64,000 nt of DNA from a virus. The translations under genes were made by a program, and so were the position numbers. The notes beneath the pieces are model-generated. The model was given only the letters and a program-made list of their open reading frames with translations. It did not search any database and was not told the origin of the DNA. The stretch covers positions 62,001-126,000 of the IMG/VR virus record IMGVR_UViG_3300049215_000771; one strand, given 5' to 3'. Position 1 is the stretch's first letter. Each line of letters opens with the position of its first letter. Below, piece after piece: positions 1 to 64,000 of this stretch.

Positions 1-425
1 CGATTGGCGAGCCGGGTATCAAGTGCCCGAATGCCATCCTTCGTATCCCGACTGTTATTCGTCTGACCCGGTATGACAAGCTGCCGCAGGCGAAGATCAA
101 GTACAACCGTCGCACCATCTACCGCAGGGACAACAACACCTGCCAGTATTGTGGCGCACGACCGGGGACGAAGGAACTGTCGCTTGACCACGTTATTCCT
201 CGTGCCCAGGGCGGTAAGACCGTGTGGGAAAATATCGTGGTCGCTTGCACGGACTGCAACGCTCGGAAGGCAGACCGCACCCCGGCCCAGGCCGGTATGA
301 AGCTGCTCCGTCAGCCGAAGAAGCCGAAGTTCAACCTTTATTCTGGAGACATCCGGGTGAAGGATTGGGAAACTTGGCTGGGTGTGGCCTACTGGCTGAC
401 CGAACTCAAGAACGACGAGGAGTAA
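1..425 (+). CDS. HNH endonuclease, 5' end outside the window
   Basis: The frame is open from the first bases of the window (first full codon at 3) to TAA at 423-425, so the gene starts upstream. An HNH zinc-finger nuclease core is clear: CQYCG, then LDHVIPRAQGG, then WENIVVACTDCNARK, giving the two CxxC zinc knuckles and the D-H catalytic pair. The tail reads RTPAQAGMKLLRQP and then a Trp-rich end. Proteins of this form are common in phages and planctomycetes; specific target is unknown. Could be a free-standing homing-type nuclease or a packaging-linked nuclease. Confidence 0.85.
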   Translation, partial: IGEPGIKCPNAILRIPTVIRLTRYDKLPQAKIKYNRRTIYRRDNNTCQYCGARPGTKELSLDHVIPRAQGGKTVWENIVVACTDCNARKADRTPAQAGMKLLRQPKKPKFNLYSGDIRVKDWETWLGVAYWLTELKNDEE

Positions 426-431
426 CCCTTG

Positions 432-461
432 GCCGGGCGTATAGAATACGCCCGGCTATTT
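432..461 (+). terminator. Hairpin terminator after the HNH gene
   Basis: A 10-bp perfect stem (432-441 with 447-456, GCCGGGCGTA) closes a 5-nt loop and is followed by a weak T-rich tail (TATTTCTAT). It starts six bases after the HNH stop codon. Confidence 0.65.
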
Positions 462-473
462 CTATATACAGGC

Positions 474-644
474 ATGAAACGTGTCACTTTCAAGGAATGG
501 CTGGAAAAACGGGAAGGCAAGGTCAAGATTGCCGGCAAACCCGTGCGCCGACTCCCGCCTCCAAAACCTGGCGAAGATTCCGTGAAGACCGTCGATGGCC
601 TTCACCAGTACAAGCCCATGTCCGAACTTCCTCCTGGGCTTTAG
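474..644 (+). CDS. Small protein of unknown function
   Basis: 56 codons from ATG 474. The product is basic and proline-rich in the middle (RRLPPPKPGED) and ends PMSELPPGL. It lies between a terminator and promoter P653. It ends in TAG, a rare stop in this window; readthrough would add only one codon before TGA at 648. No family recognised. Confidence 0.5.
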   Translation: MKRVTFKEWLEKREGKVKIAGKPVRRLPPPKPGEDSVKTVDGLHQYKPMSELPPGL

Positions 645-652
645 TTTTGATC

Positions 653-681
653 TTTACAACCAGTGTATTTCGAGATAGAAT
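653..681 (+). promoter_or_regulatory. Promoter, TTTACA class
   Basis: -35 TTTACA (653-658, followed by ACC), 17-bp spacer, -10 TAGAAT (676-681), 33 bp upstream of the next ATG at 715. One of 16 similar elements in the window. Confidence 0.75.
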
Positions 682-714
682 CTGGTCATGACTGTTTTCT
701 AACCGAGAAGAACC

Positions 715-987
715 ATGACCACCAAAGTCACCCAAGCGGAATGCGAAGAGGCCAGGCCCGTTTGTGATCTGGTCTACACTGTCATCAAGGATCACCCGGA
801 AGGGATCAATTATCCCGACCTGATCCGTGAAATCAGGCTGCGGGGATGCACGATTTCTGATCTTTCGGAGCGTGTGCATTTTTCGCTGCACTGTATGGTT
901 TGTCACGGGGTTTGCGATAGGCTGGAAGCGCCGACCCTGGAGCGTATCTACCAACTTCCGGCACTGGAGAAGAAGTCCAATGAGTAA
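715..987 (+). CDS. Small protein, possible winged-helix fold
   Basis: 90 codons, with promoter P653 just upstream. The middle (HPEGINYPDLIREIRLRGC, then LSERVHFSLHCMVCHGVCDRL) resembles a winged-helix DNA-binding layout, with a helix-turn-helix followed by a hydrophobic strand; this is inference from pattern only. The stop TAA (985-987) overlaps the ATG (980) of the release-factor reading frame, so the two genes are likely translationally coupled. Confidence 0.65.
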   Translation: MTTKVTQAECEEARPVCDLVYTVIKDHPEGINYPDLIREIRLRGCTISDLSERVHFSLHCMVCHGVCDRLEAPTLERIYQLPALEKKSNE

Positions 988-1778
988 GCGCAAGAATCAG
1001 TGGTTCGAGGAACGCAAGGTCCAGCAGCCGGCGACTGTTTGTCTTTGAGGCAGCCAACACCCTTCTCGTCGAACTTCAGTTCGGCGAAGGCGGCACGGAC
1101 TCAAAGCTGTTCGTTGCTGACCTTCTACTCACCTACCAACGCTACGCCGCCATCAAAGGCTTCAAGACAGAACTCCTCTCCGAAGAAAATGGCAAAGCCA
1201 TGCTCAAGGTGATGGGGAAGAATGTCTGGACGGCCTTCAAGAATGAACCCGGCAAGCACGTTGTTCAGCGTGTGCCTCCGACCGAGCGTTCGGGGCGGTG
1301 GCAAACATCTGTGATTTCCGTCGCCGTCCTGCCGCTGCCCCCGGAAAACAAGCTGGTTCCACTCCAAGAAAAAGACTTGGAAATTACCACGCAAACCGGC
1401 AAGCAGAAGGCGGGCGGACAAAACGTCAACAAAGTCGCCAGCGCCGTCAGGATGAAGCATAAGCCTACGGGTCTGTCTGTATTCATCAACGGGCGGGACC
1501 AAGGCCAGAACAAGAAGGAAGCCCTGCATGTTCTGACGGCCAGGGTCAACCAGCTTCGTCTCGACAAGACCGCCTCCGATTACGACAATCTGAGGACGGG
1601 ACAGATGAAGGGAATCGGCGACAAACTCGGTGGTAGGGGCGACAAGATTCGTACCTACAACTTCATCAAGTCGAGGGTGGTGGATCACAGACTCGGCGTG
1701 AAGACCGGAAACATCAAGGAAGTGATGAAGGGAAACCTCACACTCCTGTTCGACAGTCAAGAAAAAGATGAAGAATAA
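980..1778 (+). CDS. Class I peptide chain release factor with probable +1 programmed frameshift
   Basis: Translation termination factor. Reading from ATG 980 gives 22 codons, then CTT TGA at 1043-1048. Skipping T1046 joins this to an open frame running 1047-1778 (join 980..1045,1047..1778; 265 aa). The second frame has no ATG, GTG or TTG before its first conserved residues, so it cannot start alone. It holds the domain 2 strand ELQFGEGGTDSKLF, the codon-recognition segment HVVQRVPPTERSG (PPT at about residues 99-101, an RF1-type PxT motif) and the catalytic GGQ (about 145-147, KAGGQNVNKVASAVR). The N-terminal domain 1 of normal RF1/RF2 is missing. CTT-TGA is the slip site of bacterial RF2 genes, but no strong upstream Shine-Dalgarno stimulator is seen. 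A PrfH-like rescue factor is an alternative role. Confidence 0.85.
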
Positions 1779-1783
1779 CAAAG

Positions 1784-1820
1784 AAAAGGCCAGGCCGATT
1801 TGATTCGGCCTGGCCTTTTT
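1784..1820. terminator. Bidirectional intrinsic terminator
   Basis: Stem AAAAGGCCAGGCCG (1784-1797) pairs with CGGCCTGGCCTTTT (1806-1819) around an 8-nt loop, with A- and T-runs on both sides. It lies between the convergent release-factor and protease genes and can serve both. Confidence 0.85.
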
Positions 1821-1833
1821 TCCCTTTTTTGTT

Positions 1834-2610
1834 TCAATTAGCCTTGAATCGGACATATTTGTGGGCTGTCCAGAAGTCGGAAGCGAGTTCCGGGTTCTCG
1901 ATGTAAGCGTAAGGCATTTCAAAGTAACCACTCATGCCCCAGCTTGCGCCCCAGGAATTGCGGACCTTGACCATCTTCGTGGCGTCGTTATAGCCAACTG
2001 CACATACAGCGTGACCACCAACAACCTGCTCGCCAGGCTTCGGCATCGGCATGATGCCAGTGTTGGCAACAGCGTCAGACTCGAAACTTTCGTATACGAC
2101 GAAACCGAAAATGAAAGGGTAGCCCTGCGCCAAGCACTGCTTCATGGCGGTCAAATTGCCATCGCCAATCTGCAAGCCCTTGTCAATGCTGTGCCAGTAA
2201 CCATCAGACCAAACAGGCTTAGATGGTTTTTCGGCGAACTTGTTGCCCTGGTCGGTGTACGGCCACAGGCTTTCGTGAGGAACGCCAAATCGAACAAGGG
2301 TGTTCATGGCATGAGCCAGGGTAGAACCATCATCCGATTGGGTGGTTCCATCCTGAAGGCGGTTCCACCAGTAGATTGCCAAACGAGATGGTACAAACTC
2401 GCCCAGCTTCAATTTCATCATGAGGAATTCAGCGAAACCAGCGGCAGAGTTGCCGGTGCAGGAACCAAGCTGCCCCTGGTCGTAGACAGCCGGACATTGC
2501 GGCGTCAGGTCAACTTCTGCGGGAAGGTTTGCTGCCTCGATTTCGGGCAGGAACTTGTGAGGGTGGTCAATGACCGGACCCTTCTTCCAACCATATGCGT
2601 ATTTTCCCAT
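1834..2610 (-). CDS. Papain-like (C1A) cysteine peptidase
   Basis: 258 aa. The active-site Cys lies in DQGQLGSCTGNSAAGF (Cys about 51, with the oxyanion-hole Gln shortly before). The His is in VVGGHAVCAVGY and the Asn in VRNSWGASWGMSGYF, so the papain triad is complete. There is no signal peptide or long propeptide; the enzyme probably acts in the cytoplasm or is packaged. ATG 2610 has a good ribosome site (GGAGG) on the minus strand. Similar peptidases occur in large phages and could cut host or virion proteins; substrate unknown. Confidence 0.9.
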   Translation of the reverse strand: MGKYAYGWKKGPVIDHPHKFLPEIEAANLPAEVDLTPQCPAVYDQGQLGSCTGNSAAGFAEFLMMKLKLGEFVPSRLAIYWWNRLQDGTTQSDDGSTLAHAMNTLVRFGVPHESLWPYTDQGNKFAEKPSKPVWSDGYWHSIDKGLQIGDGNLTAMKQCLAQGYPFIFGFVVYESFESDAVANTGIMPMPKPGEQVVGGHAVCAVGYNDATKMVKVRNSWGASWGMSGYFEMPYAYIENPELASDFWTAHKYVRFKAN

Positions 2611-2689
2611 AAGCCTCCATTCAAAACTGAGAGAAGAAAAGACATGAGTATGTATTCCTCAACAACAAGTTTCGATGTACAATGACCAT

Positions 2690-3238
2690 ATGCAGCACGA
2701 CAAACTCACGAATCTGGTGAAAGAATTCGCCTTGTCATTTGGCGATTTCACCCTCTCTAGTGGCGCAAAATCCCCATATTTTGTGGATATGAGCAAGGTC
2801 ACAAACCACGGTGAAGGTTTGGATGTCATCACCCTGGAATTTTCCCGAATGATAGGAGATGCCGATGCCATTGGCGGTCCAGTTTTGGGCGCAGCCCCTC
2901 TTGTAGCTGGAACTATCTTGGCTCATCGCCGGGATCATTTCGGTATGGCGAAGCCATTGCGAGGTTTCCTGGTTCGTAAAGAGCCGAAAGATGGGGAATA
3001 TATTGAAGGTTTCCTGAAGAAAGGCGACAAAGTGGTAGTCGTTGAGGATGTTGTTACCACGGGGACGCAAACCTTCAATGCCATCAAGCACGTTGAGGCC
3101 GCAGGAGGCCGAGTTGTGGGTGTTCTGGCGGTTCTGGATCGTCTCGCCGGGGCCAAGGGGAAGCTGGCCGATTACCACTTCCGGGCGCTGCTCACGATAG
3201 AAGATTTGGGAATTTCTGCGAACCTAACGGCCCCTTGA
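2690..3238 (+). CDS. pyrE: Orotate phosphoribosyltransferase
   Basis: 182 aa from ATG 2690; an earlier in-frame ATG at 2675 overlaps a possible -10 (TACAAT, 2678-2683). Transfers phosphoribose from PRPP to orotate to make OMP in pyrimidine synthesis. The family signatures are FTLSSGAKSPYFVDM near the N-terminus and the PRPP loop KVVVVEDVVTTGTQTFNAI. Normal length is about 200-215, so it is slightly short at the C-terminus. The PRPP synthetase at 15929 would supply its substrate. Confidence 0.85.
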   Translation: MQHDKLTNLVKEFALSFGDFTLSSGAKSPYFVDMSKVTNHGEGLDVITLEFSRMIGDADAIGGPVLGAAPLVAGTILAHRRDHFGMAKPLRGFLVRKEPKDGEYIEGFLKKGDKVVVVEDVVTTGTQTFNAIKHVEAAGGRVVGVLAVLDRLAGAKGKLADYHFRALLTIEDLGISANLTAP

Positions 3239-3258
3239 CGGGTCTTACTGGAGGCGAC

Positions 3259-3735
3259 ATGCACGTTGGCGATTTTTTCCGGGGTGTGGCCCGGTTTATT
3301 GACGAGAAGTTTGTACACTACGCTGGCAGGCCGCTGGTACACTACAGGCTCCTGCCGGTCAGTGTCAAACATGATGCGGACGGGTTGTATTACCCTGAGT
3401 CCACCGAGAAGAAGTGGGAAAACAAACCTACCTTTCTGCGAGGTTTTTACGAGATTCCTGTCTCGACAGCGACCGGCCAGTTTGGTATTGATGCACCAGA
3501 CGAAATGCTTGTTGAGTTGGGATTTAACGACACTGTGAAGGCGCTCGGCAAAGTTCCTGGCATCGGCGATCTCTTCCTGGATTGCAACCATGACAAGTGG
3601 ATTGTCGTCCAAAGAAGCAGAAAAGATGACATGGTGCGAGGCCAAAACCGCCTGATTTTGACAGTTTGTCGGTTCCAGGAGTCTGTGACTACGGGAGGCA
3701 AGCAAGATGTCGAACATCATCAAGGAACTGTATGA
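3259..3735 (+). CDS. Protein of unknown function
   Basis: 158 aa from ATG 3259, which follows CTGGAGG at good spacing; a TTG at 3235 is a weaker alternative. The sequence is mixed alpha/beta with no motif I recognise (for example FIDEKFVHYAGRPLVHYR). Its end overlaps the nucleotidyltransferase start by 29 nt, so both belong to the pyrE operon. Confidence 0.65.
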   Translation: MHVGDFFRGVARFIDEKFVHYAGRPLVHYRLLPVSVKHDADGLYYPESTEKKWENKPTFLRGFYEIPVSTATGQFGIDAPDEMLVELGFNDTVKALGKVPGIGDLFLDCNHDKWIVVQRSRKDDMVRGQNRLILTVCRFQESVTTGGKQDVEHHQGTV

Positions 3736-4846
3736 CAAGGGACTGGCAAGCTGTGGCGGACATCACTGGATGCCCGACAACATGCACTACATCACGATGA
3801 TGGGTTCGGTCGCCTACGGCGTCAGCAACGACACATCCGACACCGACATTTACTCCTTCTGCATCCCGCCGAAGGACAACTTGTTCCCGCACCTTCGGGG
3901 CGAGATCGTCGGGTTCGGCGATGCCAAGCACGCCAACAACAGGTTCCGCAACCATCAGCAGCATCACGTCAAGGATGTTGGCGCTGAGAAGGAGTACGAT
4001 CTCAACGTCTACAACATCGTTGACTACTTCCAGTTGGTGATGGAAAACAACCCGAACATGATCGACAGTTTGTTCACTCCGCAGTTCTGTGTTCTGCACA
4101 GTACCCGGATCGGCCAGATGGTTCGTGAGGCTCGGAAAACTTTCCTTCACCGTGGCGCATGGCACGCCTTCAAGGGCTACAGCTATGCTCAACTGAAAAA
4201 GATGAGGCCGGGCGAGGAATTGGTCTGCCCGGAGTGTGAGCAGATCAGCAAGGGGTGGCATTCCAAGGACAACAAGTTCGAGGTTGCCTACGCCTTGATG
4301 CTCGACTTGTGGGCAGCCCTGGAGCGTGACCAGGGAACTTTGACGGACGAGGAACTGGACAAGTATTGCTTTTACTGTGCCAAGTCCAGGAAGGTTTCCA
4401 AGCTGGAGAAGCAGAAGGTCAACCGGCGTGTCGGGAAGCGAAAGGAATCTGTCGAGAAGTACGGATTCGACCCGAAATTCGCCTACCACGTTGTTCGGCT
4501 CCTGGGTGAAATCGAACAGATTCTCACCGAGGGTGACATCGACCTGCAACGGAACCGTGAGCAACTGAAGTCCATCCGGCGTGGCGAATGGACTCTCGAA
4601 CAAATCGAGAGTTACTTCGCCGACAAGGAACCCCAGCTTGAAACTCTCTACAACGAGAACAAGGCTGGGTTGCCGTGGGGTCCGAAGGACGGGGACTTGC
4701 AGAAGAACGTCAAGCAGCTTCTTTTCCATTGCCTGGAAGAACACTACGGTTCGCTTGACAAGTGTGTGGTCAATGTCGATGCCGCCGCAAACGCCCTTCG
4801 GGAGATCGAGGGAATCGTCGCTCGTTACAGAAAGGCGCTTGCATGA
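3707..4846 (+). CDS. Pol-beta-type nucleotidyltransferase (RlaP/YcgL-like)
   Basis: 379 aa. The nucleotidyltransferase signature is GSVAYGVSNDTSDTDIYSF (G-S, then D-x-D for metal binding), as in PF10127 proteins. A central CPEC plus a later CFYC may bind zinc. The start is supported by GGGAGG. Such proteins transfer nucleotides to RNA or proteins; members are frequent in jumbo phages and may take part in RNA repair next to RNA ligases. Exact substrate unknown. The stop overlaps the next ATG (ATGA at 4843). Confidence 0.85.
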   Translation: MSNIIKELYDKGLASCGGHHWMPDNMHYITMMGSVAYGVSNDTSDTDIYSFCIPPKDNLFPHLRGEIVGFGDAKHANNRFRNHQQHHVKDVGAEKEYDLNVYNIVDYFQLVMENNPNMIDSLFTPQFCVLHSTRIGQMVREARKTFLHRGAWHAFKGYSYAQLKKMRPGEELVCPECEQISKGWHSKDNKFEVAYALMLDLWAALERDQGTLTDEELDKYCFYCAKSRKVSKLEKQKVNRRVGKRKESVEKYGFDPKFAYHVVRLLGEIEQILTEGDIDLQRNREQLKSIRRGEWTLEQIESYFADKEPQLETLYNENKAGLPWGPKDGDLQKNVKQLLFHCLEEHYGSLDKCVVNVDAAANALREIEGIVARYRKALA

Positions 4847-5478
4847 GGATGTTGGCAACAAGCCTCAAGGACGTTTCGGTCGTCGAGATGCCTCGTCATC
4901 TCGACGACCGAGGCTTCTTTCAGGAAGTCTACAGTCATCGTTGGGCATTTTCCATGCCCATGTACACCATCGGCTATGGCTATCTTGATTGGAAGCAAGT
5001 GAATTGGTCGTTCAGTGCCCCAGGAGTAATCCGGGGCATTCATGTCGCCCCATACGCCAAGTTTGTTACCTGCGTTGGTGGCCATGTTTTTGATGTGGTT
5101 GTTGATTTGCGGCCCGAATCGCCGACCTATCTGAAATGGGAAGGTTTCAACCTAATTTTCACCGAGCCAAGAAGCATCGTTGTTCCTCCAGGCTGTGGGC
5201 ATGGGTTTGCCGTTATCGAGCCTGCGTCTGTTATGTACCTTCAGTCCGACGTTTTTGGCCCCGACAAGGAATGGACAGTTCGCTGGGATGACCCGGAGAT
5301 CGCTGTTCAGTGGCCGCTTCCTGGTGCGCCCGTGTTGTCAGAAAGGGATGCCCTGGCGAAAACCCTGGCCGAGATCAAACAAGCACGAAGTCAGCAAACT
5401 GTATCTGCATCGCCTCATGGGGGAACTTCTTCCCGGAAGCGAGATCAGGGTCCGCTGACCCCCACCAGTTCTCCTTGA
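4843..5478 (+). CDS. RmlC-like dTDP-4-dehydrorhamnose 3,5-epimerase family protein
   Basis: 211 aa. Cupin-type sugar epimerase: APGVIRGIHVAPYAK carries the catalytic His region, VVDLRPESPTYLKWE the strand seen in RmlC, and PPGCGHGFAVIEP the conserved G-H-G-F motif. It probably modifies a nucleotide-activated sugar, which fits the nearby glycosyltransferase and methyltransferase. ATG 4843 overlaps the previous stop; ATG 4849 is an alternative. The last 35 residues are low-complexity and the gene's 3' end overlaps the convergent methyltransferase by 104 nt. Confidence 0.85.
   Translation: MRMLATSLKDVSVVEMPRHLDDRGFFQEVYSHRWAFSMPMYTIGYGYLDWKQVNWSFSAPGVIRGIHVAPYAKFVTCVGGHVFDVVVDLRPESPTYLKWEGFNLIFTEPRSIVVPPGCGHGFAVIEPASVMYLQSDVFGPDKEWTVRWDDPEIAVQWPLPGAPVLSERDALAKTLAEIKQARSQQTVSASPHGGTSSRKRDQGPLTPTSSP
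4877..4910 (+). repeat. 14-bp perfect inverted repeat inside the epimerase start region
   Basis: CGGTCGTCGAGATG (4877-4890) is repeated in reverse complement at 4897-4910 around a 6-nt loop. It would fold into a very stable RNA hairpin about 35 nt after the start codon. Confidence 0.8.
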
Positions 5479-6265
5479 TTCGCCGCACGATGGTTGGCCG
5501 GGTTGTGAAGAAGGTTTCAACATCTTGCTTGATGGTCGATTCCACAACAATCTCTAGCCCGGCCTGTTTGAACCATTCTTTGTAGGTTTTGATCGGGTCG
5601 ATTAGCCTGGTTGTTTTGTCCCCCTTCAGCCCCATTCCAAGCAATTCCTGGGGCGTGAATATCAGTTGTAGGTAGGCTTTGTTTAGTTTTCGGTACAGGT
5701 GCGTGCCATGCCTGGATGTCCAGGGGTGGCAGCGTACATGCACTTCCCCCTCAGTTTTCTTGAAGCGGTTGATTAGCTTCAGAATCGTCACCGGGTCATC
5801 TGTGTGATCCAACACGTCGTACAGCAACACTACGTCGAAGTCCCCTTCGGTCAGTGGTTTACTTGTCAGAATAAGGCCAGGTGTCGAAAAATCCTTCACA
5901 ATGGGGTCGTACCCGACTGAAAGAACCGCCCCGTGGTCAACGGCTCGGCGGGCCACATGGCCTTCGCCGCACCCGTAGTCCAAGAATTTTTTGCCTTTCA
6001 AGTTGGCATTCATGAATTCGATGATGCCTTCGGCTCGGTTGTTCTTACCTTCTTCTGTGTCGCTGGCAACAAGAGCTTCTTCGATGGCTTCCGGCCAGAT
6101 GTTGCTTTTCGTCAACATGCGCAGGTCGGTTAGCTCGGCGAGTTTTTCGTCGGGAGTGGCTGGGGCTGGGGTGACACGTTTTTCTTCATCCAGGATGGAT
6201 TTGAAGTAAGCGAGCATGTGTTCAAGGGCACGGATATATTCTTTGACGTTTTTCAGGTTAGTCAT
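5375..6265 (-). CDS. Class I SAM-dependent methyltransferase
   Basis: 296 aa. An N-terminal helical region of about 90 residues precedes the Rossmann methyltransferase core: motif I FLDYGCGEGHVARRA, motif II around VGYDP, and VVLLYDVLDHTDD as the post-strand-4 motif. The later HPWTSRHGTHLYRKLNKAY segment is like methyltransferases acting on sugars. It sits opposite the RmlC-like gene, overlapping its 3' end, so a role in glycan modification is an inference. Confidence 0.85.
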   Translation of the reverse strand: MTNLKNVKEYIRALEHMLAYFKSILDEEKRVTPAPATPDEKLAELTDLRMLTKSNIWPEAIEEALVASDTEEGKNNRAEGIIEFMNANLKGKKFLDYGCGEGHVARRAVDHGAVLSVGYDPIVKDFSTPGLILTSKPLTEGDFDVVLLYDVLDHTDDPVTILKLINRFKKTEGEVHVRCHPWTSRHGTHLYRKLNKAYLQLIFTPQELLGMGLKGDKTTRLIDPIKTYKEWFKQAGLEIVVESTIKQDVETFFTTRPTIVRRIKENWWGSADPDLASGKKFPHEAMQIQFADFVLV

Positions 6266-6309
6266 CGCTTCCTCACTCTAATATGTAGTTATTGTACCTG
6301 GAGCATCAA

Positions 6310-6837
6310 ATGATCCATTTTGATCGACAAATCGTTGTTGGAATAGTGTTGGATATTTCCATCCAGCATCGCAACGGCAGCAGACACATTGATATAGTGA
6401 AGTCGGGATTAGTTGATTTTTCAACTAAGTTGGGCCTGAACTGTGGCATTTATGTCGCTCATCCCAACAAACACGAAATGCCAAGACAACAAGGAGAAAG
6501 TGTGGCGGGCATCTTCTCTTATAGTGAGCCACTTGGTTTCCGTCCCGCTGATGCGTTTCTTCAGGCGACGGAGATGATCGCCGCTCAGGAAGCAGACGAG
6601 AAGTATGTGGTCCTGATTACCGACCGTTTCAGGCCGAGCAACCAGTACCTCAAACCTTTGTCGCTTAACGAAAGCAGGAAATATGGGTGTAAGTTCCTGT
6701 TTCTTGGTATAGGCGATACATATGACAGAAGTGACCTCAACAAGTTCAAGGAACATAAAGATTGCAGCGTCTATCATTTCGATGACCCGGCTCAGGTGGC
6801 ACAAAAAATTACCGAAACCATCATCATAGGTGTATAA
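6310..6837 (+). CDS. Possible VWA-like protein, unknown function
   Basis: 175 aa from ATG 6310 with TGGAG upstream. IVVGIVLDISIQHRNGSRH followed by KYVVLITDRF and CKFLFLGIGDTYDR resembles the strand order of a von Willebrand A domain, but the MIDAS DxSxS is degenerate (DIS-Q). The stop TAA immediately precedes the glycosyltransferase ATG, so the two form one transcription unit. Confidence 0.6.
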   Translation: MIHFDRQIVVGIVLDISIQHRNGSRHIDIVKSGLVDFSTKLGLNCGIYVAHPNKHEMPRQQGESVAGIFSYSEPLGFRPADAFLQATEMIAAQEADEKYVVLITDRFRPSNQYLKPLSLNESRKYGCKFLFLGIGDTYDRSDLNKFKEHKDCSVYHFDDPAQVAQKITETIIIGV

Positions 6838-7629
6838 ATGGCGGAAAACCACAAGGCGAGGCCGTATCAGAACATGCCCTTTCACATGAAAGCAGTTGAC
6901 ATCATTGTTCCTTTCCACGGCGAGCATGATCGTGTAGCGAAACTGTTGGAAAGTATCTTCTTCACGGTGCGAACAAATCGCTACCGGGTGACGCTGGTGG
7001 ATGATGCCTCGCCTAACAGCGTTTTCCACACACAATTCAGCAAGGTTCCAGGTGTGTATGCGATTCGCAATGACAAGCAAATTGGTTTCGGTGCATCTGT
7101 CAACAAGGCTATTGCTCACACCGCCGCTCCCATCATTTCTGCCAAGGGCCAGAAGATTTTGCCACCAAACTACATCTGTATCATCCAGTCAGACGTGGTT
7201 GTTGAATCCAACACCTGGCTCTCGAAACTTGGAGAAACTTTGCAGGAGTTGAAAGATCATGGCGTCAAGATGGTTAGCCCGCTCACTGATAATCCAGTAG
7301 TCAACGACGACAGGCTCAAGGCCGGCAAAAACGAGTTGAGAGAAGACACAGTTGCCCTCTCCAGTGGGTTTTTGCCGATGTACTGCGTCCTGTGTCATCG
7401 AGAGCTATTCAAGCGAATTGGCAAGCTGAAGGAACTTCCTTACGCTGGCGGGGAGGCTGAGGAATTTGCGTTCAGGATGAAGCAAAATGGTTTCCGACAG
7501 GCTGTTTGTGGTCAAAGCTGGGTCCACCATGATGGGCGGGCCACGCTCTCGAAGTACGATAACGATAAGAAAGTACAAGAAATCTTGCGAAAAGCTGCCT
7601 ATCAAGTTCCGCAGCAACCCAAAAAATGA
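6838..7629 (+). CDS. Family 2 glycosyltransferase
   Basis: 263 aa. GT-A fold: VDIIVPFHGEHDRVAKLL start strand, VTLVDDASPNS nucleotide-binding Asp pair, IGFGASVNKAI loop, and a metal-binding region near IIQSDVVVESNTWL. A later AGGEAEEFAFRMKQNGF matches the catalytic-base region of GT2 enzymes. It probably adds a sugar to a phage or host glycan; donor and acceptor are unknown. Confidence 0.85.
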   Translation: MAENHKARPYQNMPFHMKAVDIIVPFHGEHDRVAKLLESIFFTVRTNRYRVTLVDDASPNSVFHTQFSKVPGVYAIRNDKQIGFGASVNKAIAHTAAPIISAKGQKILPPNYICIIQSDVVVESNTWLSKLGETLQELKDHGVKMVSPLTDNPVVNDDRLKAGKNELREDTVALSSGFLPMYCVLCHRELFKRIGKLKELPYAGGEAEEFAFRMKQNGFRQAVCGQSWVHHDGRATLSKYDNDKKVQEILRKAAYQVPQQPKK

Positions 7630-7684
7630 GATGGGGTTTCTACATATCATTGAAAGTTGTCAAACATTCACGGAGGACAATCTC

Positions 7685-7834
7685 ATGAGATGCAAGAAAC
7701 CAAATGGTTCCTTTACCACCGTCACCTGGCGGTTTTTCTACCCGCAGTGCGAGGTAGGTGATCTTCACTGCAACGGTCTGGCCGGTGCTTGGGTAGCGGC
7801 TGTTACCATCTGCAATCAGCAGTTGTTCTTCTAA
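7685..7834 (+). CDS. Small Cys-containing protein
   Basis: 49 aa; ATG 7685 follows CGGAGGACAAT, a clear ribosome site. The product is hydrophobic and Trp/Phe-rich with four cysteines (RCKK, PQCE, LHCN, TICN). It ends just before a bidirectional terminator. Function unknown. Confidence 0.6.
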   Translation: MRCKKPNGSFTTVTWRFFYPQCEVGDLHCNGLAGAWVAAVTICNQQLFF

Positions 7835-7846
7835 GACAACTGAATG

Positions 7847-7876
7847 AAAAAAGCGGGGATTATTTCCCCGCTTTTT
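7847..7876. terminator. Bidirectional intrinsic terminator
   Basis: AAAAAAGCGGGGA and TCCCCGCTTTTTT flank a short loop. It separates the + strand small gene from the convergent minus-strand operon that ends at 7877. Confidence 0.9.
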
Positions 7877-8323
7877 TCATGCGCAGAATTTGGCGTACAT
7901 TTCCTTGGCGATGGCCTCGTACACGGCGTCAGTCGGCTTGCCGGCCTCGCTGTGGTAGTGAGTTTTCCCGCCAGCGTCGGCGCTGATGCTAAATTGCTTG
8001 TCGAAGACTTCCCACACCATTTGTTGGATTGTTTCGATGGTGCGGGGTTTCAGGTCGGCGAGCCGTCGAAGGATCATTCTTCCTTCATTCTCATATTCAT
8101 CTTTGGGAACTTCACAAGGCACGAGCCGGATGGGGTCGTGTTTGTAGAGAGTTTCCACCATCCAGTCGTAGTCGCTGCCGAACTGGAGGCGATCTTCCAT
8201 TTTCTCGATCTGGTGGAATTGTTGAAGTTCTTTACGCTCCTCGTCGCTGAGTTGCGACCCATAGGGCCGGGTGCGGAAGCGTTGTTTGAGTTCGGCAAAC
8301 TTTTCCTGTTGCTGTTTGTTCAT
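7877..8323 (-). CDS. Protein of unknown function, helical
   Basis: 148 aa from the ATG at 8323. Mostly charged helices (QQQEKFAELKQRF, LSDEERKELQQFHQIEKM) with LKPRTIETIQQMVWEVFDKQ near the C-terminus. No recognised family. It is the last gene of a minus-strand operon running from 10459 down to 7877. Confidence 0.65.
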   Translation of the reverse strand: MNKQQQEKFAELKQRFRTRPYGSQLSDEERKELQQFHQIEKMEDRLQFGSDYDWMVETLYKHDPIRLVPCEVPKDEYENEGRMILRRLADLKPRTIETIQQMVWEVFDKQFSISADAGGKTHYHSEAGKPTDAVYEAIAKEMYAKFCA

Positions 8324-8471
8324 GGCAGTCTCCGCATAACCCGCAATGCGGGCATTTGTCAATTGGTTCCCCGATCACCCGTAGGAACATTTCATCGTCC
8401 AGCAACATGATCGGGTAGTAATAGCACAGGTTGCAACACGGGCAGTATTCAACTTCGGCGAGGACGCTCAT
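8232..8471 (-). CDS. Possible zinc-ribbon small protein
   Basis: 79 aa from ATG 8471. CPCCNLC and CPHCGLCGDC form two Cys clusters as in a zinc ribbon. The 3' end overlaps the next gene by 92 nt, which is unusual; the Cys-rich part lies mainly before the overlap, which argues that the frame is real. Start uncertain (an in-frame ATG at 8528 exists). Confidence 0.5.
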   Translation of the reverse strand: MSVLAEVEYCPCCNLCYYYPIMLLDDEMFLRVIGEPIDKCPHCGLCGDCHEQTATGKVCRTQTTLPHPALWVATQRRGA

Positions 8472-8478
8472 GCCATAT

Positions 8479-9108
8479 TTACGGCAGGAGCGCTTTGATT
8501 CGAGGGAGTAGATTGAACAGTTCGTCATCGCTGGCGTCCTTTCCATCCCACGGCGATATTTGAATGTGTCGCTCCGTGGGATACACCAGGTCGTAGTTTT
8601 TCGGGTCGTAGGAACGAGGCTCCTTGGTGGGCTGAAAGCCCAATGCCTTCATCTTCTCCTGCACACCAGCCGTTCTCGGCCCCAGGTCATCCACCAACAA
8701 GTTGTGTGGATGTGACGGGATTTTTCCGAAGTCTTCCCGTCCATATAACTCTACATCAGGCAGGCCGAGGCGTCGAGCCAACTTCCATTGCCAAGTGGCC
8801 TTGCCGGACGTGAGGATGGCGGTGGTTGGGTCCAGGGCGAGGCACGCTTGCACGAACTCGATGGTCCTGGGGCGGGCGAAAGCAACAACGGTGTAGCCGT
8901 CCCGATCTTCCTGAATGACGCCGCCCCGGTCAAGCCAGAACTGGATTTGTTGCATTCGGGACATGGCTTTGAAGCGGTCGCCATGAATGCGGCGAGCCTC
9001 GAAGCGTTCTTTCAAAGTTTCCGCTTCGGGCATGGGAATGAAACCAGAAAAGGCGGTGTCCAGTGCATGGACAACCGCCAATGTTCCGTCGAAGTCAATG
9101 TGTATCAC
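8479..9108 (-). CDS. HAD-superfamily hydrolase
   Basis: 209 aa from GTG 9108, chosen because AAGGTG lies at ribosome-site distance and the conserved region starts at VIHIDFDGTLA. HAD motif I DFDGT, motif II AILTSGKATWQWKLA, and motif IV LLVDDLG are present. Probably a phosphatase (nucleotidase or polynucleotide-phosphatase like). GTG overlaps the stop of the small membrane gene upstream, indicating coupling. Confidence 0.8.
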   Translation of the reverse strand: MIHIDFDGTLAVVHALDTAFSGFIPMPEAETLKERFEARRIHGDRFKAMSRMQQIQFWLDRGGVIQEDRDGYTVVAFARPRTIEFVQACLALDPTTAILTSGKATWQWKLARRLGLPDVELYGREDFGKIPSHPHNLLVDDLGPRTAGVQEKMKALGFQPTKEPRSYDPKNYDLVYPTERHIQISPWDGKDASDDELFNLLPRIKALLP

Positions 9109-9242
9109 AGCAGCACCTTGCACAAAATGGCAGGGACAAGAAGGCTCACGCCGGCCCAACCAACAGGATGAAATGACGTGAATTTTTTGTTGGCGTACCA
9201 GCCAAGCGTGAGACACACGGCATAGATGCCAATTGCGGTCAT
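9105..9242 (-). CDS. Small membrane protein, 45 aa
   Basis: ATG 9242 is preceded by a near-perfect ribosome site (ACAGGAGGACC). The product has two hydrophobic stretches (AIGIYAVCLTLGWYA and WAGVSLLVPAILCKVLL), so it likely forms a two-helix membrane hairpin. Its TGA overlaps the HAD GTG start. Function unknown. Confidence 0.7.
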   Translation of the reverse strand: MTAIGIYAVCLTLGWYANKKFTSFHPVGWAGVSLLVPAILCKVLL

Positions 9243-9280
9243 GTTTTGGTCCTCCTGTCAGGAAGACCGGCAATCCGGCT

Positions 9281-10459
9281 TTAGGTTCGGGATTCTTTCC
9301 GAATGTTGCTGCTGCTCATGTCGCTGGGTGGCAGCACTTCATCCGGGATCGGTTTCGCCAGGTTGTTGAGATAGTGCGGGCACTTCTCGATGATCTCCAC
9401 CAGCGAAGTCTTCACGCCGTTGATGATCCGGTTGAACACCAGGAAGCGACAGTTGGCCTTTCTGATGCTGTCAATGGCATCGAAACGCTTCTTCTCATCG
9501 TTGCCGTAATACTTCAGGTCGCCGATACGGATGAAGGTGTCCATGCCGACGATGAAGGTGCAGCCGGGGAACAGTTGGGCTTTCTCGGCGAAGGTGGGCG
9601 TCGTGGTGAAATGCAGGTTGCCGGCCCAGGCCGCTCCTTGGATTTGTTCCCACACTTGGTCTTCACGAGTCTTCATGTCGTAGTAGCTGATCGGTGGCTT
9701 GTCCACGTTCCTGATGCACAACTCGAAATCCACCGACTCGCCGTGAAGTTCGTGGACCTTCTGAGCGATTTCCTTGTGGCGGGTGTGCATCGGGTTCCAG
9801 GCACCGGGCATCAGGTACTTCACACTTCCATCAGTCGGCTGACGATTCATGATGAGGGTGAATAGCTGGCGTTTGTCCTGAACCAGTTCCCTCCATTCGG
9901 GGCGGCTCAGGGTGACTTCGCTTCTGCATTCGGCGGGGATGGAGTTGTGCAGGAAACCGAGGACACCTTCTTGCTCGAAGCCGGCCACGAGAGCGTCGAT
10001 AATGCGCTCGGCGGCGAAAGTTTCTTCATCCTCACGGGTCGTTCGGCCACGATGGTCGATTTCGTAGGCGTAGCTGCCGGTGCGGTCTTTGTTCTGGATT
10101 GCTACGAAAACTTGATGTTGACGACCGGCACGCTCATTGCCATCCTTCTTCAAGGAACAAGAAGCGCCGACGCCGACGACATCATAGTTGCCGGCCAGTT
10201 TTGCGGCCCGGATATAGGCAGCCATCGCCAGGGTGCGGGCCGCTTCGATAGAGCAGTATTTGTCGGGTTTGCCCTTCACGAAGTCGTCGAAGGCGTGCTG
10301 GTCATAAGGAACAACGGCTTCCAGGAGCGTATTCGAGCCGCCGCCGTGACGGAGCAACATTCCGATGACTTCAGCGCCGCCGCCCGTGATGGCGAGAACA
10401 GCTTTATGCTGCCCAGGAAGGGCGTGCAGCTTGCGGACCAATTCTTCTGTGTGGTTCAT
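9281..10459 (-). CDS. CinA C-terminal domain fused to an NMN adenylyltransferase-like domain
   Basis: 392 aa from ATG 10459, which follows AAGGAG. Residues about 1-165 match the CinA C-terminal (NMN deamidase) fold: AVLAITGGGAEVIGMLL, then GVGASCSLKKDGNERAGRQH. Residues about 200-392 are a nucleotidylyltransferase: MPGAWNPMHTRHKEIAQ (the HxxH site), FIVGMDTFIRIGD, and a C-terminal SSSNIRK (the ISSTxIR signature). Together these would convert NMN to NaMN and adenylate it toward NAD. Substrate is inferred. Heads the minus operon 10459-7877. Confidence 0.85.
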   Translation of the reverse strand: MNHTEELVRKLHALPGQHKAVLAITGGGAEVIGMLLRHGGGSNTLLEAVVPYDQHAFDDFVKGKPDKYCSIEAARTLAMAAYIRAAKLAGNYDVVGVGASCSLKKDGNERAGRQHQVFVAIQNKDRTGSYAYEIDHRGRTTREDEETFAAERIIDALVAGFEQEGVLGFLHNSIPAECRSEVTLSRPEWRELVQDKRQLFTLIMNRQPTDGSVKYLMPGAWNPMHTRHKEIAQKVHELHGESVDFELCIRNVDKPPISYYDMKTREDQVWEQIQGAAWAGNLHFTTTPTFAEKAQLFPGCTFIVGMDTFIRIGDLKYYGNDEKKRFDAIDSIRKANCRFLVFNRIINGVKTSLVEIIEKCPHYLNNLAKPIPDEVLPPSDMSSSNIRKESRT

Positions 10460-10519
10460 GGTTTCTCCTTTGCAGTAGATAGTACCACGACAAATTCTGA
10501 TTGTAAATCGAAAAGGCAC

Positions 10520-10548
10520 TTTACAGTTGGGCGTTTTCGGGCTACAAT
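10520..10548 (+). promoter_or_regulatory. Promoter, TTTACA class
   Basis: -35 TTTACA (10520-10525), 17-bp spacer ending TTTTCGGGC, -10 TACAAT (10543-10548). Divergent from the minus operon and 31 bp before ATG 10579. Confidence 0.7.
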
Positions 10549-10578
10549 CATGTGCCTTACCTGATTCTAGGACTTTGT

Positions 10579-10812
10579 ATGGCTAAACCCCGAAGCTGCC
10601 CTTACTGCCAGCGCACCCTCCCCATTGGACAAGGATATAGGTTCGACGAACAGATCAATATGATTTGCGAAGGTTGTGGGAAAGTTATATTTCCGACAAC
10701 CGCCGCCCACGAACCCCCGCCTCCCCGAAATCAGTGGGATCAGCAGCATTTGCAGGTGAGGCCGCAACAATATGGCCCGCTCAAAGACCCTGATGCCGAA
10801 ATCTACCAGTAA
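10579..10812 (+). CDS. Zinc-ribbon protein
   Basis: 77 aa from ATG 10579. Two CxxC knuckles (SCPYCQRTLP and ICEGCGKVIFP) make a zinc ribbon in the first 45 residues, followed by a proline-rich tail. It lies just upstream of a SprT-like protease, in the same transcription unit. Role unknown. Confidence 0.7.
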   Translation: MAKPRSCPYCQRTLPIGQGYRFDEQINMICEGCGKVIFPTTAAHEPPPPRNQWDQQHLQVRPQQYGPLKDPDAEIYQ

Positions 10813-10821
10813 GAGGAAGAC

Positions 10822-11523
10822 ATGAGCGACAAACCCGCCATCTTGACGGAACTGGAGCGTGTGTACGAACTGTTGAATGAAAAGTTGTTCGATGGCAAGC
10901 TGAGTCCTGTCAATATCGTCATCGGTCGTGGCGCTGATTACCCGAAGAAGAAGGTGACACTGCGTTACTTCAACGAGTCGAAAAGCCTGGTCGTGGGAGC
11001 CGATTTCCCCGGCCTGGAATACGGCGATCTGCCGCTTGCGCTCCTGCACGAGATGATTCATATCAGGAATGCCCAGGCCGAAGTCGTCGATTGCACCACC
11101 AACCATTACCACAACAAGGCTTTCCTGACTGCGGCGCTTGCTGTGGGCCTCGTGGTCATCAAGCACAAGACCCAAGGGTGGTCGCTTACCACGACGATGT
11201 ATCCGAGGAACGTCGTCCAGAAAAAATACATCATGAAGCCCACCAGGGATGCCGCCACACGCCTTGGTGAAGTTTTCGCCCTCATCAAGTTCGACAAAAC
11301 GATCTTCAAACAAGCCAAGTCGGAAATCCGCCAACAAGCCAAAGAAGACAAGCCCAGCAAAACGTACTTCCTCAAGTACGTTTGCAACTGCCCTCCACCC
11401 CACAACAGCATTCGCAGCGGTCGCCGGCCCGATGGCCCCAATGCCCTCAATATCCAGTGCCAGAACTGTCATTCTACTTTCGTGTGCGTGACGGAACTGG
11501 ACCCCGATGATGAACAGGAGTAG
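10822..11523 (+). CDS. SprT-like zinc metallopeptidase
   Basis: 233 aa. The catalytic HExxH is LALLHEMIHIRNAQ, with a third ligand in NHYHNKAF. The C-terminal part holds a zinc ribbon (KYVCNCPPP ... IQCQNCHSTFVCV), the usual SprT/Spartan layout. SprT-family enzymes cut DNA-bound proteins; phage members may remove DNA-protein crosslinks. The stop is TAG and the next open frame continues in phase one codon later. Confidence 0.85.
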   Translation: MSDKPAILTELERVYELLNEKLFDGKLSPVNIVIGRGADYPKKKVTLRYFNESKSLVVGADFPGLEYGDLPLALLHEMIHIRNAQAEVVDCTTNHYHNKAFLTAALAVGLVVIKHKTQGWSLTTTMYPRNVVQKKYIMKPTRDAATRLGEVFALIKFDKTIFKQAKSEIRQQAKEDKPSKTYFLKYVCNCPPPHNSIRSGRRPDGPNALNIQCQNCHSTFVCVTELDPDDEQE

Positions 11524-11526
11524 TCT

Positions 11527-11772
11527 GTGCCGCAGTCTGATGAAAGCATCCTCGCCCATATTCGGAGCGAACTCGCTACCAGTCCGCATGTGAAACAGTA
11601 CAAACTGACCGTTTCCTACACTGGTTGCGGAAGCATCAGCATCACCGGCACCGTCCGAAGCTACTTCCACAAGCAGATAGCGAACGAGGCCGTCAGAAAA
11701 GTTTTGCAAAATACCAAGACCACTATCTTATTCAAGAACGATATTGATGTGGTGTCGGAAAGTCATGGCTGA
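11527..11772 (+). CDS. BON-domain-like small protein
   Basis: 81 aa from GTG 11527, with AGGAG seven bases upstream. ESILAHIRSELATSPHV followed by SISITGTVRSYFHKQIANEAVRKV has the helix-strand order of BON domains (lipid or small-ligand binding). It lies in the same frame as the SprT-like gene, separated only by TAG TCT, so it could also be made as a readthrough C-terminal domain. Confidence 0.6.
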   Translation: MPQSDESILAHIRSELATSPHVKQYKLTVSYTGCGSISITGTVRSYFHKQIANEAVRKVLQNTKTTILFKNDIDVVSESHG

Positions 11773-11792
11773 CAATAATTTGCGGCCACTAC

Positions 11793-11821
11793 TTTACAAC
11801 TCACGGTTTGCGGGGTATCAT
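11793..11821 (+). promoter_or_regulatory. Promoter, TTTACA class
   Basis: -35 TTTACA, 17-bp spacer ending CGGGG, -10 TATCAT (11816-11821). Drives the ligase gene at 11859. Confidence 0.75.
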
Positions 11822-11858
11822 CCCCGTGTCAAAATTGTGAAGATGAGGAGAGTGGTCC

Positions 11859-12497
11859 ATGCCGCAAGTGATCTTTCCACCCCGTCCGAAGGGCCGGATG
11901 AATCCGAAGGATTTGCCGTTCTACGAGGAGAGCGGCCTGTGGTGTGCCCAGCGCAAGTTCAACGGCACCAGGAACTTGATCCATATTGAGGCCACCGGCA
12001 AGGTCAGCGTGTGGGGTCGGCATGGCGAGCCGCACAAGAAGTTTTCTTTCAACAACACCTACCGGGACGAATTATTGTCCTGCCTCAAATTGGACAAGGG
12101 CGTTGAGTATTGGCTTGACTCCGAAGTGATGAACAAGCAGGCCAACGCCACCAACGAAATCATCCTTTACGACGTTCTTCAGGTGGGTCGCTATTTCTTC
12201 GGCAGCCCTGACCAGATGCAGCGCCTCGAAATTCTCAAGGGCATTTGTGGTGATCCACAAGACCTTGAGCCGGGCGGACTTGCACTTCGCCTGACAGACC
12301 GGGTGTGGATGGCGCAGACTTTCCCGGACCATTTCGTTGATCGGTTCAACGAGTCCCTTTCAAATCCCAAATTGGAGGGTTTGGTACTACGCAAGCGCAA
12401 GGCAGCCCTCGATCATTTCGGCAATGTCGAATACGAAACCGGCAACCTGATCCGGTGTCGCAAGCCATTTGCCGAAGACAAGGGATATAACCTGTAA
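11859..12497 (+). CDS. ATP-dependent DNA/RNA ligase-like nucleotidyltransferase
   Basis: 212 aa. Covalent nucleotidyltransferase motifs: motif I AQRKFNGTRN (Lys as adenylate acceptor, K-x-N-G), motif III around YWLDSEVMNK, motif IV LEGLVLRKR and motif V NLIRCRKP. It lacks the OB domain of typical DNA ligases, so it is a minimal ligase; DNA versus RNA substrate is undecided. One of four ligase-fold proteins in the window. Confidence 0.8.
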   Translation: MPQVIFPPRPKGRMNPKDLPFYEESGLWCAQRKFNGTRNLIHIEATGKVSVWGRHGEPHKKFSFNNTYRDELLSCLKLDKGVEYWLDSEVMNKQANATNEIILYDVLQVGRYFFGSPDQMQRLEILKGICGDPQDLEPGGLALRLTDRVWMAQTFPDHFVDRFNESLSNPKLEGLVLRKRKAALDHFGNVEYETGNLIRCRKPFAEDKGYNL

Positions 12498-12502
12498 CGG
12501 GC

Positions 12503-12531
12503 TTGACGCCGAGCAGTTGCCAGGATATTCT
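12503..12531 (+). promoter_or_regulatory. Possible sigma-70 promoter
   Basis: TTGACG (12503-12508), 17-bp spacer, TATTCT (12526-12531), 49 bp before ATG 12581. Confidence 0.5.
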
Positions 12532-12580
12532 TGTCAGATGGGGCTGGGCGTATGAACATCGTATTTTGAGGAGAGCAAGC

Positions 12581-13882
12581 ATGTCTTCGGACAAAAACGA
12601 AGCCGGCGTGGAATTGCCGGATGGCATTACGCATCTGCATGGTGCCATGTATCTGGTCCGGTTCAACTTGCTGCAAGTGCCGGACCCGGACGCCAAGTGC
12701 GGCGACGAGGCCAACAAGGAGTACGAATTCCGCAACCCCAGGACGCTCACCGAGAAGGGCCAATCGGTCCTGTTCGATAAGCAGAAGTCGCAGGAGATGC
12801 GGGATTCCATCAGGGAGAAGACTCTGCTCACGCCTTTCATCTGCCGCTGGAAGAACAAGGCGGTCCAGATGGTTGGGGGCGAGCGGCGGCATCGGGCGGT
12901 GTCGTGGCTGATCCACAAGAAGGAGATGGTCAAAGACCCCCGCTCGCTCAAGTTCAACGACGACATGGAGCCGCAGTACGATTACAGTCCTGCGGACCAG
13001 GTGTACGAATTCGTCCTGTGTCAAATCTACCATGCCTCCAACGATCTGGATGCTTTGGCTCTCGCTTACACGGAGAATGACTGCCGTGTGAATCAGGGGC
13101 CGGGGCACGACATCGCTATGGTGTTGGAACTCCGCAAGTGCGGTGCTTCCGACGAGAAGATCATGGGGGTGATGTCGAAGGACGAGAAGTGGTTGCGGGA
13201 TACCGACAACCTCATCGCCGGCCTCGACGAGTCCACGTTGCGTGACGTGATCGAGGACACCATCGACCGTGAAGCCGCCCTCGAACTCCTTCCCATCAAG
13301 GAGAAGTTCAATGAGGAAGTCACGGCGAAGGTGAAGGAAGTCGCCAAAGACCTGGCCGACAAAGACTACAAGAAGCGATTCGAGCGTCTGACCAAGCGTC
13401 TGACCGAGGCCCGTGACGAACAGGAGATCGCCGAAGGCAATGTCGCTGATTCTTCTTTCCGCTCCGATGCCCAACAAGCTGAGGATCAGGAGAGCCTGAC
13501 GGAAGCTACGGCCAAGGTGCAACGCATCGCCAAAGACCGTGCCGGCGACAAGCCCAAGGTGACGCCTGGCAATGTCCGCAGTGGTCTGCGGGTCATTGTC
13601 GGCGAAGGTGAGTCCGAGGACGGCGAAGGGACTGCCGCTCCTTCTGGTGGTGCCCGCCCGCCGACTCAACCCAAGGCGTTGCGATACGCCAAGATCAAGG
13701 AAGCCTATATCGACGTTCTGGATGATCTGGTGAAGAAGGGCGGCAAACACCCGGAGTTCAAGGAATTCACCGCTTCGCCTGATGCCTGCAAGCTGGCGAA
13801 GAAGCTGATCTCGGCGCTGGCGACGGGAGACAGCGAGTGCATCGAGATCATTCGCCTTCACTACAAGGGGCTTTCTGGATGA
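12581..13882 (+). CDS. ParB/Srx-fold nuclease-domain protein
   Basis: 433 aa from ATG 12581 (GAGGAG upstream). The N-terminal part includes LLTPFICRWKNKAVQMVGG then ERRHRAVSWLIHKKEM, the GERRxRA box of ParB-like NTPase/nuclease domains. The middle is rich in charged helices (TAKVKEVAKDLADKDYKK), likely coiled coil, with a Pro/Gly-rich linker before a C-terminal helical domain. Could be a phage partition protein or a regulator; no parA is visible nearby. Confidence 0.75.
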   Translation: MSSDKNEAGVELPDGITHLHGAMYLVRFNLLQVPDPDAKCGDEANKEYEFRNPRTLTEKGQSVLFDKQKSQEMRDSIREKTLLTPFICRWKNKAVQMVGGERRHRAVSWLIHKKEMVKDPRSLKFNDDMEPQYDYSPADQVYEFVLCQIYHASNDLDALALAYTENDCRVNQGPGHDIAMVLELRKCGASDEKIMGVMSKDEKWLRDTDNLIAGLDESTLRDVIEDTIDREAALELLPIKEKFNEEVTAKVKEVAKDLADKDYKKRFERLTKRLTEARDEQEIAEGNVADSSFRSDAQQAEDQESLTEATAKVQRIAKDRAGDKPKVTPGNVRSGLRVIVGEGESEDGEGTAAPSGGARPPTQPKALRYAKIKEAYIDVLDDLVKKGGKHPEFKEFTASPDACKLAKKLISALATGDSECIEIIRLHYKGLSG

Positions 13883-13934
13883 GGCTTCCTTCGCAAGAAG
13901 GGAGTGGTGTGCCACCCTGTTCTACAGGGCACAG

Positions 13935-13969
13935 CCCCGGTGGGAGTAAAATCCCACCGGGGTTTTTTT
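13935..13969 (+). terminator. Intrinsic terminator
   Basis: 11-bp stem CCCCGGTGGGA / TCCCACCGGGG followed by seven T residues. It ends the ParB-like transcript. Confidence 0.92.
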
Positions 13970-13993
13970 GTTTTGGCGGGATACATATCTGCA

Positions 13994-14302
13994 ATGATCT
14001 ACACCTGCCCCAACTGCGGTTTTCAGCTTGAAGAAAAACTGAACGATGGGCTGACCCATTGTTCGCATTGTCAAAGGGTGTTCGACAGCAGCGATTACAA
14101 CAGGCTCCTCTCCGCTGCCTGGCTGGTTCGTCGGCACAATCAAACCAAAGAACAACTAATGTTCCAGATGAATATGCCCGAAGACGAGGCTATACTCGTA
14201 TGCACCTTCGTTGGTGACTATGGATATAACCACGAGGAATTCCAAAGGGTATTGAAGAAGCTGGGCGTTGCGCAGCGGGCATATATGAATTACTCGGCCT
14301 GA
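13994..14302 (+). CDS. Zinc-ribbon protein with helical tail
   Basis: 102 aa. CPNCGFQ and HCSHCQRVF form a zinc ribbon in the first 30 residues. The rest is helical (EEFQRVLKKLGVAQRAYM). No family recognised. It lies between a terminator and the promoter of the kinase gene. Confidence 0.65.
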   Translation: MIYTCPNCGFQLEEKLNDGLTHCSHCQRVFDSSDYNRLLSAAWLVRRHNQTKEQLMFQMNMPEDEAILVCTFVGDYGYNHEEFQRVLKKLGVAQRAYMNYSA

Positions 14303-14314
14303 CCGATATTGATA

Positions 14315-14343
14315 TTGATCCTTTGCCGCCACTGCGATATTAT
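14315..14343 (+). promoter_or_regulatory. Sigma-70 type promoter
   Basis: TTGATC (14315-14320), 17-bp spacer, TATTAT (14338-14343), followed by AGGAGGGGC before ATG 14361. Differs from the TTTACA class at -35. Confidence 0.6.
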
Positions 14344-14360
14344 CTGCTAAGGAGGGGCAA

Positions 14361-14990
14361 ATGAGAATCAATTTCTTCGGCGGGCCTGGCTGCGGCAAAA
14401 GTACCATTGCCGCCAAAATCTTCTCCGAACTGAAGATCAGGAACTACAGCATCGAAATCGTTCATGAGTACATCAAGAAATGGGCGTACATGAAGCGGGT
14501 GCCGCAATCGTTCGATCAGGTGTACATTTTTGGCCAGCAGTTGCACGCTGAAGACCTGGTGTGTCAAAGCGGCGTGCAACACCTTGTCACGGACTCGCCT
14601 CTCTACATGCAACCGTTCTACGCAAGAACCTACAATGTGCCGATCTGGAACGAGTTGATGATGATCGCCAAGCAGTACGAAAGGATTCACCCTTCTCTCA
14701 ACATCTTTCTGAATCGGGCTGTTACCTATCAGCAGAACGGGCGCTATGAGACGCCCGAAGTAGCGCTGGACCGTGATGCCAAAATGCGAGAATTTCTGGA
14801 ACAGCAATGTATCCCCTTTGTCGTTTTCAAACCGACAGATTATACTGACATTCTCAATTATGTTGATCTCTACCTTTCCTCGCCGGATACCAAGGCCGAG
14901 GATTTGGTGAAGAAAGAACTCAAGAAAAAGCCCAAGCGAAAACGTCGTGACCCTGAAGTTGTGGATTACACGGAGTACAGTTGCTCATGA
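14361..14990 (+). CDS. P-loop kinase/ATPase (AAA_28, NadR-like)
   Basis: 209 aa. Walker A is FFGGPGCGKSTIAAKIF at the N-terminus. A DSPLYMQPFY segment and an IFLNRAVTYQQNGRYET lid resemble the AAA_28/NadR ribosylnicotinamide-kinase and nucleoside-kinase fold. The C-terminus is very basic (KKKPKRKRRD). It shares an operon with folD (ATGA overlap). A nicotinamide riboside kinase role would fit the NAD genes elsewhere, but this is inference. Confidence 0.75.
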   Translation: MRINFFGGPGCGKSTIAAKIFSELKIRNYSIEIVHEYIKKWAYMKRVPQSFDQVYIFGQQLHAEDLVCQSGVQHLVTDSPLYMQPFYARTYNVPIWNELMMIAKQYERIHPSLNIFLNRAVTYQQNGRYETPEVALDRDAKMREFLEQQCIPFVVFKPTDYTDILNYVDLYLSSPDTKAEDLVKKELKKKPKRKRRDPEVVDYTEYSCS

Positions 14991-15859
14991 GTTGCCAGAT
15001 CATTGACGGGAATGCCATCAGCGAAGCTATCCGGGCCGAACTTGCTGTTGAAGTTGCCAAGTTCAAAGAAGATTACAACGTCCAGCCCAGGCTGGCGGTC
15101 GTGTTGATTGGCGATGACCCGGCCAGCCAAATCTACGTCAAGAAGAAACGACAGGCGTGCGAGGAAGTCGGTATTGCCAGTTGTGTTGTTAGCCCACATT
15201 TGGGGCATATGCCTCAAAGAAGACTTGAAGAATCTATCCAGCATCTTGATGAGAACGAAGATATTCATGGTATCTTGGTGCAGCTTCCGCTGCCCAAGGA
15301 AATCAACGTGATGAGAATCTTCGACATGATTGACCCGCTCAAAGATGTGGATGTTTTTACGCCCTACAACGTCGGCTTGCTTGTGCAGGGAAGACCCAGG
15401 TACAAGCCTTGCACGCCTCACGCCGTCCAGCAACTTCTTGCCAGGTCTGGCATCCCGATTGCTGGACAGCATGTTGTGGTCATCAACCGCAGCAATGTCG
15501 TGGGCAAGCCCTTGTCCTCGATGCTGATTCAGGATTGCGATGATTTTGCCAACGCCACGGTCACAGTTTGCCACGACCGGACCCCGCCCGAAATGCTGGA
15601 GGAACTGACCAGGATGGCCGACATCGTTGTTGTGGCAGTTGGTCAGCCCGGCTTTCTCACCAGCAAGATGCTCAAACCTGGTGCAGTCGTTGTGGACGTT
15701 GGGATTACCAGAATCGACGACAAGGTGTACGGCGATGCCGATCCATCTTGCTATGAGGTTGCGAGCTATATTACCCCTGTGCCGGGCGGCGTCGGCCCCA
15801 TGACCGTTACCATGCTTTTGGAAAATACCCTCGCCGCCGCAAAACTGCTTCAGTTGTGA
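14987..15859 (+). CDS. folD: Bifunctional methylenetetrahydrofolate dehydrogenase/cyclohydrolase
   Basis: 290 aa, normal FolD length. Interconverts methylene-, methenyl- and 10-formyl-tetrahydrofolate, feeding purine and thymidylate synthesis. The catalytic Lys is in YVKKKRQACEEVGI; conserved segments HGILVQLPLP, VVINRSNVVGKPLSSML (NADP site) and TPVPGGVGPMTVTMLLENT are all present. ATG 14987 overlaps the kinase stop. Confidence 0.95.
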   Translation: MSCQIIDGNAISEAIRAELAVEVAKFKEDYNVQPRLAVVLIGDDPASQIYVKKKRQACEEVGIASCVVSPHLGHMPQRRLEESIQHLDENEDIHGILVQLPLPKEINVMRIFDMIDPLKDVDVFTPYNVGLLVQGRPRYKPCTPHAVQQLLARSGIPIAGQHVVVINRSNVVGKPLSSMLIQDCDDFANATVTVCHDRTPPEMLEELTRMADIVVVAVGQPGFLTSKMLKPGAVVVDVGITRIDDKVYGDADPSCYEVASYITPVPGGVGPMTVTMLLENTLAAAKLLQL

Positions 15860-15888
15860 TTTACAACCAGACTAGATGCTGGTATTAT
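15860..15888 (+). promoter_or_regulatory. Promoter, TTTACA class
   Basis: -35 TTTACA (then ACCAG), 17-bp spacer, -10 TATTAT (15883-15888). It overlaps the folD stop region and drives the PRPP synthetase. Confidence 0.75.
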
Positions 15889-15928
15889 GGAAATCATGGC
15901 ATCGTTTCTAACGAAAAAGGGGGCCACA

Positions 15929-16930
15929 GTGGACTTACGGGTGTTTGGTCTTGGGCAGTCACAGGAGTACGCCGACCAGGTGTGCCGGTCGATAGGGTTC
16001 AAGCGTACACCACACACTGAGGAGTTCCAGGATGACGGTGAGCCGTATGTCCTCTCGAAAGAAAACGTCCGGGGCTGTGATGTTTTTGTCGTTTCTTCTC
16101 TCTACAGTTGTGAGAAGGAACGGCTGGCCGACAAGTTCATCAAGTTGTTGTTTTTTGCTCGATCTCTCCGGGATGCCAGCGCTGGCAGATTGACGTTGGT
16201 GGTTCCCTACCTGGCCTACCAACGACAAGACCGGAAAACGGAATCGAGAGCGCCTGTTTACACCAAGTATGTCCCGGAGATGGTGGAAGGTTTGCTGGGG
16301 AAGGACGCTCGCATTTTGACGATGGATGCCCATAATCTTTCCGCCTTCCAGTCCGGCTTCCGCATGATGATCGACCATCTGGAGGCGAAGCCTTTGGTTG
16401 GCGACTGGTTCAGTAGAAACTACAAGGATTTCGACGAATTGGACGTTGACAACCTCGTGGCTTGTTCGCCGGACGAGGGTGGGGTGAAACGTACTGGCTA
16501 CTACCGTGACGAACTTTCGTCGAACCTGAAGGTTGATGTCGGCGTGGCGGCGGTTTACAAGGAGCGACGGGGCAAGAAGGTCCATTCACACGGCGTCATG
16601 GGTCACGTCAAGGGCAAGGACGTGATCTTGTTTGACGACTTGATCTCCAGCGGCAAAACGCTGATGGTCGCCACACAGGAGGTTGAGAAGGCCGGGGGCA
16701 GGGTTCGGGCGGCGGTTTGCACCCACGGTTTGTTTGTGGGCAACGCCAACGAGAACATTGGACACTTGATCGAGAAGGGGGTTAAGGTCGTGGTGACGGA
16801 CACGGTTGAACCGTTCCGGCTCGCCCCCGCTTTGAGGGAGAAGTTGGCGGTCATTCCAACTGCCAAACTGTTCGGGGAGGCCATTCGCTGTATTCACAAC
16901 GAGGAGTCCTTGAGCCGATTGTTGGGATAA
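15929..16930 (+). CDS. prs: Ribose-phosphate pyrophosphokinase (PRPP synthetase)
   Basis: 333 aa from GTG 15929, chosen because AAAGGGGG precedes it and the in-frame ATGs at 15887 and 15896 lie on or next to the promoter -10. Makes PRPP from ribose 5-phosphate and ATP. VVPYLAYQRQDRKTESRAP is the flexible catalytic loop and VILFDDLISSGKTLM the PRPP-binding loop (usual DDxIDTGGT, here slightly changed). PRPP feeds PyrE and NAD salvage. Confidence 0.9.
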   Translation: MDLRVFGLGQSQEYADQVCRSIGFKRTPHTEEFQDDGEPYVLSKENVRGCDVFVVSSLYSCEKERLADKFIKLLFFARSLRDASAGRLTLVVPYLAYQRQDRKTESRAPVYTKYVPEMVEGLLGKDARILTMDAHNLSAFQSGFRMMIDHLEAKPLVGDWFSRNYKDFDELDVDNLVACSPDEGGVKRTGYYRDELSSNLKVDVGVAAVYKERRGKKVHSHGVMGHVKGKDVILFDDLISSGKTLMVATQEVEKAGGRVRAAVCTHGLFVGNANENIGHLIEKGVKVVVTDTVEPFRLAPALREKLAVIPTAKLFGEAIRCIHNEESLSRLLG

Positions 16931-16940
16931 TGCCAAGGAA

Positions 16941-16965
16941 ACGGGGCGGGAAAGTCCCGCCCCGT
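16941..16965. terminator. Hairpin between convergent genes
   Basis: 11-bp perfect stem ACGGGGCGGGA / TCCCGCCCCGT with a 3-nt loop and no T-run. It separates the PRPP synthetase from csrA and may act as a bidirectional transcription barrier. Confidence 0.6.
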
Positions 16966-16975
16966 GATGGCTGCT

Positions 16976-17173
16976 TTAGACGACAGCTTCAAGATGCTGT
17001 TCTTCAACCGGCTCGGCGAGTTCTGACCGAAGGACGGTAATATCCTTCTCGGCCTCGATTCCGATGCGGACCTTGTTGCGGTTGTCAATCCTAACAACTG
17101 TGATACGAATATCCTGCATGTTTGGTCCCTTGAGGATGATCGTTTCGTCTTTCTTCCGAGATAGCACAAGCAT
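16976..17173 (-). CDS. csrA: Carbon storage regulator CsrA
   Basis: 65 aa. MLVLSRKKDETIIL at the N-terminus, ITVVRIDNRNKVRIGIEA in the middle and DITVLRSEL match CsrA/RsmA over its full length, including the RNA-contact strand (LSRK) and the IGIEAP-like region (P replaced by E). CsrA binds GGA motifs in mRNA leaders and represses or stabilises transcripts. Carried on a phage it could redirect host translation. Ribosome site GAAAGGAAG precedes ATG 17173. Confidence 0.95.
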   Translation of the reverse strand: MLVLSRKKDETIILKGPNMQDIRITVVRIDNRNKVRIGIEAEKDITVLRSELAEPVEEQHLEAVV

Positions 17174-17270
17174 GGGTACTTCCTTTCTTGCAATAGTGCC
17201 GATTCGTTATCTACAAGAGTACCCTGCAACTTTTTTTCCGAAGGACGCCAGAAAATTCTGATACGATGGC

Positions 17271-17298
17271 TTTACAACCAGATATTTTGGCGTACCAT
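17271..17298 (+). promoter_or_regulatory. Promoter, TTTACA class
   Basis: -35 TTTACA (then ACCAGA), 16-bp spacer, -10 TACCAT (17293-17298), leaving an 80-nt leader before ATG 17378. Nothing else was seen in the 17174-17377 gap. Confidence 0.65.
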
Positions 17299-17377
17299 CT
17301 GAATAGAGCGTATACGGCAACTGTGGCCCCTGCCGTATTGAATCTCACGATATTGGGGTCAGTCGAGGAGTGAACCG

Positions 17378-17836
17378 ATGAGCATGTCACTCGAAAAAGC
17401 GCAGCGAGTCGCTGAACTCGCTCAGGAAAGGGTCGGCCTCCTGGAGCGGCTGGCCGACGTGAACCGAGAAATTGCCGCAGCGATGGCTGATGAGCCTGGA
17501 GCCGTCTCCGATACCACTGTGGTTCGCAGCACAGCCCCCGCTCCGAAGAAAGCGAAGAAGACCGGCATCACTGTGATCGGCAAGGGCGTCCCTCGCAAAA
17601 CGGACGACGGCAAGCAGCCCGATCTCCCAACCCTTCTGGCGCAGATCGCCGCCGAGCAACAGCGTCCGCTCAAGATCGCCGACTTCGTGTCCCTGGCACG
17701 GGCGGCAGGCTACCAGACCGACGCCAAGGACTTCCCCAACATGGTCTACCAGGCGCTCCTCAAGCTGGTCAAGCGGGGTATCCTCGAAAAAGACCAGGAG
17801 AGCCGGGACTACCATTACGTTGGCCAGGCGGCGTAA
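17378..17836 (+). CDS. Putative winged-helix protein with coiled-coil N-terminus
   Basis: 152 aa; GAGGAG precedes the ATG. An N-terminal helix with heptad pattern (VGLLERLADVNREIAAAM), a basic Ala/Lys linker, then a C-terminal domain (LPTLLAQIAAEQQRPLKIAD ... VYQALLKLVKRGILEKD) resembling a winged helix with a beta wing at YHYVG. Similar C-terminal domains are common in planctomycete proteins (from memory). Probably a DNA-binding regulator. Confidence 0.7.
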   Translation: MSMSLEKAQRVAELAQERVGLLERLADVNREIAAAMADEPGAVSDTTVVRSTAPAPKKAKKTGITVIGKGVPRKTDDGKQPDLPTLLAQIAAEQQRPLKIADFVSLARAAGYQTDAKDFPNMVYQALLKLVKRGILEKDQESRDYHYVGQAA

Positions 17837-17854
17837 CCCGCTATCTCGATACAC

Positions 17855-17885
17855 AAACGGCCCGCCTTCTTTGGCGGGCCGTTTT
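17855..17885 (+). terminator. Intrinsic terminator
   Basis: Stem AAACGGCCCGCC / GGCGGGCCGTTT around a short loop, with T residues after it; promoter P17887 begins at once. Confidence 0.9.
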
Positions 17886-17886
17886 C

Positions 17887-17915
17887 TTTACAACCACACA
17901 CATTCGTAGTATCAT
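17887..17915 (+). promoter_or_regulatory. Promoter, TTTACA class
   Basis: -35 TTTACA (then ACC), 17-bp spacer, -10 TATCAT (17910-17915), upstream of ATG 17955. Confidence 0.75.
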
Positions 17916-17954
17916 CCTACGGGCAAACCTTCCTCAAACCTGAAAGGAACTAGA

Positions 17955-18290
17955 ATGCAGCAGCCCAAGGTCAAAATCGTTGCGCAAGTCCTGAATGAAA
18001 TGGGCTTGTGCCGGGAACCCGACACGAACAAGCTGCCGGATGGCTGGCGGCAGCGTGTCGAGAAGGCACTTGCCAAGCAAGGTGTCAAATGCCATATGAC
18101 GACCATTTACGAGGTTCGTCGTAAGGAAGTGGCCCGCCTTCAGGAAGAAGCGAGGCGTGTGACCTTGCCTCAGCCGGCTCGCCTGCAACCAGTCACGGTC
18201 CATGCTCCTCCGGTGACGGGGCAATTTCAGGAAGCCCCGGCCAACAACACGCCGGCGCAGGAGCCTGACCTGACGCAAAAGTCAAGATGA
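17955..18290 (+). CDS. Protein of unknown function
   Basis: 111 aa with AAAGGA before the ATG. The first half is helical and basic (WRQRVEKALAKQGVKCHMTTIYEVRRKEVARLQEEARR), suggestive of nucleic-acid binding; the second half is Pro/Gln-rich and probably disordered. Co-transcribed with the next gene. Confidence 0.65.
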   Translation: MQQPKVKIVAQVLNEMGLCREPDTNKLPDGWRQRVEKALAKQGVKCHMTTIYEVRRKEVARLQEEARRVTLPQPARLQPVTVHAPPVTGQFQEAPANNTPAQEPDLTQKSR

Positions 18291-18291
18291 A

Positions 18292-18747
18292 GTGGGGGTC
18301 TACCTCGCTGACCGGGCGCTGGCGATGGTCGCCGAGGACTTCCACACGGGCATGGAGTTGCTGAAGATCGAGAAGGATCAACTCGCCGAGTACGTCATCG
18401 ACTTAGCGAAGCAACTCCGAGAGAAAGAACAACAGGAGAGCAAACCCAAACTCTCCATGCCGACGCCCAAGGTCTTGAAGAAGGTGACGGTTGTTGGTTT
18501 GTTGCCGGACCAGGCTCGCAACCTGGAAGAAAAACTGGCGGGCCTAGCCGAGTTGAACTTCATCGACAAGAACCGGCGCTCACCAACAGCCATTCCGCCA
18601 GTTCAAGACATTTTGGTGCTTGCAGCGGAATTCGTCAGCGTTCCGATGAAGATCGAAGCCAAGAAGCGAGCCGAGAACGGCACCCAGGTCATCTTGCACC
18701 GGGGCGGGGTTGGCCTGATGGCACAGAAACTCAAAGAAATCCTATGA
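18292..18747 (+). CDS. Protein of unknown function
   Basis: 151 aa from GTG 18292, two bases after the previous stop; ATG 18325 is an alternative start. Helical N-terminus, then a conserved-looking core KVTVVGLLPDQARNLEEKLAG and a C-terminal ILVLAAEFVSVPMKIEAKKR. The core may be a Rossmann-like half; not recognised. Confidence 0.6.
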   Translation: MGVYLADRALAMVAEDFHTGMELLKIEKDQLAEYVIDLAKQLREKEQQESKPKLSMPTPKVLKKVTVVGLLPDQARNLEEKLAGLAELNFIDKNRRSPTAIPPVQDILVLAAEFVSVPMKIEAKKRAENGTQVILHRGGVGLMAQKLKEIL

Positions 18748-18818
18748 TTTTCAAGCCGGGTGATAAAGTCATGTGCATCAGCACCGACGCCCCCGCTCAT
18801 TTTCTGGCGTACCATTGA
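18744..18818 (+). CDS. Possible micro-ORF upstream of the Sec-type tRNA
   Basis: 24 codons from an ATG overlapping the previous stop (ATGA), reading MIFKPGDKVMCIST at its start, ending TGA 18 nt before the tRNA. Might be a truncated gene. Low support. Confidence 0.3.
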   Translation: MIFKPGDKVMCISTDAPAHFLAYH

Positions 18819-18836
18819 CGAAGGATAGATACACCT

Positions 18837-18930
18837 GGAAGCGAATGCCGTCTGGTGTAGGCCGCAGTCTTCAAAACTGTTGTAGGGTGTGAACAACACT
18901 CTAGGAGGGTTCGATTCCCTTTCGCTTCCG
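18837..18930 (+). tRNA. selC-like: tRNA with UCA anticodon, selenocysteine type
   Basis: 94 nt. The acceptor stem has 8 bp (GGAAGCGA 18837-18844 with TCGCTTCC 18922-18929), the T stem 5 bp (18905-18909 with 18917-18921, one G-U) around TTCGATT, giving the 8+5 stack of bacterial tRNA-Sec. Anticodon loop CTTCAAA (18869-18875) carries TCA at 18871-18873, on a 4-bp stem plus a G-U. The long variable arm has 7 bp (18884-18890 with 18896-18902) and a 5-nt loop. Length and shape match E. coli selC (95 nt); an opal-suppressor serine tRNA is the alternative. No selA, selB or SECIS is visible here. Confidence 0.85.
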
Positions 18931-19407
18931 TTCAACATACTCGGCGGCTTTTCTTAACAAGTCTGGATTGTCTTCAAATAAACCTAGAGCAGTGTTGCAA
19001 GTCCGACACAATAAACCACGAACATGCCCCTCAGCATGGCAGTGGTCAACAGCAAGTCGTTTGCCATCAGGATCGGGTTTTCCGCACAGGGCACACACGC
19101 CATTCTGTGATTCAAGTAACAAGTTGTAGTCATCAACTGATAAGCCAAATTCACGCCGAAGTTTGTTTTTCCAAACTACTTCGGCGTGATGTTTTTTGTC
19201 ACAGGTGGCATACCGTTTCTTGCAGTATGTTTTGTGCCATTCTTTGTTATTTTCGTAGCGGTCGCCGTATTTGTGACTGTTGTTTTTCCAGTAGTTTTGC
19301 TTGTACTTACGCTGGCAATCTCGACATTTGGTGTGCCGACGTTTTCCGCCATCACGGGGAGCGAATTCTTCAATCGGTTTGTCTATTTCGCAGGTGTTAC
19401 AAATCAT
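18901..19407 (-). CDS. Endonuclease VII-type HNH nuclease
   Basis: 168 aa. N-terminal zinc-binding CNTC ... CRDC, a basic linker, then the endonuclease VII core: CALCGKPDPDGKRLAVDHCH and VRGLLCRTCNTALGLFEDNP. The T4 family member resolves branched DNA; free-standing relatives act like homing enzymes. Its TAG stop and last 10 codons lie antisense to the 3' third of the Sec-type tRNA. ATG overlaps the stop of the VOC gene. Confidence 0.9.
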   Translation of the reverse strand: MICNTCEIDKPIEEFAPRDGGKRRHTKCRDCQRKYKQNYWKNNSHKYGDRYENNKEWHKTYCKKRYATCDKKHHAEVVWKNKLRREFGLSVDDYNLLLESQNGVCALCGKPDPDGKRLAVDHCHAEGHVRGLLCRTCNTALGLFEDNPDLLRKAAEYVERKRKGIEPS

Positions 19408-19973
19408 AGTTTGGCGGTACTCTCCATAAGGGCTTTTACGTTCTCACGACAAAACCCGAATTCGTCCCTTTCAATGAACTCATAGATCACTCCTGTCAGC
19501 AAAGAAGGTTTCGTGAACACCTGGGTCAATCCAGGACACTTCATTGGTTCGTCGGACGTAAATTCGGCGTACCCCTTCTGCTTCCAATCTTCCATTGTTT
19601 GTTGAACGCTATCTACCTGATAGGCGATATGGTGGATTCCTCCAACGCCGCCACGGGCAGCAACCCAATCTCCTACAATGGAACCAGGGGAGCCATCCGA
19701 AACAAAAATTTCAGGTGCAAGATGGTAATTTTGCATCACTTCACGCACAAGGCCGGCAGGTTCTTCGGGCATGTAGTTTACTCCACCGTAAACCCAATGA
19801 ACCTGAGTGCCAGCTTTCTTCTCAGGCGGCTCCAGGGCAATGCACTTGGCGGTTTGTCCTTCGCCAAAGTCAATGTCGAATTCCTGCTGAACGTGGTAGC
19901 CCAGGGCGTCGATGAAAAACTTCGCCGACTTCCAACGGTCGGCTACTCGATAGGCAATATGATCTAGTCGCAT
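19404..19973 (-). CDS. VOC/glyoxalase-superfamily protein, HPPD-like
   Basis: 189 aa from ATG 19973 with AAGGAG upstream. Begins MRLDHIAYRVADRWKSAKFF and repeats the pattern at GGIHHIAYQVDSVQQTMEDW, the two beta-alpha-beta-beta-beta modules of vicinal-oxygen-chelate enzymes; metal His residues sit in DHIAY and HHIAY with Glu in IYEFIER. Likely a dioxygenase or lyase with unknown substrate. Confidence 0.8.
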   Translation of the reverse strand: MRLDHIAYRVADRWKSAKFFIDALGYHVQQEFDIDFGEGQTAKCIALEPPEKKAGTQVHWVYGGVNYMPEEPAGLVREVMQNYHLAPEIFVSDGSPGSIVGDWVAARGGVGGIHHIAYQVDSVQQTMEDWKQKGYAEFTSDEPMKCPGLTQVFTKPSLLTGVIYEFIERDEFGFCRENVKALMESTAKL

Positions 19974-20010
19974 GATTTCTCCTTGTAGCAACACTCAACT
20001 AAGGTAGTTT

Positions 20011-20853
20011 ATGATTCCAGATTTGAATCCCGTCACCCGTGTTTGTTCGTTTCCATCAGAAATCAAGAATGAACTTCTGATGATGAACAAGTATCAGCCT
20101 GTTGATAAAGACATCTTAATTGTTGTCCACAACCAACTGCCGTACTTGAAGAATTGCGTCGAATCAATTCGTGAGAATACTGATAACTACAAGTTGTATA
20201 TATGGGACAATGCTTCTGGTGAGGAAATGAAAGATTGGTTAGCCGAGCAGAAAGACATTCAGGTTCATGGCTCGACGGCAAACCAGGGTTTCATTCTGCC
20301 GAACAACAAGCTGGCCTGGTACAGTCGCTCGCCTTATTTGGTCTTGCTCAACTCGGATACCAAGGTGTACCCTGGATGGGACAAGGCCATGATCGCCTTT
20401 CTCCAGGCCGGCTACGCCCAGGCCGGGTACTTAGGCGGTTTCCTTGATTGGCGTGGGTTCGGGCACAAATTCGGCTTCGGCGAGAATGTTGAGTACATCT
20501 GTGGCTGGTGTTTCGCCATGCCCAGGGATGTTTTTCAGCAGCATGGACTGTTTGACGCTCATCATCTGACCTTCGCCTATTGCGAGGACGCTGACCTTTC
20601 TTTGAGGCTCCGAGAGGCCAATTTGCGACTCTATGCCCTGCATTTGGGGTTAGTTTCGCACTACCAGAACAAGACCATCGAGGAGGTTTCCAAGGTTCTG
20701 GATTGCTCTAAAGCCATAGAAGCTAACCACTTGTACATGCGCAAACGGTGGGAAAAGTACCTGCCGAAAAAACCGGCTGATGCGCCGAAATCTGGTGCTG
20801 ACAACGGGTTATTGGTTTACAACACTGGCAGTCGTGGGGTAGAATCTGCGTAA
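20011..20853 (+). CDS. Family 2 glycosyltransferase
   Basis: 280 aa from ATG 20011 (AAGG upstream); the conserved part begins at KDILIVVHNQLPYLKNCV, so ATG 20080 is an alternative. GT-A motifs: IWDNASGEE, ANQGFILPNNKLA, LVLLNSDTKVYPGW (metal-binding D) and FAYCEDADLSLRLREANLR. Rhamnosyl-transferase-like layout. Probably decorates a surface glycan. Its 3' end contains the clpX promoter. Confidence 0.88.
   Translation: MIPDLNPVTRVCSFPSEIKNELLMMNKYQPVDKDILIVVHNQLPYLKNCVESIRENTDNYKLYIWDNASGEEMKDWLAEQKDIQVHGSTANQGFILPNNKLAWYSRSPYLVLLNSDTKVYPGWDKAMIAFLQAGYAQAGYLGGFLDWRGFGHKFGFGENVEYICGWCFAMPRDVFQQHGLFDAHHLTFAYCEDADLSLRLREANLRLYALHLGLVSHYQNKTIEEVSKVLDCSKAIEANHLYMRKRWEKYLPKKPADAPKSGADNGLLVYNTGSRGVESA
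20816..20845 (+). promoter_or_regulatory. Promoter, TTTACA class
   Basis: -35 TTTACA, 18-bp spacer ending GTGGGG, -10 TAGAAT (20840-20845), inside the end of the glycosyltransferase gene and 39 bp before clpX. Confidence 0.7.
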
Positions 20854-20883
20854 CGGCTGCCGTCAACGGGAAGAGGTAAAAAC

Positions 20884-22230
20884 ATGGCAAAGAAAGACAA
20901 GGGTTCGTCGGTCTGTGACTACTGTGGCAAAAGCAGCAAGCAGGCTGGCGTCTTGGTCGAAGGACCGCCAGCGAAAAATGAAGTGAACGGTCGTCCACCT
21001 GGATCGAGGCCGTACATTTGTCCTGGCTGCATCGAACTGTGTGCTGACGTGGTGAAGCAGAAGATGATGAAGCAGGGAACCGCTGATGTCATCCCCAAGA
21101 ACCTGCCGACTCCACGGCAGATCGTGGAGGAACTGGATCAGTACATTGTCGGCCAGGATCGAGCCAAGCGTGTCCTGGCCGTTGCCGTCCACAACCACTA
21201 CAAGCGGCTCAGGGACGATGCCGAGCGGCTGGACACCTACGACCCGGAAGATGAGTTGGCGAACACGACCATCGAGAAGGCGAACGTGCTGCTGGTCGGT
21301 CCTACGGGGTGTGGCAAGACATTGCTGGCCCGGACGCTGGCCCGCATTGTTGGTGTTCCTTTCGCAATCGGAGACGCCACGACGCTCACGGAAGCTGGTT
21401 ATGTCGGCGAAGATGTTGAGAACCTGGTTCTGAAGCTGGTTCGCAACGCCGAATTCAATGTCGAACTGGCCCAGCAGGGTATCATCTACCTGGACGAAGT
21501 TGACAAGATCGGGCGCACTACCTCGAACGTCTCGATTACTCGTGACGTATCAGGAGAAGGGGTCCAGCAAGCCCTGCTGAAGATGCTGGAAGGCACTGTC
21601 TGCAACGTGCCGCCGCAAGGTGGGCGCAAGCACCCGGAACAGCAGTACATCCAGGTGGACACGACCAACATCTTGTTCATCTGTGGTGGAACCTTCGTGG
21701 GCCTGGATCAGATCGTGAAACGCCGCACCGGAAAAAGTGGTATGGGTTTTGGCCAGGTCCGGCCTGCCGGCCTGACCGACCAGAAAGAAAAAAACCAACT
21801 CATCGAGCAGGTTTCGACGGACGACCTGGTGGAATTTGGCATCATCCCGGAGTTTGTTGGTCGGTTGCCGGTCATCGCTCCACTGATGGAGATGGACGAG
21901 GATGCCCTGGTGGACGTGCTGACGAAGCCCAAGGACGCCATCGTAAAACAGTACAAGAAGCTGTTCCGCATGGATGAAGTGAAACTGGAATTTACTGACA
22001 AGGCAATCCGTGAAATCGCCAAACTCGCCATCGAGAAGGGTACTGGCGCTCGTGGTCTTCGCAGCGTGGTGGAAGGTTTCATGACCGACACCATGTACGT
22101 TCTCCCGGAGCATAGCGGAGAAACCATCGTGATCGACGAAAGTATGGTCAAGGGCGAACGTCCGATCTTCGAGAAGCCCAAGGCTGTGGAAATCGTGGAA
22201 CCGCCCAAAGAAGAAGAAAAGGCAGCCTGA
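20884..22230 (+). CDS. clpX: ClpX-type AAA+ unfoldase
   Basis: 448 aa, near the normal 420-430. N-terminal zinc-binding domain ([12 protein letters not shown] ... ICPGCIELC), Walker [15 protein letters not shown], pore region [14 protein letters not shown], Walker [12 protein letters not shown], sensor-2 arginine near [12 protein letters not shown]. The ClpP-docking IGF loop reads MGFG here ([13 protein letters not shown]), so ClpP binding is likely kept. It may redirect host ClpP or remodel phage proteins. No clpP is in the window. Confidence 0.95.
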
Positions 22231-22538
22231 TGTTTGATGGCGTCTACTTCATTCAGAATGTGCCTGGCTTTGAATTGCTGCACGGCCCATTGCTGGCGCT
22301 GTGGACGCCGGTAGACACTCACGGCAAGTTCTTCGCACTTACGGGAGGGGAGGTAGTAAATTACCTCCTCTCCCTTCATCAGCCACACCTTGATGGTTTT
22401 GGTCCTACCCCCGACGCAGCCGAAGCCGACCTGTTTGCCAAGATTAACAAGGAATACGACAACTCGCCCGTTCTGCAAAGCCTATTAAGGAGAGTCGATG
22501 GCGCTGACGGTCTGCTTCAATTGCGACAAAACATATAA
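22230..22538 (+). CDS. Protein of unknown function
   Basis: 102 aa; ATG overlaps the clpX TGA. Begins [19 protein letters not shown]. The DNA at 22343-22375 contains a strong inverted repeat (GGGAGGGGAGGTA ... TACCTCCTCTCCC), which might stop clpX transcription inside this frame. Overlaps the next gene by 41 nt, which lowers confidence. Confidence 0.5.
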   Translation: MFDGVYFIQNVPGFELLHGPLLALWTPVDTHGKFFALTGGEVVNYLLSLHQPHLDGFGPTPDAAEADLFAKINKEYDNSPVLQSLLRRVDGADGLLQLRQNI

Positions 22539-22677
22539 CCACAGACAGGTTTCTTGTCCTTACTGCGGAACCCACAATTTCTTCTCGGACACGGACACAA
22601 TCCCGGAAGCGGTTGAATACTTGTGTCAGAACATGGAGACGAAAGCCGAGCGGGAAAAACAGATTAAGTTGAAGTAA
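22498..22677 (+). CDS. Small zinc-ribbon protein
   Basis: 59 aa from ATG 22498, with AAGGAG upstream. CFNCDKTY and CPYCGTHNFF form a zinc ribbon; the tail is a charged helix (EYLCQNMETKAEREKQIKLK). Likely a nucleic-acid or adaptor protein; unknown. Confidence 0.7.
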   Translation: MALTVCFNCDKTYNHRQVSCPYCGTHNFFSDTDTIPEAVEYLCQNMETKAEREKQIKLK

Positions 22678-22686
22678 CTGCGTCGT

Positions 22687-22758
22687 GTGCAACGAGAATT
22701 GAACCCGCCCTGGTGGGTGAGGTTCTACCGCTGGCTGAAGGAAAAATACGATGAGTGA
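22687..22758 (+). CDS. Possible micro-protein
   Basis: 23 codons from GTG: Trp- and Arg-rich amphipathic peptide (PPWWVRFYRWLKEKYDE) whose stop overlaps the next ATG (ATGAGTGA). Weak ribosome site; tentative. Confidence 0.3.
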   Translation: MQRELNPPWWVRFYRWLKEKYDE

Positions 22759-23173
22759 ACCACTGGACCTCCTGAAAACCTACCACGATCACATCTCTCG
22801 GTCCATCGACGAGAAGGGTGTGTACCCCCATCAGATGATGTGTGAGGACGACGATGGAAAGCTGGGCGTTTACGCCCTGATGTTGAACAAACCTCACGAA
22901 GTTCTCCAGGCAGTGCTGAAAGCGCTGATGGAACACAAGCCGAAGCAACTCATTTATGGCCTGGACCGTTTCTGCAAGTCGGGCCAGGGGACTACCCTGG
23001 GCGACTGCATCGCCGGGTTGTATTGGAATGGTGAAGCATGGCGTCCCTTCATCATCGAGTACCAACATGAGCCGAGGGTCGTGAAGCCAATCGACTTCGA
23101 CAACCAGTGGTGGAAGAAATCGCTCCAACAGGAGTGGACGGACTTCCTGAAGCGGGCGCTCTTGCAAGAATAA
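22751..23173 (+). CDS. Protein of unknown function
   Basis: 140 aa, acidic, with a helical N-terminus (LLKTYHDHISRSIDEKG) and a C-terminal stretch IIEYQHEPRVVKPIDFDNQWW. Not recognised. Nine bases before the phosphoesterase gene. Confidence 0.65.
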   Translation: MSEPLDLLKTYHDHISRSIDEKGVYPHQMMCEDDDGKLGVYALMLNKPHEVLQAVLKALMEHKPKQLIYGLDRFCKSGQGTTLGDCIAGLYWNGEAWRPFIIEYQHEPRVVKPIDFDNQWWKKSLQQEWTDFLKRALLQE

Positions 23174-23181
23174 GGATAATA

Positions 23182-23895
23182 ATGGGAAAACCTATTTTTC
23201 GTGTCATTGGTGACGTTCATGGTCACTACAACGCCTACGTCAATATCGCCAAGCAAGCTGAGAACAGTTTGCAGATTGGCGACTTGGGCTTTGAGTACGA
23301 TTGTTTGAAGCAATTGGACCCGGAGCATCACAAAGTTTTGGCCGGCAATCACGACAACTACGACAAGTGGGGGACGGAGAAGTTCATCCATATGCAGACC
23401 GGCCACTGGCTCGGCGATTATGGCGTGTACACTGTGCCTGGTTTTGGGGACATCTTCTTTGTTCGGGGTGGTTACTCTATTGACTGGAGATACCGGATGC
23501 CCGGTCGAAGCTGGTGGAAGGATGAGGAACTGACCTACGAAGAAATGCAGAAGGCTTTGGAACTTTACAACCAAGTGAAACCGGAGTATGTTTTCACTCA
23601 TGAGTGTCCTGGCGAGATCATCGACGCCGCCTTCGGTCAGAAAACATGGGATGGGGAGTTGTTGAAGCCCAGCATGACGGCGAAGTTGTTGGATACCATG
23701 TGGGGTAATCACGCCCCGAAGTATTGGTTGTTCGGCCATCATCACAAAACATGGACTGCGGAGTTGCGGGGTACGATCTTCCGTTGTCTCCCGGAGTTGG
23801 GGTTTGTGGATTTCGACAAGGATCGGGAGATCGTGTACGCAGAAAGTCCGGGAGGCAAGGCGTTGGCGAAACTTCAATCACAGGAATGGGATTAG
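23182..23895 (+). CDS. Calcineurin-like metallophosphoesterase
   Basis: 237 aa from ATG 23182. All metal-binding blocks are present: VIGDVHGHYNA, LQIGDLGFEYD, VLAGNHDNYDKW, FTHECPG and LFGHHHKTW. Probably a phosphodiesterase or nucleotide/protein phosphatase; in phages such enzymes may trim RNA ends before ligation. Ends with TAG. Substrate unknown. Confidence 0.88.
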   Translation: MGKPIFRVIGDVHGHYNAYVNIAKQAENSLQIGDLGFEYDCLKQLDPEHHKVLAGNHDNYDKWGTEKFIHMQTGHWLGDYGVYTVPGFGDIFFVRGGYSIDWRYRMPGRSWWKDEELTYEEMQKALELYNQVKPEYVFTHECPGEIIDAAFGQKTWDGELLKPSMTAKLLDTMWGNHAPKYWLFGHHHKTWTAELRGTIFRCLPELGFVDFDKDREIVYAESPGGKALAKLQSQEWD

Positions 23896-23902
23896 GGGGT
23901 CT

Positions 23903-24490
23903 ATGCAAAAATTCGTAGCAACAGTGTTCGATGGCGAATCGTGGGATAAGCACGGTTTGCCGTGGGTGCGAGCAGCAAAATCAACAGGCTATCATGGCCT
24001 GATAATCGACAATGGTTTGTCGGAAGAAGCAAAAAGCAAGGTGTTGGAACTGAAATTCCGACTGGTTCCCCAGGGAAGCGCCAAGACTAGGCATTTCGCC
24101 GCCTTGGTAGACAGCCTGAAAGAAGGTGAGCAATGCTTTTTGTGTCCCGTCGATCACGATTTCAAGTCCGCCGACTTGGACTCGTATTTCGCCGGTCCCG
24201 GTTTGGTTTGCGCCTGCGAAGGCGAATGGCATTTGCCCAACGCCGTTCTGCCAATCGCTAACATCTACAGGCGGGCCGATGCGACTCGCTTGATTGAGGA
24301 GAAGGTGATTCCTGTTTATGGTTCCACGCTGGACACCAGGCTGATGTGTGGCGATTTGGAGGCATGGGCGGGATTCGTGGGATATTACAATTTCCTGCTT
24401 CATTCGGCTTTTCTGGAGGCATGGCTTGAGGTTGATAGGATGGCACTCAACCTGTACGCTGCGCATTTTCCAGGCCGGGTGAGGGTGTGA
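23903..24490 (+). CDS. Protein of unknown function, possible glycosyltransferase-like fold
   Basis: 195 aa from ATG 23903. FVATVFDGESWDKHGLPWVRA then HGLIIDNGLSE and FLCPVDHDFKSADLDSYF look like a GT-A sugar-nucleotide fold with a DxD-like HDF, but no family is certain. C-terminal half has Trp/Phe-rich helices. Confidence 0.6.
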   Translation: MQKFVATVFDGESWDKHGLPWVRAAKSTGYHGLIIDNGLSEEAKSKVLELKFRLVPQGSAKTRHFAALVDSLKEGEQCFLCPVDHDFKSADLDSYFAGPGLVCACEGEWHLPNAVLPIANIYRRADATRLIEEKVIPVYGSTLDTRLMCGDLEAWAGFVGYYNFLLHSAFLEAWLEVDRMALNLYAAHFPGRVRV

Positions 24491-24520
24491 CCTATGTGCT
24501 TTCAAGACCCAGGTGGTACA

Positions 24521-24775
24521 ATGCTGATGAAGCTGATGATTCCCAAAGGGAAGAGTCTTTACGACGACGCTCCCTTCGACGTGCGGAGGCGTCTGTTTGA
24601 GACTTTCAAACGCTTCAAAGTCATCGACTCTCGTGAGATCGTTGGCGAGAGCCTGCTTCGACTGGAACGGGTGTGTCGGAAGACCAAACGGCATCAACAG
24701 AAGCCGCCGACGCCCACTGACCAGCAAAGCAGGACGCTGTTTGAAATGCTCCGATACTACAAGTCACTGAAATGA
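24521..24775 (+). CDS. Small basic helical protein
   Basis: 84 aa from ATG 24521 (AGGTGG upstream); ATG 24494 is an alternative. Arg/Lys-rich helices (DVRRRLFETFKRFKVID, LLRLERVCRKTKRHQQK), perhaps DNA-binding. Its TGA overlaps the next ATG. Confidence 0.55.
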   Translation: MLMKLMIPKGKSLYDDAPFDVRRRLFETFKRFKVIDSREIVGESLLRLERVCRKTKRHQQKPPTPTDQQSRTLFEMLRYYKSLK

Positions 24776-25002
24776 ACAACCGCTGGAACCCCGACATCCT
24801 CAACGACGTAATAGTGGAGGAAGAACCCGAAAACCCGTTCGACTTCGATGACAAGCCCCACCTGAGAACGGATAACTATCATCAGCACCGGAACCTGATG
24901 GGTATTTATGCCCTTCTCATCACGCTTGGCCTGTTTGTTTTTGTTTCGGTTTTTCTGGTCGGCATTGTTCATATAGTTGACCTGATTAAAACCATGAAAT
25001 GA
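24772..25002 (+). CDS. Small single-span membrane protein
   Basis: 76 aa; acidic N-terminus (VIVEEEPENPFDFDD) and one C-terminal membrane helix (YALLITLGLFVFVSVFLVG). Unknown role. Confidence 0.65.
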   Translation: MNNRWNPDILNDVIVEEEPENPFDFDDKPHLRTDNYHQHRNLMGIYALLITLGLFVFVSVFLVGIVHIVDLIKTMK

Positions 25003-25011
25003 AAGGCAAAT

Positions 25012-25449
25012 ATGGCTAACAAGCATCTATTGTTCGTGTATGGCTCCCTGAAGCAAGGAATGATGCGGAACGTGGCGCTGCGTGGTCAGCGATACATCGG
25101 TATTGCTACCACGCAGCCCCATTACGCTATGTATCAACTCGCTGGCTACCCGGCCCTCATCAAGAACGACCATCCCGAAGCGGAAACATTGTTGAAAGAA
25201 GGCGAGGAAATCTACGGCGAGTTGTATGAACTTGACAACGCCTGTGTTATGGAACTTGACAAGATCGAGGCGTGTGACCAGGGTTTGTACGAAAGGCGTA
25301 ATGTGGACCTGAAGGAAATTTGGCCGTCATTCCTTCCTTCTTGTCAGGAAGTCTTTGGAGCATTTCACCAGAAGCGGGCCGAGACTTACTTCTACAAGAA
25401 ACCAATCGGTGGCGCACGCAACTGCGGCCATTTCTGGAGTCCACGCTGA
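25012..25449 (+). CDS. Gamma-glutamylcyclotransferase-like (GGACT/AIG2 fold) protein
   Basis: 145 aa. LLFVYGSLKQGMMRN is the family signature; YQLAGYPALIK and GELYELDNACVMELDKIEAC provide the conserved acidic residue region, followed by ETYFYKKP. Acts on gamma-glutamyl or similar amide substrates; GGACT members remove crosslink products. Reason for a phage copy unknown. Confidence 0.85.
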   Translation: MANKHLLFVYGSLKQGMMRNVALRGQRYIGIATTQPHYAMYQLAGYPALIKNDHPEAETLLKEGEEIYGELYELDNACVMELDKIEACDQGLYERRNVDLKEIWPSFLPSCQEVFGAFHQKRAETYFYKKPIGGARNCGHFWSPR

Positions 25450-25455
25450 TCCTGG

Positions 25456-25484
25456 TTTACATCCGTGCAAAAACGGAGTAAAAT
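25456..25484 (+). promoter_or_regulatory. Promoter, TTTACA class
   Basis: -35 TTTACA, 17-bp spacer ending AACGGAG, -10 TAAAAT (25479-25484), directly before ATG 25491 (short leader). Confidence 0.7.
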
Positions 25485-25490
25485 CAGGAC

Positions 25491-26084
25491 ATGGACAAGC
25501 TGAAAGTGCTGCAACTGCTGGTCAAACACGCACGCCCGGAAATCCTCAAGGAATACCGGCGTGATTCGTGTATTGCGTCTAGCGGCGTTGGCCTGGATGT
25601 CCTCGATCATTTCGGCATCCTGGGCGAGCCATTGGCTGTCAAGGTAATGATTTGGAACCCGGCCTTCGTTAAGCGTATTGAGGCCGGTCATCCGTTCCCC
25701 AAAGATCGAGCCGAGTTGGATGTTTGGGTAAAGGAGGATGGTGCTTGGAACGTCGGCCTTGGGCTAGGCGGCGATCCTGAACCGATGAAGTGGCCTGGGC
25801 ACCTTGTCATCATCGGCGAGCGACGATACTTGTTGGATTTGTCGCTCGATCAGGCTAGTCGTCCCCAACATAACATCAACTTGGATGTCCTGGGGGCGGA
25901 AATTACGGATGATTTCTTGTCTGGCAAAGAGCCTCGTATCGTGGAGATCGGTGGCAGTATCATAAGATTCATTGCATGGCCGGACAACTTGGGGTATACT
26001 AATTCACCAGACTGGATGTTTCGCACCCGACGAAACAGGATTGTCCAACGGGTGATTCGGAGCATCGAGGAGGAATTAGGATGA
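25491..26084 (+). CDS. Putative papain/transglutaminase-fold protein
   Basis: 197 aa. DSCIASSGVGLDVLDHFG, WPGHLVIIGERRYLLDLSLDQ may supply Cys, His and Asp in the order of NAT/transglutaminase-like enzymes; this assignment is by pattern only. ATG lies very close to its promoter, so the leader may be only a few bases. Ends overlapping the next ATG. Confidence 0.6.
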   Translation: MDKLKVLQLLVKHARPEILKEYRRDSCIASSGVGLDVLDHFGILGEPLAVKVMIWNPAFVKRIEAGHPFPKDRAELDVWVKEDGAWNVGLGLGGDPEPMKWPGHLVIIGERRYLLDLSLDQASRPQHNINLDVLGAEITDDFLSGKEPRIVEIGGSIIRFIAWPDNLGYTNSPDWMFRTRRNRIVQRVIRSIEEELG

Positions 26085-26455
26085 ACCCTGTTATCGGCAT
26101 TGTGTTGCTGTCACTATTCATGGCGCTGTCGCTTGGTGCCCTGGCAACACTGGTCGTGAAATATAGAAACCGCTGGCTGACCCTCAAGGCCCGCCAAGAA
26201 GCGAATTTGGCTGTGGACTTGGACTTGGCGACAAGCGACCAACTCCTCGCCGAAATGCGTAAACGCCCAAGAACTTATCTCCTGTTGTTGCCCGTAAACA
26301 ACATGGAGGAAGGTTGCTTCGGCCTCTCGGTCGAAGTTCACAATATCGACGCCGTTCCTGCTGCTGGCATTCTCAAAGTGGCGGCTGCAATGGCTGAGAA
26401 GGAACTGCGTAAACAAGGTGTCGAACTACCCGATATGCCCGATCTACCGGAGTAA
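26081..26455 (+). CDS. Membrane-anchored protein
   Basis: 124 aa. N-terminal membrane helix (IGIVLLSLFMALSLGALATLVV), then a soluble domain with MEEGCFGLSVEVHN and a helix AAGILKVAAAMAEKELRK. Unknown. Confidence 0.65.
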   Translation: MNPVIGIVLLSLFMALSLGALATLVVKYRNRWLTLKARQEANLAVDLDLATSDQLLAEMRKRPRTYLLLLPVNNMEEGCFGLSVEVHNIDAVPAAGILKVAAAMAEKELRKQGVELPDMPDLPE

Positions 26456-26458
26456 GTC

Positions 26459-26668
26459 ATGGCAGAACTATGGGGCGACAAAGATGACCCCGATCCGGGT
26501 CCGAACCCGATCTGGTCCATTGTCCGTATCGCTATTTTCACAGCCATCATCTTGGTTTTTTACTTCTTCTTTCTTCGCCCTACATTCGTTCGAGGGGCTG
26601 ATGTCGAACAAAATGTGCGAAAGCTGCCCGTGGAATCCAACATCGTACTGCCATCACAGGATGAATGA
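26459..26668 (+). CDS. Small membrane protein
   Basis: 69 aa; acidic N-terminus, one membrane helix (IAIFTAIILVFYFFFL). Its last third overlaps the following Cys-rich frame by 68 nt. Confidence 0.55.
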   Translation: MAELWGDKDDPDPGPNPIWSIVRIAIFTAIILVFYFFFLRPTFVRGADVEQNVRKLPVESNIVLPSQDE

Positions 26669-26819
26669 TTGGGCATCACTTCTTGACGAACAAGGTTACA
26701 TCCGGCCTCACGGGTGTCATGAGCGGGAAGATACCGACACGCCTGCTCCCGAAAATGAATGTGTTGGTCACACCCTACATCTCAGAAAGCGAGACTGTCA
26801 TGGGGAACAAGTGGGTTGA
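26601..26819 (+). CDS. Small Cys/His-rich protein
   Basis: 72 aa from ATG 26601 (CGAGGGG upstream). MCESCPWNPTSYCHHR, IRPHGCHE and NECVGHTLHL place several Cys and His in a zinc- or iron-binding pattern. The composition argues for a true gene despite overlaps on both sides. Confidence 0.55.
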   Translation: MSNKMCESCPWNPTSYCHHRMNDWASLLDEQGYIRPHGCHEREDTDTPAPENECVGHTLHLRKRDCHGEQVG

Positions 26820-27165
26820 CATTCACAACGATCCTGACTGGCAGCGCTACGAAAAACACGTTCGAGAGAACGTCGTCCCGAACCTCAAAGACAGTTCCAT
26901 CTTCATCTCCATCACGCCCAACGATGGAAAGCCGGACGTGAAATTCGCCGTGGAATTGGGTTTTGCCATTATGTATGATAAACCCATCATCCTCGCCATC
27001 CCGCCCGGCACGAAGGTTCCCGACAGGTTGGTGAAAGTTGCCGACCGGATCGTGGAAATCGACATGAACGACGAAGACAGCCGCAACCGCCTGATGGAAA
27101 CCATCATGGAGATGAGGGCGGAATTCGGCGAGCAGGATGGCGAACATCGTCACGGGGAAGAGTAA
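26800..27165 (+). CDS. Nucleoside 2-deoxyribosyltransferase-like protein
   Basis: 121 aa from ATG 26800. PNLKDSSIFISITPNDGKPD then VKFAVELGFAIMYDKPIILA and VADRIVEID give a small Rossmann-like fold with the A-x-E-L-G segment found in nucleoside deoxyribosyltransferase/YtoQ-like proteins. Enzyme activity not certain. Confidence 0.65.
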   Translation: MGNKWVDIHNDPDWQRYEKHVRENVVPNLKDSSIFISITPNDGKPDVKFAVELGFAIMYDKPIILAIPPGTKVPDRLVKVADRIVEIDMNDEDSRNRLMETIMEMRAEFGEQDGEHRHGEE

Positions 27166-27407
27166 TGAGTCGCATTGTTTTCGGCCTTGACATCGACAAA
27201 CATCTCCAAGATGTGAGAGATACCGTCAATGAGTTCCTTAGCATCGTTTTGATGTGCGGTCATTGGCCTCTTGAACTCAATCCGAGGCCCGCCAGTTTCA
27301 AGACGCTGAACAAGTACATGGAACTCAAATTCAGGATGGTGGACATGGAGATGTGGAAGGAATGGCTGGAGAAGGAATTTCCCAACATTTTCGATTTCGA
27401 CAACTGA
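27165..27407 (+). CDS. Protein of unknown function
   Basis: 80 aa; helical (LDIDKHLQDVRDTVNEFL, YMELKFRMVDMEMWKEWLE). Stop two bases before the tRNA-Met-like gene, suggesting a common transcript. Confidence 0.55.
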   Translation: MSRIVFGLDIDKHLQDVRDTVNEFLSIVLMCGHWPLELNPRPASFKTLNKYMELKFRMVDMEMWKEWLEKEFPNIFDFDN

Positions 27408-27408
27408 A

Positions 27409-27492
27409 GGGACCGTAGCTCAATGGTAGAGCAGGGGATTTGAATTGTGTCTCATAATCCCTTGGTTGCTGGTTCGAGTCCAGCCGGTCCCA
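27409..27492 (+). tRNA. tRNA-Met(CAU)-like gene with 12 extra bases in the anticodon arm
   Basis: 84 nt. Acceptor GGGACCG (27409-27415) pairs with CGGTCCC (27485-27491), A73; D arm GCTC...GAGC; T arm GCTGG TTCGAGT CCAGC. The anticodon stem GGGGA (27434-27438) pairs with TCCCT (27458-27462), and a normal Met loop CTCATAA (27451-27457) is present, but 12 bases (27439-27450) lie between the 5' stem and this loop. Without them the gene would be a standard elongator-type tRNA-Met. The extra bases may be an insertion, a very small intron, or evidence of a decayed gene. Confidence 0.7.
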
Positions 27493-27503
27493 CAGGAGAT
27501 ACC

Positions 27504-27713
27504 ATGAAGAAATTCTTCAAGTGGTATTGGGAACATATCAAGTCCGCCTATAGCTTCGGCGGCTATCCCCACCCATTGAATTGCCAGGGGAAAGAATTCT
27601 GGCGTGCCGAGTGGCGACATACCAAGTCCCTTTTTATCGTCGCCATGTTGCCGCAAGCCATTTTGTTCGGCTTGCTGGCGCTGGCGATCTTGGGGTGTCT
27701 GATCTTCCAATGA
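27504..27713 (+). CDS. Small membrane protein
   Basis: 69 aa; ATG follows CAGGAG. Aromatic, basic N-terminus (KKFFKWYWEHIKSAYSFGG) and a C-terminal membrane helix (ILFGLLALAILGCLIF). Overlaps the next ATG. Confidence 0.6.
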   Translation: MKKFFKWYWEHIKSAYSFGGYPHPLNCQGKEFWRAEWRHTKSLFIVAMLPQAILFGLLALAILGCLIFQ

Positions 27714-28201
27714 ACCTCGAAGTTGTTCTGAAAGAAGTCTGCGGCGGCAACCTTGATGATTTTGGACGGTTGCTTCGTCGTGAGTTTCAATACAGGCATC
27801 CGACACTGGAGAAACACATGCGACCATTGGTTATCGACAACGACGCCAAGGCTAAAATCGCCGAAGTCATCGCCTACGCCGAGAATCACAAATACAACAA
27901 AGATTACATGGCGTTGCGCATGACAGGGAAGGCTGGCGTGCCTGGCGATATGGACTCCTACATCTGCTACCTCCAGGTTGGATACAAGTGCGTCTACACC
28001 ATCGAGGAGCAACCCGAACCGCTGGGCTGGTGTCATCACCTGTCAGTTTCGGTGGACAACCCGGCGAGAGTTCCCAGCATTCCTGCGGTCGAGTTGTTGA
28101 TGCAGGAATTCGGCATCACTCGCAAGCTGAAGGAAGAAGGGGTTCATGTGTGGATCGAGGATGTTACTCCGAAGGCGGTGAATATATTGGCGAAAATATG
28201 A
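27710..28201 (+). CDS. Protein of unknown function
   Basis: 163 aa. Contains SYICYLQVGYKCVYTIEEQ and GWCHHLSVSVDNPARVPS; alpha/beta without a familiar motif. Ends just before the sigma-factor promoter. Confidence 0.65.
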   Translation: MNLEVVLKEVCGGNLDDFGRLLRREFQYRHPTLEKHMRPLVIDNDAKAKIAEVIAYAENHKYNKDYMALRMTGKAGVPGDMDSYICYLQVGYKCVYTIEEQPEPLGWCHHLSVSVDNPARVPSIPAVELLMQEFGITRKLKEEGVHVWIEDVTPKAVNILAKI

Positions 28202-28209
28202 AGTCGATA

Positions 28210-28238
28210 TTGAGTGAGCCAATATCCTGGCGTATAAT
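28210..28238 (+). promoter_or_regulatory. Sigma-70 consensus-like promoter
   Basis: TTGAGT (28210-28215), 17-bp spacer, TATAAT (28233-28238), followed by GGAGG and ATG 28260. Closest to the bacterial consensus in the window and distinct from the TTTACA class, fitting early expression by host RNA polymerase. Confidence 0.75.
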
Positions 28239-28259
28239 CGTTCCACGGAGGGAAGAAAT

Positions 28260-29228
28260 ATGCGCATCACACAACGTATCCCCAGCCCTACAGAACAACG
28301 TGCCCGGAAAATACTCGAACGTCCTTTCCGGTTCATTTTCAATGCGGATTTCGATAACCCGAAGAAACGGAAGGAAATCCTTGGCGAGATGCCAGATATT
28401 GAAAAGTTCAACGAACAAAGAAAGAAGGTGGTTCAGCTTCGCAACGGAGACAAGATTGCCCCGGAAATGCGTCCATGCTACGAGGAACCATTGCTCACAC
28501 GAGAACAGGAGTACCATCTTTTCAGGAAGATGAATTACTTCAAGTATCGGGCCAAGAAGTTGATGGCGGACCTGAATCCGAGACGATGCAGCGATAAGCG
28601 CCTTGATAAAATCGAGTCGCTGCTGGAGGAAGCCAACAAGATCAGGAACCAGATCGGCAACTCCAACTTCCGGCTCGCTACCCAACTGCTCCGCAAGCAG
28701 TCCAGTTTCTACAGGGAACACAGTTTGACGGACGGCCTCCTGAGTGATGCCTACTTTGATGTGTTGAAGGCTATTGACTACTTCAACTTCAACCTGGGCA
28801 ACAAGTTCTCGACGTATTGCACCTGGGTACTGCGGAAGAATTTCAGCAGGGATTTGAAAAATCAGGCGAAGTATCAGGAACGCTTCACGACGGGAATGGA
28901 AGACCCGCTGAACGAAATCAAAGATGATGGTGATGGCTACAAGGAAGAAATCACTTACGAGAACAACCGCAAACTGGTTGACAAATTGTTGGAACTTCTG
29001 GCTGAAAGCGACTGCAACGGTGACGTGCAGCGCCAGGTGTATGCGATTGAGGAGTGGTTCGGACTACACGGAAAAGAACACCGCACCCTCGACGCCATCA
29101 GTCAAGATATGGACGTTACCAAAGAAAGAGTCCGACAACTCAAGGAGAAGGGGTTGCAGGTGATTCGGGAAAAAGTGAAGGAACTTGGAATCGTATTTGA
29201 GGAAGCTGATGAAGAAGAAGTGGCCTGA
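28260..29228 (+). CDS. Sigma-70 family RNA polymerase sigma factor
   Basis: 322 aa. Region 1.2/2: LLTREQEYHLFRKMNYFKYRA, then LATQLLRKQSS ... GLLSDAYFDVLKAIDYFN and GNKFSTYCTWVLRKNFSRDL (regions 2.1-2.4). Region 4: LDAISQDMDVTKERVRQLKE plus KGLQVIREKVKEL. Region 3 is short. The LFRKMNY-KY wording recalls planctomycete sigma factors (memory-based). It probably directs host RNA polymerase to phage promoters, possibly the TTTACA class. Confidence 0.88.
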   Translation: MRITQRIPSPTEQRARKILERPFRFIFNADFDNPKKRKEILGEMPDIEKFNEQRKKVVQLRNGDKIAPEMRPCYEEPLLTREQEYHLFRKMNYFKYRAKKLMADLNPRRCSDKRLDKIESLLEEANKIRNQIGNSNFRLATQLLRKQSSFYREHSLTDGLLSDAYFDVLKAIDYFNFNLGNKFSTYCTWVLRKNFSRDLKNQAKYQERFTTGMEDPLNEIKDDGDGYKEEITYENNRKLVDKLLELLAESDCNGDVQRQVYAIEEWFGLHGKEHRTLDAISQDMDVTKERVRQLKEKGLQVIREKVKELGIVFEEADEEEVA

Positions 29229-30189
29229 AGGCACGCAACTGACCGTCAATGAGAATTCTTGTGATTGGCCCAGCACCAAGGACAAGAAGGAGTGGCTGTG
29301 TTCGGCGGCATTCCCGGCACCTGACAGTGCCGGGATTCGTCCTTTGTACATCACTGGTCGGGGCCGGGTAAAATCTACCTGGTTCGCATCCGGGTACGGA
29401 CCCACGGCCCTGGAAGCGGAAGATGCCTGTTGGGAAAATTACAACAGCATCATCAACTGCAAGCATGATCTTGAGAGGATCGCTCACGTCGATCTTCCCG
29501 ACGACCAGCCCAAGGTTTACTTGTTGGATGGTGATGCTGTTTGTAAAACGTGTCAATTGTATCTTCCTTTCTACTACATGGATGACCGGCTGCATAAGTC
29601 GATGTGCCTGGCCCATCGTGGACATGAACACCAGAAGCGGAAGTATGGCGACCGCCCTTACATCGTGCATCCCCGCCAGGTCTACACGAAAACTGCATTC
29701 TGGAAGCCGAAACGCCCGGAAGAAGAGCGCATCGTGATGGGTTGCGCCGCCTGGATGCACGACCTGAAAGAAGATTGTCAAAGCAAGGACTCCAACCCTT
29801 TCATCTCGGATGATGAGATGAGGGAAGCAGGCGGCGATCAATCGTTTCAGTTGGTGTACTGGCTCACGAACCCATCGAAAGGCGTGAAGAAGCCGAGGGC
29901 TTACCGGAAGCAGATGGATCGGGAGCATATCGCTGTTGCCCCGCACCCGGCGAAGATCATCAAGATGTTCGACCGTATCTGCAATCTGAATGATTTGTAC
30001 GAATGCAACGACATGGATTTCTTGGCTCTCTACGCCAGCGAGAGCCGGCTGTTGTGGGATGTCCTCAAGGATGCAGACGAGAAGCTGGCACGGGACATGC
30101 TCGCTGTGATCGAGCAAGTCGAGAGGAGAGCGCAAAATGGCATCAACACCAGGAGTTCGCAAGACCCACAAAATCTATCACAAGACTAA
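29209..30189 (+). CDS. HD-domain protein, MESH1/SpoT-hydrolase-like
   Basis: 326 aa from ATG 29209, overlapping the sigma gene by 20 nt. N-terminal ~110 residues unknown, then CKTCQLYLPF (possible zinc pair), then the HD hydrolase core: AHRGHEHQKRKYGDRPYIVHP, CAAWMHDLKED (HD pair) and IIKMFDRICNLNDLYEC. This order matches (p)ppGpp hydrolases. It may degrade alarmones during infection (inference). Confidence 0.75.
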   Translation: MKKKWPEGTQLTVNENSCDWPSTKDKKEWLCSAAFPAPDSAGIRPLYITGRGRVKSTWFASGYGPTALEAEDACWENYNSIINCKHDLERIAHVDLPDDQPKVYLLDGDAVCKTCQLYLPFYYMDDRLHKSMCLAHRGHEHQKRKYGDRPYIVHPRQVYTKTAFWKPKRPEEERIVMGCAAWMHDLKEDCQSKDSNPFISDDEMREAGGDQSFQLVYWLTNPSKGVKKPRAYRKQMDREHIAVAPHPAKIIKMFDRICNLNDLYECNDMDFLALYASESRLLWDVLKDADEKLARDMLAVIEQVERRAQNGINTRSSQDPQNLSQD

Positions 30190-31348
30190 CCCCAACAGCT
30201 TGCCGAATCCCTACAATTGGGAACTTCGCATCAGGTTGTTGGACCAGGCCGGCGAATTTATCGAGATGGTCAGCCAGATCGCTGCATTCCGTCTCCTGAA
30301 AGGTGATGCCGCCGAACTGGTTCTTGTGAAGGAACCAACCATCCAGTTGAAGGTTCCTACTGAGGAGTGGCGACCCTTCGCTAAAGGTGCGCCTCAAAAG
30401 CACCAAGCGAAGTGGCACAACTGGTTGCACGCCCGCCGCACCATCTTGTACGGCAATTATCACATCTTGTCTCCTGAAGGCCATCTGATGTTCCATTGCA
30501 ACAATCAGAAGGCTTTGTGGTATCTCAACCGTGACCTGGTTGAGATCGTCGCCCACGATCCGCCCACCCTCCAGTTGAAGTTTATTCCTGGCGGGCCGGG
30601 GCACGTCGGCGATGACTACTACCTGACTCCGAAGATCAATCGCTGTGTGGTCTGTGGTGGTACGAACGGCCTGAATCGCCATCACGTTGTTCCGAGTTGC
30701 TACAGACGCTACATGGGATTGGACATCAAAAGCCATTCCTACCACGACGTTTTGTTGTTGTGCCTGGATTGCCACGAGTCCTACGAGGTCGAGGCCAATA
30801 GGCTGAAACATGAGATCGGGGTGGAGTACAACTGCCCGACGCATTGCATCTACGACCGACAAACAGGCGAGATGGTGTTGTACGATCATGACAACGGCAG
30901 GGCCGTTCAAGCCGCCATCGCCCTGGTCCGCAACGGAGAACGGATTCCTGAACCCCGCCGCCAGGAGTTGATGTCCCATATCTCGTCATGGCTAGGCCGA
31001 GAGGCTACCCACGATGACGTGCTGGAAATTTCCAAGCGGGGGCATCGCCACAGGAAGATGGAAGGCTGCTACGACCACGGTGAATACATCGTCCGCCAGA
31101 TGAAAAATCTGGCAGATGTACAAAAATTCATCGAGCGATGGCGACATCACTTCCTGGCGGTGATGCAGCCCAAGTACCTGCCGGCGAATTGGGACGTGGA
31201 GAAGGCAATTCTGCCGGAAGATTACGAACCTATCGGCGGTTCGCTGAGTCTTCACCATGAGCGGAGCCGAGAGTACGAGGGTCCGAAGCGTCCTTATTGG
31301 AGGAATCCTGATGGGGATGGTCAAACACTACCTGATGGAATACTGTGA
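30137..31348 (+). CDS. HNH protein resembling the C-terminal region of EXD2
   Basis: 403 aa; GAGAGGAGAG precedes the ATG, which overlaps the HD gene by 53 nt. Segment ILYGNYHILSPEGHLMFHC then KALWYLNRDLVEIV, DYYLTPKINRCVVCGG, LNRHHVVPSCYRRYM and HDVLLLCLDCHESYE follows, in order, the region after the exonuclease domain of eukaryotic EXD2. It includes a zinc CxxC ... CxxC and an HH pair like an HNH nuclease. The 3'-5' exonuclease domain itself is absent. Possibly a nuclease; target unknown. Confidence 0.75.
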   Translation: MASTPGVRKTHKIYHKTNPNSLPNPYNWELRIRLLDQAGEFIEMVSQIAAFRLLKGDAAELVLVKEPTIQLKVPTEEWRPFAKGAPQKHQAKWHNWLHARRTILYGNYHILSPEGHLMFHCNNQKALWYLNRDLVEIVAHDPPTLQLKFIPGGPGHVGDDYYLTPKINRCVVCGGTNGLNRHHVVPSCYRRYMGLDIKSHSYHDVLLLCLDCHESYEVEANRLKHEIGVEYNCPTHCIYDRQTGEMVLYDHDNGRAVQAAIALVRNGERIPEPRRQELMSHISSWLGREATHDDVLEISKRGHRHRKMEGCYDHGEYIVRQMKNLADVQKFIERWRHHFLAVMQPKYLPANWDVEKAILPEDYEPIGGSLSLHHERSREYEGPKRPYWRNPDGDGQTLPDGIL

Positions 31349-31526
31349 GGCGACCTGTCCCGGCGACTACGACGCCCAGGATGAGTTGTTCGAGCAGATC
31401 GTCAGCGGCGAGGTCAAGGTGTCGCTGGAGGAAATGAAGGTGGTGGTTGACCGTTACAGGGGGAGGGATCATGTACAAGAAATACCCAAGAACCCTCCAC
31501 CTTCCGTGGAGTCCGGGCCGCAGTGA
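31311..31526 (+). CDS. Small protein of unknown function
   Basis: 71 aa from ATG 31311 (GGAGGAAT upstream). Acidic helix (DAQDELFEQIVSGEVKVSLE) then a proline-rich end. Overlaps both neighbours. Confidence 0.55.
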   Translation: MGMVKHYLMEYCEATCPGDYDAQDELFEQIVSGEVKVSLEEMKVVVDRYRGRDHVQEIPKNPPPSVESGPQ

Positions 31527-32109
31527 CGACGACAAGGTTCTCGACGGAGTTGAACACTTCGTCGGGAAGGAAATCATCGTTACTGAGAAGCTGGATGGGG
31601 AAAACACCACCATGTACCGGGATCATATTCACGCCCGGTCGATTGATTCCAAGCATCACCCTTCCCGGACCTGGGTGAAAGCCGAGCATGGTCGTATTCA
31701 ATCCGACATTCCAGAAGGATGGCGGATTTGTGGCGAGAACGTGTACGCCAAGCATTCGATTCATTATCGAGGCTTGACGGCGTACTTCTATGTTTTCGGC
31801 ATCTACAACGACCAAGACCTGTGCTTGTCGTGGAACGACACGGAGGAATACGCCACCCTTCTCGGCCTGCAAATGGCCCCGGTTTTATACCGTGGCTCGT
31901 GGGACGAGAAGGAAGTGAGGGATTGTTGGACGGGCGAATCTTGCTACGACGCAGAACAGGAAGGCTACGTTGTTCGTTTGGCGAGTTCCTTCAAATACGA
32001 GGACTTTGCCATCTCCGCAGCGAAATTCGTCAGGGCGCATCATGTCCAGACCGACGAGTTCTGGATGTCGCAACCTGTGGTTCCCAACCTGCTCGCCCCG
32101 ATGGAGTAA
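31471..32109 (+). CDS. RNA ligase, Rnl2-like
   Basis: 212 aa from ATG 31471. Motif I IIVTEKLDGENTTMY (Lys nucleophile in K-L-D-G-E-N), then ARSIDSKHHPSR, PEGWRICGENVYAKHSI (motif III), EGYVVRL (motif IV) and AAKFVR (motif V). Seals nicked or broken RNA, such as tRNA cut by host anticodon nucleases. It lacks a long C-terminal domain. Confidence 0.88.
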   Translation: MYKKYPRTLHLPWSPGRSDDDKVLDGVEHFVGKEIIVTEKLDGENTTMYRDHIHARSIDSKHHPSRTWVKAEHGRIQSDIPEGWRICGENVYAKHSIHYRGLTAYFYVFGIYNDQDLCLSWNDTEEYATLLGLQMAPVLYRGSWDEKEVRDCWTGESCYDAEQEGYVVRLASSFKYEDFAISAAKFVRAHHVQTDEFWMSQPVVPNLLAPME

Positions 32110-32115
32110 CCCATC

Positions 32116-32610
32116 ATGCCAATGCAACAACTGAGGGATTACGTTCGCTCCCACACTGACCGCACCGCTTGTAGGTGTGGTCAGTGTATCACTTCCGGCC
32201 CCGACCATCTGCCCGGCGACGATAATGAGTGGTCGGTGGGTGCTTTCCGTCCCCATACCGCCGACATGGTGTTCTTTGAAGTGTCGGCAACCAACAATCC
32301 CGATCCCGACACTCTTCGGCGTCTTCTTCAGGAGAACGTCCAGGGTGAGTTTGGCGATCTCAACATGCTCGACAACCAGGAACATTCCTACATCGAAGTC
32401 GGCGGCTGGATCGGCGATCAGGGGCTTGCTATGCAGTTGATGGGCCTGGGCTGGCTCCTGGGCCTGTGGCAGTGCATGACCCCCAAGTTGATCGGGCTGG
32501 ATGGCGATCTGGCGATGCAAATGGCCGGCGCAGGCTATGTTTCGCTTGTTCCGCACCCGCCCGGCCAGGAAATTCGTTATCACCCGATTGGGACTTTACA
32601 ACCCAAGTGA
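32116..32610 (+). CDS. Protein of unknown function
   Basis: 164 aa. N-terminal CRCGQC may bind zinc; then VGAFRPHTADMVFFEVSATN and a Gly/Leu-rich end. Not recognised. Similar proteins occur in large phages as conserved unknowns (weak memory). Confidence 0.6.
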   Translation: MPMQQLRDYVRSHTDRTACRCGQCITSGPDHLPGDDNEWSVGAFRPHTADMVFFEVSATNNPDPDTLRRLLQENVQGEFGDLNMLDNQEHSYIEVGGWIGDQGLAMQLMGLGWLLGLWQCMTPKLIGLDGDLAMQMAGAGYVSLVPHPPGQEIRYHPIGTLQPK

Positions 32611-32623
32611 GTTGGGGTATTAT
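32595..32623 (+). promoter_or_regulatory. Promoter, TTTACA class
   Basis: -35 TTTACA (then ACC), 17-bp spacer ending TTGGGG, -10 TATTAT (32618-32623), eight bases before ATG 32631; the transcript may be leaderless or nearly so. Confidence 0.72.
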
Positions 32624-32630
32624 TCCACGC

Positions 32631-32888
32631 ATGAGCAAGGTGATCGACAGTTTGTTCAACCATCACGCCGACCATCGCCCCGTCATGTTTTGGGAGTTGG
32701 ATGGTGTGATGGTGCTGGTGTTGGTGGTTCTGGCGGGATATTTCCTTCTGGAACACTGGCAGTTCATCACCTTGCAGCGGCGCAATAAGCTGGTGCTGTG
32801 GACGATCTTCGTGTACGGCATTTACATCCTGGTTCTGCTGCTTACGCTCGGCAGCCTGGTGCTGTGGGAACACTATGCCACGTCCTGA
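32631..32888 (+). CDS. Two-span membrane protein
   Basis: 85 aa. Two hydrophobic helices (VMVLVLVVLAGYFLL and IFVYGIYILVLLLTLGSLVL) joined by a basic loop. Overlaps the next ATG by 14 nt. Function unknown; a holin-like role cannot be judged. Confidence 0.65.
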   Translation: MSKVIDSLFNHHADHRPVMFWELDGVMVLVLVVLAGYFLLEHWQFITLQRRNKLVLWTIFVYGIYILVLLLTLGSLVLWEHYATS

Positions 32889-33300
32889 ATTTACGCCCGA
32901 CTATCTGGCGAAGCTGGAGGAACATTACCAGGAATTTCTGGACGATCCTCCTGAAGACACCAGGATCATCCCCGGCCTTCACGACAGCGAACCTTTCAAG
33001 CAGGTGTTCATGGCCGGCGACTGGCTTGCCGACCGCCTGCACGATTCCGGGGCGACGGACGATGAGATTCACAATATCACGTTCGCTCTCGGTCAGCGTT
33101 GTTTCGGTCAGTCTGACCCCTGGGAAGTTGCCAAGGCCAGTCTTCGTCGTTATTGGGAGGGGAAGGCTGACAAGCCTGGAATGAAGCTGGCGGAAGAAAT
33201 TTGTGCTGAAGTTTTTGGCGGCGACATGAAGGAACATATCGACACTCGCCAGCAACGCCGCAATGAGTTGTACGCCAAGTACAGCAAGTTTGTGGAGTGA
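32875..33300 (+). CDS. Protein of unknown function
   Basis: 141 aa, acidic and helical (FTPDYLAKLEEHYQEFLDD, EIHNITFALGQRCFG). No family recognised; in one unit with neighbours. Confidence 0.6.
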   Translation: MPRPEFTPDYLAKLEEHYQEFLDDPPEDTRIIPGLHDSEPFKQVFMAGDWLADRLHDSGATDDEIHNITFALGQRCFGQSDPWEVAKASLRRYWEGKADKPGMKLAEEICAEVFGGDMKEHIDTRQQRRNELYAKYSKFVE

Positions 33301-33302
33301 CC

Positions 33303-33614
33303 ATGTTTTCCGCCGAAGATTTCACCGTTCAAAACTCGGAATTTCTCATCCGGCGTGGCTGGCGCATGTGGAGTCGTTCGGACTTGTTCGAGGGCAAGAT
33401 GTTGTTGCTTTGCCCGGTGGATGATTTCAAGAACATCCCCAAGGGAACCAGGATGACGCATATTTGCGGTGGACATGCGGTGAAGGGCAAAGACAAGATC
33501 ACAATGGACCACAAGGGCGGCGTGCTGGCTTACGGCATTTTGCTGGAAGACATCATTGTTCCCGACGAGAACAAGAAGTACCGAAGCATCGACGATTTTT
33601 CCGAACCTGGCTAA
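33303..33614 (+). CDS. Small protein with C-terminal KYRSIDD tag
   Basis: 103 aa from ATG 33303 (GGAG at good spacing). Strand-rich body (RRGWRMWSRSDLFEGKMLLL, GTRMTHICGGHAVKG). The last residues are KKYRSIDDFSEPG, a peptide shared with three other unrelated genes in this window. Function unknown. Confidence 0.65.
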   Translation: MFSAEDFTVQNSEFLIRRGWRMWSRSDLFEGKMLLLCPVDDFKNIPKGTRMTHICGGHAVKGKDKITMDHKGGVLAYGILLEDIIVPDENKKYRSIDDFSEPG

Positions 33615-33694
33615 TCGGCTAAAGTCCCGCCCAGCTTTGGTCGATATTACTGTAGAACGACAACGTAACTTTCAACAACGAACAGGAAACCATC

Positions 33695-35356
33695 ATGGGA
33701 CGTAAACTCGAAAAGTCCACCTACCCATCCGGCCACGGCCCGAACGATTTCCAGTGTTTCGGCCCGCCCGCCACCGAAGACGGGAATTTCGACACCTGCA
33801 AGATCGCCGACATGGGTTCCTTCTCCCAAGAGGAGAAAGATTCCAACAAGTATTATCACGCCGCCGTCGTCAAGTCGAAGATCAACGGCAACTACTACAC
33901 CTACTTCGAGTGGGGCCGGGTCGGGGCGTCCAAACCTGCTTTCCAGTTTGTCGAGTGTGGCAGCGAGGCCGACGCCCAGCGGGAATTCGCCGATCAGTGC
34001 CACGAGAAGAACGACAAGCGTGGCGTTTGGACAACCGTGGCGGGCCATCGCACGCTGACGGCCAAACCCAAGAAGGACGTGTATCTCGTCCGCCAACTCG
34101 CCACCCGTTCCACGGGTCTGCCCGATGCCAAAACCATCAAGCACACTGAGGGCGCAAAGCCGAAGCCGAAGCCCGGCAAGCCCGACGATGCCAGCGCTAC
34201 CGACAAGCCGACGAAGAAGGAAGCGAAACCAGCGGCCCCAGCCCGTCGTGCCGATCCAGTCACCAGTAAATTGCTTCAGGATTTGATCGGCGGCACGATC
34301 TCCTACACCCGTGGGAGCATGGCCGACGACTCGATTCCGACGCAAAATGCCATCGACATCGCTCGTGATGTTCTCACCGAGGCCGAGAAGCGACTGTTGA
34401 AGGTCGGCAACAGCCTCGATGACCAGATCGCCGACAAGGAACTTCGCCAGTTGTCCGGGGAACTGTACCGTCGCATCCCGAAGAAGAAGCCGGTTGGGAC
34501 GCCGGACAAGGTGTGGATTCTGTCCAGCGAGAATATCTTCTCCTGGCGGAACGACCTGGACGCCTTCGAGTCGGCGTTGTCGGCCCAGGCCGGCATTGAC
34601 GAACAGGCCGGTCAGGTTGCCGATCCCTTCCACGGCCTGCCCCTCACGATGGAATACATCGACCCGAAAACGGAACTCGGCAAGTTCCTCTACTTCTGGT
34701 GGCCGAAGGCGACGGCCAATCGCCACTACCACCTGAAAGACATGAAGATCAAGAATATGTGGAAGGTGGACCGCTTCGGCGACCCGGAGAAGGTTCGCCG
34801 CTCGCAGGACCGCATCGCCACCGAGATCGGCAAGGCGGCGCTGAAGGAACGGCCCTTGTTCCAGCCGTCCGAACGCTACGATGTTCCCGACATCAACGAG
34901 CGCAAGCTGTTCGGTCAGACCAACACGGCGCTGTTGTTTCACGGCACCCGTTCCGTCAACGTGAAGGGCATCTTGGAGAAGTCGCTGTTGCTGCCGAAGC
35001 AACTGGTCGGCGTTTCCATCAACGGGGCCATGTTTGGCCCTGGTCTGTATTGGGCCGATGACTGGAAGAAGTCGGCAGGCTACACCAGCTTGTCGGGTTC
35101 GCTCTACTCGGCGGGCTATGGCGGGGTTGCCGGTCGCCATGCCTTCATGTTCGCCGCCGATGTCGTCGTGGGGCAGCCACACGTTGCTCCTGGGCCGCAC
35201 GGTTATACCAGCCCGCCGAAGGGCCATCACTGTGTCTTCGGTATGGGCCGCAACCACACCAGCAGCCGCCAGAACAGCGGCGTGGAGAACAACGAGTGGA
35301 TCGTGTTCTCCGGTGAACAGTGCCGTCTCCGCTACCTGGCGGAATTCACGGCGTAA
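33695..35356 (+). CDS. Poly(ADP-ribose) polymerase with WGR domain
   Basis: 553 aa, PARP1/2-like order. WGR domain about residues 45-120 (W73-G74-R75 in YFEWGRVGASKPAF). Low-complexity Lys/Pro linker 150-185. Regulatory helical domain about 190-300 (SKLLQDLIGGTISYTRGSM, LRQLSGELYRRIP). Catalytic domain about 320-553: LLFHGTRSVNVKGIL (H416), FGPGLYWADDWKKSAGYTS (Y452/Y463) and ENNEWIVFSGEQCRLRYL (E534), so the H-Y-E triad for polymer synthesis is complete. Uses NAD+ to modify proteins or nucleic acids. ADP-ribosylglycohydrolases at 42579 and 60635 could reverse it. Target unknown. Confidence 0.93.
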   Translation: MGRKLEKSTYPSGHGPNDFQCFGPPATEDGNFDTCKIADMGSFSQEEKDSNKYYHAAVVKSKINGNYYTYFEWGRVGASKPAFQFVECGSEADAQREFADQCHEKNDKRGVWTTVAGHRTLTAKPKKDVYLVRQLATRSTGLPDAKTIKHTEGAKPKPKPGKPDDASATDKPTKKEAKPAAPARRADPVTSKLLQDLIGGTISYTRGSMADDSIPTQNAIDIARDVLTEAEKRLLKVGNSLDDQIADKELRQLSGELYRRIPKKKPVGTPDKVWILSSENIFSWRNDLDAFESALSAQAGIDEQAGQVADPFHGLPLTMEYIDPKTELGKFLYFWWPKATANRHYHLKDMKIKNMWKVDRFGDPEKVRRSQDRIATEIGKAALKERPLFQPSERYDVPDINERKLFGQTNTALLFHGTRSVNVKGILEKSLLLPKQLVGVSINGAMFGPGLYWADDWKKSAGYTSLSGSLYSAGYGGVAGRHAFMFAADVVVGQPHVAPGPHGYTSPPKGHHCVFGMGRNHTSSRQNSGVENNEWIVFSGEQCRLRYLAEFTA

Positions 35357-35370
35357 CCATCACGATGATC

Positions 35371-35404
35371 TAACGGAGTGGGATGGAAAATTCCCACTCC
35401 GTTA
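35371..35404 (+). repeat. 13-bp inverted repeat after the PARP gene
   Basis: TAACGGAGTGGGA (35371-35383) and its reverse complement (35392-35404) enclose an 8-nt loop. No T-run follows; could be a weak terminator or an RNA-processing hairpin just upstream of the next ribosome site. Confidence 0.7.
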
Positions 35405-35417
35405 CTTGGAGGAAACC

Positions 35418-36668
35418 ATGAGAAACGAAGAACAGGCCAAGCAACTCTACATCCCGGAGAAGTTGGCAGTCGGGTTCCAGAAACGTGAAGGAACCTACAA
35501 CGGGATGCTGGCCTACGTCATCTACTACGACAAGACCGGGACGCTTCGGAAAGAAAAATCCTGGCAGTCGTGGCGTGACAAGAAGATCAAGGCGCAGGAG
35601 ATCGAGAACAAGCCCACCGAAGGCTTCGTCCTCAACAAGAAGGTCGGCGGCTACAAGTCGCACTGGAACTTCCGGGACGCCCACGTTCGGGTGTACGATC
35701 CCAGGGGTTTCGAGTTCGAGATTTCAGTCCCGAACCTGTTGTTCATCCTCCGTGAAGGGGCTTGCTCGCCCGGCAAGGGGTTGGAAGGCCAGTTCGTGTA
35801 CGCCTGGGAAGGCACCGAGTTGGTGTTGCTGCCCTGCCATTCGGTGGACTACAAGAACAGCCAGAACTTCACCGACCTTCAGGGCAAGTCGGTCGGGGCG
35901 AAGGAACTGAAGGAAGGGGTGACGTACCTCACGAAAAAGCAGGAGGAACTGACCTACCTGGGCAAGTTCGACTACCACTTCCAGTACAATATCGCCCGCA
36001 ACCACTACTACGGGATGCAGTCGTATGCTCACTACAGGGGCTATGACGTGAACGAGGAGTGGAAGCACCCGCCCAAGAAGGACCAGAAGGGCGTCGTCAA
36101 GCGCTACGTTTTCTGGAATGGCAAGGAATTCGTCTACCTGAACGATCTCAAGTCGCTCGGTACGGCCAAGGACGACGGCGTTCATCCCGACTTCGCCGAG
36201 TTGGTGGACAAGTACAACAAATCCCCGCACGGCAGCAAGGTGGTGAAACTCTTCTTGAAGGAAGTCCCCGGCAAGAAGAACCCCGACCACTGGCAGAACC
36301 AGGAAGAAGACTGGTTCTACGAGGACTCGGACGGCACGTTTGTCGAATGCCAGACCTATTACGCCTGGAACAGCGCCCGCAACAAGCGTGACGTGATCGA
36401 ATACATCCAGGCACAGGCCAAGTGGTATATCGACGAGAAGACCGGCCTGCTGACCAGGAAGGAATACAACGCCATCTGTTATTCCAAGGACGTGGAACAG
36501 AAAAACAGGCAGGAGTACAACCACAAGACCGGGCGATACGAAACCATCAAGAACACGATGGAATGGCGTGAGCCGACGAACTTCCGCCTGTTCGCCCAAA
36601 CCGAGAACGGCGGCAAGCATCGGGCTTGTGGGCCGAGCTACAAGAACGCTTTCGAGAAGGAAAAATAA
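35418..36668 (+). CDS. Protein of unknown function, 416 aa
   Basis: TTGGAGG precedes ATG 35418. The sequence is rich in aromatic residues, Lys and short strands, with repeated W/Y-x-x patterns (YVFWNGKEFVYLNDLKSL, WQNQEEDWFYEDSDGTF). It is soluble, with no known motif. The composition is similar to the 372-aa protein at 62488. It may be a structural or internal virion protein; no evidence. Confidence 0.7.
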   Translation: MRNEEQAKQLYIPEKLAVGFQKREGTYNGMLAYVIYYDKTGTLRKEKSWQSWRDKKIKAQEIENKPTEGFVLNKKVGGYKSHWNFRDAHVRVYDPRGFEFEISVPNLLFILREGACSPGKGLEGQFVYAWEGTELVLLPCHSVDYKNSQNFTDLQGKSVGAKELKEGVTYLTKKQEELTYLGKFDYHFQYNIARNHYYGMQSYAHYRGYDVNEEWKHPPKKDQKGVVKRYVFWNGKEFVYLNDLKSLGTAKDDGVHPDFAELVDKYNKSPHGSKVVKLFLKEVPGKKNPDHWQNQEEDWFYEDSDGTFVECQTYYAWNSARNKRDVIEYIQAQAKWYIDEKTGLLTRKEYNAICYSKDVEQKNRQEYNHKTGRYETIKNTMEWREPTNFRLFAQTENGGKHRACGPSYKNAFEKEK

Positions 36669-36847
36669 TGGCCCATCGTGGCTATTACGGTGGCCGAAAG
36701 TCTCGTCTGAAACATTTGACGGGCGAGACTTTCGACACCGCTGCGAAGAAAAAACCAAAACGGCATCCAAACAAGGAGAAAGATCGTGGCAAAGACCGAC
36801 AAAAAGACACTCGAACTGATCGAGCAAGTGAAACGGGATCGGGCTGA
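36668..36847 (+). CDS. Small, highly basic protein
   Basis: 59 aa; ATG overlaps the previous stop (TAATG) with AAGGA upstream. Gly/Arg/Lys-rich (MAHRGYYGGRKSRLKHLTG), likely nucleic-acid binding. Overlaps the next gene by 62 nt. Confidence 0.45.
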   Translation: MAHRGYYGGRKSRLKHLTGETFDTAAKKKPKRHPNKEKDRGKDRQKDTRTDRASETGSG

Positions 36848-37229
36848 AATCGCCAAGCTGGACAAGCCCAGCTACAAGACCAACTGCTCGTTCACCTACA
36901 TCGAAGGGAACCGGGGCAGCGCAACCAACATTCACGTCGAAACGGACGTGAAGAAACTGATCCTGATGGCGGCGTTCCTGACGGAGAAGGAAAATTCCTA
37001 CAAGGGAGCGGCCAAGCTGCTCGGTGTGGAGAAGATTCCTGATTTCACCTGGGACGGCTACACCGTCGCCGAATGGCTGCAAGACCTGAAGACCCGCATC
37101 AGCAAGGTTCAGATTTCCAGCAAGAAAGCGAAGCTGGAGGCGCTGGAAGCCCGGCTGAAGAAGATCATCAGCCCGGAACTTCAGGCCGAACTGGAACTGG
37201 CCGATATTGAGAAGGAGTTGGGGGACTAA
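36786..37229 (+). CDS. Protein of unknown function with coiled coil
   Basis: 147 aa from GTG 36786 (AAGGAG upstream). Helical; the C-terminal third (LKTRISKVQISSKKAKLEAL ... ARLKKIISPELQAELELAD) is predicted coiled coil by heptad pattern. Unknown role. Confidence 0.65.
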   Translation: MAKTDKKTLELIEQVKRDRAEIAKLDKPSYKTNCSFTYIEGNRGSATNIHVETDVKKLILMAAFLTEKENSYKGAAKLLGVEKIPDFTWDGYTVAEWLQDLKTRISKVQISSKKAKLEALEARLKKIISPELQAELELADIEKELGD

Positions 37230-37238
37230 TCTTGCCGC

Positions 37239-37270
37239 ACGACTGCCTGGGGAATTCCCCAGGCAGTCGT
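37239..37270. repeat. 32-bp perfect palindrome
   Basis: ACGACTGCCTGGGGAA (37239-37254) followed directly by its reverse complement (37255-37270). As RNA it makes a hairpin with almost no loop; as DNA it is a candidate protein-binding or cruciform site. It lies 10 bases after a stop codon. The rest of the gap to 37352 shows no clear promoter. Confidence 0.85.
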
Positions 37271-37352
37271 ATACCCCCTGCGAAAATATGCGAGTTTCCG
37301 AACCTAGTGGATATTCGCCGGTCTTCTGAGTAGAAAGGGGGTTACGTTACCC

Positions 37353-37559
37353 ATGAAAAGCAAGATCGTTCTGGAGCAGCACGGAGCTACGATTAGCCCT
37401 GTGCCAGCGGGCAAGGCACAATATGATGTCGTTGCCCTTCACAACCGCACTCGTCCCTTGATCGGCGAGACTCTGACCGAGGAAGACGTGAAGAAGCTGC
37501 TGGCCGATGCCCGTGGCAACTTGACCGTCGAGATCAAGCCGTCCAAGAAGCGGCGCTAA
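37353..37559 (+). CDS. Small protein of unknown function
   Basis: 68 aa with AAAGGGGG upstream. LIGETLTEEDVKKLLADARG and a basic end (KPSKKRR). Unknown. Confidence 0.6.
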   Translation: MKSKIVLEQHGATISPVPAGKAQYDVVALHNRTRPLIGETLTEEDVKKLLADARGNLTVEIKPSKKRR

Positions 37560-37602
37560 CCAACACCTTCAACCACCATCCAACAAAAAAGGAACCATCA
37601 AC

Positions 37603-38391
37603 ATGGCTACCGCAGGAGTCCGCCCCGTTGTCGAACAGGTCTGTGATGAGCAGGTCCACAACGGCGGCATGTTCACCGCCCACGATATTACCCTGGAGGT
37701 CCGCAACCGGGGGCATCGTGTGGGGCATCACGAAGTTCGAGACGCCGTTCACGACTATTTCGCTCGTGGCGGTATGGGTGTCGCATATACCCGCACCACT
37801 ATCAGCGTTCCCGCAGGTGGCACGCCCTTCCTGTATCACCGCACCGCCGACGATCCGGCCACTTACGGCAATATCCGTGGCGTCGGCCTGGTCCCCAATC
37901 CGTCCGTCAATACGATCTCCGTTCCGCCCCCGTCCAGTATCGCCAGCACCGATGACGACGAGGAAGACGACGAAGAAGATGAAGACGATGAAGACGACGA
38001 CGTGGTGGACCCCAGCGCCCTGGGCTTGCCCAATTCCGTTGCAGGCGTGGCCGTCGCAAGCCGGCCCAAGACTCACCACAAGTCCAAGTCGGCCAACAAG
38101 AACAAGCTGGTCGGTCGCACTGTTGATGGCCGTGCAACGCTGTCGTTGCCCTCGCCGTTGGTTCGGGCTGCTGGGTTCAATCCTGGCGACAAGGTGTACG
38201 CTACCGGCGTCCCTGATGGCGTGGAAGTCACCTTACACCCGACCAGTGCCGCCCTGTGTCGCAAATACACCGTGGACAACCACGGCCATATCCGCCTGAC
38301 GCAAGGTCTGTTGAAGCGTGCCGGCATTCCTGGTGGCGCTTACGATGTGTCGGGCGACAATACCAAGATCACGGTCAAACTTCACAAGTAA
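37603..38391 (+). CDS. Winged-helix plus AbrB-like regulator candidate
   Basis: 262 aa. Residues 1-60 look like a winged helix (MFTAHDITLEVRNRGHRVG, HHEVRDAVHDYF). Residues about 115-135 are an acidic D/E run. The C-terminal part has two similar swapped-hairpin-like segments (GRATLSLPSPLVRAAGFNPG and GHIRLTQGLLKRAGIPGG), as in AbrB/SpoVT DNA-binding folds. Probably a transcription regulator or chromosome-binding protein; inference. Confidence 0.65.
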   Translation: MATAGVRPVVEQVCDEQVHNGGMFTAHDITLEVRNRGHRVGHHEVRDAVHDYFARGGMGVAYTRTTISVPAGGTPFLYHRTADDPATYGNIRGVGLVPNPSVNTISVPPPSSIASTDDDEEDDEEDEDDEDDDVVDPSALGLPNSVAGVAVASRPKTHHKSKSANKNKLVGRTVDGRATLSLPSPLVRAAGFNPGDKVYATGVPDGVEVTLHPTSAALCRKYTVDNHGHIRLTQGLLKRAGIPGGAYDVSGDNTKITVKLHK

Positions 38392-38404
38392 CCAGAAAAC
38401 GGGC

Positions 38405-38433
38405 TTTACAACCAGGCTTTGCCGAAGTAATAT
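38405..38433 (+). promoter_or_regulatory. Promoter, TTTACA class
   Basis: -35 TTTACA (then ACCAGG), 17-bp spacer, -10 TAATAT (38428-38433), before the AAA+ ATPase. Confidence 0.72.
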
Positions 38434-38487
38434 CTGAGCATTGACAGCGAGCCTGGTTGTTATCCCAAATCACAACGGAGGATAGTG

Positions 38488-40164
38488 ATGAGCGACACCG
38501 TTACCCTGACCCTGGAAGAGTTGGAAGAAATCAAGGCCCAACTCGTCGAAATGGATGCCGTTCTCACTCGGCTCCTGGCCCAGCCCCTTGTTTATGCAAC
38601 GGTCGTGAAGGCCGACAACAAGTTTCATCTGGACGCCTTCGAGCAGGGCGACCGGATGTTGGTGATCGACAAGAACCTTCGCAAGCAGAAGAAGTTCTAC
38701 GGCAAGATCGCCAGCCAGGGCGTCGATGACGAGGGCTGGGTCATCTTGGAATATCCCACGGGCGGGCGTGACCGGCTCAACATCGGCCTCAACGGGGAAT
38801 TGCCGCAGGTGAAACTGATCGGCAAGGACGACGGCACCAACGTCGTCATCGCCCATGACGGCAAGCTGTTCGAGGTTCACGGCTTGCCGGGGAAGGAATT
38901 CCATCCGTCGTCCACCGTCAAGGTGGATATGGAAACGAAGCAAATCCACGACGATGCTGGCGTCAGCGCCGCTGGTGACGTGGCCTACATCAAGACCATC
39001 GTGGACGAGGAACACGTCGAAGTGGAGAGCAACGGCCACAGCCGGGTCGTCATCCACGGCGTCAAGGACGAGGAAGGCGAATCCGTCAAGATCGAGCCGG
39101 GCGACCGGGTGATGTTGGATCACACCAACACCATCACCGTCCGTGTTCTCGAAAAGGACAACGCCGACCGCTTCAACCTGATCGAGCAGCAGAACGTCAC
39201 CTGGGACCAGATCGCCGGCCTGGGCGACGTGAAGGAATCGCTCGTCGAAGCGCTGGAACTGCCCTACCAGCACCCGGACATCTTCAAGTTCTACAACAAG
39301 AAGCCGCCGAAGGGCGTGTTGCTCTACGGCCCTCCGGGTTGTGGCAAGACCCTGTGTGCCAAGGCCGCTGCCAACAGCATGGCCCGCATCCACGGCAAGG
39401 AAAACTACCAGTCCGGGTTCATTTACGTCAAAGGCCCGGAATTGTTGAGCAAGTGGGTCGGCCAGACCGAGGCCGAAATCCGCCAACTGTTCGTCCGTGG
39501 CCGGGAACACTACAAGAAGCACGGCTATCCCGCCTTGCTGTTCATCGACGAAGCCGACGCCATCCTCCCGATGAGGGGTTCCGGCAAGTCGTCGGACGTG
39601 GAAAATACCATCGTTCCGATGTTCCTGTCGGAAATGGACGGCCTGGAGGAAGCACACCTGATGGTGTTGCTCGCCACCAACCAGCCGAAGCGTCTGGACC
39701 CCGCCGTGACTCGTGAAGGTCGTGTGGACCGGAAGGTTCGTGTCGGTCGTCCGACCGCCAAGAACGCACACGAATACTTCAACCTGCACATGAAGGGGAT
39801 TCCGGTCGCCGAGGGGTTCGAGGCGGAAGAACTGACGGCCCTGACGATCCGTGACCTGTTCAGCGAGAAGCGGGGTCTGTACACCGTCCAGTACAAGAAG
39901 CAGACCCATCTGTTCAAGCTGGGCGATGCCGTCAGCGGCTCGATGATCGCAACCATCGTGGATCACGCCACGAGCCAGGCCATGAAGCGTGACCTGCACG
40001 CCGGCACGCAAACGGGTGTGAACCACACCGACTTCCAGGACGCCGTGAACGGAATCTTCAAGCATCACGTCGAACTCAACCCGACGTTCGATCTCGAAGA
40101 ATTCTGTGATGCCAACAGCATCAACCGGAACGAGGCGACGTTCTCGAAACTGGTTCACGCATAA
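38488..40164 (+). CDS. ARC/Mpa/PAN-like AAA+ proteasomal ATPase
   Basis: 558 aa. N-terminal coiled coil (LTLEELEEIKAQLVEMDAVL), then two OB-fold-like beta regions (about 35-230), then one AAA+ module: Walker A LLYGPPGCGKTLCAKAAA, pore-loop area YVKGPELLSKWVGQTEAE, Walker B LLFIDEADAILPMRG, arginine fingers near REGRVDRKVRVGRP. The layout is that of bacterial ARC/Mpa ATPases that feed the 20S proteasome. The C-terminus (SKLVHA) lacks the usual HbYX-type docking end, so a proteasome partner is doubtful. May unfold or remodel proteins by itself. Confidence 0.88.
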   Translation: MSDTVTLTLEELEEIKAQLVEMDAVLTRLLAQPLVYATVVKADNKFHLDAFEQGDRMLVIDKNLRKQKKFYGKIASQGVDDEGWVILEYPTGGRDRLNIGLNGELPQVKLIGKDDGTNVVIAHDGKLFEVHGLPGKEFHPSSTVKVDMETKQIHDDAGVSAAGDVAYIKTIVDEEHVEVESNGHSRVVIHGVKDEEGESVKIEPGDRVMLDHTNTITVRVLEKDNADRFNLIEQQNVTWDQIAGLGDVKESLVEALELPYQHPDIFKFYNKKPPKGVLLYGPPGCGKTLCAKAAANSMARIHGKENYQSGFIYVKGPELLSKWVGQTEAEIRQLFVRGREHYKKHGYPALLFIDEADAILPMRGSGKSSDVENTIVPMFLSEMDGLEEAHLMVLLATNQPKRLDPAVTREGRVDRKVRVGRPTAKNAHEYFNLHMKGIPVAEGFEAEELTALTIRDLFSEKRGLYTVQYKKQTHLFKLGDAVSGSMIATIVDHATSQAMKRDLHAGTQTGVNHTDFQDAVNGIFKHHVELNPTFDLEEFCDANSINRNEATFSKLVHA

Positions 40165-40177
40165 AAAATGCCGAACC

Positions 40178-40227
40178 AAACACAAAGACCCGGCGTCTCT
40201 CATGTAGACGCTGGGTCTTTTGTGTTT
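40178..40227 (+). terminator. Long intrinsic terminator
   Basis: A stem of about 20 bp (AAACACAAAGACCC ... GGGTCTTTTGTGTTT) with one G-T wobble closes a 7-nt loop. The descending arm runs straight into the -35 of promoter P40225. Confidence 0.88.
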
Positions 40228-40253
40228 ACAAGGCATGATTCTTGGGGTATGAT
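40225..40253 (+). promoter_or_regulatory. Promoter, TTTACA class
   Basis: -35 TTTACA, 17-bp spacer ending CTTGGGG, -10 TATGAT (40248-40253), six bases before ATG 40260. Confidence 0.72.
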
Positions 40254-40259
40254 ACAGCC

Positions 40260-41489
40260 ATGTTCAATCTCTCCGAGGCGCTGGAGGCTCTGAAGGGCCA
40301 CGACGAGTTTGCAATCAAGGCTTATGACGGCCTGGTTACGCTTGACTACATTTTATGCTTCCCAGGCTCGTTCGATGCCGCAGAAGCCGAAATCGTGGCT
40401 CGTGGAGAGGCACAGGCTCACCGGGATGCAGAAATTCGCCGGAACTGTCGAGGGGTGACTTTCGACGAAAAGACTGGCGAGATCGTGTCTTTGCCGCTGC
40501 ACAAGTTTTTCAACATCGGCCAGACCGAGCAAACGCAGTTCCGCCACTTAACGTCCTGCAAGGCACGGATTTACGAGAAGATGGATGGTTCGATGATCCA
40601 CTTCTTCGTCCACCCGCACCGTCAGGAGTTGCTGGCGTCCACCTGCCGCTCGACGCAAACGCCCCAGGCGCAGGAGTCGCTGGGGCTGGCGAAGAAGAAC
40701 CAGCTTGTCTACGGCAAGATTCTCGCTATCATCGGTGAGGGTTGGACTCCGGTTTTCGAGTACGTCGCTGCACACAACCAGATCGTGGTGCAATATCCAC
40801 GTCCCCGGTTGGTGTATCTGATCTCTCGTCACCGGAAGACGGGCGAGTATAAGTTCCACGAAGGGTTCCCGGATACGGCAACGTATTTTGAGTTTCCCTT
40901 CCAGGACATCAACAACTACTTGGACCGCAAGGAATTCGAGGGCTACGTTTGCCACCTGGAATTCACGGAAGATGTTTCGTGCATCAAGGCGAAGAAGGGT
41001 GACAAGACGATTGTGAAGGCCAAGACGCCCTGGTACTTGGAGCGTCACCGGGCAGTGGATGCCCTGATGAGGCCGACCTACAAGTTGTACCAGGTCGTGT
41101 TCGATGGTGTCATGGACGACCTGTTGCCAACGGCTCCTGATCGGTTCAAGCCGAAGCTGGTTGGAATCTACGAAGAGGCGCAGCGTGATCTACTGAACGA
41201 GCAGCGCCGTGTTGAGAAGTTGTTCGATCTTTCGTTGGCGGCAGTGGAATCCGTTTGGAGCAGGACGTTCTCTCACGGAAAGCTGCCGGAACGCAAGATG
41301 GATCGGGTTCTCCGCAAGGCGTTCGTTGAGTACATCCAGCAGCACTACAAGTCGGATTTCTCTCTGCTGATGGCCCTGTATCTCGGCAATGACCCGTCTC
41401 CCACCATCAAGGACCGATTGATGGAAGGGTACAAGCTAAAGTACCCAAATCGGCTTTTTGCTGATTTGGAAGAAGAAGCTGTCGCATGA
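40260..41489 (+). CDS. RNA ligase, T4 Rnl1-like
   Basis: 409 aa from ATG 40260. NCRGVTFDEKTGEIVSLPL and HKFFNIGQTEQ precede motif I ARIYEKMDGSMIHFF (Lys in K-M-D-G-S), followed by TPVFEYVAAHNQIV (motif III), EGYVCHL (motif IV) and TIVKAKTPWYLERH (motif V). The helical C-terminal domain matches the Rnl1 length. T4 Rnl1 repairs tRNA cut by host anticodon nuclease. Confidence 0.9.
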   Translation: MFNLSEALEALKGHDEFAIKAYDGLVTLDYILCFPGSFDAAEAEIVARGEAQAHRDAEIRRNCRGVTFDEKTGEIVSLPLHKFFNIGQTEQTQFRHLTSCKARIYEKMDGSMIHFFVHPHRQELLASTCRSTQTPQAQESLGLAKKNQLVYGKILAIIGEGWTPVFEYVAAHNQIVVQYPRPRLVYLISRHRKTGEYKFHEGFPDTATYFEFPFQDINNYLDRKEFEGYVCHLEFTEDVSCIKAKKGDKTIVKAKTPWYLERHRAVDALMRPTYKLYQVVFDGVMDDLLPTAPDRFKPKLVGIYEEAQRDLLNEQRRVEKLFDLSLAAVESVWSRTFSHGKLPERKMDRVLRKAFVEYIQQHYKSDFSLLMALYLGNDPSPTIKDRLMEGYKLKYPNRLFADLEEEAVA

Positions 41490-41539
41490 AGCTATTTTCG
41501 CCCACGGATGGGCCTTCTTCACAACTAGGGGAAACGGAC

Positions 41540-41782
41540 ATGCCTGTATTCCGAGTTTGCAGTGGCGACCTGGATGTTACATTGACCCGGCAAACGCATC
41601 AGGAGGCGGCATCAGACGCTTTCGGTACTCTGCGTAGCGGAAACTTCGACAAGATGAAGCTAGGGGTGATGACCAGCGTGCTGGAGCTAGGCGACCCCGA
41701 CGAGTTGCCAGTGTTCATCGAAACCATGCACCTGGTCAAACTGAATGGACTGAACTACACCAACGCCGCAAGAAAGGGCTAA
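41540..41782 (+). CDS. Small protein of unknown function
   Basis: 80 aa from ATG 41540 (AGGGGA upstream); ATG 41486, overlapping the ligase stop, would add 18 residues. MPVFRVCSGDLDVTLTRQTH begins a strand-rich domain. Unknown, seemingly widespread in large phages (weak memory). Confidence 0.6.
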   Translation: MPVFRVCSGDLDVTLTRQTHQEAASDAFGTLRSGNFDKMKLGVMTSVLELGDPDELPVFIETMHLVKLNGLNYTNAARKG

Positions 41783-41783
41783 C

Positions 41784-42512
41784 ATGCCAATCCAGATTGG
41801 AAACATCGAGAAGAAAACCGACTCCCGCTGGCTCAACCTGTTTGAAGTCGATTATATCGGCATGACAGGCAAACCCGGCAAATGGCAGTTCGCCTCACGC
41901 AATCCCAACCCACAGCCCGGCCCCAATCCCATCACATCCAACGCCGTCATCATCGTTCCCCTCCTCAAAGATGGGCGCAAGCGGAAACTCGTCGTCATCA
42001 AGGAATTTCGCATTCCCCTGGGTGATTACGAGTATGCCGTCCCTGCCGGCCTGTTCGATCCGGGCGAGGAACTTGTCAAAACCGTCAAGCGGGAACTGAA
42101 GGAAGAAACGGGCTTGAAAGGGACGAAGATTCTCGTCACCAGCCCCGCCGTGGTTTCCAGCGCTGGCCTTTCCGATGAAGCCGTCAACTACGTTTTCGTC
42201 GAATGCACTGGCATCCCTGACAACAGTGGCAACGAGGGTACTGAAGACATCACCATCGAAGTTCTGGACATCGAAGGCGTGGCGAAACTCCGACGCTCCG
42301 GGGCCAAGATGTCTTCCAAGTTGTGGCCCATCCTCCTCATGTTCGAGGCGATGGGAAAAATCGCCATTCCCAGGAGCATCAGAGATGAAAATCGTAAGGC
42401 ATTACAACGAGGAAGAACTGAAGCAACTGCTGACCAAAGCGGTGGAGTTTCCGCAGAAGAACCGGCAGTTGAAGGTGAAGGAGATCAAGTTCCGAGTCAC
42501 GGAGCAGCGTGA
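41784..42512 (+). CDS. Nudix hydrolase, ADP-ribose pyrophosphatase-like
   Basis: 242 aa. Nudix box GLFDPGEELVKTVKRELKEETGLKG at about residues 95-119 (G-5x-E-7x-REL-x-EE-x-GL). The strand context (VVIKEFRIPLGDYEYAVPAG) is like ADP-ribose pyrophosphatases, which cleave ADP-ribose to AMP and ribose phosphate. The last ~42 residues are low-complexity and overlap the next frame by 128 nt, so the true stop may differ or a frameshift may exist. Confidence 0.85.
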   Translation: MPIQIGNIEKKTDSRWLNLFEVDYIGMTGKPGKWQFASRNPNPQPGPNPITSNAVIIVPLLKDGRKRKLVVIKEFRIPLGDYEYAVPAGLFDPGEELVKTVKRELKEETGLKGTKILVTSPAVVSSAGLSDEAVNYVFVECTGIPDNSGNEGTEDITIEVLDIEGVAKLRRSGAKMSSKLWPILLMFEAMGKIAIPRSIRDENRKALQRGRTEATADQSGGVSAEEPAVEGEGDQVPSHGAA

Positions 42513-42582
42513 CGCCCACGACCGGCCTGGATTCGGGAACGTCGTCGAAGCGGAGATCGAAGTGGAGGAAGAAGAAAGATGA
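42385..42582 (+). CDS. Small acidic protein
   Basis: 65 aa from ATG 42385 (AGGAG upstream). MKIVRHYNEEELKQLLTKAV then KEIKFRVTEQRD and an acidic tail. Overlaps the Nudix 3' end and the next ATG. Confidence 0.55.
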   Translation: MKIVRHYNEEELKQLLTKAVEFPQKNRQLKVKEIKFRVTEQRDAHDRPGFGNVVEAEIEVEEEER

Positions 42583-43580
42583 ACCTAAAAGACAAAGTAC
42601 GAGGAACCTTCCTGGGCCTCGCCATTGGCGATGCCCTGGGGAAAGCTACGGAATCGCTGTCGTTCAACACCATCATGGAGAAGTTCGGCAGGATTACCGA
42701 CTACATCAGCAATCCCCACCACAAGTATTTCGATGGCGCTCCCGTTGGCTCCTGGACTGACGACACTCAGCTTTCTCTTGCTGTGGCTCGTGGCATTGCC
42801 CACAAAGGCGAATTCGACCTGGATGCCATTGCCGAGGAACATTGTGTTGAGTTCATGAAAACTGTGGCTGGTTGGGGCAACACTACCAGAGAAGCCATCG
42901 CCAAGATCGTGGACGGTGGGCACTGGTCCCAGGCCAGCCTCACAGACCAACCCAACCGAGGCGTCGGCAATGGCGTGGCAATGAAGGTTGCCCCTGTTGG
43001 TTGCTACATGGCCTTGACCAACCCCGAATGCAACAACCCGCAGTGGGGCGAGGATGTGAAAAAGCTGATGAAGCTGGCGACTATGACGCACTTCACCAGC
43101 ATGGCGATTACTTCGGGATTCGCCCAAACCTTCGCCGTGTTCAAGTGCATGATGTCGGACCCCGAAAACTTCGATGTCAAGTCCTTCATCCGAACCATCA
43201 ACGGCGCAGGCATGATGGGGCGGCGGTACTTGTTCAAGACCATTACCCAGGATGACATTGCCAACAGGTTCGGCCTGTTGGAAAAATACGACGAGTACCC
43301 GCCCGAACGCATCATCGCCGAGTTGAAGGGTAGCTGCTACGTCTACGAGTCGCTGCCGTTCACCTTCATGTTCTTCGTCCGTAACCCACACAGTATTGAA
43401 ACGCTGTACGATGTGGTGACGGCGGGCGGGGACACGGACACCAATGGCTCCATGCTCGGCGCTCTCCTGGGCGCTCTGCACGGCACAGACATCTTTCCCG
43501 AACATCTGGTTGACGGCCTCCGTGAACGTGAGATGGTCATGGAAGTCGCCGACAGGATGTACGACAAGTTGAAGGGCTAA
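42579..43580 (+). CDS. ADP-ribosylglycohydrolase (DraG/ARH family), copy 1
   Basis: 333 aa. Signatures: LGLAIGDALGKATES at the N-terminus, SWTDDTQLSLAVARG (metal-binding T-D-D), GVGNGVAMKVAPVG, and VTAGGDTDTNGSMLGALLGA (second metal site D-T-D). Removes ADP-ribose from proteins or nucleic acids. Located right after the Nudix gene, so release and degradation of ADP-ribose may be coupled. Opposes the PARP at 33695 (inference). Confidence 0.93.
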   Translation: MNLKDKVRGTFLGLAIGDALGKATESLSFNTIMEKFGRITDYISNPHHKYFDGAPVGSWTDDTQLSLAVARGIAHKGEFDLDAIAEEHCVEFMKTVAGWGNTTREAIAKIVDGGHWSQASLTDQPNRGVGNGVAMKVAPVGCYMALTNPECNNPQWGEDVKKLMKLATMTHFTSMAITSGFAQTFAVFKCMMSDPENFDVKSFIRTINGAGMMGRRYLFKTITQDDIANRFGLLEKYDEYPPERIIAELKGSCYVYESLPFTFMFFVRNPHSIETLYDVVTAGGDTDTNGSMLGALLGALHGTDIFPEHLVDGLREREMVMEVADRMYDKLKG

Positions 43581-43581
43581 C

Positions 43582-43977
43582 ATGGGCGTTGCCACCACGC
43601 ATTACTGCATCTTCGGCGTCATGGAAACCGACAAGAAGAAAGTCAAGGAATTCTTCTCCCTGAACGAGAAGCACCTGGACTTCATGGATGGTTATGATGA
43701 CAATGGCTACAAGGATGAAGTTACGCCGAATGAAAGCGGCATCCACGTTATCGTGGACGGCATGAATGGCGGCTACGTCGTGATCGGGAAGATCATGTTC
43801 AAAAGCCTGGAGGGTTTCCCTCTCGAAGAAATGCTGAAGATCAAACAGCCCAAGGCCAAGGAAGCGGTCAAAATCGCCAAGGAAATTACCAAGATAGACC
43901 AGAAGTTGGGAACGAATTTCATGGTTGAGCAGGAGTTTCCGACATTTGGATTGTACTTTTTTACACACTGGCACTGA
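43582..43977 (+). CDS. Protein of unknown function
   Basis: 131 aa. Begins HYCIFGVMETDKKKVKEFF and contains GIHVIVDGMNGGYVVIGKIM, a strand pair, then Lys-rich helices. Unknown. Confidence 0.65.
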   Translation: MGVATTHYCIFGVMETDKKKVKEFFSLNEKHLDFMDGYDDNGYKDEVTPNESGIHVIVDGMNGGYVVIGKIMFKSLEGFPLEEMLKIKQPKAKEAVKIAKEITKIDQKLGTNFMVEQEFPTFGLYFFTHWH

Positions 43978-43978
43978 T

Positions 43979-44170
43979 ATGTCAAACTGGACTCTAGGCC
44001 ACTGTATTATGTGGCTCCCCTTGCTCATTCTCGCCCTGGCTGTCGGTTATTTCGAGACAACCGGGCAGCCCCAACCATCCTGGCTGGTGGTCCCGGTCGG
44101 CCTGCCAATTTGTGGTATTTGCTTCATTGGCGGGTTGTTCATTCGCAGCAGCAGGAAAAACGAACCATGA
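43979..44170 (+). CDS. Two-span small membrane protein
   Basis: 63 aa. Two hydrophobic segments (IMWLPLLILALAVGYF and LVVPVGLPICGICFIGGLF). TGA overlaps the next ATG (ATGA). Confidence 0.6.
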   Translation: MSNWTLGHCIMWLPLLILALAVGYFETTGQPQPSWLVVPVGLPICGICFIGGLFIRSSRKNEP

Positions 44171-44337
44171 AGATGGAACAGAAGGTTGTTACAGCTACTT
44201 CGGCGGCTGCCTTCAAGGAAGCCGTCGATAGTGCCCTGAAGGAAGGCTGGCGGGTTATTCCCGGCACGGTTGCTGTAGGCGGTTGTGGCTACGTTTGCTT
44301 CATGGAAAAACCCCAGCAAGGCCCGGCCAGAATTTGA
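44167..44337 (+). CDS. DUF1737-like small protein
   Basis: 56 aa. KVVTATSAAAFKEAVDSAL then KEGWRVIPGTVAVGGCGYVC has the helix then G-W-x strand pattern of DUF1737-like proteins. Unknown function. Confidence 0.6.
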   Translation: MKMEQKVVTATSAAAFKEAVDSALKEGWRVIPGTVAVGGCGYVCFMEKPQQGPARI

Positions 44338-44405
44338 AAAAGTTCCGAACCTTGCTCCAGGAGCAGGGTCTTCTATGCGAAGGATGAAAAAGCATCTAAC
44401 CTGAC

Positions 44406-44434
44406 TTTACAACAGGCCGGATGCGAAGTAGAAT
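44406..44434 (+). promoter_or_regulatory. Promoter, TTTACA class, long leader
   Basis: -35 TTTACA, 17-bp spacer, -10 TAGAAT (44429-44434), leaving about 80 nt of leader before ATG 44523. The stretch 44338-44405 holds only a short CCTTGCTCC/AGGAGCAGG hairpin. Confidence 0.7.
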
Positions 44435-44522
44435 CCTCCTCAGTAGTTGCAGCCCACCCCCGCATTGTGCTGGAAGGGTCGGAACCTAGTTGCAACGACT
44501 CTAGCAGAAAGGCTTTACGCCA

Positions 44523-45440
44523 ATGGCCGCAAAGAAACCCGCCGCTCCCGCTTCCACTGCTTCCGCCGCTGACCTGCTCAACGAGTTGAGCGATCTGGTC
44601 CCCAAGACGGAGAAGCCGAAGGCCGGGGCCAAGCAGAAGTGGGAAGTGGTCCTGACGGGCTACCAGGCCGAGGTTTTCGGTCGCTGGATCAGCGCCAAGA
44701 ACGTGTCCGAGGTCGTGGACACTCGGTTGGAGAACAGCAAGGAAGAACTGTGTGAGTTCGCCCTGGGCGTGGTCGCCGAGGCGATGTTCAAGTCCAAGAC
44801 CCGGCCCATCAACCCGACGCTGGTGGTCAAGAAGGCCGGCTCGCAGCAGGTGGACAGCCAGGCCGTCTACTTGTTCTCCGACAAGTTCAAGTACCGCTTC
44901 CCGGAAGTCCCGGACGGCGTGAAGGCTCGTGATTTCTTCGTCCAGACCTTCGAGGGGCTGGGGCTGACGAAGGGAGACGCCGAGAAGCTGGTCGATCAGG
45001 AACTCGATCTGAACCCGGTCGTCGGCCTCCGTCCGCTGACGGAACTGACCCAGGGCAAGTACGGCGAGAAGCGCCAGTACATCGAGTCCACCGCCGAAGA
45101 GAAGGAAGCGGGCCGCAAGCTGATGCTGTTCCTCACCGGCAAGCCGGACGAGAACGGCCAATGCACGGTCGAGGCGCTGACGCCGCAGGAACGGGCGCTC
45201 ATCATCAAGCGTGACCCCGGCATCAAGGTGAAGGCGGGCTTCTACGGGCGGGTCTGCAACTACGCTCACTCGGTCGATCAGTTGAAGGCCATCTTCAAGG
45301 TGATCGTTCCCATCGCTTACCCGGCACACCAGAAGTTCGGCCTCAACGACACGCCGGAAGTTCGGGCGAAGCGCCTGATCGACGCCACCGCCGACATCAT
45401 CGGTGTGGCCGTCGTTGACGACAAGGACAGCGACGACTAA
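44523..45440 (+). CDS. Protein of unknown function, 305 aa
   Basis: Ala/Pro-rich start, then a globular domain (WEVVLTGYQAEVFGRWISAK, then KYRFPEVPDGVKARDFFVQT). Strong promoter and own terminator suggest high expression; it may be an abundant virion or DNA-binding protein (inference). No motif recognised. Confidence 0.7.
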   Translation: MAAKKPAAPASTASAADLLNELSDLVPKTEKPKAGAKQKWEVVLTGYQAEVFGRWISAKNVSEVVDTRLENSKEELCEFALGVVAEAMFKSKTRPINPTLVVKKAGSQQVDSQAVYLFSDKFKYRFPEVPDGVKARDFFVQTFEGLGLTKGDAEKLVDQELDLNPVVGLRPLTELTQGKYGEKRQYIESTAEEKEAGRKLMLFLTGKPDENGQCTVEALTPQERALIIKRDPGIKVKAGFYGRVCNYAHSVDQLKAIFKVIVPIAYPAHQKFGLNDTPEVRAKRLIDATADIIGVAVVDDKDSDD

Positions 45441-45448
45441 GGTGCATT

Positions 45449-45519
45449 GGCGGGAGTGGGCTGGTCGATAGGAACCCCCTGGCAGCCCAGGGCGTTGTAA
45501 TCACAGGCTCACTCCCGCC
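45449..45519 (+). ncRNA. Structured RNA element upstream of smpB (candidate)
   Basis: A 10-bp perfect stem (GGCGGGAGTG 45449-45458 with CACTCCCGCC 45510-45519) encloses an inner hairpin CCCTGG-cagc-CCAGGG (45477-45492). A competing pair GGGCTG (45458-45463) / CAGCCC (45483-45488) exists. It has no tRNA T-arm and is not tmRNA-sized. Could be a leader element or a processed small RNA. Confidence 0.45.
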
Positions 45520-45530
45520 TTCTTATGCGA

Positions 45531-45555
45531 GGCGGGCCTTTGGCTCGCCTTTTTT
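45531..45555 (+). terminator. Intrinsic terminator before smpB
   Basis: GGCGGGCC-ttt-GGCTCGCC with one G-T pair, followed by six T residues, ending 16 bases before the smpB ATG. Transcription of smpB must then rely on leak-through or antitermination, since no promoter is seen after it. Confidence 0.8.
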
Positions 45556-45570
45556 CGTTGGGAGAATACG

Positions 45571-46002
45571 ATGATGGACGTTTGCAACAACCGGAAGGCC
45601 CGCTATGATTACCATATCCTCGATACTGTCGAGGCGGGGATCGTATTGCAGGGCACTGAAGTCAAGGCTCTCCGGGCCAAACTTGCCTCATTGGAAGGTT
45701 CTTACGCCGTCATTCGTGACGGCGAAGTGTGGATGATTGGCTCTCATGTTGAAGAGTACGACCACGGCAACCATCACAACCACAACCCCAAGCGGGAGCG
45801 GAAGCTGTTGGTCAAGCGACACGACATCAAGAAACTTTCTGGTGAGGTTCGTGTGAAGGGAAAAACCCTCGTGCCCCTTCGCATTTACTTCTCCGGGCGC
45901 TGGGCCAAGGTGGAACTGGCGCTGGCGCAGGGCAAGCAGACGCACGATAAACGGCAAACCCTGAAAGAAAGGGAGCAGCGTAAGGAAATGAAGGGCTATT
46001 GA
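45571..46002 (+). CDS. smpB: SsrA-binding protein SmpB
   Basis: 143 aa, full length. NRKARYDYHILDTVEAGIVL, GTEVKALRAKLASLEGSYAV, EEYDHGNHHNHNPKRERKLL, KTLVPLRIYFSGRWAKVELA and the basic DKRQTLKEREQRKEM tail match SmpB throughout. SmpB carries tmRNA to stalled ribosomes. No tmRNA gene is visible here; it may lie elsewhere or be the host's. Confidence 0.95.
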   Translation: MMDVCNNRKARYDYHILDTVEAGIVLQGTEVKALRAKLASLEGSYAVIRDGEVWMIGSHVEEYDHGNHHNHNPKRERKLLVKRHDIKKLSGEVRVKGKTLVPLRIYFSGRWAKVELALAQGKQTHDKRQTLKEREQRKEMKGY

Positions 46003-46475
46003 TGGAGAATATGGATCGAATTGTCGAGGTATGTCAGCGCCTCAATTTTGAATCGGATAACTGGAATCTACGCTACGAATACGCTCAGTATTTTGAAGAT
46101 GCTGACATGGTGGAAGAATGCCTCGCCCAAAGGTGGATGGCCGACAATCAGAAATGTCCGGGTCCACCATGCGTTCAAGAAGCCCACCCAGGCGAGGCGA
46201 CCTGGTTTTCTGCGGAAAATAGGGAAGATATGCGGTGGTCTTTCCCTCATTTCGTTAAATGCGACAAGGTTGATAGGAAATGGTGTCTTCCTGTTGATAT
46301 TTTCAAAAGGCTGGATGGATTCATCACGGATCGGCGGGATGGAGGGTTTCACAACAAGTGGGCAAAATCTTGGAACAGTCGGACGGATGCGGAACTAGCC
46401 CTCGCTGCGGCCTTGCCACGAAGAAAAAGAAAGTTTCGGTCGATTGATGACAATTGGAGGGCGTCAGGTTGTTAG
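46002..46475 (+). CDS. Protein with TIGR02996-like segment and C-terminal KFRSIDD tag
   Basis: 157 aa; ATG overlaps the smpB stop. LNFESDNWNLRYEYAQYFED then ECLAQRWMADNQ resembles the TIGR02996 segment abundant in Gemmata-type planctomycetes. The C-terminus RRKRKFRSIDDNWRASGC carries the tag shared with three other genes. Ends with TAG. Confidence 0.65.
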   Translation: MENMDRIVEVCQRLNFESDNWNLRYEYAQYFEDADMVEECLAQRWMADNQKCPGPPCVQEAHPGEATWFSAENREDMRWSFPHFVKCDKVDRKWCLPVDIFKRLDGFITDRRDGGFHNKWAKSWNSRTDAELALAAALPRRKRKFRSIDDNWRASGC

Positions 46476-46529
46476 GAAATTACCATCAGCTACACTACCC
46501 TAATTAGTTCCTAATTATGGAGGTAGTAC

Positions 46530-47021
46530 ATGGCAAGGTATGGTAATATCTTTTTCCTTCCTGGCATTGTTAGGGTATCGTTTGAAGACCCAGCACCAGG
46601 CTTCTTAGAGGACAAGTTGACGAATGGTGAGGGCGTAACCATCACCACTGTCAACCAGCCCTGGGAAGATGGTGGTCAAGTGTTGGTTGTTTCTATGGCC
46701 CCTGGAGCGGGGTCTGGAAATGTTCTTACTTTGAGAACGCCTGGGGCGCAGGTTACTCCTGACGTTTCCACTGTTTTCATTGATGCGTCACAAGGGCCGG
46801 TCGAAGTGATCTTCCCTGAAGCTGCCGCATTCCTTGGTTCGTTTACCCTGGTTTGTTTGGATAACAGCAATCCCATCACGTTGCAATCTTCGTCGGGTTC
46901 GACGATTTTTGCCCCGGAGAACTTTGAGTTCCACACTGCTGGGGATGCTTTCATTTTCCAAAGCGACAGGGTTGGTGTCTGGTATGCAATATCCAGGTAC
47001 ACCGCAAACTGGTACGCATAA
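46530..47021 (+). CDS. Beta-rich protein, possible virion or fibre component
   Basis: 163 aa, AGGAGG-like GGAGG upstream. Mostly Gly/Thr/Val/Phe strands (VEVIFPEAAAFLGSFTLVC, LQSSSGSTIFAPENFEF) with few charges, resembling decoration or tail-fibre domains. No family match. Confidence 0.6.
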   Translation: MARYGNIFFLPGIVRVSFEDPAPGFLEDKLTNGEGVTITTVNQPWEDGGQVLVVSMAPGAGSGNVLTLRTPGAQVTPDVSTVFIDASQGPVEVIFPEAAAFLGSFTLVCLDNSNPITLQSSSGSTIFAPENFEFHTAGDAFIFQSDRVGVWYAISRYTANWYA

Positions 47022-47663
47022 ATGAAGGAATATCCGAAGATTCTTGGTCCCTACGATGCAGCCCACGGACAACCGTGCATCGCATTCTACAAACTGGACG
47101 GCTCGAATCTTCGGTTTGAATGGAACCCGAAGTCGGGCTGGTACAAATTTGGAACCCGCCGACAATTGTTCCATCCCACTGATCCGGTCTATGGGTCGGC
47201 TGTGGAAATCTTTCTCCGAAAGTACGGCGATGGCTTAATCAAAGTCATACGAGAAAACTCCGCATATCGGAAGGTTGATGGCTTGATCGCTTATGCCGAG
47301 TTCTTCGGCCCGCATAGTTTCGCCGGCAAGCACGATGCCGAGTTTTTGGGTGTTGAATCCAATGACCCCAAAGATGTGGTGTTGTTCGACATCAATATCA
47401 ACAAGAAGGGTTTTGTCTCTCCAGAAAAATTTGTTGAGCATTTTGGGCATTTGCATATTCCCGAAGTGGTCTACCGTGGCCCATTTGACCGGGATTTCAC
47501 CGAGTCAATTCGCAACAATACCCTGGGCGTTCCACTCGTCGAGGGCGTCGTCGCTAAGGGCGGCGAAGGGCATAAACTCTGGATGAGGAAGGTCAAAACC
47601 CTCGCATATCTCAAAGAACTCAAAGAACGCCTGGGAACTGGCTGGGAGCAGTATTGGGAATGA
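47022..47663 (+). CDS. RNA ligase-like nucleotidyltransferase
   Basis: 213 aa; ATG directly follows the previous stop. Motif I IAFYKLDGSNLRFEW (K-L-D-G-S-N), KFGTRRQLF, YAEFFGPHSFAGKH (motif III), VVEGVVAKG-type motif IV (LVEGVVAKGGEG) and LWMRKVKT (motif V). Fourth ligase-fold protein of the window. Confidence 0.85.
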   Translation: MKEYPKILGPYDAAHGQPCIAFYKLDGSNLRFEWNPKSGWYKFGTRRQLFHPTDPVYGSAVEIFLRKYGDGLIKVIRENSAYRKVDGLIAYAEFFGPHSFAGKHDAEFLGVESNDPKDVVLFDININKKGFVSPEKFVEHFGHLHIPEVVYRGPFDRDFTESIRNNTLGVPLVEGVVAKGGEGHKLWMRKVKTLAYLKELKERLGTGWEQYWE

Positions 47664-47664
47664 C

Positions 47665-47693
47665 TTTACAACCAGCCTCCGGGGTGGTACAAT
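47665..47693 (+). promoter_or_regulatory. Promoter, TTTACA class
   Basis: -35 TTTACA (then ACCAG), 17-bp spacer, -10 TACAAT (47688-47693), 30 bp before ATG 47724. Confidence 0.75.
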
Positions 47694-47723
47694 CGGCCCT
47701 AGAATGGCGTTTTCGAGGTTCCC

Positions 47724-48074
47724 ATGCAACTGCTTTCCCTCCACCAACTGAGACAACTGCACACCAAACGGCTGTATTGGCTGTTTCGGCACGTCAGGTC
47801 CGTGGTGGAGTGTATGTGTGTTCCCGACTGGTCGGACGAGGAGCCTGATATTCGCTTGCCGGCCTACAAAGCCTACCTGGGCCGGATCAAGCAGGTGATT
47901 CAGGAGCGGCCCTACGTCAGCTTCAGCAAAAGCGCTGTGGCTCGCCGCCATCGTGAGAAACTTTCCAACCTCAAGGGCAACCGCAACCGGCCTCGAAACA
48001 AACAACACCGCAAGGCTGTGAAGTTTTCTCATGAGGAAACTTTCACGGCCTGGACTGATTCCTGGGGGATTTGA
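47724..48074 (+). CDS. Basic protein of unknown function
   Basis: 116 aa, strongly basic (LHTKRLYWLFRHVRSVVECM; NLKGNRNRPRNKQHRK). Possibly RNA- or DNA-binding. Unknown. Confidence 0.6.
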   Translation: MQLLSLHQLRQLHTKRLYWLFRHVRSVVECMCVPDWSDEEPDIRLPAYKAYLGRIKQVIQERPYVSFSKSAVARRHREKLSNLKGNRNRPRNKQHRKAVKFSHEETFTAWTDSWGI

Positions 48075-48704
48075 ATGAACAGCATCACCTACGGCGAGAG
48101 CAACGTCGCCATCGTATGTCTGCCTGGCTCGTCACTCCCGGAGTTGGCTTTCGCCCTGGAATTTGCTTCCAACAACTTCTGTGGGCGTGGCATCTATCGC
48201 TGGGACGTTGAGCGAGAGCGTGGCGAAAGTGGAGCCTGTATCGTCAATCTTGTTTCCCTGATGCCAGACAACAAGCCTCGCCCGCTGAAGATCAGCCAGG
48301 TTGCCCAACTCGGTGGCGCAGTGCAGCAAGGCATCATCCCGGCCACTTTGCCGTTGAAGGAATCTTTCCGATTCGACAAGGAATCTCCCCGGCTCGCCAA
48401 GGATGGCCAACATCGGCAACGCAAGTTGTTCAGTTTCGTCAGCCCTGATGTTGGCTGGGCGGAAAGCATCATCGAGTCCCATGATATTGACCCCCACCAG
48501 ACCCTTTCGACATACTCCTTCGGGTTTGCTGATATGGTGGTGGGATTGTTCGCCCTGGGCGTCAAGAATCTGAAATATCAGATGACTCGTGGCACGACTC
48601 AGCTTTACATCAAACACAAGCTGACTGACGAGCAACTGATTCGTTACTTCCAGGCCAACGGGAACGATTATCCGATTGGCTGGACTGTTGAGAAACTTCC
48701 ATGA
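48075..48704 (+). CDS. Protein of unknown function
   Basis: 209 aa, immediately after the previous stop. Mixed alpha/beta (NVAIVCLPGSSLPELAFALE, FADMVVGLFALGVKNLKYQM). Overlaps the next ATG. Confidence 0.65.
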   Translation: MNSITYGESNVAIVCLPGSSLPELAFALEFASNNFCGRGIYRWDVERERGESGACIVNLVSLMPDNKPRPLKISQVAQLGGAVQQGIIPATLPLKESFRFDKESPRLAKDGQHRQRKLFSFVSPDVGWAESIIESHDIDPHQTLSTYSFGFADMVVGLFALGVKNLKYQMTRGTTQLYIKHKLTDEQLIRYFQANGNDYPIGWTVEKLP

Positions 48705-48982
48705 GGCTCAAGCCTGCTGGGAACGTGCTGATTAAGGTCGGCATCGTTCTTTTGATGATGTCGTTTGTCAACGCAACAATCGCCACGCTCCTTGGGATCG
48801 AAATTCCCTATTGGAAAGCCATCATTTACAACATCGGCCATTTTGCCACTGGTGGTCTTGTTGTTTATTTCGTCCTGATGGGTTCCATGAAGCAAATCGT
48901 TAGCAGGGAAGTGGATGAACTTCGTTGTAAGGGTTGTACACACCCGGCCTGTTACAAGAAGCAGAAGTACGAGTTGAATTGA
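48701..48982 (+). CDS. Two-span membrane protein with Cys tail
   Basis: 93 aa. Helices VLIKVGIVLLMMSFVNATIA and YNIGHFATGGLVVYFVLMG, then LRCKGCTHPACYKK, a possible metal-binding end. Confidence 0.65.
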   Translation: MRLKPAGNVLIKVGIVLLMMSFVNATIATLLGIEIPYWKAIIYNIGHFATGGLVVYFVLMGSMKQIVSREVDELRCKGCTHPACYKKQKYELN

Positions 48983-49446
48983 TGAAACCTCGTTTCGACA
49001 TCGGCGAGAAGGTTGTGTGGGCTGTTGGTGAATCCGATCACACTTTTCGGCTCACCTACACTTCCCAGCCAATGATTGTTGCTGATATGTATTACCAGCA
49101 TCCGGTCCCAATCCCCAAGAATGGGGTGCAGAAGAAATTCCATGACGCTGGTTTCTGGCCACTGCTTCCTCCTGATTCTGCCGGCCTGATTTACGTTCTG
49201 CGGTACTGGAACGACAATCATAAGGAAACCTACAAATTCGTGATGCGGCCCGATTTGCAGGATGTCGATTACAACGAGTGTTTGATTCACGAAAAATGGC
49301 TTTGGCCGTATGAACACGAAGTAAAATTGTTGGCTTGTATCTTGTGGGAACGAGCCGGCAAACCAGAAGGTAGGGATTGGGAATTTTGGTTTGCCGCTGA
49401 AGCGTGGCAACAAGAACGGCGCATCCCATACACGGGGAGGAAATAA
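48982..49446 (+). CDS. Protein with DUF2934-like C-terminus
   Basis: 154 aa. Body of strands (FDIGEKVVWAVGESDHTFRL); C-terminal ACILWERAGKPEGRDWEFW plus FAAEAW matches the W-x-x-x-G-x-P-x-G-x-D pattern of DUF2934. Unknown function. Confidence 0.65.
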   Translation: MKPRFDIGEKVVWAVGESDHTFRLTYTSQPMIVADMYYQHPVPIPKNGVQKKFHDAGFWPLLPPDSAGLIYVLRYWNDNHKETYKFVMRPDLQDVDYNECLIHEKWLWPYEHEVKLLACILWERAGKPEGRDWEFWFAAEAWQQERRIPYTGRK

Positions 49447-49715
49447 TGGATCAGAATCCGATTTCGTACCACAGGTCGCCAGGCCGACGAGGGGAACCTT
49501 TGTTGGTTTTTGCTGCGCTCACCCAGGAATCTCCATCGCCGCCGCCCATCGACGACGCCCCGCCCTTGCACGTTTTCACCCTTTCCATCGGCATGATGAT
49601 CGGCAAGTTGTTGGAGCAGAAGAAATTCGCTCCGCAAGATGCCGTCGCCGCTGCCAATTGGATTGCCGGCAAGGAAACAGCCGAGGAAGTCATCAAACTT
49701 ATATGGAATCAGTGA
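49446..49715 (+). CDS. Small protein of unknown function
   Basis: 89 aa. Pro-rich middle then helices (IGMMIGKLLEQKKFAPQDAV, AAANWIAGKETAEEVIKLI). TGA overlaps the next ATG. Confidence 0.6.
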   Translation: MDQNPISYHRSPGRRGEPLLVFAALTQESPSPPPIDDAPPLHVFTLSIGMMIGKLLEQKKFAPQDAVAAANWIAGKETAEEVIKLIWNQ

Positions 49716-49948
49716 TGAAGAAACGGGTCAAAGCACTGTTGTTGAGGTACTGGACTTGGTACAATAACTTGAACGAACCTTGGCGAATGTTGATGATGCT
49801 TCTGATGTGTTTGCCCTTGTTTGCTTCAACTATTGTCTCCGAGTTTGTCGAGATGCCGTACAGACCGTTCGTGATGATCGGGTGCGTTCTCGTCCCATTC
49901 GGCCTGATCTGTACCAGGTGGTGGGCACACTCTAAGGACAATCCATGA
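49715..49948 (+). CDS. Two-span small membrane protein
   Basis: 77 aa. Basic N-terminus and two hydrophobic helices (RMLMMLLMCLPLFASTIV and FVMIGCVLVPFGLICT). Overlaps the next ATG. Confidence 0.6.
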   Translation: MKKRVKALLLRYWTWYNNLNEPWRMLMMLLMCLPLFASTIVSEFVEMPYRPFVMIGCVLVPFGLICTRWWAHSKDNP

Positions 49949-50490
49949 AGAAGCCGAAGAAGAAAAAGACCAAGGTGACTACCAAGAAGACGCCTGCCTT
50001 TGCAAAGGCAAAGGCGACGGTGAAAGCAAAGGCCGCAGCCGCCAAGATTGTACCGATGGTGGGTGACGCTGAACTGCTGAAGCTGGCCTGTGAGTTCGAC
50101 CTGGGGCCATTTCCCATCAGCAACGGACGCTACAAGTGGTGGGAGAAGTTTCCCAGGGAAGCCCACAGGAACCATGTTTACGTCAAGAACATGGGCAACC
50201 CCAACAAGGAAGACGATCCTGCTGCGCCCGACCGCTGGGGCATTTTCATGGAGGGCATGTCTTCCTGTCTCAACAAGGAAGGCGAGTGGCAGCACCAGGG
50301 GATGCCGAGCGGTCGTCCCGACGACTTCTACGATAAGTGCCGGTACGATACCGTCCACGAGGCCATCGCCTACTACCGGCGCTGGTGCAAGGCGATCTGT
50401 GAGTGGGCGGAACAGAAAGTGGCAAGCGCTCCCAACAAGGACAAGGTGATCCTGAATTGGGACGAGTGCCCGGACATGCCGAAGTTCTAA
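49945..50490 (+). CDS. Protein with Lys/Ala-rich N-terminus
   Basis: 181 aa. First 40 residues are Lys/Ala/Thr-rich (KKKKTKVTTKKTPAFAKAKA), histone-tail-like; then a globular Trp/Tyr-rich domain (NGRYKWWEKFPREAHRNHVY). Perhaps DNA-associated. Unknown. Confidence 0.6.
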   Translation: MKKPKKKKTKVTTKKTPAFAKAKATVKAKAAAAKIVPMVGDAELLKLACEFDLGPFPISNGRYKWWEKFPREAHRNHVYVKNMGNPNKEDDPAAPDRWGIFMEGMSSCLNKEGEWQHQGMPSGRPDDFYDKCRYDTVHEAIAYYRRWCKAICEWAEQKVASAPNKDKVILNWDECPDMPKF

Positions 50491-50507
50491 CCCGAAAGGA
50501 ACGTCCA

Positions 50508-51317
50508 ATGGACGAGAAAACTCCCGATACGACAACTGAAATGAAGGCGAACCTGGGCAAGCCCACGGCCATCGTCTTCTCGTTCGACACCACCGGCTCG
50601 ATGCAGCCCTGTATCCAACAGGTCAGGCAGAAGTTGCGTGACCTTGTTGAGATGATGCGACAGGACATCCCTGACCTGCGCATCGGCCTCATCAGCCACG
50701 GCGACTACTGCGACGGCCCCAACGCCATCCACGTCCTCGATCTGACGACGGACCTGGAAAAGATCATGCAGTTCATCAACGAGACGCCCAACACGGGCGG
50801 CGGGGACGCCCCGGAATGCTACGAGTTGGCGCTGAACCGGGCCAACAGCATGTCCTGGCCCGCCGAGGGCGGCAGCCTGGTGTTGATCGGCGACGACGAG
50901 CCGCACGATCCCAACTACCCACAGAACACCGATCATCTGGACTGGCGGGAGGAAGTGAAGGCATTGAAGGCGAAGAAGGTCAACGTCTTCCCCCTGCAAT
51001 GCCTTCAGGCCGACTACAAGAAGGGTGCGAACCTGTTTTGGGAACAGGTTTCTGGCGAGGCTGGCACGCCGCTCCTGATCCTCGAAAACTTCAAGGATTC
51101 CGCCAGTACGCTGGAAGCCGCTGCCTATGCCGCTGGTTCGGCTGCGACAGGGGATGCCGCTTTGTACAAGGGCTACCTGGGCAAGTATGCCGCCGCCCCA
51201 GCCTGTGCTTTCGATGGCGAATCCGTGGGCAGTGCCGAGAATCTGTGTTCCAACCGTGGCAAGCTGGATGCCTGGACGGAGACGAACACCACAACGGATT
51301 CCAGCAAGACCGAGTAA
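50508..51317 (+). CDS. von Willebrand factor A domain protein
   Basis: 269 aa from ATG 50508 (AAAGGAAC upstream). MIDAS motif FSFDTTGSMQPCIQQV, Thr in LISHGDYCDG region, and GGGDAPECYELAL give a complete metal site. C-terminal 80 residues are Ala/Gly-rich. VWA proteins mediate metal-dependent protein contacts; partners unknown. Confidence 0.85.
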   Translation: MDEKTPDTTTEMKANLGKPTAIVFSFDTTGSMQPCIQQVRQKLRDLVEMMRQDIPDLRIGLISHGDYCDGPNAIHVLDLTTDLEKIMQFINETPNTGGGDAPECYELALNRANSMSWPAEGGSLVLIGDDEPHDPNYPQNTDHLDWREEVKALKAKKVNVFPLQCLQADYKKGANLFWEQVSGEAGTPLLILENFKDSASTLEAAAYAAGSAATGDAALYKGYLGKYAAAPACAFDGESVGSAENLCSNRGKLDAWTETNTTTDSSKTE

Positions 51318-51321
51318 GTGC

Positions 51322-51350
51322 TTTACAATCGTGGCACTTCGGGGTAGTAT
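51322..51350 (+). promoter_or_regulatory. Promoter, TTTACA class
   Basis: -35 TTTACA, 17-bp spacer ending TTCGGGG, -10 TAGTAT (51345-51350), six bases before ATG 51357. Confidence 0.75.
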
Positions 51351-51356
51351 AGGCTC

Positions 51357-51995
51357 ATGATTGAGCGTTACCACTTCCCGAAGTGCCACCTGAATATCGG
51401 GCAGCACAAGACAATCGACGCTTCACTCCACCTGGAAGTGAAGACGAAAGTGGAAGATGAATACGCCGAACCCGACCCCACCGACAAGTCGGAAGATTAC
51501 ACTGACGGGGTTCGTGTGACAGGCGAGTTGGCGTTCGATTCCTGGCCTGTGGATATGAAACACCCCATCAGGAAGAACGCCATCGGCCAAATCACGATCA
51601 ATGACGCAGGGGACTCGACAAGGTTTAACGTGCTGTTCGTCGAAAAGAACGGCGAGAACACCCTGCTCAAAGATCACAACGTCATCAAGTTGAAAAGGTA
51701 CTTCTGGTTGGTTTTTGCCATCGGCAGGCCGGTCTGTGACGGGTTGGAAATCTTCCCGGACTGGTACAGGGGAAAACTCGTGAACAAAGTCTTCACTTGC
51801 ACCGACTTCCGTGGCATCTGGCCCATCGGTGTTTCTTCCGTTGTCGTGGCGAAGGACAAGATTCAGGGCAAGCATATGCTCATCGACGCCCTCAAAGCAG
51901 CAGGCGTCGATCAACCCGAAATCAATGACCTGACACTGCAAGAACTGGACCTGTCTCGTCCTGGCGCTGTGGTGTTGAACAGCGGCACCTACTGA
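51357..51995 (+). CDS. Protein of unknown function
   Basis: 212 aa. Begins MIERYHFPKCHLNIGQHKTI; strand-rich with RYFWLVFAIGRPVCDGLEIF in the middle. Leader is very short. No family recognised. Confidence 0.65.
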   Translation: MIERYHFPKCHLNIGQHKTIDASLHLEVKTKVEDEYAEPDPTDKSEDYTDGVRVTGELAFDSWPVDMKHPIRKNAIGQITINDAGDSTRFNVLFVEKNGENTLLKDHNVIKLKRYFWLVFAIGRPVCDGLEIFPDWYRGKLVNKVFTCTDFRGIWPIGVSSVVVAKDKIQGKHMLIDALKAAGVDQPEINDLTLQELDLSRPGAVVLNSGTY

Positions 51996-52357
51996 TGAAG
52001 CGTGAAAACGATCCTGTTAATTACACCTTCATCGACCCGAACATTCGTGGTCTGGTGAAAGTTCTCAACAGCCTGGAAGGTGTTCGGACGATGGGCTGTT
52101 GTGGCGGGCACAAGAACCCCGGCCCTACACAGCGACCCGCAGGACATTGGTTTGTGACGTTTTGGGTCTACAAACGTGGTCGTGCTACCACGCTTCCGAT
52201 GATCGAGGCATTTTGCAAACGCTACAAGTCCCTCAAACTGGATGGGCCGTACTTGTCGGGCATCAAGGCACAAAGGGGCTGGTATGCAATGGAGGGCACA
52301 GGCAATCCACAAGTAACAGAAGCAAGACTGCTTAGGGAGATCGGCGATGGACGATAA
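51995..52357 (+). CDS. Small protein with GCCGGH motif
   Basis: 120 aa. LNSLEGVRTMGCCGGHKNPG resembles the Cys-rich box of TYW3-like and phage proteins, and parallels LLTTGCCQGRR in the 57245 gene. Unknown; may bind RNA or metal. Confidence 0.6.
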   Translation: MKRENDPVNYTFIDPNIRGLVKVLNSLEGVRTMGCCGGHKNPGPTQRPAGHWFVTFWVYKRGRATTLPMIEAFCKRYKSLKLDGPYLSGIKAQRGWYAMEGTGNPQVTEARLLREIGDGR

Positions 52358-52739
52358 GGCTGGGGCCAACCCTTACTTTGGCAAGGCGTGGAATTGCAAC
52401 ATCGAAAAATACCACCCGCAGACGGAAACGCCTGTTGGGACGCCTTGCTCGTATTGTGACGAAGAAATCGTGGAGGGCGACCAGGGATTCATCATCCCGC
52501 ATGGTGAAGCCATTACGCAAAACCAAGAAGGTGTCTTCGATCAGATGGTTGCGGTGTTCCGCCCCGTCCATCTCGATTGCTTCCTCCGACAAATCTTCGG
52601 GTCTGTTGGGCATCAGAAGAAAACCTGTTCGTGTTTCGGCGGCACTGAAGAAGACCCGCCCGGCATGACGAAACGTGAAGCAGCTTCGGCGGCAGTGAGA
52701 ATGTACGAGTCCCAATATCTGCGAGGAGTTCCACAGTGA
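52347..52739 (+). CDS. Protein with zinc-binding Cys pairs
   Basis: 130 aa. TPCSYCDEEIVEGDQGFIIP, PVHLDCFLRQ give a C-x2-C ... H-x2-C zinc-binding pattern like LIM/treble-clef-type fingers. Unknown role. Confidence 0.6.
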   Translation: MDDKAGANPYFGKAWNCNIEKYHPQTETPVGTPCSYCDEEIVEGDQGFIIPHGEAITQNQEGVFDQMVAVFRPVHLDCFLRQIFGSVGHQKKTCSCFGGTEEDPPGMTKREAASAAVRMYESQYLRGVPQ

Positions 52740-54817
52740 ACAGCGTGAAATTGTACAGCAACGGCACGGCGGTCATTTCCCGGCAATACAAGCTGGAGAA
52801 AGGTCCGAACAAGATTTCCATCCCCGTCCGCAAGGACGACCTGGATGAAGTCGTCGCCAGTGTGGGCGTGTTCGGCAACGTCACCACGCCTGTCCCGCCG
52901 AGCTACACCCCCGTCAACGCCAAGGACACGAAGCTGGACATCAACCCGGCCAGTGCCCTGAAGGACACGGCCACCAAGCTGGCCGGCAGTCAGGTCGGCA
53001 TCACCAAGGCCAGCGGTCCCGCCGTTTACGGCACGCTCGTCGGTGTCCACACCTACGAGGAAACCAACGCCAACGGCATGACGACCGAGCGCCTGAAGGT
53101 CGTTGTGCAGACCGAGAACGGCATCCAGATGGTCGCCGAGAACGACATCAGCTTCCTCAAGTTCACGGACCCGGCCACGCAGGACGAGTACAACAAGGCG
53201 CTGGCGGCTTCTTACCAGAAGATCAAGCCCGACAGCAGCTTCGTGGACCTGACCATCGTGCCGAACGAGGACAACGTGAAGTCGGCGGTGGTCGGCTACG
53301 CCACGCCGGTCGCCGCCTGGAAGCCCCGCTATCAGTTGCGGTCCACCAACGGCGTGTGGGAACTTCAATCCGAGGCGGTCGTGGACAACGACACGGACGA
53401 TGCCTGGCTGGATTCCATCATCTCCGTCATCACGGGCGAACCCATCACCTTCCAGACCGATCTGGCGGAAATCCGTCGTCCGGCTCGCACCAGGGTCAAC
53501 GTCGTCAGCGATCAGGCCCAGGGCGCTGTTGGCGTCGAAGACACCGTGGCCCGTGCCAAGGTCGCCAACGTCCGTGCCCGTGGTGGGGCGGCGATGAGGC
53601 TCCAGTCGCTCGGTGCCCCCGTGCCGGCAGCGGCGATGGGGTTTGCTGCCGAGTCCCTGGAAGACGGCGAGTACGAAGCAGCAGGTGGCAGCGCCAACTA
53701 CTGTGCCGATTCCATCGAAGTGAAGCGACAGGCCGACGCTCCGCAGGCCGAGGTTCGGGAGAGCGGCGATTTCTCCATCTTCACGTCGCCGAATCCCGTC
53801 AGCATCGCCTCCAAGAAGTCGGGCATCATCCCGATGTTCCGTGCTTTCTTGCAGGAGGCGAAAACCGTCCTGGTCTACAACAAGAAGAACCATCCGACCC
53901 GTCCGTTCCGGGCGCTGGAAATCGTCAACGAGACGAAGCACCCGCTCGGCAAGGGCGTGTGTGAAATCTACCTGGACGGCGATTTCCAGGGCAAGTCCAT
54001 CCTGGAAGCCACAGGACCGGGCCAGCCCGCTTTCCTGGTTCACGCCAAGGAAACCGGCGTGAAGTGCCACGCCACTGAGGGCCAGGTGGAGAGCCGGCGT
54101 GTCGGCATCAAGATCAAGGATGGCGTCGTGACCTGTGAGCAGGCCAGCCGCACCGAGACGACTTACACCGTCACCAACAACAAGAACGAGCCGTTCACCT
54201 ACAACATCGAACACGCTCGTCGGCTGCCCCACTCCAAGTGTGGCGTCGAGGTCAGCGAAGGTGAAGCGAAGGTTTCCGACACGCCTTCCGGCTGGCGGAT
54301 CACCCTTTCGCTGCCGGCCTTCACTGGCCCGAAAACGGGCGAAGTCGAAGTGACCATCACCGAGAACTCCGTCGATGCCCAGGCGTGGGGTATCAACAAC
54401 GGCAACGGCCCGCTGTGGATTCAGCAGAACATCATCGCCGTCAAGAACCCGCTGTCCCGCAACGGCGGCATCAAGAAGATCATCGACTTGCAGGCGAAGG
54501 TGGACGATCTCGACAGCCAGATCGAGGAGGCCGAGGAACGGGAGGAGACGCTGACGAAGGAGCAGGAGAACTTGCTCAAGCTGATCCCGAACGGCCACGC
54601 TGACCAGGCCAACGAGTGGAAAACGGAACTCGGCACCAACAAGGCCGATCTGAAGACCCTCCAGCGGGAGACGCTGCCGGGCCTGAAGAAGCAACAGCGT
54701 GAGGCGACTCAGGCCGTTCAGGAAGCCTTGAACGATCTCGTCGCCAACTGGTCCGAGAAGGTCAAGGACAACGGCAACAACGAGCCGGTTGGGGCCGGCG
54801 CTGCTTCCGAGCAGTAA
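52736..54817 (+). CDS. DUF4139 (MuiA-like) family protein
   Basis: 693 aa from GTG 52736 overlapping the previous stop. N-terminal beta region, then SAVVGYATPVAAWKPRYQLR, the DUF4139 core signature, with a long insert. The C-terminal part has NGGIKKIIDLQAKVDDLDSQ followed by heptads, a coiled coil. No signal peptide. DUF4139 proteins have unknown function; its length and own terminator suggest high expression. Confidence 0.8.
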   Translation: MNSVKLYSNGTAVISRQYKLEKGPNKISIPVRKDDLDEVVASVGVFGNVTTPVPPSYTPVNAKDTKLDINPASALKDTATKLAGSQVGITKASGPAVYGTLVGVHTYEETNANGMTTERLKVVVQTENGIQMVAENDISFLKFTDPATQDEYNKALAASYQKIKPDSSFVDLTIVPNEDNVKSAVVGYATPVAAWKPRYQLRSTNGVWELQSEAVVDNDTDDAWLDSIISVITGEPITFQTDLAEIRRPARTRVNVVSDQAQGAVGVEDTVARAKVANVRARGGAAMRLQSLGAPVPAAAMGFAAESLEDGEYEAAGGSANYCADSIEVKRQADAPQAEVRESGDFSIFTSPNPVSIASKKSGIIPMFRAFLQEAKTVLVYNKKNHPTRPFRALEIVNETKHPLGKGVCEIYLDGDFQGKSILEATGPGQPAFLVHAKETGVKCHATEGQVESRRVGIKIKDGVVTCEQASRTETTYTVTNNKNEPFTYNIEHARRLPHSKCGVEVSEGEAKVSDTPSGWRITLSLPAFTGPKTGEVEVTITENSVDAQAWGINNGNGPLWIQQNIIAVKNPLSRNGGIKKIIDLQAKVDDLDSQIEEAEEREETLTKEQENLLKLIPNGHADQANEWKTELGTNKADLKTLQRETLPGLKKQQREATQAVQEALNDLVANWSEKVKDNGNNEPVGAGAASEQ

Positions 54818-54826
54818 TACCCAGGT

Positions 54827-54868
54827 AACACCCTGGCTGCGCCGCCTTCGCAGCCAGGGTGTTTTTGT
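54827..54868 (+). terminator. Intrinsic terminator
   Basis: 15-bp stem AACACCCTGGCTGCG / CGCAGCCAGGGTGTT followed by a T-rich run. Confidence 0.92.
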
Positions 54869-54883
54869 TTCTGGAGTTTCAAC

Positions 54884-55579
54884 ATGCAAGTCTGGCTTGA
54901 ACCTATTGAGATGGTCGGGGCATCAGTTCCGATCCCCGCCGTTCTCACACGAATTCAACTGGCGTGTTGTGATGCCGGGTTTCAAAGTCAGAAACTCAAC
55001 CAAATTCTCAATGAAGCCTGCATGGTCATGCCCGGCAATCTCGAACAAGCCAAGGGCAACTACGATCCTAGCGTTTACGCTATGGAGGTTATACAAACCG
55101 AGCGTATTCGAGTGGGATTTTTCGACAGGCTCCGTGATGCTCTCGATGAAGTTGCCCAGGCCGCTGGGGACACGATTGATTGGTGTCTGTTATTCATGGA
55201 TTACGACATCCATTTCGCTCGGCATGACGCCTTCGTGAACGGCCTGAAATGTTTTCCGTACTTGGAATGCTATCTTGTTGTCGCCGACGCCGACTCGCCA
55301 TTGATGAACAACTGGAGGAATCCACGGAAATTATCGGTACAAGTTATCACAGAGGCCACACTGCAAACAATGGCCCCCTCGATGGGTTTCCAGAATCCGA
55401 TTGGAATTCAAGGCATATTTGCGCAACAACCATTGCCGGCCCCAGCAGCGAGTGGTAATATGCCCGCTGTCTCGCCTTCTGGTTGGCTGAATGACTATGA
55501 AGACCCTGAAGAAGTGGAAGAAGTGGTCAAGCCACAACCAAAGCCCAAGACAAAATATCGGAGCATCGACGACCCGTGA
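54884..55579 (+). CDS. Protein with C-terminal KYRSIDD tag
   Basis: 231 aa. Helical N-terminal half (IQLACCDAGFQSQKLNQILN), MEVIQTERIRVGFFDRLRDA, then DWCLLFMDYDIHFARHDAFV. C-terminal linker rich in Glu/Val/Lys/Pro ends TKYRSIDDP, immediately at the stop. Three other genes share this end. Confidence 0.65.
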   Translation: MQVWLEPIEMVGASVPIPAVLTRIQLACCDAGFQSQKLNQILNEACMVMPGNLEQAKGNYDPSVYAMEVIQTERIRVGFFDRLRDALDEVAQAAGDTIDWCLLFMDYDIHFARHDAFVNGLKCFPYLECYLVVADADSPLMNNWRNPRKLSVQVITEATLQTMAPSMGFQNPIGIQGIFAQQPLPAPAASGNMPAVSPSGWLNDYEDPEEVEEVVKPQPKPKTKYRSIDDP

Positions 55580-55589
55580 GGATTATGTC

Positions 55590-56207
55590 ATGTGGCGAAA
55601 ATTTATCTGGCTGCTTCGACGATTGATCGGGCGGAAACTGCCTCCTGCCCCTGCTACGCTGCCAAAAGGCACCAGATACTACAATCCCAATATCGAAGCA
55701 GGACGTTTCGGCGTCCTGGTTGTGGAGAAGGAACCGACACCGAGGACAATTTTCGGAGCAAGGGGGACGACGCATTACTTGGCGTTTCCGTATATTGTAT
55801 TTATCATTCGATTTTCGGTGCAGCATCGGAGCGGCAAGCCGGTGTATATTTTCGATCACCTGCAAGTTGGTTTCTCGATGACTTCATTGACTTCTGCCAA
55901 TGATTATATTTCTGCATTGCCGCTCTCAAATTACGAGGGCAGTTTGCCCCTTGGTGTGTGTTTGGGAGAAGGGCCAGCAAGGTACAGGCACAGTTACTCC
56001 AGTTACGATTCGCCCGAAGAAATGGCGAACTCAATCATCGCTTACTACTGGTCCAGTAGCTTCACGAAACTGCAACCTGAAGAAATGAAACGCTGGGCCA
56101 AGAAATCACCAGACAAGTTGTCCAAGTTGTTCTACAACACCGACACGCTGCGGCGGATTGCAATGCTTCCAAAACACGAGGAGTTGGGCTATGGGACACA
56201 GCACTGA
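55590..56207 (+). CDS. Putative Prok-E2-type (UBC-like) protein, copy 1
   Basis: 205 aa from ATG 55590. HYLAFPYIVFIIRFSVQH, then ANDYISALPLSNYEGSLPLG, VCLGEGP and SPEEMANSIIAYYWSSSFTK. The last two segments resemble the V-C-L-G and F-x-S-x-F-T/N motifs of Prok-E2 family D/PRTRC-B proteins (UBC-like fold, some in ubiquitin-like systems). Paralogous to 59666 over its whole middle. No E1-like gene is nearby, so enzymatic role is uncertain. Confidence 0.6.
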   Translation: MWRKFIWLLRRLIGRKLPPAPATLPKGTRYYNPNIEAGRFGVLVVEKEPTPRTIFGARGTTHYLAFPYIVFIIRFSVQHRSGKPVYIFDHLQVGFSMTSLTSANDYISALPLSNYEGSLPLGVCLGEGPARYRHSYSSYDSPEEMANSIIAYYWSSSFTKLQPEEMKRWAKKSPDKLSKLFYNTDTLRRIAMLPKHEELGYGTQH

Positions 56208-56691
56208 GCAGCATGTTCGAGTCGGCACGAGCATCATCGTGGTTCGTGAGGGCAAGGTGTTGGCGGGCCGGCGAAAAGGGTCGCACGCCGAAGGTTTGAT
56301 CTCTTTCCCTGGCGGGCATCTCGATTTTGGTGAGACTTGGGAAAAATGTGCCTTCCGAGAACTCGAAGAAGAATGTGGGGACCAGTTACAGGTAAAGTTG
56401 AGGCCGCAAGCTAACATTGCCTCGCTTGGTCAGTCGCCGCCTGTCGGCCCACTAAGCTGGCGGCTGGACTGGTTCACTACGAACGACATCATGCCTCAGT
56501 ACGGCAAGCACTACATCACGATCTTCATGGTCGCTGATTGGGTTTCCGGGGAGGCTATCAATACCGAGCCTGACAAGTGTGAGGGCTGGGAATGGATCAC
56601 CTTCGACGAACTGAAGGCGCTGGGTGATAAGGCCGCTCAGTGGATTCCCATCAACCTCATCGAAGCCTACCGAGGAAGGATTGGCATATGA
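56191..56691 (+). CDS. Nudix hydrolase, NUDT15/MutT-like
   Basis: 166 aa from ATG 56191. VGTSIIVVREGKVLAGRRKG precedes the Nudix box GGHLDFGETWEKCAFRELEE ECG. Layout close to NUDT15/MTH3 nucleotide-sanitising enzymes that remove oxidised or modified dNTPs. Overlaps both neighbours by a few bases. Confidence 0.88.
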   Translation: MGHSTEQHVRVGTSIIVVREGKVLAGRRKGSHAEGLISFPGGHLDFGETWEKCAFRELEEECGDQLQVKLRPQANIASLGQSPPVGPLSWRLDWFTTNDIMPQYGKHYITIFMVADWVSGEAINTEPDKCEGWEWITFDELKALGDKAAQWIPINLIEAYRGRIGI

Positions 56692-57248
56692 TGTTTGCTG
56701 ACGCTGAAGGGGTTATCTCGTCGATCCCCTGGGTTTTCGTCATTGTGGTTGTTGGCATTTTCCTCTTCATCAAGATCGGGTTGCCAATGATCCGTGGTTC
56801 TGCCGCAGGGCAGGCCAACAACATGACGTTCCACACGACGGAGCAACTGGAAGAAGAAATCCACAACTTCAATTACGATACCGCCGCCAAGAGCGCCACG
56901 CTCACGCCACACGAGATTTACTTGATGAAACAGGCTGGCTACGAGCCTGTGCAGATCGTGTTTGGCAACGTGGTTTACAGCATGGGCGTGGCTGGTTTGT
57001 TTCGCACTATTGTCCGTGCCTTCACTCGTGGTGAGATGTACGATTTCACCAGGCTCAACAAGGACGCCCGCCAGCTTGCCCGCAATCGCCTTCTGGCCGA
57101 GGCTCACGAACTCGGCGCTGACCATGTGTTCGGCGTGGTTTTCGACACGAAGGAATACGCCGATTTTATCGAGATCATCGCCACCGGCACTGCCTGCAAG
57201 AAGGTGAGTGAAGGTGTCGTCAACCAGCAAATCGCAGTGGGCGTATGA
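56688..57248 (+). CDS. Membrane-anchored YbjQ/UPF0145-like protein
   Basis: 186 aa. N-terminal membrane helix (IPWVFVIVVVGIFLFIKIGL), then the YbjQ-like domain: VQIVFGNVVYSMGVAGLF, ARQLARNRLLAEAHELGADH, IEIIATGTA. YbjQ proteins form pentamers and have unclear, possibly metal-linked, function. ATG overlaps the Nudix stop. Confidence 0.8.
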   Translation: MMFADAEGVISSIPWVFVIVVVGIFLFIKIGLPMIRGSAAGQANNMTFHTTEQLEEEIHNFNYDTAAKSATLTPHEIYLMKQAGYEPVQIVFGNVVYSMGVAGLFRTIVRAFTRGEMYDFTRLNKDARQLARNRLLAEAHELGADHVFGVVFDTKEYADFIEIIATGTACKKVSEGVVNQQIAVGV

Positions 57249-57841
57249 GATTCAAACCGGAAGACATTGACCCGTTGTTGTTGAGATTGATTGTTGATCT
57301 CAACAACAACGGGCTTTTAACTACAGGTTGCTGCCAGGGCAGAAGGACCGCCGAAGAGTTTTATGTGGCCCAGGAACTATCCCAGCGAGGCATCCCTGCG
57401 TCCATAAAACGAAGCATCAAGCGTTTTCTCTCCATGAGAATCAGCGATTGGTTGTACCGTGTAGACCGGGCCACACGGGAAAAACAAGAACAAGAATACA
57501 AATACAGAAAACGATACCACTCACCGGAAGCCTATGTTGGTTTCTGGCCGGCTTTGCCTGCGTCAATCGAAGAATACGCTCGGTCGGTAGGGTTGTATGT
57601 CTATGGCGGCAATGACATGACAGGGATGGCGAGCATTCGTGTATGCTCTCCTCCAGGGGAGCCAGGAGCCGTTGTCGGTTACAAAGGCCCAAGATATAAC
57701 TTCATCGCCGAATCGTGGACCAAAGAAGGCATTGAACTGGTCATCAAGGCTAATGAAGCCTTCGGCGAGAAAATGTACAGGGTGTTGGAATATGCTACCA
57801 GTGTTCATCAAAGCCAGAAGGATTCATCGACGGCATACTAA
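57245..57841 (+). CDS. Protein with GCCQGR motif
   Basis: 198 aa; ATGA overlap. LRLIVDLNNNGLLTTGCCQG is parallel to the GCCGGH protein at 51995. Middle basic helix (TREKQEQEYKYRKRYH). Unknown. Confidence 0.6.
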   Translation: MRFKPEDIDPLLLRLIVDLNNNGLLTTGCCQGRRTAEEFYVAQELSQRGIPASIKRSIKRFLSMRISDWLYRVDRATREKQEQEYKYRKRYHSPEAYVGFWPALPASIEEYARSVGLYVYGGNDMTGMASIRVCSPPGEPGAVVGYKGPRYNFIAESWTKEGIELVIKANEAFGEKMYRVLEYATSVHQSQKDSSTAY

Positions 57842-57860
57842 TCTAGTCACCGACAGTGGT

Positions 57861-58139
57861 ATGTTGTGTAGCTGGATTCACTGGCCCAAGAACTTCATCA
57901 AGAATTTGTTCACCGAAGGTTATCGTTTTCTCAAGAACGATATTTTCGGATGGAACCTGGGTGCTATGGCCTGGGTCCAGTGGTTCCTCGTATTGTCGCC
58001 GTTCGCCTTTCACGGCTGGAGCGGTGGCTGGGAACATTTGTGGAACCACAACGCTCCAGTCATTTTTATCCTGTTCCTGGCAGCGTTTTTCAGTCGGTCT
58101 AAATCAAGGCGCACCAGTTGTGGCAACGATGACGACTAG
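57861..58139 (+). CDS. Membrane protein of unknown function
   Basis: 92 aa from ATG 57861; weak ribosome site. Basic aromatic start (IHWPKNFIKNLFTEGYRFLK) and two hydrophobic segments (AMAWVQWFLVLSPFAF, PVIFILFLAAFFS). Ends with TAG; the next gene lies in the same frame 17 codons on, but a promoter fills the gap. Confidence 0.55.
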   Translation: MLCSWIHWPKNFIKNLFTEGYRFLKNDIFGWNLGAMAWVQWFLVLSPFAFHGWSGGWEHLWNHNAPVIFILFLAAFFSRSKSRRTSCGNDDD

Positions 58140-58142
58140 GAC

Positions 58143-58171
58143 TTTACAACCATACCGAAACGGGGTATTAT
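58143..58171 (+). promoter_or_regulatory. Promoter, TTTACA class
   Basis: -35 TTTACA (then ACC), 17-bp spacer ending ACGGGG, -10 TATTAT (58166-58171). The -10 covers ATG 58170, which excludes that codon as start of the next gene. Confidence 0.78.
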
Positions 58172-58190
58172 GCGGGAGGAGGACAGACCG

Positions 58191-58745
58191 ATGGATTTTG
58201 AGGTTCCCGCCAACGTCGAGATTCATAAGCAAGCCATTCCGGGCGGGTGGTCTTACCCGCTCAAAACCAGCGAGATTGTGACCGCCCTTGACCTGGGCGA
58301 TCTGGATAAGAAGATCGACATTTTTTATATGAACGACCGTCCAGGTCCAACCCTTCCTCGCAACCAGAAGAAATACCGCTCCGAGGGGTGGTTCAACATT
58401 TTTTCCATCACCTGGTATGGGCATATGCGTAAGTCCGAGATGCACTTCTTCATGGGTGTGCATCTTTGCAAGCCCAAGTACCGGCAGCGGCTCAACAAAA
58501 TCATCACAGAAGAAGTGTTCCCGGTCATTAAGCCCTGGATGAAAGATGTTGGGAGATTACCAAACATCAACAGCATCTCCCTCGACTATCACACCTTCTT
58601 CCCCAAACCCGGCGTGTACCAAAAACTGGAATGGGGTTTGGAACTGCGAGAGAACAAGGACCACCGCAAGTGGTTCAAAGTCATCGACCTGGACAAGAAG
58701 GAAGGCGAAGATGAAGGCGCAGAAGGGACAGTTCTGGCGACGTAA
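58191..58745 (+). CDS. Protein of unknown function
   Basis: 184 aa from ATG 58191 (GGAGGAGG upstream). Body: YGHMRKSEMHFFMGVHLCKP, ISLDYHTFFPKPGVYQKLEW; acidic tail. Not recognised. Confidence 0.68.
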   Translation: MDFEVPANVEIHKQAIPGGWSYPLKTSEIVTALDLGDLDKKIDIFYMNDRPGPTLPRNQKKYRSEGWFNIFSITWYGHMRKSEMHFFMGVHLCKPKYRQRLNKIITEEVFPVIKPWMKDVGRLPNINSISLDYHTFFPKPGVYQKLEWGLELRENKDHRKWFKVIDLDKKEGEDEGAEGTVLAT

Positions 58746-59148
58746 TCACGAGTGTATTTGGGTCCGTTTCGTTTTTGGTATTGAGGATGATACCGTTCAC
58801 TTCTTGGAATATCAACCCAATGGTGTCGTGCCATACCGTGGTTCCGAGAAGATGTACGAAGAAGACGAAGATTACCCTTCCTGGGTTCAGATCAGCGCCC
58901 CGGAAGCGGAGTTGTTGATTGTCAACATGAAGGATCAGGACACCGAGTACAGCTATCGCCTGGGGAAGAAGGCTGACGCCGAAAAATTGGCCCAGGCGTT
59001 GAAGATACTGGAACGGAAGAAGGTATCGTCGGTTTGTATCCGTGACAACGTGGTTCGTATATCGACCGACAACGGGGCAGAATACGAGATCGCTTTGACG
59101 AGGGATGGGTATTCGAGCAGGCAGACTGGCCTGCCTGACCCGTGGTGA
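58711..59148 (+). CDS. Protein of unknown function
   Basis: 145 aa from ATG 58711 (GGAAGGCG upstream), overlapping the previous gene by 35 nt. Strand-rich, with AEKLAQALKILERKKVSSVC. Unknown. Confidence 0.62.
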   Translation: MKAQKGQFWRRNHECIWVRFVFGIEDDTVHFLEYQPNGVVPYRGSEKMYEEDEDYPSWVQISAPEAELLIVNMKDQDTEYSYRLGKKADAEKLAQALKILERKKVSSVCIRDNVVRISTDNGAEYEIALTRDGYSSRQTGLPDPW

Positions 59149-59157
59149 GGAAAAGCC

Positions 59158-59388
59158 ATGCCGAGGATTAAGTCGGGCGTTCAGAAGAAGCGCAAAAACT
59201 TCGATATTGCTGTCAAGCATCTCGATATGCTTGAGTATATCAAGAAGAAGCACAACATGGATTCTGACACGGAAGCCGTGCGTTGGTGCATTGCTCACAC
59301 TTTCTCCGTTGAAAAAATGGAGGAAGACAGCATCCAAATGCGGTTCGTAGATAAAGAAGGGAAAATTCGTGGAGTGATCTTCCTTTAA
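59158..59388 (+). CDS. Ribbon-helix-helix-like small protein
   Basis: 76 aa. Basic start (PRIKSGVQKKRKNFDIAVK) then HLDMLEYIKKKHNMDSDTEA and VRWCIAHTF, which fits the strand-helix-helix order of RHH repressors. Located just before the tRNA pair; may be a local regulator. Confidence 0.6.
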   Translation: MPRIKSGVQKKRKNFDIAVKHLDMLEYIKKKHNMDSDTEAVRWCIAHTFSVEKMEEDSIQMRFVDKEGKIRGVIFL

Positions 59389-59392
59389 GACT

Positions 59393-59463
59393 GCCCCGTT
59401 GGTACATTGGCTGTGCCGTGGCCTCTAAAGCCACAGAAGTCGGTTCGATTCCGGCACGGGGTA
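59393..59463 (+). tRNA. tRNA with CUA (amber) anticodon, first of a pair
   Basis: 71 nt. Acceptor GCCCCGT/ACGGGGT (G-U at the first pair), D stem GTAC/GTGC, anticodon arm GTGGC-CTCTAAA-GCCAC with CTA at 59425-59427, T arm GTCGG-TTCGATT-CCGGC. The 7-nt loop is identical to that of the E. coli supF amber suppressor. It reads UAG; charging amino acid unknown. Confidence 0.85.
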
Positions 59464-59466
59464 CAA

Positions 59467-59539
59467 GCCCTGGTAGCTCAGTGGTCAGAGCGGTTGACTC
59501 TAAATCAACGTGTCGTGGGTTCGATCCCCACCCAGGGCG
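59467..59539 (+). tRNA. tRNA with CUA (amber) anticodon, second of a pair
   Basis: 73 nt, three bases after the first tRNA. Acceptor GCCCTGG/CCAGGGC, D stem GCTC/GAGC, anticodon arm GTTGA-CTCTAAA-TCAAC with CTA at 59500-59502, T arm GTGGG-TTCGATC-CCCAC, discriminator G. The body differs clearly from the first, so the pair is not a simple recent duplication. Confidence 0.88.
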
Positions 59540-59560
59540 CTGCATATCATAGGGAGGTTC

Positions 59561-59656
59561 ATGATGAGACTTCGTTTCCACGAACAGGTTCCCACTATTG
59601 GCGGTTCCTACAGCGGGTATCACGGCGGTTGGCGAACTTCCGAGTCGCTTCTTTAA
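59561..59656 (+). CDS. 31-aa ORF resembling the start of the following gene
   Basis: ATG 59561 follows GGGAGG. Begins MMRLRFHEQVP, close to MRLRFQHDNVE at the start of 59666, and ends after a Gly/Ser/Tyr-rich stretch. May be a remnant of a duplicated gene or a small peptide. Confidence 0.4.
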   Translation: MMRLRFHEQVPTIGGSYSGYHGGWRTSESLL

Positions 59657-59665
59657 GGTCGTCCG

Positions 59666-60262
59666 ATGAGACTGAGATTCCAACACGACAATGTGGAGGA
59701 TGGCCAGGGCTGCGGTACAATTCTAAGTTTGGAACCACAGTTCCGTACCATCTACACAATGGGTAACGGGTATAGCACACGCAGTAGGTACGATGGAAAC
59801 ATTGTTACCCTGCCGTGGCCACATTTGATCTTTGTGTTTCGCTACACGAAGGTTGAGGGCGGCTATATGTATGGTGGTTTGTACGGCAACGGCCTGCGGG
59901 TGTTGTTGAAATCGGAGCCACTGCGCTCTTTCGATGACCTGGTGGCATACGCTCCTACCGAACATCACGGTGGAGGGCTGGCGTGTACCGATCATGGATG
60001 GGATAATTCCTTGTTCAAAAACCCACAGGAGTTGATGGGAACGATTCTGGAGATTTGGTGGGGGAGCGCCCATCACATGCGTCCGCCTCTCGACATTTCT
60101 GCATGGAAGAAGATGTCGGTAGAAGAAGTCGTAACCTACAAGTGGGGAGAAGTTGCCAAACTTTCTACCTTGCTGCCGTTTTCTGGCGAACTTATCGACA
60201 AGGACGTTGGTATTCTTCCAAGTGTGTTGAAAAAAGGACCGAAATTGTATGGCCGCAGATGA
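59666..60262 (+). CDS. Putative Prok-E2-type (UBC-like) protein, copy 2
   Basis: 198 aa. TLPWPHLIFVFRYTKVEGGY, EPLRSFDDLVAYAPTEHHGG, ACTDHGW and NPQELMGTILEIWWGSAH align in order with the 55590 protein. The Cys in ACTDHG sits where VCLGEG lies in copy 1. Same reservations about enzymatic role. Confidence 0.58.
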   Translation: MRLRFQHDNVEDGQGCGTILSLEPQFRTIYTMGNGYSTRSRYDGNIVTLPWPHLIFVFRYTKVEGGYMYGGLYGNGLRVLLKSEPLRSFDDLVAYAPTEHHGGGLACTDHGWDNSLFKNPQELMGTILEIWWGSAHHMRPPLDISAWKKMSVEEVVTYKWGEVAKLSTLLPFSGELIDKDVGILPSVLKKGPKLYGRR

Positions 60263-60599
60263 TTGGGTTGGGAAACGCTTTCCAGAACCGCCTGAACGCC
60301 TCACCCGTCCATACTTTGACCCTGACCATGTTGGTCGGGGTTATTGTATGTACTGCCGTGACGATCACGACAGTCCCGGACCAGTTTTCATGTGGCGAGA
60401 TAACAACACCCTTCTTCTCAAGCCAGGCCACATGAACTGTGTTTTGTGTGGGCAGCGGTACTTCGCCGAACTTGAAGACTTGGAATTGTTGTGTGGTTTT
60501 CCGCCCACGATGAACAACATCTACGATTTCGAGACGATCTACGCCCGGTGGAAGGCTCGCTACCGTTCCATTGACGACCCCTGGCAATCCAGTTCTTAG
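60249..60599 (+). CDS. Small Cys-pair protein with C-terminal RYRSIDD tag
   Basis: 116 aa. YCMYCRDDHDSPGPVFMW and MNCVLCGQRYFAELE form two CxxC knuckles of a zinc-binding fold. The end ARYRSIDDPWQSSS is the fourth copy of the shared tag. TAG stop. Overlaps the E2-like gene by 14 nt. Confidence 0.68.
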   Translation: MAADDWVGKRFPEPPERLTRPYFDPDHVGRGYCMYCRDDHDSPGPVFMWRDNNTLLLKPGHMNCVLCGQRYFAELEDLELLCGFPPTMNNIYDFETIYARWKARYRSIDDPWQSSS

Positions 60600-60628
60600 T
60601 TTACAACCACGAAAATACGGAGTAGTAT
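60600..60628 (+). promoter_or_regulatory. Promoter, TTTACA class
   Basis: -35 TTTACA (then ACCACG), 17-bp spacer ending TACGGAG, -10 TAGTAT (60623-60628), six bases before ATG 60635. Confidence 0.75.
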
Positions 60629-60634
60629 CTTATC

Positions 60635-61582
60635 ATGAACGACAGGCGCAAAGGAACACTGATCGGCCTGGCGATTGGCGATGCTCTTGGAGCCGCCGTC
60701 GAATTTCGTGATCCAGGCACTTTCGCCCCCGTCACCTGTTATCGCAGCGGCGGGCCGCACAGTCTTGCTCCTGGGCAATGGACTGATGACACCAGCATGG
60801 CCCTGGCGCTGGCTGACAGCATCGGCGAGATGGGTTGGAATCTGCACGATCAGATGACCCGTTATGTCAAGTGGTGGCAAGAAGGTGAGTACGCTGTCAA
60901 CGGCTGGTGTTTCGACATCGGCGGGACGACGGCTTCCTCTCTCAGCAACTTCATGGAAACCAATCAGGTTGAAGGTTGCTCCGACCCCGGCGAAGATATG
61001 AGTGGCAATGGGTCCATCATGAGGCTGGCTCCCGTCGCCATCAAGTATTACGACTACTTCCCCAATCGAATCAGGGAGTTGTCGATGATCGCCGATGACT
61101 CCAGCCGTACCACGCACGCCAGTCCGCAATGCCGTTCGGCGTGTCGTGCCCTGGCAGTGATGCTTGCCGGCCTCATCAACGGCGAGAAGAAGGAAGTGGT
61201 GTTGGATACCGACAGTGGTTGGTATTTTCTTGCTGAATTGCACAACATCGAACCGCTGCACCCGAAGATTCTGGATGTTCTGAAGGGCAGCTACAAGACG
61301 AAGAATCCGCCCGAAATCAAGGGATCGGGTTGGGTTGTGCAAAGCCTGGAGGCGGCATTGTGGGCTTTCTACAACTCTGGCAGTTTTGAGGAAGCGGTGC
61401 TGAAAGCCGTCAACCTGGGGGATGACGCTGATACAACTGGCGCTGTGTGTGGACAACTTGCCGGCGCTTGTTGGGGCGAGAGTGGCATTCCTACGTCACT
61501 GTTGACGGGATTGGCTCGTCACGACATGCTCAACAAGGCGCTGGTCAGCTTGATGGGAGCAGAGAATGTCATTTCAGGGTAA
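60635..61582 (+). CDS. ADP-ribosylglycohydrolase (DraG/ARH family), copy 2
   Basis: 315 aa. IGLAIGDALGAAVEFRDPG, GQWTDDTSMALALADSIGEM (metal T-D-D), SGNGSIMRLAPVAI and AVNLGDDADTTGAVCGQLAG (D-D-A-D-T-T) are the DraG metal sites. Only moderately similar to copy 1, so probably acquired separately or with a different target. Has its own promoter. Confidence 0.93.
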   Translation: MNDRRKGTLIGLAIGDALGAAVEFRDPGTFAPVTCYRSGGPHSLAPGQWTDDTSMALALADSIGEMGWNLHDQMTRYVKWWQEGEYAVNGWCFDIGGTTASSLSNFMETNQVEGCSDPGEDMSGNGSIMRLAPVAIKYYDYFPNRIRELSMIADDSSRTTHASPQCRSACRALAVMLAGLINGEKKEVVLDTDSGWYFLAELHNIEPLHPKILDVLKGSYKTKNPPEIKGSGWVVQSLEAALWAFYNSGSFEEAVLKAVNLGDDADTTGAVCGQLAGACWGESGIPTSLLTGLARHDMLNKALVSLMGAENVISG

Positions 61583-62243
61583 GTTCCTTGTCGCCCGCCC
61601 GATTCTGAAAGACCCCGTGTTCGGCGGCAAGGTGGTGTTCATTACCCGTTCGGACAAGAACGGGTCCGAGGGGTTCATTCTCAATGGCCCTCAGTGTGGT
61701 CGTGTTGGTTTCGGCGAAATGAAGGGTGAGGAAGTCCCCCAAGATCGGGAACAAATGACCAAGATGGTCAACGAGGGTAAGATTGACTCGGCCCCTCTCT
61801 ACAGTGGTGGGCCTTGTCAAAGTCCATCCATCGTGATGTTCCACGGCTACCCGGATTTCATCGAATCTGCCGACAAGGACGAATTCCAGATTGGTTCGAC
61901 CCTGTTGGATGAAGTGAGTGGGGACAAAACCATCATTCCGGGCGTCTACTACGGCGAACCGTCAACGATGGCTCAGATCATCATGGGCAAGCGGGTTGTT
62001 GAAGGAAAATTTCGGTTCTTCAATAACCAGGCTGCCTGGAGCGCCGGCCAACTCGAACGTGAGATTGAAGCGGGAGCGTGGGATGTAGTGGAAGCCGACA
62101 TTGAGGCTGTCTTCGACCCGGCCAAGGCCGACAAAATCTGGTCTGAAAAATACAACTATCAGGCCAAAGATTTCATCAAGGACATGCTTCAAAATGACGA
62201 CGACCTGCCCCCGTTCCGAATGCCGGAACCTTCTGACAATTGA
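61566..62243 (+). CDS. YqgE/AlgH-like (UPF0301) protein
   Basis: 225 aa, overlapping the ADP-ribosylglycohydrolase by 17 nt. FQGKFLVARPILKDPVFGGK, SEGFILNGP, YSGGPCQSP, and FRFFNNQAAWSAGQLEREIE with AGAWDVVEADIEAVF match the family. Cellular role of YqgE is unclear; alginate-regulation links are weak. Confidence 0.85.
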   Translation: MSFQGKFLVARPILKDPVFGGKVVFITRSDKNGSEGFILNGPQCGRVGFGEMKGEEVPQDREQMTKMVNEGKIDSAPLYSGGPCQSPSIVMFHGYPDFIESADKDEFQIGSTLLDEVSGDKTIIPGVYYGEPSTMAQIIMGKRVVEGKFRFFNNQAAWSAGQLEREIEAGAWDVVEADIEAVFDPAKADKIWSEKYNYQAKDFIKDMLQNDDDLPPFRMPEPSDN

Positions 62244-62251
62244 GGCGACCG

Positions 62252-62491
62252 ATGACGATTGCTGAACTGGCTGATGCCTTGACTCGTCCGACCCTGCTGC
62301 ATGAAATTTTGGGCGAGTACGAGGGCGACTTCTCGATTGGTGTGGCCGGTACTGTGGCGCAGCCGGCCATTTCTTTGCGTGTCCAGACAGGGAAACATTC
62401 TTTCCCTGAAAGTGTGGAAATTGATGGTGAGATTTTCCCACTTCACGTTGAGGAAGGATTTGTCTCACCAACACCATTGGGGAAGTCATGA
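62252..62491 (+). CDS. Small protein of unknown function
   Basis: 79 aa from ATG 62252. MTIAELADALTRPTLLHEIL then strands (FSIGVAGTVAQPAISLRVQT). Ends overlapping the next ATG. Confidence 0.6.
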   Translation: MTIAELADALTRPTLLHEILGEYEGDFSIGVAGTVAQPAISLRVQTGKHSFPESVEIDGEIFPLHVEEGFVSPTPLGKS

Positions 62492-63606
62492 GTCACGACA
62501 CCATCATCAAGAATTTTGCCGAACAAAAGGTCAACAGCCGCCGCAAGGAAGTTGCCTGGGGCAGCGGCAACGTCTTCTGTGAAGATGGCTTGATCTACAG
62601 CTACGGGACGCATTTCCCGATGGCGAAGTTTCTTGGCCAACAGAAGGGCGAAAACTTCTTCATCAAGAACGGCGACAAGTACAGTTGCAGCACGGCCAGC
62701 CACCAAAGCAGTGTCCAACACGCCTGCAAGGGACCGACTGTTTCCCGTACTGCTATCGCCGCAGCCGGCTTCAGTTTCTTCGATCTGACGCTGGACGACA
62801 TCGTGTGCTACCGCCCGGACTACACGCATCATTGCTACTACGACCGGGACACGAAACGATATTTCGAGGAGCGCCATTACCGCCGTGGTGAAGGCTGGAG
62901 CAGCGACGACGCTCCCCGCACCGACAGTGAAGATGAGTTCTACGTCGGCGCTCTGGAAGGTGAACTGGTTGACGACCCCTGGACGCCGCCGAAGCAGGGC
63001 ATGTTCATCTCACACTACCGCCGTGAGGGGGACGCCAAGGAGCGTATCGTCAGCGGCTACTGGCACATCCTTGGGGCCGTCGTGTTGAGGAAACGACTCT
63101 ATCCGAACGGCAAGCCCCCGGAAGTCGAGCAACACTACCTTTGTTCCCTGGATGAAGGAAGCTACTTCGTTTCGCAACTTCCCATTCAGGTCAAAACTGT
63201 CGAGCAAGCCTTCAGGTGCCTCAAGCCGAAGGCTGTGCTGGCTGCCGAACGGAAGGGGATCGAAGTCAAGCGTCAGGGCGAATGGTTCTTCGTGCCGACT
63301 GGACTGAACAACACTGCAATGGCGAAGCTGGTCGGTTGCACCATCACCCAATTGAAGGCCAAGGCGTCGGAAAGTCCGCTGCCCCGGCCCACCAACCAGA
63401 ACAGCAACCTGCATATGTGTCGTCAGGTCACTGTCGGCGATGCCTTATACGCCAGGGGCAACGTCTACCACCGTTGGGCTTCGCAGATCGGTGGAAAGTT
63501 TCATTCCACCGGCCAGCACAAGACCATTCACTTGGGCGATGAGTGGCATACCGTTCATCGCAATACCGAAGTGGCAGCGTGGAGTCAGGGCGGGAGTTTC
63601 GACTGA
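62488..63606 (+). CDS. Protein of unknown function, 372 aa
   Basis: ATGA overlap with the previous gene. AWGSGNVFCEDGLIYSYGTH, YRPDYTHHCYYDRDTKRYF, and a C-terminal NVYHRWASQIGGKFHSTGQH. Rich in His, Tyr and Trp, with no known motif. Possibly a structural protein like 35418. Confidence 0.68.
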   Translation: MSHDTIIKNFAEQKVNSRRKEVAWGSGNVFCEDGLIYSYGTHFPMAKFLGQQKGENFFIKNGDKYSCSTASHQSSVQHACKGPTVSRTAIAAAGFSFFDLTLDDIVCYRPDYTHHCYYDRDTKRYFEERHYRRGEGWSSDDAPRTDSEDEFYVGALEGELVDDPWTPPKQGMFISHYRREGDAKERIVSGYWHILGAVVLRKRLYPNGKPPEVEQHYLCSLDEGSYFVSQLPIQVKTVEQAFRCLKPKAVLAAERKGIEVKRQGEWFFVPTGLNNTAMAKLVGCTITQLKAKASESPLPRPTNQNSNLHMCRQVTVGDALYARGNVYHRWASQIGGKFHSTGQHKTIHLGDEWHTVHRNTEVAAWSQGGSFD

Positions 63607-63615
63607 GAGGGAGCG

Positions 63616-64000
63616 ATGAAGAAGGTTCTCGCATTACTGACCATGTTGATCTTGCCCGCCGTCACCTTGGCAGGGCAATTGACGCAGGATCAGGTTGATA
63701 GCCTGAAGGTCTACCAGGCCGGGATCAGGTCCATCAACCAACTTCAAAGTGATGGCCTGCTCAATGAAGAGCAGGCCAATCACTATCGTCAGGAACACCT
63801 GCAACTGGCCGGCGTGATCGCCAAACAGCCTGTGCCTTCGACCGATGTGTTGGATGAACTGATCCACCAGAACGATACCAGTCGGTTTTGGGGATTTTTT
63901 ACCTTCATCAACATCATGAAGGTGTTCGCTGGTATTTTGTTGGCAATTGCCATCACCTGGCTGTTCGTGATCTACATCGGCCCGATCCTGGTGAAGATGC
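63616..64000 (+). CDS. Exported or membrane protein, 3' end outside the window
   Basis: Open from ATG 63616 (GAGAGGGAG upstream) to the window end. N-terminal signal peptide (KKVLALLTMLILPAVTLAGQ), helical soluble part, then a membrane helix (VFAGILLAIAITWLFVIYIG). Looks like the start of a multi-span envelope protein. Not tracked to its stop. Confidence 0.7.
   Translation, partial: MKKVLALLTMLILPAVTLAGQLTQDQVDSLKVYQAGIRSINQLQSDGLLNEEQANHYRQEHLQLAGVIAKQPVPSTDVLDELIHQNDTSRFWGFFTFINIMKVFAGILLAIAITWLFVIYIGPILVKM

What the first reader, a model, noticed from the sequence alone, without database searches (positions are those of the whole stretch)
33695..35356. Complete PARP1-like polymerase in a phage-like genome
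WGR, helical regulatory domain and catalytic domain with H-Y-E triad are all present. Phage ADP-ribosyltransferases are usually small ARTs (such as T4 Alt/ModA); a WGR-PARP with polymer-forming Glu is unusual. WGR domains sense DNA ends, so activation by DNA breaks during infection is plausible.
Basis: partly seen in the sequence, partly recalled or inferred. Interest (0 to 1): 0.72.

Follow-up and report, generated by a model that had tools for sequence, protein, structure and literature searches.

The report
Megaphage PARP with its own erasers
A very large bacterial virus carries a complete relative of the human DNA-damage enzyme PARP1, and the same genome also carries enzymes predicted to remove ADP-ribose marks and to recycle the spent fuel, which suggests a reversible marking system that reacts to DNA breaks during infection.

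Summary
The gene is real and correctly placed. Window 33695-35356 (+) encodes a 553-aa WGR / helical-domain / ART protein with H416-Y452-E534. Its AlphaFold model (pLDDT 88) superposes on DNA-bound human PARP1 from WGR to C-terminus. Two close phage copies show purifying selection. The record (532,729 bp) is a phage: terminase and full gp23-type capsid protein.

WGR-PARPs in phages are already known: six named phages carry relatives, one annotated with all three domains, and published surveys list phage PARPs. "Unusual" is too strong; "polymer-forming" is unproven.

(1) In my tree this PARP forms a tight clade with other large viral records and Planctomycetota. (2) Phage and planctomycete loci share a neighbour gene's N-terminal domain; 5 of 11 planctomycete loci have a macrodomain gene next door, and 4 related phage loci have an ADP-ribosylhydrolase 3-8 kb downstream, as here. 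(3) The same record encodes two ADP-ribosylhydrolases, two macrodomains, a microbial-type PARG and a nicotinamide phosphoribosyltransferase: predicted erasers and NAD+ salvage.

Most likely it is a DNA-end-gated ADP-ribosyltransferase in a reversible cycle during infection. Identity is firm; trigger, product, targets and teamwork are inferred.

The parts
33695..35356 (+). WGR-HD-ART PARP, 553 aa
33824..34018 (+). WGR domain (residues 44-108), motif W73-G74-R75
   Evidence: PF05406 5.3e-10; alignment
34256..34606 (+). helical regulatory domain (about residues 188-304)
   Evidence: helices in the model; profile match to PARP1/2 through this part; VIA-align
34742..35353 (+). ART catalytic domain (about residues 350-553)
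   Evidence: PF00644 7.8e-19 over 400-551; strand at 351-360
34940..34942 (+). codon of H416
   Evidence: invariant
35048..35050 (+). codon of Y452
   Evidence: invariant
35294..35296 (+). codon of E534
   Evidence: invariant
37603..38391 (+). neighbour gene; its N-terminal part is shared with the PARP neighbour in 6 of 11 planctomycete loci; weak MazE-like C-terminal match below cut-off
41784..42512 (+). Nudix hydrolase, between PARP and ARH; homologue in L002 and L005
   Evidence: PF00293 5e-11
42579..43580 (+). ADP-ribosylhydrolase 1 (ARH/DraG family)
   Evidence: PF03747 5.4e-52; downstream of PARP in L002, L004, L005, L006
60635..61582 (+). ADP-ribosylhydrolase 2
   Evidence: PF03747 4.9e-73
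56191..56691 (+). second Nudix hydrolase; link to the PARP not shown
   Evidence: PF00293 1.1e-19

Best explanation
This is a phage-encoded, PARP1/2-type ADP-ribosyltransferase. Its WGR domain most likely binds broken or free DNA ends and, through the helical domain, releases the ART domain to transfer ADP-ribose from NAD+ onto proteins near the ends, itself included. The marks are made reversible by the phage's own hydrolases (two ARH proteins, a microbial-type PARG, macrodomains), and the released nicotinamide is fed back by the phage's nicotinamide phosphoribosyltransferase. The likely use is control of DNA ends during infection, for example attracting or blocking repair and nuclease proteins at breaks in phage or host DNA. 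Shown by sequence and model: domains, residues, purifying selection in close relatives, phage context, presence of the hydrolase and salvage genes. Inferred: DNA gating, product (mono or poly), targets, and that these enzymes act as one cycle.
For: Domains and residues; fold over the DNA-bound PARP1 WGR-HD-ART arrangement; purifying selection; two ARH genes, two macrodomain genes, a PARG and a NAMPT in the same record. An ARH lies 3.2-7.5 kb downstream of PARP in 4 related phage loci and 7.2 kb in the window. In Planctomycetota the clade's PARP has a MacroD-type macrodomain gene next door in 5 of 11 loci, a different writer-eraser pairing. A bacterial WGR-PARP (Herpetosiphon) is reported to need DNA and to make long PAR chains (PMC4245714, passages).
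Against: No biochemistry. The Tyr two before the catalytic Glu of human PARP2 (PARP1 Y986, recalled) is Asn532 here, so elongation is uncertain. Of 9 records that bear this PARP clade, 4 show no ARH (those of L018, L019, L020, and the 78-kb fragment of L003), and 7 of the 9 show no PARG; several are fragments. The PARG loop has 13 residues between GGG and QEE, against the published 6-8. Macro and NAMPT-type genes are common in jumbo phages (about 56% and 33%; ARG about 5%) and are read there mostly as counters to NAD+-derived immune signals (PMC9503650), so co-occurrence does not show one pathway. The four phage loci with ARH share other neighbours and are not independent. No NMN adenylyltransferase was recognised.
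Confidence: 0.55

Rival explanations
1. Host take-over enzyme that works like T4 Alt/ModA: it ADP-ribosylates host RNA polymerase or other host proteins to redirect them, and DNA ends are not the true trigger.
For: Modification of host macromolecules is the role usually inferred for phage ARTs, PARPs included (PMC7824862; PMC9503650). A sigma-70-like gene lies upstream at 28260-29228.
Against: T4-type enzymes are not WGR-HD-ART proteins; the domains linked to DNA gating and autoinhibition are conserved across the clade. Planctomycete chromosomes keep the same enzyme with no phage genes in the flanks that I read.
Confidence: 0.22
2. Superinfection-exclusion or abortive device: cut DNA from a competitor or a failing infection over-activates the PARP, drains NAD+ and stops the cell, while the hydrolases and NAMPT set the threshold.
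For: A DNA-gated NAD+ consumer beside NAD+ salvage and ADP-ribose hydrolases; toxin-antitoxin-like ART-ARG pairs are described in Aeromonas phages (PMC9503650).
Against: PARP and ARH are not adjacent as in a simple pair (7.2 kb apart in the window) and 3 large records of the clade lack the ARH. Planctomycetes keep the gene on bacterial contigs with a MacroD neighbour.
Confidence: 0.13
3. Planctomycete chromosome, or a bacterial gene cargo that has no role in infection.
For: Closest non-viral relatives are Planctomycetota, and SmpB and AlgH-like genes lie in the window.
Against: Terminase and full gp23-type capsid gene in the record, synteny with LR756511.1 and with L002-L005, purifying selection between phage copies.
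Confidence: 0.04

Closest known systems
Uncultured phage LR756511.1 (595,163 bp), WGR-PARP
   Same: 61% identical over 99% of the query; shared neighbours, ARH 4.2 kb downstream; also a PF10021 PARG
   Different: record carries no annotation; one ARH found there against two here
Planctomycetota WGR-PARPs (e.g. Neorhodopirellula pilleata Pla100, L081)
   Same: 52-60% identical in 11 loci, nearly full length in 10; same clade; PARP neighbour shares an N-terminal domain with window 37603-38391 in 6 of 11
   Different: no phage-type gene recognised in the five flanks read; MacroD-type macrodomain next door in 5 of 11, ARH not found in those flanks
Klebsiella phage vB_KpM_FBKp34 PARP (QQV91759.1), Xanthomonas phage XacN1 BBA65562.1, and the PARPs of phages RAS14, 05F01 and KP13-16
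   Same: aligned over WGR, HD and ART with H-Y-E; WGR by Pfam in the three tested, FBKp34, XacN1, RAS14
   Different: 22-24% identical, 423-433 aa, shorter WGR, first letter of the WGR motif Y or F, different clade
Human PARP1, PARP2 and PARP3
   Same: WGR-HD-ART order and fold, WGR motif, catalytic residues
   Different: about 20% identical; no zinc fingers or BRCT as in PARP1 (recalled); Tyr two before the catalytic Glu of PARP2 is Asn; clade-specific N-terminal segment and an extra stretch before the HGTR motif

Membership tests
DNA-dependent PARPs (clade 1, PARP1/2/3 type) | WGR domain | tested here: met
   PF05406 5.3e-10, above cut-off; motif W73-G74-R75
DNA-dependent PARPs (clade 1, PARP1/2/3 type) | helical regulatory domain before the ART domain | tested here: met
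   profile match through this part and fold; PF02877 itself gave no hit on this protein
DNA-dependent PARPs (clade 1, PARP1/2/3 type) | ART domain with H-Y-E | tested here: met
   PF00644 7.8e-19; H416, Y452, E534 invariant in 17 of 17 and 49 of 49
DNA-dependent PARPs (clade 1, PARP1/2/3 type) | activity switched on by DNA ends | not testable with these tools
   needs an enzyme assay
DNA-dependent PARPs (clade 1, PARP1/2/3 type) | poly(ADP-ribose) product | not testable with these tools
   Glu present; Tyr two before it absent in 17 of 17 rows; sequence does not decide
Microbial-type PARG (PF10021), candidate partner | PARG catalytic domain with GGG-X6-8-QEE | tested here: inconclusive
   PF10021 2.6e-16, PDB poly(ADP-ribose) glycohydrolase 5zdg 1.6e-19; GGG and QEE present but 13 residues apart
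ADP-ribosylglycohydrolase (ARH/DraG), candidate partners | family domain and metal-site motifs | tested here: met
   PF03747 5.4e-52 and 4.9e-73; WTDDT in both, GGDTDT and GDDADT read by eye (motifs recalled)
ADP-ribosylglycohydrolase (ARH/DraG), candidate partners | activity on poly(ADP-ribose), as in ARH3 | not testable with these tools
   best PDB matches are MJ1187 and DraG and other ARH entries; ARH3 matches are weaker
Nicotinamide phosphoribosyltransferase (NAMPT/NadV), candidate partner | NAMPT N-terminal and NAPRTase domains | tested here: met
   PF18127 1.9e-38, PF04095 6.5e-52; best PDB NAMPT chain 1.2e-154
Tailed phage (the record) | terminase and major capsid protein | tested here: met
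   PF03237 6.6e-12 (control rings in 6 of 14 genomes), Gp23 PF07068 9.9e-87 (control 0 of 14)

The most novel reading that the evidence does not exclude
A bacterial virus carries an essentially complete, DNA-break-gated poly(ADP-ribose) cycle of its own: a PARP1-like writer, PARG and ARH erasers, macrodomain processing and nicotinamide salvage. The writer was exchanged between phages and Planctomycetota together with part of its neighbour gene.
Probability: 0.3. Interest if true: 0.82.

Novelty: new variant of a known kind. Interest (0 to 1): 0.56.

Why it matters
Whether true poly(ADP-ribose) signalling works outside eukaryotes is unsettled: a 2014 survey counted eleven bacterial species with all proteins needed and said it was not known whether the metabolism is functional there (PMC4245714, passages). 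The phages it names with PARP (Aeh1, phi4:1) and with PARG (phage G) are different phages. One phage record with writer, PARG, ARH, macrodomains and NAMPT gives a compact system to test. It also bears on gene traffic between phages and bacteria, because phages and planctomycetes here share the PARP and part of its neighbour gene.

Tried and rejected
Host chromosome: rejected for this record (terminase, gp23 capsid gene, synteny with other viral records). For the relatives, terminase was over the cut-off in 4 of 9 records of the clade and below it in one more; those of L003, L005, L018 and L019 gave none. L018 and L019 share no other window gene, so their phage nature rests on IMG/VR.

NMN adenylyltransferase: the only PF01467 match reads by eye as a phosphopantetheine adenylyltransferase (motif recalled), so that step would need the host or an unrecognised gene.

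Direction of transfer: the phage rows are not one group in the best tree, but holding them together is not rejected (p-AU 0.17; the tree warns of long branches, L020 and L024), so direction is unresolved. Left out before the 93-row tree: L023, L069, L075, L087, L088 (truncated or fragmentary) and exact duplicates. L085 went in with an uncertain upstream start.

A genome-contig search with the single protein found nothing; the profile search did.

PARP as a rare phage gene: rejected. IMG/VR can include non-phage DNA, so the 65 viral-contig loci are not all proven phages.

The gene call left out PARP and 29185-30189 because it set an overlapping start; I put four ORFs back by hand.

Full report
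What was checked. The ORF at 33695-35356 (+) is intact, 553 codons, ATG to TAA. Pfam finds PARP catalytic (7.8e-19, residues 400-551) and WGR (5.3e-10, 44-108) but not the regulatory-domain model. A profile from 17 relatives matches human PARP2 and PARP1 through WGR, helical and ART domains in one stretch (9e-65, 3.1e-64). AlphaFold2 with a 49-row alignment gives mean pLDDT 88.4 and pTM 0.85. Foldseek's best rows are human PARP1 and PARP2 on DNA breaks (8.2e-23 downwards, TM by query 0.38-0.62 in the first 12 rows). VIA-align places model 8-553 on 4dqy_C with Z 24.9, rmsd 3.5, 409 residues; its top rows are PARP4 and PARP1 catalytic domains (Z 25.8 downwards). H416, Y452 and E534 are invariant in 17 of 17 and 49 of 49 rows.

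The gene is under selection. L002 against L003 gives 60 synonymous and 12 nonsynonymous differences, dN/dS 0.053; window against L002 gives 0.15 with dS 1.5, so that figure is rough. Of six pairs computed, dS was saturated in two.

The genome. The window is 62001-126000 of a 532,729-bp virus record. The record has a terminase (6.6e-12) and a complete gp23-type major capsid protein (9.9e-87). Many window genes near the PARP recur around it in LR756511.1 (595,163 bp, uncultured phage) and in L002-L005.

Relatives. INPHARED: 7 records with a match, one at 61% over 99% (LR756511.1) and six named phages (Stenotrophomonas CM1 and RAS14, Klebsiella 05F01, FBKp34 and KP13-16, Xanthomonas XacN1) at 22-37% over 26-65% of the query. 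Five of the six were aligned (CM1 was not fetched) and three scanned by Pfam, all three with WGR. FBKp34 is annotated with WGR, regulatory and catalytic domains. Plasmids: 13 records. Viral contigs: 65 loci with the profile. Genome contigs: 27 loci with the profile, 11 of them Planctomycetota at 52-60% identity.

Tree. In the 93-row tree the window sits with 7 other viral rows and 9 planctomycete rows (SH-aLRT 100). In a 22-row careful tree the 9 planctomycetes form one group (99/100); the 7 viral rows do not, but holding them together is not rejected (p-AU 0.17). This fits gene exchange between phages and planctomycetes, direction unknown. A planctomycete host is an inference only.

Gene neighbourhood. 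In the viral clade, PARP is followed by homologues of window 37603-38391 in L002, L004, L005 and L006 (partly in L003, which ends there) and then by an ARH of the 42579-43580 type in L002, L004, L005 and L006. From PARP end to ARH match is 7.5, 3.2, 6.0 and 4.2 kb, and 7.2 kb in the window (PARP ends). L018, L019 and L020 share the PARP but show no ARH in locus or record. In planctomycetes, 6 of 11 loci have a gene beside PARP whose N-terminus matches window 37603-38391 (L081, L082, L083, L084, L086, L089; 37-44% identity), and 5 of 11 have a MacroD-type macrodomain gene just downstream (L081, L082, L084, L086, L088). Two of the 11 hold under 700 bp downstream.

ADP-ribose and NAD+ genes in the same record. 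ARH at window 42579-43580 (5.4e-52) and 60635-61582 (4.9e-73). Macro domains at record 171813-172136 and 523771-524190 (control rings in 8 of 14 genomes); the first is nearest to PDB entries 5m3i and 5m31 (2.1e-37, 2.3e-35; that these are DarG macrodomains is recalled). A microbial-type PARG lies at 524815-525138, close to the second macrodomain (1.4e-17; PDB 5zdg 1.6e-19). Its GGG and QEE are 13 residues apart against the published 6-8. NAMPT is at 398094-398819 (control 6 of 14; best PDB match 1.2e-154). Nudix proteins lie in the window and near NAMPT. Of 22 PARP-bearing records examined, this one included, ARH is in 7 and PARG in 3; the PARG control rang in 0 of 14 genomes, the ARH control in 5 of 14.

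Interpretation. Identity as a WGR-HD-ART PARP is firm. The intact WGR motif and HD argue for control by DNA ends, as in eukaryotic PARP1-3 (established knowledge) and as reported for Herpetosiphon PARP (PMC4245714). The polymer claim stays open: the residue two before the catalytic Glu is Tyr in human PARP2 and in none of the 17 aligned rows, and PARP4, the top structural row, is named a mono-ADP-ribosyltransferase; against this, PMC5966428 lists PARP3 and PARP4 among enzymes capable of poly-ADP-ribosylation. The erasers and salvage enzyme make a reversible cycle the most economical reading. But macro and NadV-type genes are common in jumbo phages (about 56% and 33%) and are read there mostly as counters to NAD+-derived immune signals, while ARG domains are in about 5% (PMC9503650); that these enzymes work together here is inferred.

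Comparison with print. Seen as passages or sections: PMC4245714, PMC5966428, PMC7824862, PMC9503650. They report phage PARPs, phage PARGs and viral ARHs. The searches listed no paper that I recognised as describing a phage with PARP, PARG, ARH and NAMPT together; beyond these four papers I saw listings only, and most subscription papers are not held.

Noticed in passing
record G000 (17 + and 6 - sites); in the window at 33579, 55556 and 60561; loci L122-L144: A peptide like 'KKYRSIDDPWE' recurs on short proteins: 23 sites in 532 kb (0 for the pattern read backwards; 0 in 7 related records). In 21 of 23 distinct ORFs it lies 1-9 residues before the stop, in 2 near the start, with varied codons, so it is kept as a peptide rather than as a DNA repeat. 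The ORF just upstream of PARP (33303-33614) carries it; PARP does not. It looks like a targeting or packaging tag; function unknown.
   Followed up: partly
L118-L121 (record about 58.2, 351.4, 453.5, 517.8-518.5 kb); also viral contigs L149 and L152: Tagged ORFs hold five non-overlapping 28-58 aa pieces of the gp23-type major capsid protein (59-78% identity to the full copy at 339 kb). Tagged ORFs in other viral contigs found by the pattern (8 stretches, 6 contigs) also carry what look by eye like capsid-protein pieces. No Rfam match at gathering score was found in L117-L121.
   Followed up: partly
window 59393-59540: Two tandem tRNAs with anticodon CTA (amber); TAG ends 6 of 93 called genes.
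   Followed up: partly
window 10822-11772: An ORF ending in TAG at 11523 continues in frame for 82 residues, a possible amber read-through.
   Followed up: no
window 18837-18930: A tRNA-Sec gene; Sec machinery and selenoproteins were not sought.
   Followed up: no
L108 531-1211 and 1447-1893 (record about 171-172 kb): A DarG-like macrodomain gene (name recalled) follows a 226-aa protein without a Pfam match whose C-terminal part looks by eye ART-like; possibly a DarT-type pair or an anti-DarT device.
   Followed up: no
window 45571-46002, 20884-22230, 16976-17173 (-), 61566-62243: Bacterial-type genes on the phage: SmpB (1.3e-55) and AlgH-like (3.5e-23); ClpX-like and CsrA-like by eye.
   Followed up: no
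window 38488-40164: AAA ATPase (4.3e-33), by eye like proteasome-type ATPases, between PARP and ARH; 68% identical in L002, 38% in L020.
   Followed up: no
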